Source of the DNA: Dunaliella salina
Lineage: Eukaryota > Chlorophyta > Chlorophyceae > Chlamydomonadales > Dunaliellaceae
Length of the DNA: 51,941 nt
Direction: 5' to 3'
NCBI GenBank assembly: GCA_002284615.2
Contig: MU070153.1
Location: 59,750 to 111,690 of the forward strand
Under the pieces are notes generated by a model. That model made no database searches, had not been told where the DNA came from, and worked only from the letters and a program-made list of their open reading frames with translations. Below, one piece after another: positions 1 through 51,941 of the stretch (position 1 is the stretch's first letter; every line of letters begins with the position of its first letter). Made by a program: the position numbers and the translations under genes.

Positions 1-1
1 G

Positions 2-430
2 AGCAGCATGCTGCAAGTGCCGTAAAATAAAAATGGGCTGCAAAGTATTACGGCCAGGATAGAAACCGTTTTGCGTACCTGGAATTTTGTTCTTATCTCT
101 GCACCACCCTGTGACAACTTCCCTCAACACATTCGCGTACAGTCTGTACAGGGTACCACTAACGGCAAGCATGCGANAATTCCCTGGATCCACAACAGAG
201 CCCTTCTTGTAGAGAGGAGTAATTTTGGCTATTTTCCAGCAAGCAGGGATCTGAGCTTTCTCCATCATGGCAGCAAACAGACACGCAATGTAAGGAGCTA
301 AGACATTTATCCTATCTGTGCCTCTACCATTCACAGCTGGGACCCTTTTCACAGCATATTTAATGAGCGGAGCCGCAATAGCATCAAAACCAGGGGATGT
401 CCTAGCATTTAATCTTCGGATGTGCTCACA
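2..430 (-). CDS. Reverse transcriptase fragment of a non-LTR retroelement (partial, runs off the left edge)
   Basis: Reading the minus strand from about 418 to the left edge gives about 139 codons without a stop. The product has the order of non-LTR RT motifs 0 to 2a: SPGFDAIAAPLIKYA, then CWKIAKITPLYKKGS, VVDPGN, RMLAVSGTLYRLYANVL, and QNGFYPGRNTLQPIFIL. The catalytic aspartates lie beyond the window. One N falls in the codon after PGN. The frame stays open to about 430, where it meets the truncated 5' end of a plus-strand family A copy, so the N-terminal part is missing. The fragment looks little decayed and may belong to an active lineage. It is the only RT seen in the window; whether it drives family A is inference. 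Confidence 0.82.
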
Positions 431-444
431 AACAAGCTAACCTT

Positions 445-3400
445 GTGTCTGAAGATGCCTCACCTGCTGCTCGCACTGATATTGAGTGTGCCTGCTGCCA
501 AATACACAATTACTACCAAAGTTATGAAACTGGAACCTTATGCCATCCACTTCCTGATATGTATGTTTGTGATGTGTGCCACCGGACGTACCATTGGGAA
601 TGCATGAAGGAGCTTGGATGCTACTCGGATGAGCAGAGACAAGAAGTTGCAACAGCAACATGGGCATGTCGACATCGGGACGTCCCGCCTGTGCAAGCCT
701 ATCGCCATCGTCATCGGGACATCGGGACGTCCCGCCTGTGCAAGCCTAAATGATGCCCAACAAATTGAAAGACAGCAGCAGACTAAACAAGAACTCAGGA
801 GGGTCACTTGGAAACCTCTTGGGAATCAGAGGATTTACAGGAGACGTGGCCTAAATTTAAAGAGTGTTTGCTTAAGTTAGAAGCACAACAAAGCAAGCCT
901 ATCCTTTCAACACCCACGGCAGACTCTACCCTCTCGAATCTTGAAAGACAAGGCTTTGAAAAACCTAATGAAACCAATGTGTGGCAGCAAAAATTGGACA
1001 CAGAATTGCGCAACAAAATCACATTTGATATTGACCCCACTAATTTACAAGCAGACATAAAGCCTACAAGCTCATGCGAATATTGGCTGCGCGAGGTTGA
1101 CCTCGTGAAGTACACGGACCAGCAACCCCCTCATCCAGCACCATCAGACACAGGATCCCACAGCCATTCCCNTCCTACTCCATCCCCCCTCATTCTCCCA
1201 GAAATGTACACGGCGCACATGGCTTGCATATACAATACGCAAGGCAAATGTGTTGGTATGATATCGTCAAACCGCTTCCAAATCCTTTTCAGGGCTTTTT
1301 ATGGGGCCAAGCTTGCTGGCATGCACGATAAAATAACACCACCTCCAGGCAACTTTGCTACTGAGCTGCAAGGACTCCTTTCTTGCAAATCCATGCTTGA
1401 AAGAAAGTACTCTAGCAATAAGATCAAAGACTCTTTTTCACGAGCCCTTCCACCTCACATTCATACTGCCCTTCAAAAATGGGCTTGAGTAGCCCAAGAA
1501 AAAATGGCCTCCCCACTAGACCACAACCCACAATACCAGAATTATTGGAGTGCGGACTCCCGAGACACTCTTTTTGGTGCCATGCATAATGCCTTCTCAT
1601 CCAAATTNTCAGGCTTCTCAGTCTGCCATCCCATTTATGACGAGGGAATCATGACCCAAGCTTTGCAACATGCCATTTACTCTGCCATTCTCAACACAGA
1701 GGCCACTGCTACATTCATGTTCCTTCCGGCTTGGAATAAGATGATATCCAACCCCTACTCCAAACTTTTCAATGCCTACCCCCACCTCTGTTACGAACTT
1801 GGAACCATACCTCGCAACAAACTTTGTTACAGCGCCACTCATTCCTGCCCTAACCAAGAGGTACCTTTACCTAAGCATACCTGGGGCCTTCGTATCTTTG
1901 CTGTTTGGAACATTGCAGCTCGAATCCATCTCGATAACCATAACAAAGACTGGCTACAGGGCCTGAAAGGAGGTTTGAAAGAAGCTACAGAGTGGAAGCT
2001 TGAGAGTGTCAGCAGCCACCCTGTCCTAAATCCCATGCATGCCCACATGCCAGGTTTCAATAAACTGGAACGCCTCCCATTTGACATACGACACGTCTCC
2101 AAGCAGCCTAATTATTCACACATGAGCATCCAAGGTACAGGCTTGATGCCCAGCCAATCCAGTACTCTCCTAACTCTTAAAGTTGCTGACTGGAGGACAT
2201 GGGCATACACAGATGGCAGCTGCCTTGNCCATAACGGTAAGCAAGAAATTGGAGCAGGCGTCTACTGCCCGTCCACTGACAGCAAGAATTTTGTAGAACC
2301 TAACGGTGCCGGGATCACTAAAACCATCACAAGAGCTGAATTAGCAGCAATTGCTGCTGCTATCCTCACCAAATATGCAGGTATTGCATCAGACAGCCTC
2401 ACCTCTTTCAATCAAATACGTAAACAGCTTCTCTATCCTGAAAGACATCTGAGGCATATCTAAGGAGACGTCCTTAAAATGATTTCAACGCTCATTAGGG
2501 ACTTCCGTACCAAATTTTGAATTTACAAAGTGAAGTCCCATGCTGGCATCGCTGGAAATGAATGTGCAGATGCCGTTGCAAAGCATCAGGCAAAGCAAGC
2601 CCAGAACTGTGTGGCGGACACCGAGATCCCAGGTGCAGGTCCTGGTGGAAATCCATTTACAAATGTTTTCTGGTTAGCCGAAGAAGAAAGAGTGCATGCT
2701 GCAGGTTCATCTGCGGGTCCACCACCCGCCCACAAGCTCGCCTATTTCCCCAATCTTCAAAATGCCCTCAAATCCCACATGCATTCTTAACACAAGCTTG
2801 GGTATGCCAATGCCAAAACAGGCTACTACTCTTACAATAAAAACTTATTACCGCAAGTAGATAGAAAAATCAGCAATACCTTCAAAAATATGCCCAACAT
2901 TTCTGTACCCATGAAGCATACCATCCTGCAGTACCGCACAGGCACCCTCTACAACCAAAAACATGCAGTACGTTTTAAAAGGTCAACTGATCCATCCTGC
3001 CCCCTACCAGGCTGCCATCACCTGGACAGCGCATTACGCATGCTCTCAGGCTGCCAAAACCATATCATCTCCAACATGAGAACTCGCCGCCATAACATTG
3101 CAGGCAGAATGATTACAAAAGCCCTCAGCAAATGCCCTGTAGGGGCAGGCCTAGTATACACAGACATACTAGTAATAAGCGATTTCAAGCTTGCTCAACA
3201 CAACCTCCAACTCCTTACACAAGCCAAACAGAACTTTACCTGCTTACTTCTTTCCTCGTAACCTTCCAGAGAGGAAAAGACTCAACTCCAGTCGACCAGA
3301 TGCTGTTTTGACCACCCCTTTTAATGCCAATCATACTTCAAACAGTGATTCTCGTACCCATTCCCATCACGCTTTGCGCAGCTCCTCACGGAGGACCACC

Positions 3401-3766
3401 AGAACTAGTCGCATGAGGCAACCCCATGAACTTTGTGCAAATGAACGCCATGTGCACCTAATAGAAATCAAGTTCTGTGAAGACACAAGGCCAGAGCATC
3501 AGTTAAACGCAGCAAAGCAGCAGCATGCAGACCTTTGTAAACTTATTAACGCTAAAGCTGTTACAATCCACCCTATTCTCCTGGGTGTAGGTGGAACTAT
3601 TTACACTGAGCATACCCTCAAGCAATTCAAACATCTAGGTTTGGATCACCAGCGTGCCACGAAGCTTGCTCAACAATTTCATGCCCATTCTGTTCAATAT
3701 GCCCACAAACTAGTCACCATCCACCGCGCATTGAAAACAATAATACTTTCCACAGCCAGGTTCTAG
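445..3766 (+). pseudogene. Decayed family A ORF: PHD, methyltransferase-like, RNase H, CCHC, RLE
   Basis: The pieces lie in several frames. The PHD finger is at 445-660, with the second cysteine changed (CCQIH) and the last CxxC broken by a local duplication. The methyltransferase-like domain and N-terminal half of RNase H are at 808-2463, with a TGA at about 1486. RNase H resumes at 2530-2790 after stops near 2461 and 2518. The CCHC knuckle (CPLPGCHH ... LSGC) is at 2890-3261. The RLE, with RPD and IEIK motifs, is at 3191-3766 after a frameshift. The same domain order is open in A7, so this is a dead copy and not a spliced gene. The stops do not coincide with splice sites. Confidence 0.8.
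671..747 (+). repeat. Direct duplication inside the A1 PHD finger
   Basis: A 30-bp block at 671-700 (starts gacatcgggacg, ends gtgcaagcct) is repeated at 718-747. A7 has a single version without the gacatcggga insertion. The duplication lies at the last CxxC of the PHD finger and destroys it. Confidence 0.75.
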
Positions 3767-3943
3767 AGCCAGGTGCTTCTAGTAACCCTTCAGATCCACA
3801 TTAGCATTCTCTTTTTCACACCTTGTGGTGGAGGGGGCACACGGCTCTTTTTTGAGCCAATGTGTCTCCTTTTCCTTGATTGATGTAGGGAGAGTTTCTC
3901 TGCCTACATAGCTTTTCTTTTCTTTCTCTTTTCTTTTTTTTTC

Positions 3944-4115
3944 TGGGGAGGGTTCTATTAGTAGCATGTTCTGGGATCTGTAAGTCTTGCAAGGCAAGAC
4001 GGTCTGCTCTGCCAATGTCTATGGAGGCAATACCTGTCCCAAGAGGGCCTTTGCTGATGGCTTTTAGGAGGATTCTGCTGGCAATATTGTGTCGCTCAGT
4101 TACCATACCAGACAT
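3944..4115 (-). pseudogene. A-prime fragment (post-CCHC to RLE linker), copy left of the tandem junction
   Basis: The minus-strand frame gives ITERHNIA-type sequence through to the NRTLP motif that precedes the RLE. It is identical to 6067-6238 and lies directly after the A1 pyrimidine tail. It shows that A1 and A2 end at the same point inside A-prime. Confidence 0.7.
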
Positions 4116-4116
4116 N

Positions 4117-6066
4117 GAAGCTTGAGAGTGTCAGCAGCCACCCTGTCCTAAATCCCATGCATGCCCACATGCCAGGTTTCAATAAACTGGAACGCCTCCC
4201 ATTTGACAAACGACACGTCTCCAAGCAACCTAGTTATTCACACATGAAGAATCTAAGGTACAGACTTGGTGCCCAGCTAATCCACTACTCTCCTAACTTT
4301 TAAAGTTGCTGACTGGAGGACATGGGCATACACAGATGGCAGCTGCCTTGTCCATAACGGTAAGCAAGAAATTGGAGCAGGCGTCTACTGCCCGTCCACT
4401 GACAGCAAGAATTTTGTAGAACCTAACGGTGCCGGGATCACTAAAACCATCACAAGAGCTGAATTAGCAGCAATTGCTGCTGCTATCCTCACCAAATATG
4501 CAGGTATTGCATCAGACAGCCTCACCTCTTTCAATCAAATACGTAAACAGCTTCTCTATCCTGAAAGACATCTGAGGCATATCTAAGGAGACGTCCTTAA
4601 AATGATTTCAACGCTCATTAGGGACTTCCGTACCAAATTTTGAATTTACAAAGTGAAGTCCCATGCTGGCATCGCTGGAAATGAATGTGCAGATGCCGTT
4701 GCAAAGCATCAGGCAAAGCAAGCCCAGAACTGTGTGGCGGACACCGAGATCCCAGGTGCAGGTCCTGGTGGAAATCCATTTACAAATGTTTTCTGGTTAG
4801 CCGAAGAAGAAAGAGTGCATGCTGCAGGTTCATCTGCGGGTCCACCACCCGCCCACAAGCTCGCCTATTTCCCCAATCTTCAAAATGCCCTCAAATCCCA
4901 CATGCATTCTTAACACAAGCTTGGGTATGCCAATGCCAAAACAGGCTACTACTCTTACAATAAAAACTTATTACCGCAAGTAGATAGAAAAATCAGCAAT
5001 ACCTTCAAAAATATGCCCAACATTTCTGTACCCATGAAGCATACCATCCTGCAGTACCGCACAGGCACCCTCTACAACCAAAAACATGCAGTACGTTTTA
5101 AAAGGTCAACTGATCCATCCTGCCCCCTACCAGGCTGCCATCACCTGGACAGCGCATTACGCATGCTCTCAGGCTGCCAAAACCATATCATCTCCAACAT
5201 GAGAACTCGCCGCCATAACATTGCAGGCAGAATGATTACAAAAGCCCTCAGCAAATGCCCTGTAGGGGCAGGCCTAGTATACACAGACATACTAGTAATA
5301 AGCGATTTCAAGCTTGCTCAACACAACCTCCAACTCCTTACACAAGCCAAACAGAACTTTACCTGCTTACTTCTTTCCTCGTAACCTTCCAGAGAGGAAA
5401 AGACTCAACTCCAGTCGACCAGATGCTGTTTTGACCACCCCTTTTAATGCCAATCATACTTCAAACAGTGATTCTCGTACCCATTCCCATCACGCTTTGC
5501 GCAGCTCCTCACGGAGGACCACCAGAACTAGTCGCATGAGGCAACCCCATGAACTTTGTGCAAATGAACGCCATGTGCACCTAATAGAAATCAAGTTCTG
5601 TGAAGACACAAGGCCAGAGCATCAGTTAAACGCAGCAAAGCAGCAGCATGCAGACCTTTGTAAACTTATTAACGCTAAAGCTGTTACAATCCACCCTATT
5701 CTCCTGGGTGTAGGTGGAACTATTTACACTGAGCATACCCTCAAGCAATTCAAACATCTAGGTTTGGATCACCAGCGTGCCACGAAGCTTGCTCAACAAT
5801 TTCATGCCCATTCTGTTCAATATGCCCACAAACTAGTCACCATCCACCGCGCATTGAAAACAATAATACTTTCCACAGCCAGGTTCTAGAGCCAGGTGCT
5901 TCTAGTAACCCTTCAGATCCACATTAGCATTCTCTTTTTCACACCTTGTGGTGGAGGGGGCACACGGCTCTTTTTTGAGCCAATGTGTCTCCTTTTCCTT
6001 GATTGATGTAGGGAGAGTTTCTCTGCCTACATAGCTTTTCTTTTCTTTCTCTTTTCTTTTTTTTTC
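4117..6066 (+). mobile_element. Family A copy A2, tandem duplicate of the A1 3' half
   Basis: The sequence from 4117 repeats 1995 onward with an offset of 2122-2123, through the A1 tail and into A-prime up to about 6238. The first ~200 bp differ at roughly a dozen sites; from about 4310 onward I see no difference. Both copies share the same stops and frameshift (RNase H 4653-4913, CCHC 5013-5384, RLE 5314-5889). The left junction is a single N at 4116. This is either a recent tandem duplication with gene conversion or an assembly artefact. Confidence 0.75.
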
Positions 6067-8180
6067 TGGGGAGGGTTCTATTAGTAGCATGTTCTGGGAT
6101 CTGTAAGTCTTGCAAGGCAAGACGGTCTGCTCTGCCAATGTCTATGGAGGCAATACCTGTCCCAAGAGGGCCTTTGCTGATGGCTTTTAGGAGGATTCTG
6201 CTGGCAATATTGTGTCGCTCAGTTACCATACCAGACATGGTTGAATTTTTACATCCTGATAAGATGTGAAGGGCTCTGTCAAGTTCCCCACAGAGGGGGC
6301 ATTGTGGGCTGGTGGAAATTTTGAAACGCACCACGTGTGTTTTGATTGAAGAGGGTACCTGTGCGATATTTAAAAGTGTTTTGCCTCATTTTGAAAGAGA
6401 GTGCTGACAGGGTCCAGAAGGCATTGCTGATTTTTTTGTGGATGTTGGGGAGTAAACTCTGGTAGAAAGAGTAGTATCCTGTGTTGGTGTTGGCCTTTCC
6501 AAGTCTGTGTTTTGCATGCATGTGTTTTCGTAAAGCATCATGGAGGTTGGAGAAGTGTTTGAGCTTTACGGCAGGTGGGTTCAGACGTCTAGACGCATTT
6601 GCATGAGTGCAGGAAGTTTCCTCAAAGGCAAGCAAGGTGGTGTCATGAAAAGGATTGCCTTCAGGGTTTGCAAATGGGAAGGTTATGTCTGTGTCATTAT
6701 TCTGAATGGCCTGATGCTTACCAATGGCATCTGTGCATCCGTTGCCAATAATTCCAGCATGAGATTGAATCTTGAACAAATGGATAGGGGTAGGTGAGGT
6801 GCATATAAGTTGTATGATTATCTCGAGGATGTGGCCCCGGACGTGCTGGTGATGAAGTTCTGGGTAGAGTATTTGCTTTCTGATCTGTTCTAGAGAACAA
6901 AGGCTGTCAGTGGCAATGCAACAATAGCCTAGGAGAATGGCAGCTGCTATTGCCGCCAGTTCGGCTCTAGTGATAGTATGAGTGATTCCTGCTCCATTCA
7001 GTTGGACATGGTTGGTGCCGTCACTGGCGGGGTGGTAGACCCCTGCGCCAATCACTTGTTTACCATTGTGTGCATGGCAGCTGCCGTCTGTGTATGCTCA
7101 TTCTCTCCAGTTTTCAACTTTGCGTACCAGTTAAGGGCTGGATGATGTGAGTAGTGAAAGAGTTTGTTGGCTTTGTGTGGTACTGTGAGGTTTGTTGGTG
7201 GGCTGAAGGTAGTTTTTCACATGTATTAAAGCCAGTTTCAATTTCTGGGTGTCTTGGATTAAGGACTGGGTCGATGCTAATGTTTCTTTCCTGCCATCTT
7301 GCTTCATGGATGTCTTGTTTCAGGCCTGTGAGCCAATTTGAATTATTGTCATTGAGGCGGACTCTTGCGGCGGTATTCCAAACAGCAATTATTTGTAGGC
7401 TCCAGGAGTGGCATGGAAGGTCAATGTCTTGGCTTACCCAGAAGGGGGGGTTGGCATAGTTGAGTCTTATTGAGGTTATGGTTCCCATTGTGCGACAGAA
7501 GTGAGGTAGGCATTCAGGAATTTCGAGGATGGATTTGTGCTCATAGGGCCTCCCCAGCTTGGTAAGAACATGAAGGTTGCCGTGGCGCGGCTTTGTCGCA
7601 TGGCAGAAAAAATGGCATGTTTGAGAGTAAGGTACATCACATCGACATTGTAGGTAGGGTGGCATATTGAAAATCCTGAGAACTTGGACGAGAGGCTGTT
7701 GTGGATTGCTCCAAAGACCCTATCTCGAGGGTGTTCACTCCAGTAGCTGAGGTGGCAGGGGTTGTAGTCCAGGGGAGAAGCCATTTTTTCCTGTGTGAAA
7801 AGAGCCCATTTCTGCATGGCAGTGTGGATATGGTTTGGTAGGATGCACATGTATGAGTCCTTGATTTTCTTACTTTGCTGCATTTTGCTGTTGAGGGTTG
7901 AGCGCGAGAAAAGACCCACGAGCTCAGAGGCAAAGCTGTGGGGTGGAGGTTGTATTGTATTGTGGATCCCATTGTCTTTGGCTCTGTTGAAAGCAGTGTT
8001 GAGGATATTGATGCGCTCCGGGGTTAACATTCCTTTGCATCTTCCGTCTGTGCCATAAATGCATGCCACTTGTTTGGAATAGACTTGTGGTAGCACCAGA
8101 GGTGGTATTGGTGGCATGGAGGGGGAGTGGGTAGCATCTGCTCTTGGCATGGCTTTCATACGAGGGGCCTGTGAGCACTA
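6067..8180 (-). mobile_element. Diverged relative A-prime, minus strand, truncated at both ends
   Basis: Minus-strand frames give a protein clearly related to family A but diverged throughout. The methyltransferase-like part lies at 8159-7476 with SICHPTYNVDVM and FMFLPSW, continuing at 7665-7114 with LQIIAVWNTAARVRL. RNase H is at about 7110-6279, and the CCHC knuckle (CPLCGELDRALHILSGC) at about 6300. The start of the RLE region ends at 6067, where the A2 tail begins. Frameshifts separate the pieces and a TGA precedes AYTDGSC, so it is inactive. A second copy of its left end lies at 3944-4115. No RT motif is seen, as in A7. Confidence 0.8.
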
Positions 8181-8225
8181 TTCCAGTGAGTAGTAGATGG
8201 GGGGGGGAGGGGGGGCTTTCTGCAG

Positions 8226-8302
8226 AGAGTGTCAGTGGTTGTCTCTCTGTGGTGTCTCTCAGTGGTGTCTCTCAATGGTGTCTCTCAATTGTGTCTCTCT
8301 GG
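8226..8302 (+). repeat. Short tandem repeat, tgtctctc-type unit
   Basis: Several copies of a ~16-bp unit (tggtgtctctcaa with variants) lie just upstream of the 5' end of A-prime. No coding role is seen. Confidence 0.6.
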
Positions 8303-8990
8303 CGCGGGGCTTATGCCCGTTGTTTGTTGAAAGGCTTTGTGCAAGATTTATGTCCTAGCCCTTGTTTAGGAGAGTTGGAGACCTTGCCTGCCCCCTAACG
8401 CGCATGCCTTTATAAGGACCCAGACGAGAAACATGCTCTTTTCTATTGCAGTCCACCTCTGGAGGCGTGTGAACTGCTCAAAAAGTACAAGATTTACCTT
8501 TGGATTTGTTCTGGCCATCGCATGCCTTTACCGAACCCTCAAATGCAGACTTCATTCCTTAATTGGCTCGCTTCAGGTTATGACAGGATCCTGCTTTCCT
8601 GAATCAAGGCTCGTAAAGATTTTCAAAAATTGTCAGATCTAGCTTCAATTTTTGATGCTGTTTGATAATGTTTCACCAGCAGCTGATCAGCCAGAGTCCC
8701 GGGCTGTAGGCCACCCCCTTTGTAAATGTTGGACTTCATATTACAGACAGGAATTCTGGGAAGTCAAAGATCTGATACACTCTAAATAGTTCTGGGATAA
8801 CTCACTGTCCAGAAACATCTTGAACTGTATAAACAATATCAGACTCACAAACAGAGGTCCTGCACACACAGGTACAATGCTGTACCAGCCAGGCATGCAT
8901 TCCAACAGTAAACCCTTTGTAAATCCTTTGTGTGGGACCCAGGACCTTGGCCCATGCGTGTTTGATTGTGCTCTATGTAGCCCAGGACCC

Positions 8991-8992
<2 letters not shown>
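8303..8992. other. No gene recognised
   Basis: The stretch has scattered stops in all frames and no domain or splice-bounded exon that I could support. Confidence 0.4.
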
Positions 8993-9066
<74 letters not shown>

Positions 9067-9067
9067 N

Positions 9068-9107
<40 letters not shown>
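8993..9107 (+). repeat. (TG)n microsatellite
   Basis: An almost pure TG dinucleotide run with one N at 9067. It produces Cys/Val-only open frames that are not genes. Confidence 0.97.
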
Positions 9108-9110
<3 letters not shown>

Positions 9111-9917
9111 GCCTAGGATATCTAGCGTTTCCTGAGTGCCTCTGCTTGTGTGAACCTTAGGAGCACTCAGCCCTTTAGGCGTGGTGCTTATATGTGTGGA
9201 TCCTTAGGAGCCCTCTGTCCTTCTGGAGGCTTGCTTTTGTCTGTTACCTATTTGTTTTCTGTAAGAGCCCCTCAGCTTCCCTTGTCGAGGTGAACTTTTG
9301 AACGAGCTTTCTTTCCCCTTTGCTTTCAGGCCTGCACCAGATCCTGTCTGTCTTTTTTCTGCCTGTCTCTTGTGCCTCCTTTCTTTTGTAAGCGCATGTG
9401 TTTTACCTCATGTGCTAAAAGTCTTAGGGAAATCGTCATTTCCCCACGACAGACTTCGCGTAACCTGACAAAAAGAAGTTATTCCAACATGCTCACACTT
9501 TAACCACTTTCTTTGTAGGGAGCTCCAGAAACCACAGGACAGGAGTAACAAAGTGATTCTGCTTGCCATACCCTACCTACCAAAGCTATGCACATGCATT
9601 CCTCTTGTCAATTTGGGCCTATGAAACATGGAACACTAGTATCCAAATTGTGTTGACATGCCATTCAGATTAACTCCTCCTATCAATGCCAGAGATGCTC
9701 ACTTGCAAGGAGCTTTTGTTGTTTGGTTTTTGCGGGGTGTTGTTGGGGGGGCGGCGGCGGACAACAAGAAGAGTCCAGGCGTCCAGGCGTGACAGCCCAC
9801 TAAATCCCATTGACTCTGCGTCTGGCTGTTGCTAGGCCAACTGTGTCTCGTGTGGGTTTAGGGTCCTTTGCAAAGGACCAATTGGTGAGGTACATGCAAT
9901 CTTGCTAGGTAGGTGAC

Positions 9918-9962
9918 TCTTTTCTTGATGCGCGCAGCCTCTGGCTACATAGACTTTTTTTT
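9918..9962 (+). repeat. Tail-type T2 fragment (hairpin plus pyrimidine tract)
   Basis: The sequence cttgatgcgcgcagcc, tct, ggctacatag followed by a T tract resembles the T2 3'-tail family (GCC-TCT-GGC hairpin core). It looks like a very short retroelement 3' end. The rest of 9120-10600 shows nothing I can identify. Confidence 0.45.
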
Positions 9963-10605
9963 TAATCTGCATATCAATGTGTTTGCCCTCAGGACTACTA
10001 CTTACTGGATTCCAGGTAGCTAAATTGGATGAGGATGCAAGCTGCAGGCTGAAAACCTGACAGAAGCAGATTGTTTTGGGGCTACTCTTATTTTCAGACC
10101 AAATATTTGTTCTTTGTTCACGCACACACCTACTTGCTCATTAGGAAGATTTTCCTTAATGTACGGCACCCATGGCCAGTCTACACTTCCCTTAATTTTT
10201 TATTCATACATTTTTCATGCAGAGAAAGTCATGCTCAGGCAGGTACAAGCATGCACAGCATTGCTGCTGGTACACGGGCTCCAATTGCAAAAATTGCACA
10301 AAAATTGACAAAAGAGATGAATGCTGGGATGGAGCAACGCCACCCATGCTTGCAGTAGCAAACACGCGAACACATAATTCGTGTATGCGCCTGACAGGTA
10401 TTTTTGAGGACGATCATGATCAAGCGCCTAAAGAAATGCCCAAACATTCGCTCTCCAACCTTCTTTCCCTCCCCCGGGGGCCCTTGCAAAATTGCGTTTC
10501 CTGAAGTCAGTATCAAACAAGTTCCACAACAGAATGCACTACAAAGATGCAGTGCTGTGCTTTTTTTTTAAGGAAGCCACAATGCCTCGTGAGACAGACA
10601 TCCAG

Positions 10606-10734
10606 CTACGCAGACGTCAACTGTGCACCTTTAGCAAGTGATGGAGTTTTGAGCTTGCATGCAGGTGCTCTTCTGGCAAAGCTTGTAAAGATCCTTTTCT
10701 GTAACGTAATCCTGATTGTTGAGGGCAACTTCTC
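10606..10734 (-). CDS. Exon 11, C-terminal exon of the BAR-like gene
   Basis: The acceptor ggtgctgcag is followed in phase 0 by 42 codons and a TAG stop at 10608-10606. The product EKLPSTIRITLQKRIFTSF, ARRAPACKLKTPSLAKGAQ ends in a basic tail. Start phase equals the end phase of exon 10, supporting the chain, but the evidence for a single short exon is modest. Confidence 0.45.
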   Translation of the reverse strand, partial: EKLPSTIRITLQKRIFTSFARRAPACKLKTPSLAKGAQLTSA

Positions 10735-11458
10735 CTGCAGCACCTCTGTGCTTGAAGCCTTTGCAAAGCCGAGGCCTGTAAAGGCCCATGGCGCATAGGA
10801 GCCTCACGAGTTGCCATGGCCAGTGAGAAGCATGTAAGGGTCTTTCTCAAAAGCTTTTACAATAAAAGGCCCATGAGGAGCCACGGCCTGTTGGAAGCCT
10901 GTTCAAGGCTCATGTGTGGAACGCTCATAAGTAGCCAAGCTCATGAGTAGCCAAGGCCGGTAGGAGGCTCTTCTCTCTCAGGAGTCTCCTGCGAGAAAAG
11001 CAAAAAAACTAAATAGGCGGTGAAAACTCCTCATAACAATTAAGCAAAGGGGGCCACGTTAGTGCAAAGACCGTATGACCTCCCCTCCGTGAAGTTCAGA
11101 CAGAGAGAAGTATCCTGCAAGAAGGTGGTGACAGTCATTTTGTAACAAAAAACAGAAACATTCCATACCTAGATGCAGGTCACATGCCAATTTTGTCCTT
11201 CAATATGCATGATAAACACAGATTCTAGCAAAGCAAGAGGGATGAAAGTTTGAACCACCAGGCGGCCAGCCGGCCTCTTTTCTCTGCATCTGTACGCTGA
11301 TCATTGACATTCCCTTGAGCACTCACTGACTTTCTAGGAGCTGTGCACTCAGATCCTGGAAAGTCAGTGAATAGGCCATTAAGATGACCTCTTCCACTGT
11401 TCAAACTCCTCTTTTGAAGCCAACAGGCCTGGCCAATGAAGGGTAAAAGGGTACGCAC

Positions 11459-11610
11459 CGGGGGCTGCACTTTGGAGGGGGCCATAGGCGTGCGCATGTC
11501 AAGCGCGGATCCAGCTGATCCTGGAAATGGGGCCATCCCCTTGGCTGCTTGCTCCTGCTGATCAACCACAGACACTGCACGACTTCCCGCTCGGCTCTTG
11601 GGAATGTCAC
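11459..11610 (-). CDS. Exon 10 of the BAR-like gene, disordered linker
   Basis: A weak acceptor (cacttgaag) and good donor (ccg/gtgcgt) bound two bases plus 50 codons: DIPKSRAGSRAVSVVDQQEQ, then AAKGMAPFPGSAGS, ALDMRTPMAPSKVQPP. Composition suggests a disordered linker. The phase fits exons 9 and 11. Confidence 0.48.
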
Positions 11611-12369
11611 CTTCAAGTGTTGGTTACAGGTAAGAAGTGTGCACTTCTTAGCAGGTTGTCAGGCATTCATCAAATGCCCTGGGCAAAAAGCAGCTACGGA
11701 AGCTGTCAGCTGCTGCGCAGTCTGGCCATCCTAAAGGATAGAACAAAAGGGAAGTATGTGCAGTCCTGAAGCTGCGTGCAGAAAGGTAAGGCAGCCACGC
11801 AGTATCCATCACCAGATTCTCAACAGTCCAGTGGAAACCACCAGCCAATTCCCCAGCAACAACCTGGATCCCCTTCTGGTCACCAACTGTAAATTTGACG
11901 CAAAACCAAAAAATAAGCATGTCAGGCCACTCCTGGATTTTTTAAGGCACTAAGCAAATGAAGGCCTTTGCAGGCCGGTTTTAGAAAAGGACCAAAATTC
12001 TAGCTTATGCAAGCCAGTCATCAAGTATGCATGGTTGACAGCTGCAGGGATGTGGCGCCCATTTCTGTTGCCCCTCACAAGATTTAGAAATTATCAGAAA
12101 GGTCATGCAAAACGACTCAATGTGCAGCAAAGAAGAAGAACTGTGCAACTCAAACTGTCTCCAAACATCTCCTTCTCTGGGACCAAAGGCCCTCCATTTC
12201 TGGACTTATCAGTTGCGTGCTCTCTATTCCTTTCATGGATCCTTTTTCTGGCTTTCAGACCCATTTTCTCATTGCACCTTGGAAGGAGCCTTGCTTCTAG
12301 CAGTATCACATCACTCCACAAAAAATCAGCATGCAAAAGACCAACTCACACTTCGAGCAGATTGTCCCT

Positions 12370-13400
12370 CAAACAGTCCTTGGCATTACATGGCACAGGA
12401 GAAAGTGCAGAAACCCTCTTTTCACAGGAATGTGGCAAATCTGTTTACACTAGCATTCAGCGACAATTCAATCACTGCATCCCTTGAGCCATCCATGGTA
12501 TTAAACGGCACAATGGCACTATCACACTCATTCCACAAAGTATCACAATACTCTGGAGGTCAGCCCACACTCTGAGCAGCATGTTCCTGAAGCAGTCCCT
12601 GGCATTTGTGGCGCAGGAAAAGTTGCAGGAGACCCCTGTACATAATAATGTGGCTGGCAGCTGTTTTTGCGCTAACATCCAGCAACACTTTAGTTGCTAA
12701 ATCCGTATGATGTCATGGATGGCCTCAGGGATTTAGTTACTATAGAGTGTTAGTCACTAGAGTGATATTGGATCGCAGTGTAAGTGGCAAAAGGCGCAGA
12801 AATCCCTCGTGTTCTGTTCTGGAGCGGCTGTGTATGCACAGGCATCCAGCAACACTAAAGTTGCTAAATCCCTTTGGCCATCCATGCCTTCAGGTGGCAC
12901 AAAGGCAGAGGTACCTTGTTTACAGCTATGAAGCAGCCACTTTCACTCAGGCATCCAACTACACTTTGAAAAGTACAACCCTTAGGCCATCCACAACGTC
13001 AGACGGCACAAGGTGCACAGATCCCCTGAACTTAGTCGGAGCAGCTGCGTTTGCTCAGCGATGCTTTGGTAATTGCATCCTTAAGGCCATCCATGGCAGC
13101 AGGTGGCACAAAGGGCAGAGGACCCCTGTTTACCATTATGAAGCAACCTTTTGCACAGGCATCTTGTGACGGTTTGAAAGCCACACCCCTAAGGCCATGT
13201 TAACAGCATCAGATGGCACAAAGGGCAAAGATGCCCTGTACACAGCTAAGGAACGGGCGCGTTGTGCGCACAGGCATCCTGCAACACTTTGAGAGCCTAT
13301 CCCTAGGCCACCATGACATCGAACGCACAAATTTCAATCCATGACATAGTGCGGCACAAGGTTGAGAAATCCTCCGCACAAAATGATGCAGCAGATGTCT
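12370..13400. repeat. Diverged ~110-bp tandem repeat array
   Basis: Landmarks such as ggcacaaagggcagag recur at about 12390, 12505, 12610, 12785, 12895, 13005, 13105, 13211 and 13353. The copies have diverged strongly. On the minus strand several translate to VPPxxMDGL-like pieces with stops. The array lies in the intron between exons 9 and 10. Confidence 0.65.
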
Positions 13401-13769
13401 TTGCACAGAGGTACCTCTACAGCAATCCTCTGCACAAAATAATGCAGCAGATGCCTTTGCACAAGCCATCAAAGAGCCGTGACAAGCCTCACCTGCTTTA
13501 GCCTGCGGCACTGCATGCAGCTCAAGAGGGGAGCTTGTGGCCATGTGGGCATGCAGGCGCTTGCGGGCCACCTCTTTCCACTCCTCCAGGGTCCTGCGAG
13601 CGTGCGTCCTGTGAGCGTACTGCATCCAAGGAACGCATAATACAGCGTTGTGTGTGAGCAATTCTTTGTGGTAGGAAAACACACTACGGCAGTGTGCAGA
13701 CCCCAGCACACAGCCTGGAGGAAAAGGAAGCCTTCTCTTGAACTAAAAAAGCAGGACCACTTAGTGTCA

Positions 13770-13784
13770 CGCACACACACGCGT

Positions 13785-13826
<42 letters not shown>
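13770..13826 (+). repeat. (AC)n microsatellite abutting an N gap
   Basis: An AC run enters the gap at 13827. The assembly very likely stopped because of the repeat. Confidence 0.95.
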
Positions 13827-14281
13827 NNNNNNNNNNNNNNNNNNNNNNNNNNNNNNNNNNNNNNNNNNNNNNNNNNNNNNNNNNNNNNNNNNNNNNNNNN
13901 NNNNNNNNNNNNNNNNNNNNNNNNNNNNNNNNNNNNNNNNNNNNNNNNNNNNNNNNNNNNNNNNNNNNNNNNNNNNNNNNNNNNNNNNNNNNNNNNNNNN
14001 NNNNNNNNNNNNNNNNNNNNNNNNNNNNNNNNNNNNNNNNNNNNNNNNNNNNNNNNNNNNNNNNNNNNNNNNNNNNNNNNNNNNNNNNNNNNNNNNNNNN
14101 NNNNNNNNNNNNNNNNNNNNNNNNNNNNNNNNNNNNNNNNNNNNNNNNNNNNNNNNNNNNNNNNNNNNNNNNNNNNNNNNNNNNNNNNNNNNNNNNNNNN
14201 NNNNNNNNNNNNNNNNNNNNNNNNNNNNNNNNNNNNNNNNNNNNNNNNNNNNNNNNNNNNNNNNNNNNNNNNNNNNNNNNN
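13827..14281. other. Assembly gap (455 N)
   Basis: Run of N. Long open frames crossing it are artefacts. Confidence 0.99.
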
Positions 14282-14329
14282 CACAAAACACACACAAACA
14301 GTCAAGCTTCGTAACTTCGGCCCCTGCCA

Positions 14330-14800
14330 AGCCTTCCCTTCTCAAACAGGCTAGCACAGAACCCTGCCACACTCACATCTGGCATTGCAGCTGTGTAAGG
14401 CAAGATGAACCCCAGCTTCCTCTCCATGGGGCTGCTGCCAGGGAATGTATCCCTGTTTGGTCTAATGCACTTTCAACGGAACCTGCCAGGCCTCTCCTTC
14501 TCAAACAGAGCAGCACAAAACCCTGCCACACTGGCATGGCAGCCACGCAAGGCAAAATCGATCCCAGCTTCCTCTCCGCAAGGACTGCTGCCATGGCCTG
14601 TATCCCTGCTTGGTCTAATGCACTTTCAACGGGACCTGCCAAGCCTCCTCTTCTCAAACAGACCAGCACGGAACCCTGCCACACCCACATCTGGCATTGC
14701 GGCCACGTAAGGCAAGATGGACCCCAATTTCTTCTCCGTGGGCGCTGCTGCCAGGGCCTGCATCCCTGCTTGGTCCAATGCACCTTCAACGGGACCTTCA
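14330..14800. repeat. ~156-bp tandem repeat, three copies, next to exon 9
   Basis: The landmark ctcaaacag occurs at 14341, 14500 and 14653 (spacing 159 and 153). On the minus strand each unit reads ESALDQAGIQAMAA-like and KLGSILP-like pieces with mostly conservative changes. The array starts at the exon 9 donor. Confidence 0.8.
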
Positions 14801-14898
14801 GGCATCAAGCTCCTGAGCCCTCGCGCTGCTGTGCCCGGCAAGGGGAGCTTGCAGGCTGGGAGTGGCTGCAAGCAGTCCCCTAGCTCAATGGCCATCTC
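14784..14898 (-). CDS. Exon 9 of the BAR-like gene
   Basis: A strong acceptor (ttcctgcctgcag) is followed in phase 0 by EMAIELGDCLQPLPACKLP, LPGTAARGLRSLMPE. Two donors keep phase: gaag/gtgcat (end 14784) and gaag/gtcccg (end 14796); the first looks better. A ~156-bp tandem repeat begins at or just after the donor. The intron to exon 8 is 7.5 kb and could hide small exons. Confidence 0.5.
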
Positions 14899-15042
14899 CT
14901 GCAGGCAGGAACCAATGCACAGTAATATCTGGTGACAGAAAAAAACAGCTAGCAACGCCTTTCCCACCATTTCTTGAGACGGTCCCAAGGTAAGCCTGGA
15001 GATAGCCCTGGAGATGTCCTGGAGAGGGCCCAGGAGGTATTC

Positions 15043-15150
15043 TGTGGTGGAGGGGACACACAGCTCTTCTGAGCCAATGTGTCTCCTTTTCCTTGATTGA
15101 TTTAGGGAGAATTTCTCTGCCTACATAGTTTATATCTCCTTCTTGTTCAT
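15043..15150 (+). repeat. Tail-only copy of family A
   Basis: From gtggtggaggggacacacagc through gagccaatgtgtctcc and the hairpin (tttagggagaatttctctgcctacat) this matches the A1 3' end only. It is an extreme 5'-truncated copy within the host intron. Confidence 0.8.
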
Positions 15151-15372
15151 TTCTTTCGAGTACGCTTGAATTGCTGCAACAGCAAGAGCCGATTGTGCAC
15201 AGTCAGATAAAAAACTGTGATCAATGCTACATTGGGGCACAAGCCATATTTGGAAATCCTGTTAGATCTGTGGCTGGATTATTGTCCCAGATCAGATTGA
15301 AGCAGATCTGATCCAAGCAAGGTTCACTCAACTGATGTATCACACCAAATGATTTAGATGTATGCTCTGACT

Positions 15373-15430
15373 CATGACTATGGCATGCTCTTCTAACAAT
15401 AATTGTTAGGAGAGCAAGCCATAGTCATGA
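15373..15430. repeat. Near-perfect inverted repeat
   Basis: Arms catgactatggc ... cttctaacaa and ttgttaggag ... gccatagtcatg face each other with almost no loop. It could be a cruciform, a hairpin RNA or a small palindromic transposon remnant. Confidence 0.75.
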
Positions 15431-15654
15431 ACAGCTCATCCATACCACCAACTTCAATACATAAAGACGTGATGAGTATGAAAACTGAGTGATTGTGAAG
15501 CTTCTCACAGGGACTTGGGCAGTTTGATTCAGTCAAAATCCACCTGTGAAGGTCTTGCAACAATTTATCTGTAGCAAACAGACCCAACCCAACGCACTTC
15601 TGTGCAAACGCTTGGTACTTGCAGGCAAGCCTATTATTGTTATTATTATCTGCT

Positions 15655-15749
15655 AAAGAAAAAGAAAAGGAAAGAAAAGTTTACGCAAGCCAAAGGCCGC
15701 GTGCATTAAGGGAAGAACCCCTAACAAAACTTAAGAGGCCTCACCAGTA
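15655..15749 (-). repeat. T2 tail copy, minus strand
   Basis: On the minus strand it reads ctggtgaggcctct, then cttcccttaatgcacgcgg, cctttggcttgcgta and a CTTTTC-type tract. The same ~95-bp unit is at 42417-42500. Confidence 0.75.
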
Positions 15750-16084
15750 TCAAAAAATAGCAGTATTAATAACTAGTAGCAATATTGATGAGTAACATAT
15801 TAATATTTTAGTGTTGATAAATAACAGTATTCATAATATTATTTGCTTGCAGGTTGCACTCATGCCGTCTTTGCTCTATGAGCCACAAAGGTGGCGGTGC
15901 AGCGATGGAAGGGATAGCACAAAGCCAGAGACGTGCAGCCTCTGAGTTGCAGGGGCAGAAAGAAAAAGTTTGGGATCATACCAACCTGCCAGCGTTGCGG
16001 TGTACAAGTGATGAGAATTTGCCTCCTCCAACTTGGGCCCACACAGAAAGCACAGCGAGACCATCACCCTTGCACATCATCCTG

Positions 16085-16615
16085 TGCCCAGGATGGCACA
16101 GGATGACGTGCAAGGGGTGCTTGCCTACATGTGCTTCCTTCAGGAAGCATGAGGCCGATCGCCTTGCATAGCCTTTTTCATTACTTTCCAGCATATAGGC
16201 TAATGCTCTGCAACTGCATGCTCCGCACAGAGCGCTATTCTCCTGAAGAATAGCTCAGGATGGCACAAGATGATGTGCAAGGGGTGTTTGCCTACCTGTG
16301 CTTCTTTTAGGAAGCATGAGGCCAATTGGCTTGCATAGCCTTTATGATTTATCATTACTTTCCAGCATATAGGCTAATGCTCTGCAAATGCATGCTCTCC
16401 ACAGAGAGCTATTCTGCAAAGGGGATGCATGGCTTATCATTACTCTCCAGCATGTAGGCTAATGCTCCGCAACTGCATGCTCTGCACAGAGCTATTCTCC
16501 AAAGGGACCGCATGGCTTATCATTACTCTCCAGCATACAAGCTAATGCTTTGCAACTGCATGCTCTGCACAGAGAGCTATTCTCCAAAGGCACCGCATGG
16601 CTGACCAGGGCATAC
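16085..16615. repeat. Compound tandem repeats (~165 bp and ~80 bp units)
   Basis: The block beginning near gatgacgtgcaaggggtg at about 16098 repeats at about 16263. It is followed by shorter units with cattactctccagcat and ctgcatgctctgcacagag. No coding role is visible. Confidence 0.65.
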
Positions 16616-17433
16616 TTAGCAATAATGCAACACTGCCAATTTCAGCCATGGAAGCCAGCCATGGAAGCTAGTCATGGAAGCCAAGCCAATATTTCAGGTG
16701 TCAAGGCCACGAGTATTTAATTGGGAGCAAGAAGCCCTGCACCCTGTTGTTTACGCGCTGGCAAACCAGTTGCTAAAATCACTCCAGCGCTGAAGCGTCT
16801 TGCACCCTGCTTGCACAGCACCTCCTGGACCAAGCGTGCTACAAAATGCTTCCTCGGCTGCCACACACAGTGCAGGGATTGAATCTGGTGGTGATGAGGG
16901 GCACCCTGTTTGCAGGTTTGCATCTTTGTTGCGAGGATTTGCAACCCACCCTGCAGCCAGCAGCAAATGCGAAGGGGGGCACTGAAGCATGGATTTGTAA
17001 AGCAATGCTCTTACCAGGTATCCAAGTATGGAGTGTGCGGAATGAGCAGCCAGCCAGATGCAAGTGCTGTCGCTGCATAGAGTAGCGTGCTTATGAGGCC
17101 GGTGAGAGGTTTGGGAGGACCACTTGCCACTTGGGGCCAAGCATGTAGTCAAACAGGTAGGCTGTTGCTGCATGCCTGCCTGCTTGACAGGCATGCTTGG
17201 ATTCGGTATTTGTTCCCGAGTGATGTGGAGCCCTCGCATCCTCCTCCGCCAGCACCTGGTTAAGCTGCTCTTACAGCTTTTGCTGCTGCTTGCTCACAGC
17301 TGGCATTCCAACTCTATAGCAACAGACCCTCGTTTTCTTCTAGCCTCTGGCCTTGATGCGCCCTGCTGTGGTGAGCATGAGGAGGGTATCACAACTTGCA
17401 TGCTTCCAGCTGCAGGGTTACTTGGGACCTTCC

Positions 17434-17480
17434 CTTAATGCATGCGGTCTCTGGCCTGCATAGCCTTTTCTTTTTTTTTA
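17434..17480 (+). repeat. T2 tail copy, plus strand
   Basis: The sequence cttcccttaatgcatgcgg, tctctggcctgcatagcc and a TTTTC tract matches the T2 tail with paired changes in the stem (ACGC/GCGT in other copies, ATGC/GCAT here). Confidence 0.7.
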
Positions 17481-19120
17481 TTTCCTGTACTCGGGAGAGC
17501 TGTGGATGTGGAGTAGTCCTTGCATCTTTCCTACCAGGGTTGAATGTGCTGGCACATACGGGCTGTCCATCGCTACAACCAGTGTGAGCAGTGTGTGTCA
17601 GGGTGCGCCAGGGTGCACAATTGCACAACTGAGCTGTGGCCAAAACAAGCAGCCATCTCCCGAGGGGGAGCAGCAGCACCAGGGGCAGTGACACCAAAAG
17701 TATGACTGCAGAAGTAGTGGACTGCACTGATCCACTACCTGTGCAGTCACCCTTGGTGTCACTGCTACTCGTGCAGACGCTCCACCTCCTGAGGGGGGCA
17801 GCATGATTTAGGAACAACACATCTGCAGTGCCGCAACACCAAGCTGCAGTGTTTCTGCAGCCATACATGGTGCTGCTGCTACTGATGCCACTACTCCTCC
17901 TCAAGACTTGCTGCAGTAATTTCTTATCAATTACTAAGAAATAACACCAGAAAGGAAAAAGGAAAAGAGGGAAGAAAAGAACAATGACAGCTGAGATCTT
18001 GCAGCTCAGCACGATCCTGAAATGAAAAATTGCAACGCTTCAGCATCTCCTGTCTCACCGGGGCAAGGTTTGCCTCGTGTGGATCTTGAGGACCGTTTGG
18101 TGGGGCCCCTGCTAGCTTAATTTAGCAAACCTTTTTTATGTATTCAGGCCTGCGCAAACTTTCCTGCTCTTTTCTTTTGCATATCTGTTACTGAGCTGCA
18201 GATGCATTGGGCTATTATCATGTGTGCCTAATGAGCAGCAATGGAGAGGATGCATCTTTCTGCGTGAAAAATTTCCCCAAAAGGATCTGCTCCCAAACGT
18301 GCGTTCATCCCAGAGGTACTGTTTCATGGTTACCCACAGGAAGTGCTCCGAGGCCTAAGAACAAGTATTTTGTGTGGCCGCAAATGTTTCGTGTGGATTG
18401 GCTGCCTCTGTGCTCTGACTGCCATGCTCAATCTGAGGCCCACAGATTATCAGAACTCGAAGGAGCGAAGCACAAACTTCATGTTTGAGGGAGGGTTTTC
18501 AAGACTCTGTGGATTGCCAAAGGCGGCAATCCCCTTTGGCAAATCAAGCTATCACATGCGCCAGTTGAATATTTTGGGTGTGGACTTGCAACTTGCTTCC
18601 TGCACGGTTCTGCTCACATAACGTTCCTTGCCATTATAATTTTCTGGGAGCCTTTGAGAAACTTTGCTGAGCTGTTCTTTGGAGGATCATCTCCTTGAGT
18701 GTCTTTCTGTGGTTTTAGCCCAGTTCAAATGAGACGTTGCTATGTCCCAATCATGAACCAAGTGTAAAACAAACAGAACAAACAAACAATTCAGTCCTGG
18801 GTTTCTCAGACAGCATTTCTTCTCTCCATTACAGGAAAGAATTCAGGCCAACCAGAGAATCCCGGGACATGTTTGTGGCACCAGGTTTGAAAAAAAAAGG
18901 AAAATTGCGGTGTCATTGGTTCAAAAAGTGCATGTTGGACTGCCAAATTAGCAGCAGCGTGAGAACTACTTATTGACCACCAAGCCACCACTTTTGATGA
19001 CTCACTGCTACAGCCGGAGCGCTTTGTATTGATTTAAAGTCCTTTGAAGAAAAAGGACATCACTGCTAGGAAAAGGGAGTGAGACTACTCGATGGTTTAT
19101 GGGATGTAAACCTCCGGCCG
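17481..19120. other. Intronic or intergenic, nothing firm
   Basis: No domain found. A minus-strand EVERLHE-coding piece after a cccctcag acceptor near 17793 is too short to call. Confidence 0.35.
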
Positions 19121-19127
19121 CCGAAAA

Positions 19128-19340
19128 GAAAATACTTAAGGGGTGCCAGGAAGGCCATTTTTGACCTCCTTCCTTCTTTTGGATAAGCAGGAACATGGTG
19201 GTTGGAGGCTACACATGCAAATTTCTTTTGAGGTCCCAGAGTGGAGCTGTGGGCCACCTCAGTTGATTTGAGGCCAGGAGTCTGATCTGGGGACCCCTAA
19301 TTCTTGTCGATTTCTGGTAAGTGTTCTGTTGTACAAGGAA
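19128..19340 (+). repeat. Dispersed repeat family D, copy 1
   Basis: Shares the order ggggtgccaggaaggcc, gacctccttcctt, gtggagctgtgggcc and gaggccaggag with copies at 32575, 32868 and (reverse) 40640-40912. No coding potential; no terminal structure recognised. Confidence 0.65.
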
Positions 19341-19952
19341 AACAGTTAGCGGCTCAGATTTGAGACAGGACACACAAGGAAGACCAAAACGCTGACCCTC
19401 TCTGACGGTTTCCACTCTTTTTGCCGGGTGTGTACTTTTATTCTCCGCTTTACAGCACATTGCTAAAAGTTATGCGGGGTTATTGGTTTGTCACAGCATG
19501 CAAGGTTAGGATGGTCTGCCCCTGATGCGCTACATGCCCCAAGGTCCCATTGCAAAGGATCGACCCATCAGATCAGCAACTTGGTCATACGGCTGAGGGT
19601 GCAGCAAAGGGTTGACATTGTGAAACAGGACTTTGAGACTTGTGGCATACCAGCTGTGAGCAACCCTATCCTTTTCTGTGACGGTTCTTAGCCTCATTAA
19701 ACACATGTGAGCGCCCCTACTCCCTGCAGCACGTTTACATGTATCCAACCGTGCACTGCTCAGAATAGCTGAGGGTAATCGTGTTTCACTCCTTTTTCAC
19801 CGGATACAGCATTGGCACTTTTCTGAGGAGGAGGAGAAAAGAGCCAATGCTTCTCAACGAGCAGAGGTCAGCTCAATTTGTGCGGCTGGCATCTCAAATT
19901 GGGAGAGAGAAAGAGAGAGTCTCTTTTGCATGGCGCCTTGTTATCTCAATCA

Positions 19953-20058
19953 AAGCCCCTTCTGGTATCAATCAGAGATGAAAGGAGGTCCAGCAGCAGA
20001 CCTGTGGTACGCCTGCTCCAGGACATTCTGTCATCTCTGATTGACACCAGAAGGAGTC
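19953..20058. repeat. Long imperfect hairpin, copy 1
   Basis: Left arm ccccttctggtatcaatcag ... ggtccagcagcag pairs with cctgctccaggac ... ctgattgacaccagaagg. The stem is about 45 bp with a ~10-nt loop. Confidence 0.75.
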
Positions 20059-20540
20059 ATGCTTGGCACGTCAGTTGTGCAGCTGCCAAGCACAACTAAT
20101 TTGCAATGGGGCACATCAGAGGGGTGTCACAAATGTCCGGCACTTTGAACGCTTGCAAACATGCCTTTGCCTGCATGAACCAAACCTGGCACACCTTATT
20201 CCTTTTATTCATTCCTGCAGATTTTCATCGTGGTGCATGCCGGCGGTAGTGGTCTATGCGTGATCACAGGTTAGCAGAAGCAGTCAGAATAAATTGGAAT
20301 CCTCACTCCAGTGTTAACTCGGACTAGTTTCCTGATGTATATAACGTACACGCACTCAAAATTCGACATTTCGACTCCGGAGGAAGACAGGGCATTTATT
20401 TCACTGAGTTAGGCGGATGACCAAAATGACTCAGAAAATTCTTGAGACTTTTCATTCCAATCGGGAAATTATATTGCTAAGGAATGTCAAGTTGGGAGAC
20501 GAAAAGAAACTGCCCACGTGCGTCTAGGCAAATTATTTCT

Positions 20541-20684
20541 GAATCAAAGGATGTCCAGCAGCAGACTTGTGGTACACCTGCTCCTGGACATACTTTCATC
20601 CCTGATTGATACCACAAGGGGCCATGCTTGGCGCACCAGCCATTGGTAGCTCTGAGGCTGGTGCGCCAAGCATGGCCCCTTGTG
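20541..20684. repeat. Hairpin copy 2 plus a perfect 29-bp inverted repeat
   Basis: The first part repeats the hairpin at 19953 (gtccagcagcag / ctgctcctggac). Directly after it a perfect 29-bp arm at 20613-20641 (cacaaggggccatgcttggc ...) pairs with 20656-20684 over a 14-nt loop. It resembles a hairpin-RNA locus or a small inverted-repeat transposon. Confidence 0.85.
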
Positions 20685-21287
20685 TAGAGCTGCCAATGAC
20701 TCCCAATTTGCAAGGGAAACACCAAAGATGGAAAAGAAAGAGAGAAAGCTATATAGGTAGAAAAGAAACTCCCTAAATCAATTCAGTAGAGGAAAACACT
20801 TTGGGTCAAAGAGCTGGTGAATATTTGGCAGCATGTGCTCCCTGGGCACTAAGAGTTAAAGAAGCGCTTGCAACTCTAATGGCAAATCTGGTTGCGAAAT
20901 TATGTGCAAATTGCACACAAGCTGGGCATGGGTCTTTCACGCAAGTCCAGTAGGATTTTGTGACTCCATCCCGAAGTTACTGAATTGACCGCAAGGTTTT
21001 TGGCAGAGCAAATCTTCCCACCCGCACCAGGAGGGTTGAGTAAAGACTGATATCTGCACCTGGAGTTGCTTGCAATGCTCACTATATTGTTGGAGTGTGG
21101 TCTCTGGTTGGGCACCATGCCTTGTATGTTAAAAGTATTTGGCTCAAAGCAAATGTACGTGGCGGTTTTGGATTTACAATCCATGAGGCAATCTGACCAG
21201 AGTTGTTCTTTCCCTCGACTCTCTGTTGCTCCCCCTGCTGCACAGTACCCCATGTGAGGGGCCCCGTGGGATGTGGGTGGTCTGGTT

Positions 21288-21289
<2 letters not shown>

Positions 21290-21324
<35 letters not shown>
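21290..21324 (+). repeat. Poly-G run (35 G)
   Basis: Uninterrupted G. The length is likely unreliable in the assembly. It creates a Pro-run minus-strand frame that is not a gene. Confidence 0.9.
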
Positions 21325-21325
<1 letters not shown>

Positions 21326-21799
21326 TGAATGATGACCCACGGATCGAAGGTAGCCCATGAATCATGAATAGCAGCCCAGAGATCATGGGACCATCGACAA
21401 GAGTAGAGTCACAGATGATATTACCTTTGTCAATGGGCCCATGACAAGGGATCACATGACAATAAATTCATGGGGACAAGACCTGAACACTGCAAAAGGG
21501 AAAATGTTAATCCTCTTGAAAAGTGTTTGCTTGTTAGGGCCTTGCATCCAGGTCTAGCAGCAAAAGGAAATTTCAAAGTGCAGAATGCACCTCGTCGCGA
21601 AGGCTCCTGAGTGAGACGTGGCTTGCAGGATTAGGTAACGTGCTGCAGCTCATGTGTGTGCCCAGAGACCGAAAAAGAGGATCCAAAGATGCATTCTGAT
21701 GCATGTTCAGCATCACCTGGCACAATTGCTGCTAGCTCCTTCAGGCAAATGTCACAGTGCCTCCTTTTTTAAGCTGATACACAATATCTCTGTAGTAGG

Positions 21800-21925
21800 A
21801 AGAGGCCAACGTGTCTCCTTTTCCTAACTGATATAGGAATAGACCAATACCTTTCCTTTTGCTAACTGATGTAGGAAGAATTTCCTGCGCTGACATACCT
21901 TTTCAATCTTTTTCCTTTTATGTCC
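21800..21925 (+). repeat. Diverged family A tail with a duplicated internal piece
   Basis: Two copies of a gtgtctccttttcctaactgat-like piece precede a hairpin (gatgtaggaag / ttcc ... gacata) and a TTTTC tract. Looks like an old 3' end. Confidence 0.55.
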
Positions 21926-22033
21926 TTTCCCACTTTTTCTTGTGAAATCCCTGTGATCACTTTCACTGGAAACTCCTGACCCGCGAGCACTAGCACATCA
22001 TGGTTACGTCAAACAACAGACAACGGCTACACC

Positions 22034-22475
22034 TTCACAGGGCACGCACCTGGAACAGCCCATTGGTCATCAAGAGCGCTGAGGCAATGTAGCTTTTCAT
22101 CCACATGGCACGCACCTGGAATAGCTCCTTGGTCATCAAGAATGCTGAGGCGATATAGCTTTTCACCCACAGGGCACGCACCTGGAACAGCTCCTTGGTC
22201 ATCAAGAANCACCTGGAACAGCTCCTTGGTCATCAAGAATGCTGAGGCGATATAGCTTTTCACCCACAGGGCACGCACCTGGAACAGCTCCTTGGTCATC
22301 AAGAGCGCTGAGGCGATGTAGCTTTTCATCCACAGGACACGCACCTGGAATAGCTTATTGGTCATCAAGAGCGCTGAGGCGATACAGCTTTTCACCCACA
22401 GGGCACGCACCTGGAACAGCTCCTTGGTCATCAAGAGCGCTGAGGCGATGTAGCTTTTCATCCATGTGGCATCCT
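22034..22475. repeat. 66-bp minisatellite built from the exon 8 / intron boundary
   Basis: The landmark ggcacgcacctgga recurs at 22041, 22107, 22173, 22270, 22336 and 22402, with a partial unit and an N near 22209. The unit is 66 bp (22 codons). On the minus strand each unit carries ATCGCCTCAGCG ... TTCCAG followed by GTGCGTG, that is, exon end plus donor. The last unit (22402 onward) is exon 8 itself. Confidence 0.9.
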
Positions 22476-22538
22476 GGCACAGGCCACTGAGTTGCTCGTA
22501 CAGCATGCCCTCATCTGTAGAAAAAGCCTCCGAAGAGG
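22411..22538 (-). CDS. Exon 8 of the BAR-like gene, ends in a minisatellite
   Basis: A strong acceptor (tttttccctgcag) and donor (ttccag/gtgcgtgcc) bound 128 bp. It encodes SSEAFSTDEGMLYEQLSG, LCQDATWMKSYIAS and ALLMTKELFQ, a long helix matching the end of a BAR fold. The last ~54 bp and the donor form the first unit of a 66-bp tandem array running into the intron, so several alternative donors exist in the same frame. Confidence 0.68.
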
Positions 22539-23119
22539 CTGCAGGGAAAAACAGAGAATGAGAAGCTAGTGTAGCATGCACGATGAAAAAGCTTGCTAGC
22601 AAATGTGTCCAGCAGAAAATCTGAAGGGCGCCTTTGTTGCAGACCAAAGCCTTTGGTGAAGCCGCACAGTAGTCTCTGCTTTTTGTCAATTAAGAAATGA
22701 ATCACGAAAGGGATGAAAAGGAGAAAGAAGTAGCATACCAAAATAATGGACAAAGCTTGTGCAACACCCTTTCCAGCAAACAAAGGAGTAAAAAGTCAGG
22801 AAGAGTGAAGGGCTTTTATTGAAAATTTCAGGAACCTCCCCGACAGAGCAATTAATTTCCCTCGTCCTAAACCAGAGCTCAAAATCAATGCCTGCATTCT
22901 GGTCTGATGAAGCGTATCAAAGCCCTATGGCTGCTCTGCTGGGAGAAACTGTGCTGCTCTGGTATGCACCTCCATGTGTTAAGTGGACGTGCAGAAATGC
23001 AATGCATGTAGGATTGGAGGAGCATGGAAGGAGAACACAATCCATCTTTCTTGCACATGCTTTCATACATCAAAGTTAAAAATGTCGATGCTTGTCCTTT
23101 GTTGCTGTCCAGACCTCAC

Positions 23120-23189
23120 CCTGCAACTTGCGCAGCTCCTCCTTGCACCTCACGTCTAGGTCCTCCTGCTTGTAATCCTCTGGGGACGC
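23120..23189 (-). CDS. Exon 7 of the BAR-like gene
   Basis: The acceptor is ttgtgttacag and the donor is cagg/gtgagg. It encodes ASPEDYKQEDLDV, RCKEELRKLQ and leaves one base. Charged helix with the look of the start of BAR helix 3. The phase fits both neighbours. Confidence 0.65.
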
Positions 23190-23888
23190 CTGTAACACAA
23201 GCAACTCCAGATGTTGATGCTGATGTGCTTTCAAGGAGCACTTGAACAAGAAAGGGCCACAAACATTTTCTGCTACCATTGCATGACTGCTGATTTTACA
23301 AGCTGCATCACTGATTTCTGGAGTCTTGTTTTACAGCTATTGCTTGCCTCATTTACCAAGAGAGAAGGGAAATTTGATGAATCCTGAAGAACAGATACCG
23401 ACTCTCTCACATAGCTGGTGCATGAAACCTTTGTGGATTGTGCTTTGTGTCCCATGCGAGTGCAGACACTTGATCTTGTTTGCCCAAGCTCATTGCAAAA
23501 TAGCTCATGGTCACCACTTTTGTCCATGCAATTGGATGCTTGACAGCATGGATGTGGGTGCTTTCAATGGCTTATGGTTGTAGCATGCTAAGAGGGCACA
23601 CGTGCAAAAAGATGTGCAAGAGGAAGGCCTGTCATGGCAAACCTGAGTACTAGCTGACCACATTTACTTGTTCGCGCCTGTGCATTGGACCCAACAAACT
23701 GTTCCGATTCTTTTGCATATATACCATTCACATGATGTAAGGCCAGAGATTTTTGAATCCTTCTCATGGAAGCCCATGCAGTCACAAATTGGCTGGAGAG
23801 TACTTGGCAGGGAAGCCAGTCTTGTGACTATGCCTGGTTGGTGCCTGGTACATTGCCAGCTTGCACACAAATTTCTGGATCTCCACCT

Positions 23889-24118
23889 CAAAGTGCAGCA
23901 TACAGCTTCCAGCTCGCATGCAGCTTCCTGGATCATCACCACGACCTGCAGCACACAGCTTCCAGATCGCATGCAACTCCCTGGATCCCCACCACGACCT
24001 GCAGCAGACAGCTTCCAGCCTGCCAGCAGCACACAGCTTCCAGCTTGTACACAGCTGCAGCACACAGCTTCCAGCTTGCATACAGCTTCCTGGCTCCCCA
24101 CCACACATTGCAGCACAC
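23889..24118. repeat. ~54-bp tandem repeat with acceptor-like units
   Basis: The unit cagcacacagcttccag ... ctggatccccaccacgacctg is repeated about four to five times, some shortened. On the minus strand units read LQVVVMIQEAACELEAV-like. Lies in the intron between exons 6 and 7. Confidence 0.75.
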
Positions 24119-24163
24119 ACACCTGCCACGCCAGGTCCCTGGTGAGGCACACATGCCAGAACA

Positions 24164-24250
24164 TGGCTTCTTTTGAGCCACTTGTCCCCTTTCCTTAATT
24201 GATGTAGGTAGAGTTGTTCCTCTGCCAACGTAATTATTCTTTTCTACACA
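24164..24250 (+). repeat. Tail-only copy of family A
   Basis: Reads ggcttcttttgagccacttg, cctttccttaattgatgtagg, ctctgccaacgtaa and a TTCTTTTC tract, matching the A 3' end with decay of the hairpin. Confidence 0.7.
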
Positions 24251-24275
24251 TTAGCCGCATCCTGCATAACCTCAC

Positions 24276-24366
24276 CGCTGCCTCTGCATTGGGGTCAGTG
24301 CCTTCAGCCGCAGCCGGAGCCTGGGTAGGATCAACTTTGGAGACGTCTGCTCTAGGGTGGGTGCAT
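24276..24366 (-). CDS. Exon 6 of the BAR-like gene, low-complexity
   Basis: The acceptor is ctgcttgcag and the donor is gcg/gtgagg. Thirty codons follow one leading base, including ADVSKVDPTQAPAAAEGTD, an Ala/Pro/Asp-rich probably disordered insert. The phase fits exons 5 and 7. Confidence 0.55.
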
Positions 24367-24435
24367 CTGCAAGCAGACAAGCAGGAGGATGGAGGGCATG
24401 GTTTGGGGAAAGTGGGCATCAGCTCAGATTCACTC

Positions 24436-24546
24436 TCGGCTTCAGAACTCCTCGGCTTCAGAAATCCAGGTCATGCTCCTCGGCTTCAGAAATCCTCGGC
24501 TTCAGAAATCCTCAGCTTAAGAAATCCTCGGCTTCAGAGATCCTAG
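24436..24546 (+). repeat. ~16-bp tandem repeat (cctcggcttcagaaat)
   Basis: Six or more units with small changes, in the intron between exons 5 and 6. Confidence 0.85.
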
Positions 24547-24822
24547 GTCATGCAAGTGCCCATCTCTGAGGAAAAAGTGGGAAGCTGCAGTGGAGGGTGG
24601 TGTGAAGTGGCGGCAGGACAAAAGACCTCCATGCATGGGGGTGCACAGGAACTAGGTTGCCCAGATCAGTCAACACAACGATGAGCTTCATTTTCATCTT
24701 GCTAAAACAATCAGAGCCTTTGATTGATTCCATGAGTAAAGAGAACCAAAAGACCAGGCACATTGCAATACAAGAATGTGAGATAGGAAAAGAAAAATGC
24801 AAGCCAGGTGCACCCATCTTAC

Positions 24823-24925
24823 TGGTAAAGCAGGGCCTTGACACCAAATGTCTTGCCAACCACAAAGCCGCGTCCTGCCCTGCGGACACCGGCCCGCTTG
24901 CGTTCCTCTTTCTCTGACATCTTCT
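24823..24925 (-). CDS. Exon 5 of the BAR-like gene
   Basis: The acceptor is ccctacag and the donor is acca/gtaaga. It encodes EKMSEKEERKRAG, VRRAGRGFVVGK and TFGVKALLYQ. The phase fits both sides (2 leading, 2 trailing bases). The basic stretch could be the tip or a loop between BAR helices. Confidence 0.6.
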
Positions 24926-25162
24926 CTGTAGGGCATCAGACAAGGGGGCAAGGGCGAGGGAGAAAAAAGGCTTTCAGCTTTTGCAATTCATCAGATACAA
25001 AATGCAAGGGCTGCCGGGGCAAGCGCAGCACAGAGTACGAGCAAATGGACTTTCAAACCTGTGGATACTGACGCTTGGTCCAGACTCGTCCAAATAATAC
25101 TTGAAGCATACAGACCAAAAGGGTTTTCCTGCTGCAGCACATCACACGATCCAATTACTTGC

Positions 25163-25232
25163 CTCGAGTCTGAACTTTGCGGGTGCGCGCCTCCAGCTGC
25201 TTGCGAAGCCTGTCCAGCTCTGGAATGCGACC
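25163..25232 (-). CDS. Exon 4 of the BAR-like gene, GC donor
   Basis: The acceptor is ccacatag and the donor is gag/gcaagt, the usual consensus of rare GC-AG introns. Seventy bases encode GRIPELDRLRKQLEARTRK plus VQTR and leave one base. The phase fits both neighbours. It is a strongly charged coiled-coil helix continuing exon 3. Confidence 0.68.
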
Positions 25233-25575
25233 CTATGTGGCAGCATGACAGTTTGGAGATGAGAATAACATAAGAGTTTGAGCAAAATTTGTGTGGCAAG
25301 CTTTTTTTGTGCAACAGGGAAGAAAAGAGCAGGAGAAAAAGAAAAGAGCAGATCGCACTAGCATGACATCGAAATCCTGTGTCCATCGCTGCCAGAATAT
25401 GTGTGTTTGATCACTCCATCACCCTCGTAAAACTGAACAATGCAGGAAAGACAGGGAACATTTGAGGCTGCAGGTACCCCTGACATAGATCCAGCAAAGC
25501 ATGCAGGAGCCTAATCCTCAAGAAGCTTGCGACATGATGTCCCCTCTACAGCTGCAGTCATTCCTTGCATCTTAC

Positions 25576-25728
25576 CCTCACTCCCTCTAGCGCGTTGACC
25601 CATTGTGTCAGCGGCCGGCGCACTTTGAGCTGCAGATTGCGCTCAAAGTCAGCCACAGAGGCTCGCACAGCTGCGTCATCCATGTTACCGCCTTCAAGCA
25701 TCATGAAGGAATTGGCGGAGAAGGACAT
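25576..25728 (-). CDS. Exon 3 of the BAR-like gene, possible start ATG
   Basis: From an ATG at 25728 the exon reads 51 codons: MSFSANSFMMLEGG, then DDAAVRASVADFERNLQL and KVRRPLTQWVNALEGVR. It ends at donor agg/gtaaga in phase 0. No AG acceptor is visible in the ~60 bp upstream. Either the ATG is a true start (then exons 1 and 2 belong elsewhere) or the sequence has an error here. The helix resembles BAR helix 2. Confidence 0.65.
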
Positions 25729-26153
25729 ATGGAAATACAAGATATGTTGTGTTGGCAATATTCAGGTCCGTCAGTTGTACAGTAAGTTGACAGAGCAATC
25801 TCATACATTTGTATAAGGCATGCATGATCTGGATGGATGAGCCCTTTCATGCAGGGTAGCAAAATTATGAGATAATGCTGAAGAGCCGTTGCCTTGCAGC
25901 CAACAGGTGACAGCAATCTGCCAGAGCTCTAACCTCAAGTACTGGCAAAAGAACACCAGGCATTTCAAAATGCCTGGGGTTGTTGAGAACACCAGGCATC
26001 TCAAAATACCTGGGATTGTTGAGTGTTGCATAAGCCAAAAAAGGGTGCATCTGTACAGAAGCCAGAGCTCTCATCCTCTGGTATTGGGCAACAGGGCTTG
26101 ACATGCCTGGGATTGCTGCTGCAAAAGCCAAAAGGTGATGCATCCGCGCACAC

Positions 26154-26285
26154 CTGAGATGTCCGGGTGACCGTAATGTGTGACAGATGCACGCAGCGGC
26201 TCAGCTAAGGGGCCACCGTCGCCCACCTTGTCCCAGACCCTGGGCAACGGAGCGCGAAGAAGGGGCAGCACTCCCTCACAGTATT
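26154..26285 (-). CDS. Candidate exon 2 of the BAR-like gene
   Basis: A good acceptor (cacttgcag) and donor (ctcag/gtgtgcg) bound 132 bp. The product includes YCEGVLPLLRAPLPRVWDKV and PLAEPLRASVTHYGHPDIS. It begins with two bases and ends with one base of a split codon. No clean acceptor was found for the following exon, so this junction is unresolved. The upstream intron contains the decayed family A copy at 26.35-28.49 kb. Confidence 0.55.
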
Positions 26286-26349
26286 CTGCAAGTGAATGGA
26301 GACCGTACAATGAACAGAAACAAAAAGGGGCCTCTCATCAGCTAGTCCC

Positions 26350-28490
26350 AAGGAAAAGATTGTGCCCATGCTGGCATTGCTGGAAATGAGTGTGCTGATG
26401 CAACACCAAGCCGACAACAGGGTGGTAGATACTGGGTTCCCTGCGCAGGTCTCTTAGGAGGGAAAAAGTAAGCTCCAGGGACATCTGCAATTCCTCCACC
26501 CGCTCCCAAGTCACCTCCCTAAAGATGCTCTCAAGTGCATTGCGCATACTACACAAACATGTATATGCCAATGCCAAAATATGTTACTACTCACATGTGT
26601 TGATGCCCCCAAGCACACCTTTTTCCCCAATTTTCGACATGCCCTTAAATTCCACATGCATTAATTTGCCAATGCCAAAACAGGTTACTACAATTACCAG
26701 AGCCTATTGCCGCATTTAGATAGGAATATCAGCATCGCTTTCAGGAACCTGCCTTGTATAATCACACCCAGAAAGCACAGCACCGCACAGGTGCCTTCTG
26801 TAACCAATAACATGCAGTCCTTCTGACCCATCATGCCCAACCCCCAGGGTGTCATCAATTTAACAGTGCAGGCCTGGTCGACACAGACATAGTAAGTGAT
26901 GATTGGCTTGCCCATGAGAACTATGGGAACTTCCTTGAAGGCTGTGAGGGAAAAGGAGAGGAGGTAGTTCTGTTGGAGGCGCATGCCAGGGATTGTAAAA
27001 CTCAGCTCCAGCTGGGTCTTGTTCTCATGGGAAGGCTGTGAGGGAAGAGATGCTACCTTGTTTTTACCGTCATGCCAAAACACTTCTATATATTTTTTCT
27101 TAACCCCTCTCAATTTTTGCTTTATGCAGCAGGCACGGAACCATACAGGGAGTCAGCACGGCTAACATTTGAACAATTGTGCACTTGATTGAAAACAAAT
27201 ACTATTTGTGCACTTGATTGAAGTCAAGTTCTGAAAACACCAGGCCTGTACAGCAGTTGGATGTGGCAGCAGATAGACCTCTGTCACCATATTGGTGCTT
27301 TACTCGTACGCATTTCTTGGGAGGGAAGCAAGCTAGGAGGGAGCAGTTCCTTCACCCGCTCCCAAAGTCACCTACTTACCCATCCGCCAAAATGCTCTCA
27401 AGTCCCATATGCAAGACTCAGACTTGGATACGCCGAGAGGGGTTCTGCTCCTTCTCCCAAAGCTTGTAACCCAAAGCATAAAAGCCAGTAATGTTTTCAA
27501 AAACACACACTGTGTGCCCGCATCTATGAAGCGCAGCACCGTACAGTTTTGCACAGGCTCACTTTTCAAAAAACGTGCAGTTTGCTTTTAAAGGTCGTCA
27601 TGCCTTCTCCCAGGCTGCAATCAATTCAACAGCAAACTCCACATGCTCTCACGCTCCCAAAACCATATCATCTGATTGAAAAGTAAACGCAACAATATTG
27701 GCAAGGATGAGTGCTAAAGCCCTCAGGAAGTAGGCCAGGTCAATACAGATATAAGAAATGATGGGCATACACTGCGCAACCTCCAAACCCCTGGCACGTG
27801 CCTCAAACAGAGCTACACTTCCTCTCTCTTCCCTTGCAGCCTTCCCATGAGACAAAGACTCACCTCCAGCCAAAGCAGACAAGACGCGGCAAGAGGGAAA
27901 GGCTATGAGAGAAGAGATGACTACCTTGGTCACCCCATACAATGCCAAGCCACAGCAGGCACAGGACCTTACACAGAACCAGAACAGCTAAATGCAATGG
28001 CATTTGATTGCTAGCCAACGTAGTACTTGATTGAAATCAAGTACTGATTGTGCACTTGGTTGAAATAAGTTCTGAAGACAAAGGGGCTTGTGCATCAGTT
28101 GGATGAGGCAGCATACAGCCTTCTGTTATCTCATTGGTGCTAAAGCTGGGAATCTTCGTGCCGTTCTGTTGGGTGGAGCATGTAGTACCGAGCATACCCT
28201 GAAGCAACTCAAACAAATAGGACTGGACCACCAACGTGCCATGAAGCTTGCTCATAAACTTCATGCCCGCTCTGACAAGTGTGCCGACATGCTTTTCACC
28301 TCTCAGCGCGCAATAGAAAATGAAAATGCCGCACACAGCCAGACCGAAGAGCCCAGTGCTTCCTGCAACGCTTCAGATCTTAACTACATGTTCCTGTTTC
28401 AAAGCTTCGTGGTAAAGCTCTTGGGAGGAAATGTGTCTCCTTTTCCTTTGTTTATATTGGGAAAGTTTCCTCTGCTTTCTTAGCTTTATC
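26350..28490 (+). mobile_element. Old decayed family A copy A3
   Basis: Pieces in several frames match family A in order: HAGIAGNECADA (RNase H end, ~26370), ANAKTGYYNYQSLLPHLDR (~26670), a second overlapping run with ALKSHM and LLPGCNQFNSKLHMLS (27380-27660), YLIEIKY (RLE, ~28030), HTLKQLKQIGLDHQRAMKLA (~28200) and a tail at 28432-28490. Stops and frameshifts are everywhere. Part of the RNase H to CCHC region appears twice, so this is a composite. It lies in an intron of the BAR-like gene. Confidence 0.72.
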
Positions 28491-29896
28491 GAAAGGGATG
28501 CAAGGAAAACAATGGCAGCATTTTCAGAAAAATGGAAGATGGCTTCTCGATGGCCCTCCCCTTCCAAGCATGACCATTTCAACAGGCACTGTATACTGGC
28601 ACACATCACAGCATTCAGCAGTTCACAGCATTCAACACTGCACACAGCAAACCTATGGTGGCTGTCTCCAGGTTGCGAAGCTCCTGCCCAAAGGGCACAA
28701 TTGCTGCGCTCTTGAACTCCACTGCCTGTGATGGTTTGTTGTAGGGCATGCACGCGAGCGCTTGTAAAAACAGAAGAAAGTATGTGCTGGACAACAAACC
28801 AGTGTGCATTAAGGAGAGACCAAACAGTCAACGTTGGCACTCACAGTGAGGACCCCCAAGGGCATGCCAAAGATGCATTCCTTTGGGCAGATCTCAAAAC
28901 TCACCTCACGGAACATGTTCCAGACCCTGCAGCATGGAGAAGGTGGGATGCAGCTGAGTTATGTGTTACTCAATGCAGCACAGCGAACACTTCAAAAAGC
29001 CTGTGCCTTCCTACACACAAACCTTGGGTTGACGACCTCTGCATCCTTTCCTTTCACACTCTCACGCGCTGCTCGCTTGCTCATGCGGTTGGCCTGAACA
29101 CAAAAATGCAGGTTCAAGCTCATTCATTCAGCTGCCTTGGCAAGATATCTTCAACCGACACTTCCCCGTGTGCGTGAGTTGCTGTCAGCCATCAGATCCA
29201 TTTTCTCCATTCTCCTCAACCGCTGGACACCCGAAGCAACCCTCCCTTTCCCCACCTCCCCCTGCTCACTTTGCTTATGGACATTGAGTCCCGCAGGTTC
29301 GCCATGGTGTGACGCGCGTGTGCGTCTTATGATGCTTGAAAGACGACGATCGCCTACAAGGCGCTTCCTATCTTGCTTACGAAAATTCAGGACAATAATG
29401 GGATGGTTAGGATAAGTGCGGGATGAGCGATCGACACGTATCGTGCCCTATGAGGTCATCAAAATCGAAGCTATCAAATCTTATATCTTTCCAAAAATCT
29501 AGCGAGGAATACGATCACCAAACAAATATTGCGCAAGGCCGAAACAAACATCAGGAGCTCCAAGCTTGTGCTTTGCAGATGTTTATCAGATAAACTTTAT
29601 CTGTATGATATGAGCCATGCACTCCAACAGCCTTCTTTTACGCAGGAGGAGACTTGTCCTGTGCTGTTCGATTGAATGTTGGGGTGGCCAACCACTCCCA
29701 TGAACAGGGCCCACACAGGGTAAAAGGGGCTGTTGCTCTGCAAAGGGATTGTTCCTCTGAGACAGTGCCCAACAGGTTTGAAAGGTGTGCACATGTGGAC
29801 CATGCACCAGTTACTGTCCAATCCAGCTGACACTTCCCCACTCCATTCTGGATCTCACCTGATACCTTCCATCCAGCAGGATGGTTCCTCTGTCTG
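28491..29896. other. No gene firmly recognised
   Basis: Plus-strand open frames at 28728-29415 have no recognisable motif and no splice support. Minus-strand frames at 29638-29833 are likewise anonymous. Confidence 0.35.
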
Positions 29897-30797
29897 NNNN
29901 NNNNNNNNNNNNNNNNNNNNNNNNNNNNNNNNNNNNNNNNNNNNNNNNNNNNNNNNNNNNNNNNNNNNNNNNNNNNNNNNNNNNNNNNNNNNNNNNNNNN
30001 NNNNNNNNNNNNNNNNNNNNNNNNNNNNNNNNNNNNNNNNNNNNNNNNNNNNNNNNNNNNNNNNNNNNNNNNNNNNNNNNNNNNNNNNNNNNNNNNNNNN
30101 NNNNNNNNNNNNNNNNNNNNNNNNNNNNNNNNNNNNNNNNNNNNNNNNNNNNNNNNNNNNNNNNNNNNNNNNNNNNNNNNNNNNNNNNNNNNNNNNNNNN
30201 NNNNNNNNNNNNNNNNNNNNNNNNNNNNNNNNNNNNNNNNNNNNNNNNNNNNNNNNNNNNNNNNNNNNNNNNNNNNNNNNNNNNNNNNNNNNNNNNNNNN
30301 NNNNNNNNNNNNNNNNNNNNNNNNNNNNNNNNNNNNNNNNNNNNNNNNNNNNNNNNNNNNNNNNNNNNNNNNNNNNNNNNNNNNNNNNNNNNNNNNNNNN
30401 NNNNNNNNNNNNNNNNNNNNNNNNNNNNNNNNNNNNNNNNNNNNNNNNNNNNNNNNNNNNNNNNNNNNNNNNNNNNNNNNNNNNNNNNNNNNNNNNNNNN
30501 NNNNNNNNNNNNNNNNNNNNNNNNNNNNNNNNNNNNNNNNNNNNNNNNNNNNNNNNNNNNNNNNNNNNNNNNNNNNNNNNNNNNNNNNNNNNNNNNNNNN
30601 NNNNNNNNNNNNNNNNNNNNNNNNNNNNNNNNNNNNNNNNNNNNNNNNNNNNNNNNNNNNNNNNNNNNNNNNNNNNNNNNNNNNNNNNNNNNNNNNNNNN
30701 NNNNNNNNNNNNNNNNNNNNNNNNNNNNNNNNNNNNNNNNNNNNNNNNNNNNNNNNNNNNNNNNNNNNNNNNNNNNNNNNNNNNNNNNNNNNNNNNN
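29897..30797. other. Assembly gap (901 N)
   Basis: Run of N followed by an AC-rich stretch. Probably hides one or more exons of the BAR-like gene. Confidence 0.99.
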
Positions 30798-30869
30798 CAC
30801 GCACGCACACACACATGCATGCAATCACCCCCCCCCTTGGGGCCGCCCCTGCCCCCCATGCACACAGAC

Positions 30870-30933
30870 CTGCTTCAGAGAGGCGACATCAACATTGTAG
30901 AGCACGGACGCTCTGCCGCGCAGGAAGTGGTCC
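30870..30933 (-). CDS. Candidate exon 1 (of those found) of the BAR-like gene
   Basis: The acceptor is ttggatgcag and the donor is cag/gtctgtg. The exon encodes DHFLRGRASVLYNVDVASLKQ-type sequence in 21 codons after one leading base. It sits just right of the 901-base N gap. It ends in phase 0, which does not fit the next exon, so at least one exon is missing between them. Membership in this gene rests on strand, position and helical character only. Confidence 0.45.
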
Positions 30934-31019
30934 CTGCATCCAATGCAGGATTGTCAGATTAAATGCGGAAGAACGCATTCCTGCAAGGATCCGAATTCAG
31001 CAAGTGCATGAGTGAGGCA

Positions 31020-32574
31020 AGCCTCACTCTAAAATGTTAAGAGGGGGCTATTTGAGGCCTGAAATCTGTTGTTTGTTAACATAGTCCCTGCGCATGTGCT
31101 CCTGAACTGGCTCCCAAAGCTTTTTGTGGCAAGAGATGTGAGTTGGGCACACATGCCTTAATAGCCACAGGGCAATTTTTTCATCGCCAGAACGCCATAC
31201 CTGACCATCCGCTGCACTAAATTGGGCTTTCTTCTATTGTTTAGGATTCCGGCTGTGGGGTTCAACTGTTTATTTGCCAGGCATGCACTTTCTTGTGTTT
31301 CTTTCTCAAATCTCATTATGCCACCCATTGTTTTTCACGTAAAATTTGTGTTCTCCAAGAATGACCATTTTTTCAGAGGAGGCTATCTGAGGCCTCAAAT
31401 TGCCTGCATTTTGCTTGCTCCCTGCATGCATAGGCTTGTCACAGCTGGTTATTTTGAAACTCGGGTTCCTTGGTAGGCTTCCCACAACTGGTTTTAAAAC
31501 TTGGGTTCCTCGGTAGTCCTAGCACCAATTGCGGGAAGTGTGCTAATTTAATGCGGCATGAACCCGTTTTCACAACCAAACTTCTACTCTGGACCATCCA
31601 CTTCACCAAATTTGGGGATTTTAATTGATTTGGAGTCCTTGTACAATAAGAAGATCATTCAATGATTGCAAAAAAATGGAGTGAAAAGCCCCAGTGGTTG
31701 GTGAGATGCAGAATTTCAGCCATTTCCCCTGCAGGAAATATCAGAGGTGGACCCCCCCCCCAAAAAAACAGGGCATAGGGGGGCCATGACCTTGAACACT
31801 AAGGTTTGGTTTTAGGATGTTGTCTATTTAACAGATTTCTCCTTTTCAAGAAGCTGGAGCAAAACTGTTCGTGGCTGTGGCCCACTTGCCTAATTAGGCG
31901 CGGTGCGAACCCTAGTTTTTGCCCACTGCTTGGACAATCGGGGGTTCACTGGGGTCATCCTGAAAGTCTTCCGTTTTGGTCAAGCAGCACACTGTTGGAA
32001 ACTTTGTGATTATAGAATAGGTTTGCAGCAAGAAGTGCCCAAAAATGTTGCCTGGCTGGTCAGGGGTGGACCCATGCACGCATTTTTGGCATTAAAAAGC
32101 AACGATTCTAGCTGGCATCAGCCCTGAGCTACGTTGTTTCCGTCCCATTTCGCTTGTGCTGTTGTATCATGCTATGTTAAGTACCTGTGCCCAAGAAAGG
32201 ACAGGGAAATAGCACTCCACATCTTTTATGCCCATCCTTGTGTGCGAAAATGGCCAAAAAGGGCCCAAAACACACATTTCCCGAGCCAGCTTGCCCCTTT
32301 GGCGGTTGTTTTCAATAAATAGCCTATGAATGGGTAGGCACCCACATCAGGCATCCATTTAAACTAACATGACAAACATGAGACTGTTCCCTGGCCAGTT
32401 TTAAAAGAATATGCATGGTGACCCCTGATCTGATCCGAAATTTCTGAGTTTCTGAAATCAATTTCTGGGGTGCCCAGGTCACCTCCTGGGTCGTCTTTTT
32501 GAAATTTTAAGTATGCAGCCCTCTTTATTTACCAATTCACCTCGGCTTTTCCACACCACTACCCCTGAGGGGTG
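31020..32574. other. No gene recognised
   Basis: AT-richer sequence with only short anonymous frames. Confidence 0.4.
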
Positions 32575-33070
32575 GCCAAAAAGGTGAATTTTGACCTCCT
32601 CCTTTCCTATTTTTTTTAATATGCAGGATAATAGCATCACATGTGAGGGCTACAAAAACAAAATTCTGGAAGTGAAAAATGGTCCTAGGGTGGAGCTATG
32701 GGCCTTTTTGGGGTGATCTGAGGCCAGGAGAGTGATCTGAAAACATCCGATTTTCAAGATTTTTTAGTGAACGTGATAATTTATGGAATGGAAATGGTTG
32801 GCATGATTATATTTGAAAAAAAAAGGTGGGAAAGACCATAACCAGTGGGGAGTTGTCCACCTCTGAAAAAAAGGGGTGCCAAAAAGGTCAAACTTTGATT
32901 TCCTTCTTTCCTAATTCTAAACATACAGGATGTTAGCATATTATATCAGAAATGTGGAAAAATATTTTAGTTGTGAAAGGTTGAGCTGTGGGCCGCTTTT
33001 GGGTAATCTGGAGTCCTCCAATTTTCATTATTTTTGGTAAATTTAATGTACATATTTGTGAGAATGGTTG
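32575..33070 (+). repeat. Dispersed repeat family D, two tandem copies
   Basis: Copies at about 32575-32800 and 32868-33070 share gtgccaaaaaggt, ttcctttctta, gagctgtgggcc-like and gtgatctgaggcc-like blocks and aatggttggcatg at the end, spaced about 300 bp. Confidence 0.7.
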
Positions 33071-33750
33071 GCATGTTAGATTCAAAAGAAAGTTGCAAAA
33101 GAGCATGCTTGACCAATATAGGCCAAATAGCCCCCTGCGCCATTTTTCACTCCCAACATTCAGTATTGATAACGCATATGCGAACATCCTACATGTCCGA
33201 AACTATGAAAGGACAAGGTCAATGTTTGACCTCATTGGCACCCTTTGTGGATTTTCCCCTTGTCTATTTTTTGGATTTACTCCTTGTCTCTTCATACTTT
33301 TTCAATGATTTTCCTTTTTTGATACAAGGACCTCAAATCACTAAAAGTCTCATAATTTGGTGCAGCTGGTGCAGCTGGAGTTCAAATATGGAGTTTTGGT
33401 GGTGGAAACTAGGGCACGCAGCGGCTGATTAGGCATGGCGTCCGTAATGACTGTTTTTAAACCTTGGTGCCGCTGAGGTGGAAAACAGCTAATCATGGAG
33501 GACCTATGCTGGGAGCATGCAAAAAACAGGCAATTTGAGGCCTCAATTGAGCCTCCCTGTCATTTCCAAGTTGGACGAATATTGTTGCCAAAAATGGGGG
33601 TAAGAAGCAGGGAAGTCCAGGGGGGGTTACTCAGAGTTTTAGGATCTGCCAGAAAGCCAGTTCATAACCTTTCGGGTCTACCTGACACGTCTTTTAAAAC
33701 ATTCGGGTCAAGACTGCTGAAAAAATAAACCACAAGGGGTGTGAGTGAGC

Positions 33751-34025
33751 CGTGCCACAAAGTTTTGCTCAACAAGTTCATGCCCATTCTGTTCAATACG
33801 CCCACAAACTAGTCTCCACACGCCGCGCTATTGAAAACAAGAATACTTCCCACTGTCAGGTTCTAGTGTCAGGTGCTTCTAGTAACCCTCCAGATCCACA
33901 TTAGCATTCTCTTTTTCATACCTTGTGGTGGAGGGGGCACACGGCTCTTTTTTGAGCCAATGTGTCTCCTTTTCCTTAATTGATATAGGGAGAGTTTCTC
34001 TGCCTAGGTAGTTTTTCTTTTCTTT
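33751..34025 (+). mobile_element. Family A copy A4 (last ~275 bp only)
   Basis: Starts within the last RLE helix (cgtgccacaaagttttgctc) and runs through the stop, gtggtggagggggcacacgg, the hairpin and the TTTTCTTTTC tract. Strong 5' truncation. Confidence 0.85.
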
Positions 34026-34790
34026 GAGCCTTCTACAAAAAACTAAAAAATAAAGTATACAGGAGGGTCCAGCCTGCATAACTTTTGGATGTCGTGTGTC
34101 AATCCGAATAAAAATTTTATATTCGGAACCCTGAGAACGAGAGGAATCGATTGATGTATGTTTGGATCCGATCGGAGAGGGTCGGGGGTGATGGGTGGCT
34201 GAGGGGGGTTCCGACTTTTTTGAATCCACTTCCAGAATTTTTCTGAGCCACTACTACAGGATTACAAACATATCATTGGATTACTCAGCTTGAGAACTGC
34301 CAATTTGCACCCTCTTTGGAGAAATTGGTAAAAGGGAGGGGGGTCTCTGTGCATGAATCAGAGTCAGTGCCACATGCCCATGGTGTAGGCTGCTGGGGGT
34401 GTGGAGGCAAACATGCAGCGAACAAATCCAAACTTCCATGATAGAGAAAACGTGTAATAAGTCCTTGCATGGTGAAGTCAGAAGCTCAATTTATAAACTC
34501 GCAAGCCAGTTGTGGGTGCCTGGGGGGGCAGGTTTGCATGGGTGTCCAATCCCCAGTTTTTGCCCCATAACTCTGCTCCAACCCAACATTTGATTGGGAC
34601 TATATGCAGGTGACAGGGAATTTAAGGAGGAGCAAATTTATACCCTTTTTGTCTGGATTGGGGCACTGGAAGGGGGGGGGTGGGAGTGGTGGGTGGGTCA
34701 GGGGGTCCCCGCCAAAAATTTTGACATGACGTCCTTTACTTTCTTTTACCCTCCTGATGTGCAATATATTAAAATCATCATGTTCAACAA

Positions 34791-34911
34791 TTAGCATTCC
34801 CTTCTTCATACTTTGTGGTGGAGGGGGCACATGGCTCTTTTTTGAGCCAATGTGTCTCCTTTTCCTTAATTGATGTAGAGAAACTTTCTCTGCCTACATA
34901 GTTTTCCTTTT
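34791..34911 (+). mobile_element. Family A copy A5 (tail only)
   Basis: Begins at ttagcattcc, eight bases past the A stop codon region, and ends at gttttccttt. Only the untranslated tail is present. Confidence 0.85.
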
Positions 34912-35117
34912 AACTGTTATGGTTATGCAAATGCCCACCAACTTCTTGCAGGAAACAATTCAGATTTTAACCCAACCTCTGTGAAACTTTGAACTTTTGT
35001 ACCAGTATTAGGTTTGTTTGCTTAATGTGGTGGCTGCCGTTCCTTTCTTATATAAACCTGTAAACCTGTGCATTTGAAATTCTTCAATTTATGGGAATTT
35101 TCACAATGTAATGTTTT

Positions 35118-35453
35118 TTAAGTGCAGAGGAAGACTCCTGGGTATTGGGCTCCACATACATGCCGAACCAAAATCGTCACATTTCCTGAATACATGGCTT
35201 GCAGAACTGATTCAAAGGAATCCAGGTGCCCACCTCTACAAATTGTCCAACTCAGCTGCTGTGTCCACATCCACCTCCATCGTGCTCCCCCTGCATTCTG
35301 AGTGACTCCAAAGCAGTCCATTCCATTGTCAACTTCAGCTTCCTCCTGTTCATCACTTATCCATGCACCTACATCTTTTTCTTCCTCAGTTTCATCTTCC
35401 TTTAACGAATCAAGATCAGGCTCCTCACCTTCATCAATACCAACACAGGTAGC
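35118..35453 (-). CDS. Acidic ORF of unknown function (possible exon or transposon fragment)
   Basis: Open for 111 codons after an in-frame TAG that could be the AG of an acceptor (gaattag). The product has an acidic stretch (GIDEGEEPDLDSLKEDETEE, DVGAWISDEQEEAEVD) followed by WRWMW and a hydrophobic end. I do not recognise a family. The acid-rich tract resembles linkers in some transposase-derived proteins, but this is weak. There is no ATG near its beginning. Confidence 0.4.
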   Translation of the reverse strand, partial: ATCVGIDEGEEPDLDSLKEDETEEEKDVGAWISDEQEEAEVDNGMDCFGVTQNAGGARWRWMWTQQLSWTICRGGHLDSFESVLQAMYSGNVTILVRHVCGAQYPGVFLCT

Positions 35454-35653
35454 CTAATTCAATGCCATCAATTTTCACAAATAGAGCGTAGCATATCCTC
35501 TCTTGAACCAATGGGAACTTAACATGTACCTAAGCAACAGCAGCAAGATTAAAATATTACGAATCATCCCCCAATGTAAGCAATCTGATGCCCAATGGGG
35601 CCTGGGAAGCCCCTACTTGAGTCCCTTGAGGGGTGAAATTTGGGGCCTCCAGG

Positions 35654-36700
35654 GAAAGAAAAGAAAAGAAAAAGAAAAAAGAAAAACTACGTAGGCAGAG
35701 AAACTCTCCCTACATCAATTAAGGAAGAGGAGACACATTGGCTCAAAAAGAGCCGTGTGCCCCCTCCACCACAAAGTATGAAAAAGAGAATTCTAATGTG
35801 GATCTGGAGGGTTATTAGAAGCTTCTGGCTCTAGAACCTGGCTGTGGGAAGTATTCGTGTTTTCAATAGCTCGGCGTGTGGTGACTAATTTGTGGGCATA
35901 TTGAATAGAATGGGCATGAAGTTGTTGAGCAAGCTTCGTGGCATGCTGATGATCCAATCCTAGTTGTTTGAATTGCTTGAGGGTATGCTCAGNGTAAATA
36001 GTTCCACCTACACCCAGGAGGATAGGGTGAATTGTGACACCTTTAGCGTTAATAAGTTTACAAAGGTCTGCATGTTGCTGCTTTGCTGCGTTCAACTGAT
36101 GCTCTGGCCTTGTGTCTTCACAGCACTTGATTTCTATTGGGTGCACATGGCGTTCATTTGCATGGAGTTCATGGGGTTGCTTCATGCGGCTAGTTCTCGT
36201 GGTCCTCAGTGAGGAGCTGCGCAAAGCGTGATGGGAATGGGTAGGAGAAACACCGTTAGAAGTATGATTGGCATTAAAAGGGGTGACCAGAACAGCATCT
36301 GGTCGACTGGAGTTGAGTCTTTTCCTCTCTGAAAGGTTACGAGGGAAGAGGTAAGCAGGTAAAGTTCTGTTTGAGGCATGTGTAGGGAGTTGGAGGTTGT
36401 GTTGGGCAAGCTTAAAATCGCTTCCTATGTCTGCATAGACCAGGCCTGCCCCTACATGGCATTTGCTGAGGGCTTTTGTAATCATTCTGCCTGCAATGCT
36501 ATGGTGTTCAGTTTTCATGTTGGAAATGATATGGTTTTGGCAGCCTGAGAGCATGTGTAGTGCGCTATCCAAATGATGGCATCCTGGGAGGGGACAAGAT
36601 GGATCTGTTGACCTTTTGAAGCGTACTGCATGTTTTTGGTTGTTTAGGGTGCCTGTGCGGTACCGCAGGATGGTATGGTTGGGAACACTACATCCCATTG
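35654..36700 (-). mobile_element. Family A copy A6, 5'-truncated
   Basis: On the minus strand the frame 36698-35793 is open for 301 codons: LRYRTGTLNNQKHAVRF, the CCHC knuckle CPLPGCHHLDSALHMLSGC, NRTLPAY, the RLE motifs SRPDAVLV and IEIKCCED, and the terminal helices. The tail with hairpin and pyrimidine tract is at 35775-35654. The copy is 5'-truncated between RNase H and CCHC. One N lies in the RLE. It is younger than A1 since the frame is intact. Confidence 0.88.
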
Positions 36701-37209
36701 CATGCTAGTTGGTAAGGGCTGCCAGCAATCGACACTTGCATAAGGTGAGCAGGGTCTGTGATGACGCGGGGGGAAGAGACAGGCTGGGCATGGAGGCCCT
36801 GCCCCTCCCTCTCCCCATCCCTCTCCCTGAAGGGGCCTTCCTTTCGTTGGTTATGAAGTTGACCTTGCTATGAAAAACAACATCTCCAAGACGCTTATAA
36901 GAAAATTTGGTTTTTTTTCGACCAGATCCTTGAAAAATTTGGGTTTGACCGCATTTGGCATGCGCCTCCGGTGTTGGCCAAATCCTTGTATTTGGGAAAC
37001 CCGAGGGTTTCAACTTCCCTTCATAAGAAGGCACAGATTTCAGCCATTTTTCTTAAAAAGAATCATGAAACTGCAGCACCTTGCTCATAGTTTTACCAGA
37101 TTTGCAAGCTGCAGCTCCAGAGAACCAAACAGAAATAACAGAGTTAATCTGCACATGAACTTGATGGTGTGGCAGGTGCTGACAATGATGAGTGCGTCGG
37201 AAAGTGTGG

Positions 37210-37475
37210 TTTGGTCTGATGTAGGCCTGGTTCAGGACAGTTGGTTCTGATTTGAACCTGAATCAGGAGGGAGGTCTGATCTGGACCTGATCTTCCCCTG
37301 ATTCAGGATGGGAAACGCCTGATTCAGAAGCGTCAGAAATTTCCTGGCACGGTTGAAGAGCGGTTGATGCGGTTGATGAGCAGTTGAAATTATTTCAACC
37401 GCTTTTCAACCGCAAGGGGTTGAATCAACCGTGCGGTTGAAATCAACCGCTTCAACCGCAACACAACCGCACGGT
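37210..37475. repeat. Field of CCTGATTCAG and GCGGTTGAA motifs, part 1
   Basis: Both motifs recur in both orientations within a short span (gattcagg/cctgaatc at 37250-37330; gcggttga/tcaaccgc at 37353-37475). Confidence 0.75.
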
Positions 37476-38111
37476 AATGTTTGAACTTCAAGCTAAATTA
37501 AATTGGGGCAACATAAAGGCTTGTTTGGCACATTTTGGGCAGAGTAAGCATAATTGATAGTAGCCTCTGTGTAAAATACCCTTGTTAGTTTGAATCTAGA
37601 CATTCGTCACTGATTGGCAACTTGGCAGAGTCTGAAAGGGTTCTGAATCAGAGGTATTCAGTGACTGAACAGTCTGGGATGGCCAAGGATCAGAGGGTCT
37701 GAATCAAAGGAAAAAGGGTCTGATTGGAGGTCTGGCTATTGACAGAATACACACCTGTTTTGGATGGGATCAGAAACCTGTCTTAAATGGATTAAGACAC
37801 CTGACTTGGATGGAATCAGACAAAAAGGGCTCTGAAAAGGGTCTGAATCAGAGGTATACAGTGACAGAGCAGTAACAGATGCAAAAGGTGATGTGTTTTT
37901 CCATCTGCCATTATTGATGGTGAGGTTGCAAGGCAGACACTGAGGCACATGCACAGCCTATGAAGAAGTTTTTATACAAAATATATATTGCACAAATATG
38001 GATGAGGATTTGGATTTAGAGGTCTAAGCTCAACAGTACAGAAAGATATGCACCAGGGAGTCCTGGAATCGAAAGATATTTTACTCGTTCCTCGCCCTGT
38101 TTTTCCTACTT

Positions 38112-38700
38112 TTCACTGTGCGGTTGAAATCAAGCGCAGTTTCAACCGCAAAATTTCAACCGCAAACCTGCGGCTATTAACCAAATTTTCAACCGCTCTT
38201 CCACCGCGGTTGATTTCAACCCATTCAACCGCTATTCAACCGAGGCGTGAAATGTCCGACGATGTTGAACTGCCTTACGGTAATCTTGTTGGCTTACTCG
38301 AGGCAGGTCTGAATCAGTTCTGGTCACCTGCGTCAGGATGAACAACGCCTGATTCAGAACTGCCTTTTCTAATCTATTTTGCGTACTTGGAGCAGGTCTG
38401 TTCTGGACCTGATCCACACCTGATCCAGGATGAAGAACGCCTGACAAAGGGCTGCCTCTTTTAATCTAATTTGCCTGATTGGAGCAGGTCTGAATCAGGC
38501 AAATTTTGATATACACCTGATTCAGGATGGACAACCCCTGATTCAGAACTGCCTTTTTTATAATCTAGTCGGCTTACTGATCTGGACCTGATCCAGGTCT
38601 GAATCAATCAGGACCTTGCCTGTTCAAGAACTGCCTGATTCAACCCAATTCTATCAATTTCCGGGAGGTCTGAGTCAGTTCTAAAGTGCACCTTATTTAT
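38112..38700. repeat. Motif field, part 2
   Basis: TTCAACCGC/GCGGTTGAA cluster at 38112-38246, then repeated gcaggtctgaatcag, gattcaggatg and ctgattcagaactgcct blocks to about 38640. No ORF explains it. Confidence 0.75.
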
Positions 38701-38805
38701 GGTTGTTTGCACCTGAATCAGAAAAGCTCTACTAATAAAACGTCTTTGCACTATGTATGGCCCCCTAAAGGCCACTTGTCTGCTGAGTAAACTCGCTAAA
38801 GAAAG

Positions 38806-38960
<155 letters not shown>

Positions 38961-39179
38961 TTTATATACCATATATACTATGCTATACGATATATATGTA
39001 AACTATATGTAATACAAATAGTTTGCCATGAATCATTGCAGTTATTACGACTTAATTCAGTCGTTACACTGCCCATGGGCCCAGGAGGCCTCTGATGACC
39101 GGTCACTGGTTCGAAGCCTTAAGTATGCCATTAAGTATGCCATTAAGTTTGCCAATTTTCCCTGCTGAGGCTTGTTGCC

Positions 39180-39375
39180 TAAGCCTCCTGATCTTCACCT
39201 GAATCAGGCTGGATCCATTCTGAATTTCCTTCTGAATCAGGTAGTAATATTTTCTGAATCAGGTGGAATTCCTGCTGAAGACAACCAGATTCAGTTCTCT
39301 CTCCCAGCTGTGCCTTGCTCAGGTTGTTCCTGAAAGCCTCCTGGTTTGAACCTGATTCAGGAAAAACCCGTTCTG
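39180..39375. repeat. Motif field, part 3
   Basis: More cctgaatcagg, ctgaatcaggt and cctgattcagg blocks. Confidence 0.6.
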
Positions 39376-40459
39376 AATTTCCAGGACTATCAAACTTTCC
39401 GACGTGCATGTTCAAACCCCTTTTCAATTCGTGCCTATTCAGACAAAGAGCAAAGCCACTAGCTTCCAAGTTGAATTGCCATGCCACCTGGAGATCAACG
39501 ACCATGATTAATACCAGATGTGCTCTTTGCTTACAGGGCTTTCCCGCGATGGGGGGGAAAGCTGGGTGCGCGACGGTGGAGACCAGGAGGAAGACAGTTT
39601 AGGCGGCTAGGAGCATAAAAATCAACCATCCAGATACCTTGCAGGGCTTTCCCTCTTCTCAGCACAAGGGGCTGCCATGGCACTTTCATAGGAGGGATTC
39701 ATCTACTGTTGGGAAGGATAGACTTGGTAAAGCTACTAGGCAGCGAGGGGTTAGAAGTGAGGAACCATCCATTCCTTAGAATTACTCCTAAGACCAGTCT
39801 TAGAATGGTGCAGTTACGCTGCAGGCGATTTGTGCGTGGTTGTCCCAAAAGGCCAATTTTGACTTCATTTTGACCTCTGAGACCCGCCGCATCTATGTCA
39901 GGTGTGCTTTAGTGGTTTTCCCAGAACTTAAATGTGTACTTTTCGACCTCAATGACCTTGCATGTGCTCCTTCAGTCCTGGAGTGCACTCAGCAGTCCAC
40001 AATTGAAAAACGATTTGGGTAACTATGAGTAATCGTGCCCCAAAAACGGCAATGTTGATGGCCCGTCAGGAAGGCGTTTTTGCTTGAACTGTCAAATTTT
40101 CAAACCTGACAGCTGGTGCACCGGGCCTCAAAAAAAGAGAGCAGACGGATATTTTTATTTTGTCACGGTTATTGAACTCGGTGTTCAATGACTTCGATCC
40201 CTCAAGTCGTTTTTTGGTGAGGGGTCCCATCTTTGTCTGGACACCGACCCCCCCTGCATCTTCCCAACCACTGCACCATCCCAGATTCTGAGATCAGTTT
40301 TGTTGTCCAATTTTGCAACATAAAACCACTCATAAGTCAAAAATGGGATTGGAGCAACTTGGTCAGGTGTGAACACCGCTACTCTGTGTCTCAAACTTGA
40401 ATATGCAGGGTGTTACTCAGGCAGAGGTCACAAACACAGGTTTTTGGAGTAAAATTTTT

Positions 40460-40912
40460 CAATGGCCCAGGGATGATTCAGAAGTCGTGGGATTTGGGGT
40501 GATCAAGGGCCAGGAGAGTGACCTAGAACCCTCCAACTTTTATCATATTTTGATGAACGAAACTTTTGACAGGAGGGTGACAGGATCCTCCAATTTTCCA
40601 GAGCTGGACAACTCCTAATATCACTGGATATGATCTTCCCTAACTCTCTTTCTCAAACCTAACCATTCCAACCATTTCTATTCCATATAATATCATGTTC
40701 ACCAAAAAATCATGAAAATCGGAGATTCCCAGATCACTCTCCTGGCCTCAGATCACCCTAAAGTGGCCCACAGCTCCACCCTGGGACCGTTTTTCTCTCC
40801 CAATTTTTTGGATTTATAACCCATGTATACACTACGAACATCCTGCATACTCAGAAGTGGGAAAGAAGAAAGTAAAAATTTGGCCTTTTTGGCACCCCTT
40901 GTGCTGGGTTGG
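40460..40912 (-). repeat. Dispersed repeat family D, reverse copy with a partial forward copy beside it
   Basis: 40640-40912 is the reverse complement of the 32575 unit (ccaaccatttctattcc, ctcctggcctcagatcaccc, cccacagctccaccctggga, tttttggcacccctt). A partial forward copy lies at about 40460-40570. Together they could form an inverted pair. Confidence 0.65.
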
Positions 40913-40970
40913 ACCAGGCCTTGCCTCAGTGGCAGCGCACAGACTTCATTGCTTTATAATAGATCTACAG

Positions 40971-41096
40971 ATGCTTACTCATTTGCATCCATATACATGC
41001 TTACTCATTTGCATCCATACACATGCTTACTCATTTGCATCCGTAGACATGCTTACTCATTTGCATCCATAGACATGCTTACCCATTTGCATCCAG
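40971..41096 (+). repeat. ~27-bp tandem repeat, five copies
   Basis: Unit atgcttactcatttgcatcc plus a variable atagac. Lies just upstream of element B1. Confidence 0.92.
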
Positions 41097-41124
41097 GTAT
41101 GTTTCGAGATATAATGTACCTTAT

Positions 41125-41880
41125 CAAAACCTCAGAAACACCAACACGCTTCTACAAAGTCAAATTCCATTGCGGTATCATTGAAATCGCAAGTGCAGAA
41201 CACTCATTTTTAATGCAGCAAAGGAACCTTACAGAACTGACAATTGCTTTCCATGATCAGAGGACCCTTTTTCCAAGCCCTTTTTCAAACCTTTTCTGGC
41301 TTGCTGCTCAAAAAACTCACTCAACCACAGAGGAACTTTGAATACTGCCAAATCTACGTGATAAACTCAAATAAAAAAATACATGACACACACAAATTAG
41401 GGGCAGCTCATACAAGCACCAACAGCTACACAAATTGGCAAAATTTTTTGATCAGTAAAAAGATGGCAAGCAATTTACAGGCCAACCTGGCCCTCCACTT
41501 CGCCCTTATGGCATAGATGTCCCTGATGAAGTCAAAAGAAATATCCCAAGCTGGTTGTATCCTACAGGACGAACTCCTGCCATACAACGAAGCAAACCGG
41601 GCAGCATAACCATTCTACCAATGCAAGGCAAAGACACCACTCATTCTCCGAGATTGTTGAATCCTACAGACAGAGAAACTTAACGCATTGAGCTGAAGTT
41701 CTGCTCAGGCACCAAGCCTGAACAAACTCCCCTGAATGCACAAAATCAAGGCAAAAACAATTCCAAAGCCTTAATTTAACTAAAGAAAAGGCAAAGGCAA
41801 CCAAACTTGCAGCAAGACTCCACTGCCATGCCTTAACAGAAAATTGCAACAATAAAAACACCATCCAACAACACCAACAA
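41125..41880 (+). pseudogene. Element B1: RNase H end and RLE of a related retroelement
   Basis: Plus-strand pieces read TRFYKVKFHCGI (RNase H motif before the last aspartate), NLFWLA, ILPNLRDKL and, after an internal loss of the CCHC part, LDVPDEVKRNIPSWLYP-like, SKPGSITILPM and RIELKFCSGTKPEQTP (RLE). Order and motifs match family A but sequence is quite diverged. Stops and frameshifts interrupt it. Confidence 0.65.
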
Positions 41881-42415
41881 TACAGAACCGGGGGCACAGG
41901 CTACAGTGATGCATCTACTGGGCGGGCTGGGTTCAGGAGGGTCAGACGCAAGCCTGGACGGATGGCCGGCAACCCACCGGATCCCCATGGCTACTGGTGA
42001 GGCTCACGTTTAGTACCAGCGCTGACTGTTGAGTCTTCCCTTCTTGCACGCTGGATACTGTCCAGCGTAGACTTTTACTTTCAACGTGCACCCTTCCAAA
42101 ATCAAATTGCACAATGACATCCTTGGTAACGAAGGCGCTGGTCATTTGCTCTTTAAGCAGCAAAGTTGCCTGATAAAGCTGACGCCTCTCTCAACCAGGC
42201 AGAAAACTCTTTCTTCCTTCTTTATTGACTTGCTGCACCAACTAGGAAACCTGACTCTCATACATAACTCTGCTCCCTTTCAAACCTCCGAGACAAATTG
42301 AAGCAACATGCGTGACAAGCATATTGGGGACAGCAAACATTAGCTCTTATAGCTACAAAAATTGGCAAAACCTGCAAAGGCTGTCCAGTCATTCATTTAC
42401 AGTCAGTCTTAAAAT
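41881..42415 (+). pseudogene. Element B1b: second RNase H/linker piece
   Basis: 42100-42415 again reads GNEGA-like, ADASLNQAE, LSNLRDKLKQH and NWQNLQ-like sequence, that is, the RNase H end and linker in a second copy. 41905-42080 resembles 48250-48420, so a shared block lies between. Confidence 0.5.
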
Positions 42416-42416
42416 A

Positions 42417-42500
42417 GAAAAAAAGCCTACGCAAGCCAAAGGCCGCGTGCATTAAGGGAAGTACTGCTAACTGGACAGTCAGAGGCCTCACCAGAAGGCT
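42417..42500 (-). repeat. T2 tail copy, minus strand
   Basis: Reads ctggtgaggcctctgactg, cttcccttaatgcacgcgg, cctttggcttgcgtaggc and a T tract. It lies directly after the A7 tail on the same strand. Confidence 0.78.
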
Positions 42501-42503
42501 TTC

Positions 42504-45500
42504 AAAAGAAAAGAAAAGAAAAACTACGTAGGCAGAGAAACTCTCCCTACATCAATTAAGGAAGAGGAGACACTTTGGCTCGGAAAAGAGCCGTGTGCCC
42601 ACTCCACCACAAGGTATGAAAAAGAGAATGCTAATGTGGATCTGGAGGGTTGCTAGAAGCACCTGGTTCTAGAACCTGGCTGTGGGAAGAATTCTTGTTT
42701 TCAATAGCGCGGCGTGTGGTGACTAGTTTGTGTGCATATTGTACAGAATGAGCATGAAGTTGTTGGGCAAGCTTAGTGGCACGATGGTGATCCAGTCCTA
42801 GTTGTTTGAATTGCTTGAGGGTGTGCTCAGTGTAAATACTACCACCAACACCCATGAGAATAGGGTGGATTGTAACAACTTTAGCGTGAATAAGTTTACA
42901 TAGGTCTGCATGCTGCTGCTTTGCAGCTTTCAACTGATGCTCAGGCCTTGTGTCTTCACAGAACTTGATTTCTATCAAGTGCACATGGCGTTCATTCGCA
43001 TACAATTCATGGGGTTGCCGTCCACTCCTAATCCTGGTGGTCCCCCGCATGGACCTGCGCAAAAGGTGTTGTGTTTGAATGGAAGAAACATTGTGGGAAG
43101 TTGGCTTGGCATTAAAAGGGGTGATCAAAATAGCATCTGGTCGACTTATATTGAGTCTTTTCCTTCCTTGAAGGTTACAAGGGAAAAAGTGAGCAGGTAT
43201 AGTTCTATTTGAGGCATGTGTAGGGAGTTGAAGGTTATGTTGTGCAAGTTTGAAATCGCTTCCAATGTCTGTGTAGACCAGGCCTGCTCCTACAGGGCTT
43301 TTGCTGAGTGCTTTTGTAATCATTCTGCCTGCGATGTTATGGCGTTCAGTTTTCATGTTGGAGATGATATGGTTCTGGCAGCCTGAGAGCATGTGGAGTG
43401 CGCTATCCAAGTGATGGCAGCCTGGAAGGGGGCACATTGGGTCAGAAGACCTTTTGAAACGGATTGCATGTTTTTGATTGTAGAGGGTGCCTGTACGATA
43501 CTGCAGGATAGTACGCTTCATGGGTATGGAAATGTTGGGCAAATGTCTGAAGGCATTGCTAATTTTCTTATCCACTTGCGGTAATAAGTTTTGATAGTAA
43601 GAGTAGTAACCAGTTCTGGCATTGGCATATCCAAGTTTGTGTTTAGAATGCATGTGGGACTTGAGAGCATCTTGAAGATTTGGGAGATAGGTGAGTTTAG
43701 GGGCAGGTGGGGGACCCGTAGATCTGCCTGCAGCATGCACTCTTTCTTCCTTGGCTATCCAGAAAATATTTGTAAATGGATTTCCACCAGGACCTGCAAC
43801 AGGTATCTCGGTGTCTGCCACACAGTTCTGGGCTTGCTTTGCCTGATGCTTTGCAATGGCATCTGCACATTCATTTCCAGCGATGCCAGCATGGGACTTC
43901 ACTTTGTAAATTCGAATTGTGGTATGGAAGTCTCTAATGAGCGTTGAAATCATTGTAAGGACGTCTCCTTGGATATGCCTCAGATGTCTTTCAGGATAGA
44001 GAAGCTGTTTACGTATTTGATTGAAAGAGGTGAGGCTGTCTGATGCAATATCTGCATTTTTGGTAATGATAGCAGCAGCAATTGCTGCTAGTTCAGCTCT
44101 AGTGATGGTTTTAGTAATCCCGGCACCGTTTGGGTCTACAAAGTTTTTGCTGTCAGTGGACGGACAGTAGACGCCTGCTCCAATTTCTTGCTTTCCATTA
44201 TGGACAAGGCAGCTGCCATCTGTGTATGCCCATGTCCTCCAATCAGCAACTTTGAGAGTTAAGGGAGTTCTGGATTGGCTGGGCACGAAGTCTGTATCTT
44301 GGGTACTCGAATGTAAATTTCTAGGGTGTTTAGAGACATGTTGTTTGTCAAAAGGGAGGCGTTTCAGTTTATTGAAGCCTGGCATGTGAGCATGCATGGG
44401 ATTTAGGACAGGGTGGCTGCTGACGTTTGTCAGCTTCCACTGTGTGGCTTCNTTCAAATCTCCTTTCAGGCCCTGTAGCCAGTCTTTGTTATGATTGTTG
44501 AGATGAACTCGAGCTGCAGTGTTCCAGACAGCAAAGATACAAAGGTCCCAGGTATGCTGAGGTAGAGGTATCTCTTGATTAGGACATGATTGAGGGGCAC
44601 TGTAAACAAGTGTTTTGCGAGGTATGGTTCCAAGGTTATAACAGAGGTGTGGGTAGGCAGTGACAAGTTTGNAGTAGGGGTTGGTTATCATGTTCTTATT
44701 CCAAGCCGGAAGGAACATGAATGTAGCGGTGGCTTGTGTGTTGAGAATGGCAGAGTAAATGGCATGTTGCAAAGCTTGGGTCATGATTTCCTCGTCATAA
44801 ATGGGATGGCAGACTGAGAAGCCTGAAAATTTGGATGAGAAGGCATTATGCATGGCACCAAAAAGAGTATCTCTGGNGTCCGCACTCCAATAATTCTGGT
44901 ATTGTGGGTTGTGGTCTAGTGGGGAGGCCATTTTTTCTTGGGTTACCAAAGCCCAATTTTGAAAGGCAGTATGAATGTGAGTTGGGAGGGCTCTTGAAAA
45001 AGAGTCTTTGATCTTCTTGCTAGAGTACTTTCTTTGAAGCATGGATTTGCGGGTAAGAAGTCCTTGCAGCTCAGTGGCAAAGCTGCCAGGAGGTGGTGTC
45101 ATTTTCTCGTGCATGCCAGCAAGCTTGGCTCCATAAAAAGCCCTATAGAGGATTTGGAAGCGGTTAGGAGATATCATACCAACACATTTGCCTTGTGTAT
45201 TATATATGCAAGCCATGTGTGTCTTGAAAATTATTGGGAGAATGAGGGGTGTTGGAGTAGGGGAGGAACGGCTGTGGGATCCTGTGTCAGGTGATATTGG
45301 ATGAGAGGGTTGCTTGTCTGTGTATTTTACAAGGTCAACCTCANGCAGCCAATATTNGCATGAGCTTGTGGGTTTTATGTCTGCTTGTGGGTTAGTGGGG
45401 TTTGTATCAAATGAGATTTTGTTGCGCAATTCTGTGTCCAACTTCTGCTGCCATACACTGGTTTCAGTAGGTTTTTCAAAGCCCTGTCTTTCCAGATTTG

Positions 45501-47430
45501 AGAGGGTAGAGTCTGCCGTGGGTGTTGAAAGGTTAGGCTCGCTTTGTTGTGCTTCAAACTTGAGCAAACACTCTTTGAATTTAGGCCACGTCTCCTGTAA
45601 ATCCTCTGACTCCCAAGAGGGTTTCCAAGTGACCCTCCAGAGTTCTTGCGTAGTCTGTCGCTCTCTATCAGTTTTTTGGGCATCATTTAGGCTTGCACAG
45701 GCGGGGCATGCCCATGTGTTAGCCGTTGCAATTTCTTGTCTTTGCTCATCCGAGTAGCATCCAAGTTCCTTCATGCATTCCCAATGGTACGTCCGGTGGC
45801 ACACATCANAAATATACATATCAGGAAATGNAGGATCNAAAGTTTCTGTTTCATAACTATGATGGTAATTGCATATTTGGCAGCANGCACACTCAATATC
45901 AGTGCGAGCAGCAGGTGAGATATTTTCATGTACAAGGTTAGCTTGTTTGAACAGTGGCAGGGCCCATTTTTCAATGATNATGGGTGCGTAATGGGTATGG
46001 NATTGTACTTGAAGGTGGGTGGGGGAGTTTGGTTGCTCTTTCTTGTTNTCTGCATATATTCTCCAATCATCTATGTGGGTAATATCTAAATCATGATAGA
46101 AGATAGAACTGATAGCATGGCTAGCAGTAGTNTCTTTAGCAAGTTTCTCGGCTGTCTCTCTNCTATAGTTCCAGATTTTTGGGCCTTGGGAAGGCGAGCG
46201 TAGAGAGTGGATGGCTGGGGAAACGATCTCTCTGTCTGTGTGGAGCAATTGTTGCCTCTTCTTTCTGGGTCCGTTTGTTTGAGTGTCTCGGCAGTGTGGA
46301 ATATGAGTTTGTGTCTGAGCATTAAAACAATTACCTGTCTGGTGTTGGTGGTTAGTGCTTGGGGTGTTGGACCGTGTAGGGGTATGGTGAGCGGTGCTTA
46401 GGCATCCATGTGAGCTGCTATTATTTGGGGTATCCTGGCTGAATTGGGACATGAAAGAAGGGGTATTTCTCAAAGCTGAACGCGTGCGTTTGCTGGGTNG
46501 CCCTTCAACAGTAGTATTTAGTATGGCCAGATCCTGGGTATTCAAACTTGTAGTGAGTCTGCCTGTAGACTGGTGGAGTATTTGTGTGGGTGTAATGCTG
46601 AGTGTAGCANTGGAGCGAGATCTTTTGCTGAGAGGCTCCTCAGGTGATTGCATTTCCATGGCATCTGCGACAGGTTGTGTTCCAGGGGAATTTATAAGTG
46701 AGGGGTGATTGACTGTACGCCTGAGTCGGCGTCCGGTGTGTTCATGGGTGTAATAAGATTTGGAGCGGGGCTGTGGTGGTGGCACTGCTTGAGTGGGAGG
46801 GATGAGGCTGTGTTGGGGGTTTGATCGTGGGTTAACCTGGGTGTGGGAAGGTTGTTCCCCACCCATGCTGGTGTTGGTAAGACCGCTCACATGTGTGTTG
46901 TTGATACAACGGTAAGCTGGAAGGGTATTTACTTCCGTGCTTTTGTAGGCAATGATCTTTTGGATTGAGGATGTGTTCAATTCTTGCTGTGGGGCAAGGT
47001 TGACAAGAGCTGCCAGCCTGTTAAGTGCAATTTTACATTTGTTGTTCACCTTGGGGTGTTTAGCCTGAAGTTGAGAGACTGAGATGATGTGAGTTTTGCG
47101 ACGAGATGTAAGCTCATGTATCCCGCTGATTCCCATATTTAGCAGAGGTTGCATAATGCAGGTGATGAGAGTAGCGAGGTTATGAGGGGGTGGTTTGTGC
47201 AGGGTGAGGGCTTCACAAATATGCTCTAGTTCCTCCTTGAACACGCTTGTGCCATTTTTCATGAGATGGAGCTTGCTGGAATGGATGCTAGTTAGCTGGC
47301 GAGCGCGCATGTTATAGTTGAGCTGACGTTTAATGTGCAGATTTGTTCCTTTTCGATTGGTTTCAAAATCAGCAATGTTTTCTGGTATTTGAAAGCTGTA
47401 CATGTAACCCTCAAAAAGCAGACCAATTTT
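42504..47430 (-). mobile_element. Family A retroelement A7, longest copy
   Basis: The element contains the 1590-codon ORF and, after the stop, a ~110-bp tail with gtggagtgggcacacggctc-type sequence, the hairpin (ctccctacatcaatt / tacgtaggcagag) and a CTTTTC tract ending at about 42504. The 5' end is not defined; B2 sequence begins about 50 bp upstream of the ATG. I found no target-site duplication by eye. Confidence 0.8.
42631..47403 (-). CDS. RT-less retroelement protein: PHD, PCIF1-like domain, RNase H, CCHC, RLE
   Basis: The ATG at 47403 opens 1590 codons with about 15 ambiguous ones from single N. Residues 1-180 are unknown; 180-440 are Ser/Thr/Pro/Gln-rich. A C4HC3 PHD finger lies at about 500-567 (CQIC, DVCH, HWEC, WACPAC). 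Residues 836-960 match the PCIF1-type N6-adenine methyltransferase fold, with CHPIYDEEIM at 865-874 in the place of NPPF and FMFLPAW at 895-901. RNase H follows with D1062, E1104, D1122, D1181. The knuckle is C1324, C1329, H1337, C1342. The PD-(D/E)XK endonuclease has D1423 (SRPD) and E1478-x-K1480 (IEIK). No RT motif is present. RLE would nick target DNA; RNase H would remove RNA template. Role of the methyltransferase-like part is unknown. Confidence 0.85.
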   Translation of the reverse strand: MYSFQIPENIADFETNRKGTNLHIKRQLNYNMRARQLTSIHSSKLHLMKNGTSVFKEELEHICEALTLHKPPPHNLATLITCIMQPLLNMGISGIHELTSRRKTHIISVSQLQAKHPKVNNKCKIALNRLAALVNLAPQQELNTSSIQKIIAYKSTEVNTLPAYRCINNTHVSGLTNTSMGGEQPSHTQVNPRSNPQHSLIPPTQAVPPPQPRSKSYYTHEHTGRRLRRTVNHPSLINSPGTQPVADAMEMQSPEEPLSKRSRSXATLSITPTQILHQSTGRLTTSLNTQDLAILNTTVEGXPSKRTRSALRNTPSFMSQFSQDTPNNSSSHGCLSTAHHTPTRSNTPSTNHQHQTGNCFNAQTQTHIPHCRDTQTNGPRKKRQQLLHTDREIVSPAIHSLRSPSQGPKIWNYXRETAEKLAKXTTASHAISSIFYHDLDITHIDDWRIYAXNKKEQPNSPTHLQVQXHTHYAPXIIEKWALPLFKQANLVHENISPAARTDIECXCCQICNYHHSYETETXDPXFPDMYIXDVCHRTYHWECMKELGCYSDEQRQEIATANTWACPACASLNDAQKTDRERQTTQELWRVTWKPSWESEDLQETWPKFKECLLKFEAQQSEPNLSTPTADSTLSNLERQGFEKPTETSVWQQKLDTELRNKISFDTNPTNPQADIKPTSSCXYWLXEVDLVKYTDKQPSHPISPDTGSHSRSSPTPTPLILPIIFKTHMACIYNTQGKCVGMISPNRFQILYRAFYGAKLAGMHEKMTPPPGSFATELQGLLTRKSMLQRKYSSKKIKDSFSRALPTHIHTAFQNWALVTQEKMASPLDHNPQYQNYWSADXRDTLFGAMHNAFSSKFSGFSVCHPIYDEEIMTQALQHAIYSAILNTQATATFMFLPAWNKNMITNPYXKLVTAYPHLCYNLGTIPRKTLVYSAPQSCPNQEIPLPQHTWDLCIFAVWNTAARVHLNNHNKDWLQGLKGDLXEATQWKLTNVSSHPVLNPMHAHMPGFNKLKRLPFDKQHVSKHPRNLHSSTQDTDFVPSQSRTPLTLKVADWRTWAYTDGSCLVHNGKQEIGAGVYCPSTDSKNFVDPNGAGITKTITRAELAAIAAAIITKNADIASDSLTSFNQIRKQLLYPERHLRHIQGDVLTMISTLIRDFHTTIRIYKVKSHAGIAGNECADAIAKHQAKQAQNCVADTEIPVAGPGGNPFTNIFWIAKEERVHAAGRSTGPPPAPKLTYLPNLQDALKSHMHSKHKLGYANARTGYYSYYQNLLPQVDKKISNAFRHLPNISIPMKRTILQYRTGTLYNQKHAIRFKRSSDPMCPLPGCHHLDSALHMLSGCQNHIISNMKTERHNIAGRMITKALSKSPVGAGLVYTDIGSDFKLAQHNLQLPTHASNRTIPAHFFPCNLQGRKRLNISRPDAILITPFNAKPTSHNVSSIQTQHLLRRSMRGTTRIRSGRQPHELYANERHVHLIEIKFCEDTRPEHQLKAAKQQHADLCKLIHAKVVTIHPILMGVGGSIYTEHTLKQFKQLGLDHHRATKLAQQLHAHSVQYAHKLVTTRRAIENKNSSHSQVLEPGASSNPPDPH

Positions 47431-47455
47431 ATCAACACTGAAGATAAACCTCTAT

Positions 47456-48201
47456 AATGGCAAACATGCCAGGCGCTTCAGTGGCCAACCGGGGCCTGCT
47501 CTTTGCCCTCTTTCTGGTGCACCTGACTGCACCTCCCACACGCTACTCAGGTGCACCCACCCACGCAAAAATAGAATGAACATAAATCGTTACCATCAAG
47601 CACTTAGCATTTGTGATGATGCAATCAGCAAAGGAGGCTTTGGACATCGCATTGTTAGGATGGGTGCATGCAGTAGGCTGCGCTCCCTATTCTTTTTTCC
47701 TTTAAAGATGGAAATTCCTGCTGGTGTCCAACAAAACGTTCCACACCCAAGTGTTCCCATCTGAACAGCCACCACATATGCAACTCAGTCGCCCTGATGG
47801 TATGCTTCTACCTCTTGAAGGCAGAGACTCCACCCACCACCCAAGAGGCATGGATCCCAGAGACAGAGATGTACGTTCGCTGAGCTGGATTATTGCTCTG
47901 ACACCTAGGCTACACAAACTCCCCTCACTGTACAAAATCAGCACAAATACACTATTGAGAGCCTCCGCACGCAAATTTTTTGGGGTACACACCGCAACAA
48001 CCAGATCGCATCACACATCAATCTAATCGGAGTAACCAGAATCATTTACTATCCGGACACAATCGGTCTTCCACAAACATGGTTTAATCAAAGACAAAGC
48101 CCACAAAATTGCAACTCAACTCCACATTATGCTGTCAAGACATTCACAAAAAATAACAACACCAAACATAGCATTCAATTCAACAGCCCAAGGAATGGGG
48201 G

Positions 48202-48244
<43 letters not shown>

Positions 48245-48250
48245 GCGTGA
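47456..48250 (+). pseudogene. Element B2: post-CCHC region and RLE of a related retroelement
   Basis: 47576-47760 reads RYHQALSICDDAISKGGFGHR, matching the ITKALSK region after CCHC in family A. LSRPDGMLLPLEGRD at about 47790 and a RDVRFAELDYCSDT-like piece give the RPD and ExK-like motifs (here ELD, so the lysine is lost). A later frame reads LIGVTRIIYYPDTIGLPQTW and KIATQLH, matching ILMGVGGSIYTEH and KLAQQLH of A7. Frameshifts and a poly-G run interrupt it. Confidence 0.7.
48205..48242 (+). repeat. Poly-G run (38 G)
   Basis: Pure G inside B2. Length may be unreliable. Confidence 0.9.
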
Positions 48251-48449
48251 CTGGCTGCTCACAGGAGAAATGCACACATGGACGGATGGCCAACAATCCG
48301 CCGGACCCAGACCCACATTAGCTTGGTTGATCAAAGCTTGCCTCAGTTGGTGGGACTCACTGTAAGTGTCAGTGCTGACTGTAGGCTGTAGGTCCTTTCC
48401 TCACTGCATGCTGGTTGATTTCCTTATGTTTTCCTTCTGTGGGCTATTA

Positions 48450-48620
48450 CCTGTTCGCATCCAGGTCACCACAGCCAGGTATTTCCAGTAGCCTTCCAGA
48501 TCCCCACGACCCTTTCCTGTCCTGCAACACAGTAACAGACGCACGCGGCTCGTTGGACCCAGTGCGTCTCCGATTCCTCAACTGATGTTGGAGAGCATTG
48601 AGGTGTGGGGTTAGATATCA
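48450..48620 (+). repeat. Diverged A/B-type 3' end
   Basis: cacagccaggtatttccagt, agccttccagatccccac, cacgcggctcgttggaccc and gcgtctccgattcctcaactgatgttgg follow the order of the A 3' coding end and tail. Probably the tail of B2. Confidence 0.6.
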
Positions 48621-48702
48621 GGTTGACTGACAGACTGACTCTCAAAAGCAAGATCTCCGGCTAGCCCGCAGTCACCCAATCTAAAGACTTTGCGTGAACG
48701 AA

Positions 48703-49662
48703 TTATAGTTTGAAACTAGATTTAAAAACTGTTTGAATTTCTATCAAATTTGCAAGAAGCATTGATGGATTATGGTGTAATTGAATAATAATTTGGGGAT
48801 TGAGAGTGTTATCTCTTGTATTGCTATTTAGATAAGAAATCTTGAAGGCAGTGAAGGGGGGTAAATTCCTTTGGGAGCGCAAGTTGACGGGAGCTTCCTT
48901 GAGGGAGTCCAGTAATTTCCAGACTCCCTGGAATTTTTTAATGGCAAAAGCGTGGTGATGGCTGCGGCATAGGAAAGCATTACAGNCGTGCTGACGATCA
49001 TGAAGGTCAAGAGAGTCTGAGATGTGGTTGCTGGTACTATGACCAAAAGATGCGATTTCAGTTTGTTGAAGGTTGTTGTTAAGCATCCATTGACCAGGGG
49101 CATTGTCAGAGAAGCCTGCGCCTGGTTCATAGGCATAGAGCCATCCCAAGGTAGGGTCATTCCTGTGTTGGATGTAAATAAAATTTTCCAGAGGCTTTGG
49201 TGTGACTATGCATGCTCCAAAAACATTGTTTATAGTGTGTACTTGGCAGTGATAGCTAGTGTGATCTTGTTGCTCAAAATACAAATTATTTGGGCATGGG
49301 GGCATACCCAACTGCATCATATGGCTGTTATGCAAGTGCTCATGAGTCACATGGCAGGTGCTGTCGTCAGGAACAGCATACCTTGTAGAGGGTTGAGGCC
49401 CTTGATGCCATTTTTGCGCAAGCATCCAGTGTGGAATGTGGTCCAGCAATCTCCAAAGGAGGGTCAGGAGGATCCTGAAGAAGCAGGAGGGAGGTTCATG
49501 GGCACAGGGAGGTTGTGGGAGCTGCTCAGTGTATTTTTCACTATCATTTGGGCTGGGGGCCATGCCCAGTTGCATCATGTCATTGTGGACTGTGTTTTTG
49601 CCGGTATCAGAAGGAAATGTAACATCAGAAGCCCCCTCGTTAGAAAGGTGTGTCGGCAACAT
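48703..49662 (-). CDS. Josephin-like cysteine protease ORF, probably transposon-borne
   Basis: Open for 319 codons with one ambiguous residue. SYHCQVHTINNVFG around C139 fits the Josephin C-x-x-H-x-(L/I)-N-N signature. HHHAFAIKK at H235-237 and VWKLLDSL with D252 fit the catalytic His and Asp/Asn region. Josephins (ataxin-3 group) cleave ubiquitin chains. Upstream, MMQLGM occurs twice (about residues 29 and 115), an internal duplication. The ORF lies on the same strand as A7, about 1.3 kb upstream, with B2 between. It could be a first ORF of family A or belong to another element. No intron signal is seen and flanks are repetitive, so a mobile origin is likely but not shown. Confidence 0.62.
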   Translation of the reverse strand: MLPTHLSNEGASDVTFPSDTGKNTVHNDMMQLGMAPSPNDSEKYTEQLPQPPCAHEPPSCFFRILLTLLWRLLDHIPHWMLAQKWHQGPQPSTRYAVPDDSTCHVTHEHLHNSHMMQLGMPPCPNNLYFEQQDHTSYHCQVHTINNVFGACIVTPKPLENFIYIQHRNDPTLGWLYAYEPGAGFSDNAPGQWMLNNNLQQTEIASFGHSTSNHISDSLDLHDRQHXCNAFLCRSHHHAFAIKKFQGVWKLLDSLKEAPVNLRSQRNLPPFTAFKISYLNSNTRDNTLNPQIIIQLHHNPSMLLANLIEIQTVFKSSFKL

Positions 49663-50486
49663 GCAATTTATGGGAAAATTGCCGAAGTGCTAAAATTTGG
49701 AAAAATTTTGCCACAGGTTCCCCCCTCCCTTCCAGGAAGGTAAATTTTTGAAAGGGGGGTTATGGCTGGTAGGGGTAGGTTTTGGGGCAGTAGGAGAGTA
49801 GCAGGCCTGCCCCCTAGGGTGCGGAGATGGATGCTTTCATGATGGTGCAGAATGCGGAGTGTGCTGCCTTCCGTTTCGCCGGTCTTCCTTTGATGTGCTT
49901 TGCTGCATGCATAAGGAGCAGGATTGTGGAGTTAACTTTGGCCTTGCGTGTTGGAGCTTGGACATGGAAATGGATGTGCACAGCTGCCAGAAGAAAGGAA
50001 GCCTTGTGCTTTTGGGCTTGTGCGTTTCTGCTGCATTTGTGCTTAGGATTGGCATTACAGGAAGATTTGCTAGTATGTAAGTGGCATGGGTTGCCCATGC
50101 ATGTGTGGGGCCGTGTGGGAGTAGATGAGTCTACAGTAACCCTGCTGGCTCGTGTGGCCCTGTCTTCGTTGTCCAAGACTGAAATCACCTTACAGGATAA
50201 CTTTGTCCTTGTATTCCAGCTTTTTTGTGCATCCTTTTGGACTTCTTACCCACTCTCTGTGCGACAATACTTCTTTGAGTTAGTCAAGCACTGATTACTA
50301 TCATGGAGTTAGCTCTGCGGATGTGTCTTTCGGTGCAGAGAAAAATTCATGAAACTGTTTCTTGACTGATGTTTTGTTTTTTTGCTTGGGTGGCTTCTTT
50401 CAGCAAGCCAAGCAGGAGCTTCGACCTTCCTCCAGATCCGCTCTCGCCCATTCTGTTAACTTGTGTGATGAAGCGGACTCACGGCT
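49663..50486. other. No gene firmly recognised
   Basis: Overlapping open frames exist on both strands (plus 49827-50294, minus 50188-49814). The minus frame is Lys/His/Cys-rich and could extend the Josephin unit upstream, but no motif supports either. Confidence 0.35.
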
Positions 50487-50560
50487 ATTAGTAGCCAGTG
50501 TGCCTCCTTCATTGGTGTATGGAGACTTTTTTCTGCCCACATTTCCTCCTCTCTTGTTCT
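50487..50560 (+). repeat. Third tail type (A-like)
   Basis: agccagtgtgcctccttc, attggtgtatggagac, ttttttctgcccacat and a CCTCCTCTC tract follow the order of the A tail with a changed stem. Confidence 0.5.
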
Positions 50561-50586
50561 CTTCTTGACCCCGTAGAATCAAGGAA

Positions 50587-50718
50587 TATAGGTATGGAAG
50601 TTCCTGCAAGTGTCTACAGAGACATACCAATATAGGTATGGAAGTTCCTGCAAGTGTCTACGGAGACATACCAATATAGGTATGGAAGTTCCTGCAAGTG
50701 TCTACGGAGATATACCAA
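50587..50718 (+). repeat. 44-bp tandem repeat, three copies
   Basis: Unit ggtatggaagttcctgcaag plus tgtctacggagacatacca starts at 50591, 50635 and 50679. It lies at the start of B3; one frame reads MEVPASVYGDIP, like the linker before RPD in B1 and B2. Confidence 0.93.
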
Positions 50719-51115
50719 GCTGGCCGTGTTATATATGAAAAACCCAAGGGCGCAAAAAGCTGGGAGACGGATTCATCTCATTGAACAGAAATTCTGCCCT
50801 GACACTGAACCAGGACAAAATTCTCATCATTTGCTGGAGATAAGCATACCAGTTGAGCTGAAACACAAAAATTCTAAGAGGGACAAACTGCCATAACAGA
50901 GCGACTTTTCACATACATCTGTCAGGCACTATCTACAACCAGCTCATTGAAGATGCCCTCCGTGAACTCGGCTTACCTAAGGTAAAAGTACAATTCTACA
51001 GCAACCGGCGTTCGTTTGACGTATTTGCCCTCAACTGTGAATAAATTAATGAAAGAAAGGTGACTGCAACACTCCTTTCCTCAACCACCAAAAACGGCAT
51101 CAAACTGGTCCTAAA
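50719..51115 (+). pseudogene. Element B3: RLE end of a related retroelement
   Basis: GRRIHLIEQKFCPDTEPGQ at about 50765-50820 matches the IEIK region of A7 (here E-Q-K). Another frame at about 50915-50985 reads LSGTIYNQLIEDALRELGL, matching the GSIYTEHTLKQFKQLGL helix. Frameshifts separate them and no tail was recognised. Confidence 0.62.
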
Positions 51116-51941
51116 CTAATTCAGGCGTGGCATTGTTTGGCGCAGGAAGCGCATGGTGGCTCCATGATGCGCATAGAGATATTGCTGAATGTCCTCAAAG
51201 GGCCTGACCATGTCAACATCTTCCAGCATTAACATCCCCTTAGCCATGAATTTGCCCACTGAGGACCAGTGGCCTTTTGCGGTATCTTCTGGCATGACTG
51301 AGATGTGGGTGCCTACGAGGAAAAGATGAAATGCACACTTTAATGTTGTGATCTTTCGTCTGGAATTATGTGTGATCCCGATTTACATCCATTTTCCAGA
51401 GAGGGTCAACCATTGTTGCTGTCCCTCCCAAGTTTTTCTGGGTGTGCTTAAGCCATTTTTCACTTCACTTATTTTTGCATCTAAAACCACCACGTGGTAT
51501 GAAGACAACCTGCAAGAAGGAGGTTGACCTTTTTTGGCACCCAGGCGAACATGAGGTTATAGGTGCCAATTTGCCAGTTTGGGACCATGCAAACAACCGG
51601 CAAGCCCCAGATCACCCCTTCTGGTAACACAACCCTCCAAATCTGATAACTTCCTGCACCAAATAAGGTGTATTTTGGTGTTTTTGGAGCGTCGTTCCCA
51701 AAATATGGCAGTGCATACAAGTGAAAAGACTCGGTGGTTGGTGTTTCGTTCCAATTTTTACTATTTTCCATAAAAAAGGTTGACCCCTGTAAGCTTTAAC
51801 GCATTGTATTTTAGCACATAGGGTGACATACAATTTAAGCACGTGCCTGGATAGCTGGTAATGTCAGCTACTTGTTGACAAACAAGTGCTCGTGCAACAC
51901 CTCAGAGCTCAGAGGGTTTCTCCAAACACAGTGCGCACACA
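51116..51941. other. No gene recognised
   Basis: Short anonymous frames only. 51480-51550 weakly resembles family D (gttgaccttttttggcaccc). Confidence 0.35.

Follow-up and report, generated by a model that had tools for sequence, protein, structure and literature searches.

A predicted PCIF1/CAPAM-like methyltransferase fold in a 5′-truncated LINE copy of Dunaliella salina

Can a retroelement replace its reverse transcriptase (RT) by a methyltransferase (MTase)? This question is raised by a locus of the green alga D. salina, where an open reading frame (ORF) of 1590 codons encodes RNase H and a restriction-like endonuclease (RLE) together with a fold resembling PCIF1/CAPAM. The whole stretch analysed, here called the window, comprises 51,941 nucleotides on contig C718. 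A first-pass annotation had placed the MTase where the RT should be and had proposed a new non-autonomous or two-component retroelement. The observation is correct and unusual, but the explanation given for the missing RT is wrong: the window copy lost its RT by ordinary 5′ truncation, and its relatives carry both RT and the MTase fold. The copy consists of the following parts (aa, amino acids).

42631..47403, minus strand: ORF of 1590 codons, of which codons 1 to about 14 are flank
42504..47361, minus strand: 5′-truncated LINE copy, from the 5′ junction through the end of the (TTTTC)n tail
46636..47361, minus strand: post-RT connector, homologous to aa 1067-1283 of the relative P0004
45655..45888, minus strand: PHD-like zinc finger, aa 506-583 (weak in Pfam; 70.7 bits with the family profile)
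44431..45246, minus strand: PCIF1/CAPAM-like methyltransferase fold, aa 720-991 (Pfam stretch 774-904)
44797..44808, minus strand: HPIY, aa 866-869, at the site of the catalytic NPPF of PCIF1
43840..44229, minus strand: RNase H domain, aa 1059-1188 (Pfam)
42694..43461, minus strand: zinc knuckle and RLE, aa 1315-1570
42524..42630, minus strand: 3′ UTR with two predicted hairpins (fold z −3.99 including stop codon and tail)
42504..42523, minus strand: T-rich (TTTTC)n tail, varying between copies

In the ORF Pfam detects PCIF1_WW (aa 774-904) and RNase H (aa 1059-1188) and, in agreement with the first-pass annotation, no RT up to an E-value of 10. The family PF12237 is described as a CAPAM-like methyltransferase and not a WW domain (PMC7641849). 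A Foldseek search with aa 570-1050 returned six PCIF1 entries followed by weak matches, largely to other SAM-dependent methyltransferases; in a second look at the fold, enzymes such as RlmJ and M.TaqI came next after PCIF1. An RT palm hidden in this region is ruled out. The Pfam and structural matches uphold the original claim that a multi-copy element with RLE and RNase H carries a methyltransferase fold of the PCIF1 N6-adenine type. The structural alignment of the predicted fold covers PCIF1 416/417-668; the helical domain of PCIF1, which adjoins the MTase and is involved in cap recognition, is not among the matched parts, and as the aligned range starts at PCIF1 416-417 its absence is unproven.

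The positions of the RNase H which we take to be D, E, D, H and D are invariant in an 18-row alignment. The nearest named protein matches of the ORF are parts of D. salina gene models (73-86 % identity over 4-22 % of the query). Inside the ORF 16 scattered single N are found (44452-46610) versus 10 in the remaining window, perhaps ambiguous calls due to collapsed copies, and given these ambiguous bases the ORF may be a blend of copies.

Reverse transcriptase and truncation

A search of the genome (284.9 Mb, 1403 contigs) for copies of the family gave at least 41 matches, with 29 first-look candidates scored, and 30 loci were fetched with at most 1500 bases of flank each. RT homology overlapping the RT domain of P0004 (638-917) lies directly upstream in 12 of the 29 other loci (L002, L004, L007, L008, L010, L011, L013, L015, L016, L023, L027, L030); given the length of the flanks, the remaining 17 may still have RT further out. 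A weak match of P0004 582-708 in L022 (22 % identity) was excluded from this count. Furthermore, among 23 relatives the RT is found N-terminal of the MTase in a single protein in P0009, P0010, P0011, P0014, P0016 and P0020-P0023, with an APE-type endonuclease ahead of the RT as well in P0014 and P0022. P0004 combines APE and RT, and its MTase is missed by Pfam and found by the family profile (250.8 bits). Two methyltransferase-type domains occur together in P0023: next to the PCIF1-like one there is part of a C5 cytosine DNA methylase (PF00145, E 1.7e-10), and this protein also has RT, PHD and RNase H. The MTase is thus not located where the RT should be.

In 19 loci representing 16 distinct copies, the match to the window copy begins at one and the same base, 47361, which places the 5′ junction there and makes the first approximately 14 codons of the ORF flank. 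The truncation points differ within the window (about aa 15 for the window copy, then 486, 1287 and 1545) and elsewhere (about aa 216, 350 and 361 in L005, L006 and L009), which fits incomplete target-primed reverse transcription and does not fit an RT-less subfamily. Together with the RT upstream in sister loci, these differing truncation points rule out an RT-less family, and the proposal of a non-autonomous or two-component element is not supported; relatives with an RT were an observation that the first-pass annotation had itself accepted as refuting it.

One 3′ end is common to the copies whose 3′ ends were compared. It comprises the stop codon (altered in one copy, L024), about 107 bases with the two predicted hairpins and a variable T-rich tail. 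For the window copy, 0 of 200 shuffles folded as well as the hairpin region. At 95-100 % identity this 3′ end occurs at no fewer than 40 places (40 scored of 1838 candidates), which suggests recent movement of the element. The bases before the 5′ junction end with TTTTGAA, and at the 3′ end TTTTGAAA comes after the (TTTTC)n tail. This candidate target-site duplication of 7-8 bp is suggestive only, because the tail itself is T-rich. Judged by its anatomy, the combination of a common 3′ end with 5′ truncation would be the mark of target-primed reverse transcription.

Further copies and repeats are present in the window.

430..3944, plus strand: copy A1, truncated at about aa 486, 3′ end common with the window copy
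4117..6067, plus strand: second copy of part of A1, within a direct repeat
6068..8135, minus strand: diverged relative (48-54 % identical), MTase and RNase H regions
35657..36704, minus strand: copy truncated at about aa 1287
33751..34025, plus strand: copy truncated at about aa 1545

The direct repeat of 2122 bases (1995-4115 and 4117-6238, 99.4 % identical) takes in part of A1 and is either a recent duplication or an assembly effect. At 34790-34911 and 15043-15156 only the LINE 3′ UTR is found; these may be extreme truncations or SINE-like borrowers of the 3′ end, comparable to the SINE-like elements with a borrowed 3′ end given for Chlamydomonas SINEX/RandI (PMC3747384). ORFs on several frames across the N runs 13827-14281 and 29897-30797 are gap artefacts.

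Longer elements and RT relatives

Four upstream stretches of the window's family were fetched, each with frame breaks or entering N or unrelated sequence, and a full-length, fully open copy from end to end was not among them. In L032 the RT stretch is open for 571 codons with the motifs RGTIQGD and FADD, and a separate open stretch ahead of it encodes the last part of an APE-type endonuclease, including SDHVPL. The copy on contig C928 (L032 with L011) thereby joins RT and the RLE region to the C-terminal end of APE; the N-terminus of APE was not found in the four stretches. The complete order APE, RT, connector, PHD region, MTase, RNase H and RLE is found in an element of about 7.8 kb on contig C102 (L035 and L043). 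This element has frame breaks, and the identity of its MTase region to that of the window family is about 33 %.

An APE search of the same genome gave 149 matches. Eight loci were fetched, and RT homology follows the APE in six (L035-L038, L040, L041). The RT pieces of L036-L038 and L040 are 73-81 % identical to the L032 RT, so that close APE-bearing kin exist. Downstream extension was carried out for L035 and L038 only; the L038/L044 stretch is a mosaic in which the 3′ part of another copy intervenes. In L036 one element's 3′ end (positions 1-1134) is shortly followed by the next element's APE region (1507 onward), as near-tandem LINE copies. One scan of viral contigs with A1 gave 9 pattern matches, 0 of them confirmed.

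With the RT region alone as query (P0004 420-1160), the best 120 of 134 matches were listed, and in 96 of these 120 the family profile scores the MTase-like fold at no less than 20 bits. Among the matches listed, the fold is present in 91 of 94 relatives with RNase H and in 88 of 88 with RLE, counts that lean in its favour since every profile used (RNase H, RLE, PHD, MTase) derives from the 18-row A1 alignment, whose members belong to one family and are MTase-bearing. Every listed relative with both has the MTase in front of the RNase H. RNase H without an MTase match is seen in P0136 and in the arthropod proteins P0137 and P0139. In 22 of the 24 listed relatives without the fold, fewer than 720 residues follow the RT match, which leaves no room for the entire MTase region at its P0004 position; the exceptions are P0136 and P0137, the latter from a sea spider.

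A Josephin-type cysteine protease occurs in several RT relatives, and the single protein P0088 contains Josephin, APE, RT, a PHD-like finger, PCIF1_WW and RNase H; its PCIF1_WW match is below the Pfam cut-off (27.7 bits) and reaches 196.9 bits with the family profile. PF12237 is likewise absent from the precomputed Pfam lists of the Haematococcus proteins, in many of which the family profile detects a diverged form. In an RT tree made by a quick method (121 rows thinned to 83 by dropping Haematococcus NVPA rows beyond six and most rows lacking the motif columns) the window's family stands among APE/Josephin-bearing proteins, many of them green-algal. This tree contains no named Dualen reference, and its root is insecure, the outgroup being one arthropod row on a long branch; P0137 and P0139 did not qualify. 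The PCIF1/CAPAM-type fold is apparently a standing part of Dualen/RandI-like LINEs.

Conservation and catalytic motif of the fold

For 130 proteins the sequence at the motif position could be determined. Three of them (P0168-P0170, with NPPF) have the canonical [DNSH]PP[YFW]; these PCIF1-like proteins of 410-694 aa have no RT or RNase H by Pfam and are candidates for the cellular kin that gave rise to the retroelement domain. None of the 127 others is canonical: 45 have [DNSH]Px[YFW] (37 of them NPEY), 9 [DNSH]PPx, 15 [DNSH]Pxx and 58 another sequence, in a sample that includes 24 Haematococcus rows (NVPA), rows from an NPEY-rich query and some short proteins in which no RT was seen. NPEY is scattered over the 83-row RT tree and three motif classes change at least 20 times, and it is therefore probably an old form that would have been lost often.

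P828, L829, D845, F848, G849 and N961 are conserved in at least 95 % of 117 full-length rows. The median dN/dS between same-genome copies is 0.27 for the MTase (27 copies), compared with 0.20 for RNase H (22), 0.25 for RLE (26), 0.32 for the N-terminal part (18), 0.35 for the linker (27) and 0.37 for PHD (26); these medians (dS 0.15-1.5, at least 60 codons) are given without a formal test and are blurred by dead copies.

NPPF mutants of PCIF1 are described as having lost or reduced activity (PMC10544176, PMC6318281), and the PCIF1 of Drosophila as catalytically dead and still binding the polymerase tail (PMC9916840). Combined with the loss of the motif, these reports favour a binding module, and catalysis by the MTase of the window family (HPIY) is probably lost or changed.

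Possible functions and known systems

The reading that we regard as probable is that the window contains a 5′-truncated copy of a Dualen/RandI-like element whose full-length form has an RT, and that the MTase-like fold acts as a binding module with catalysis likely dead or altered. The full-length protein would have the order APE, RT, connector, PHD finger, PCIF1-like fold, RNase H, zinc knuckle and RLE, and the element would move by target-primed reverse transcription starting from the conserved hairpin 3′ end with its (TTTTC)n tail. In the window copy, reverse transcription would have halted just behind the RT and left an RT-less, still open frame. The MTase-like fold would, in the full-length protein, most likely be an RNA- or cofactor-binding module of the ribonucleoprotein between RT and RNase H, acting in cis, and held by selection while its catalytic tetrapeptide drifted many times from the widespread NPEY form. 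Domain order, truncation, the predicted fold, selection and the loss of the motif are observed; the binding role, the action in cis and the loss of catalysis follow from them by interpretation.

A tentative alternative is an active MTase that would N6-methylate adenines in RNA or cDNA of the element itself, either close to the cap or at internal sites, for protection, as an aid to translation or as a mark of the new copy, the window family (HPIY) having lost or changed this activity. It has the same anatomy and truncation as the binding-module reading, and the likelihoods of the two overlap. The retention of NPEY in many separate, distant branches of the RT tree suggests that the motif itself is under selection there and that catalysis of some kind is possible, which argues against a dead module; the strongly conserved residues near the motif, the purifying selection on the MTase region and the precedents for methyltransferases in retrotransposons (PMC5890265) point in the same direction. 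Against it stand the lack of the canonical motif in all 127 proteins, the inactive NPPF mutants (PMC10544176, PMC6318281) and the dead enzyme of Drosophila (PMC9916840). For the NPEY lineages as such, an active, non-canonical enzyme is conceivable though unlikely. Rather unlikely, too, is the more specific version, an APE- and RLE-bearing LINE clade with a built-in, ancestrally NPEY enzyme of PCIF1 type that, while target-primed reverse transcription proceeds, would methylate adenines in the element's RNA or cDNA, or bind them in a SAM-dependent manner, and that repeatedly turned non-catalytic, for example in the window lineage.

Domestication of the truncated ORF as a host endonuclease-methyltransferase gene is very improbable: the 1590-codon frame is open despite the truncation, but the locus lies among other truncated copies with the common LINE 3′ end, and a recent insertion, as indicated by 3′ ends of up to 99 % identity elsewhere, accounts for the open frame. 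Still less credence is given to an RT-less non-autonomous or two-component element with the MTase in place of the RT, for which the long, open ORF without a Pfam RT could be cited, and against which stand the RT upstream of 12 of 29 sister loci or in single proteins of relatives and the variety of truncation points. A chimera of a PCIF1 gene and a LINE, formed by chance or by the assembly as the 16 ambiguous bases might suggest, is practically excluded by the same order, in part or whole, in 29 other same-genome loci and in relatives on separate contigs and from independent genomes; the first-pass annotation had likewise argued, from A1 and A-prime, against a local chimera.

The window's element group resembles Dualen/RandI, for which APE and RLE (Dualen) and RNase H are reported (PMC4640811), in combining APE, RLE, RT and RNase H; in addition, the hosts are green algae (PMC8226300), and the tail is a 3′ simple repeat, here (TTTTC)n, in keeping with green-algal RandI families, whose 3′ repeats are likewise not poly(A) (PMC3747384). 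A Josephin-type protease, seen in several RT relatives, may be a further likeness. The window family differs by a PHD finger and the PCIF1-like fold between RT and RNase H. The Dualen description of Kojima and Fujiwara from 2005 reportedly comprised RT, RNase H, APE, RLE and a cysteine protease and named no MTase.

With PCIF1/CAPAM, a cap-specific adenosine N6-methyltransferase, the window protein shares the predicted MTase fold, but its domain is embedded in a LINE protein, NPPF is replaced (HPIY, NPEY and others), and the alignment is confined to PCIF1 417-668, leaving the helical domain unmatched. PCIF1 has been described as a lone, eukaryote-only group (PMC8868631), and small phage enzymes were placed nearest to it (PMC7824862). 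The Drosophila protein, likewise kept without methylation, differs as a host CTD-binding protein outside any retroelement (PMC9916840). LINE, DIRS and Gypsy elements of Symbiodinium and Klebsormidium also acquired a methyltransferase under purifying selection, but these are C5 cytosine DNMTs in other element classes, and the adenine methylases of DIRS elements are Dam-like and not PCIF1-like (PMC5890265).

Methyltransferases are known from a few retrotransposons (PMC5890265). Among the papers listed in a search of the open literature, no report of a PCIF1-like domain in a LINE was found, and a cap-methyltransferase fold between RT and RNase H, apparently as a standing part of a LINE clade, may be new. 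PCIF1 gains many distant relatives, whose active sites vary in a natural series, and the question arises whether the 5′ end of the element RNA is modified or read by the element's own protein. If the enzyme were active, this would be a LINE with its own epitranscriptomic writer.
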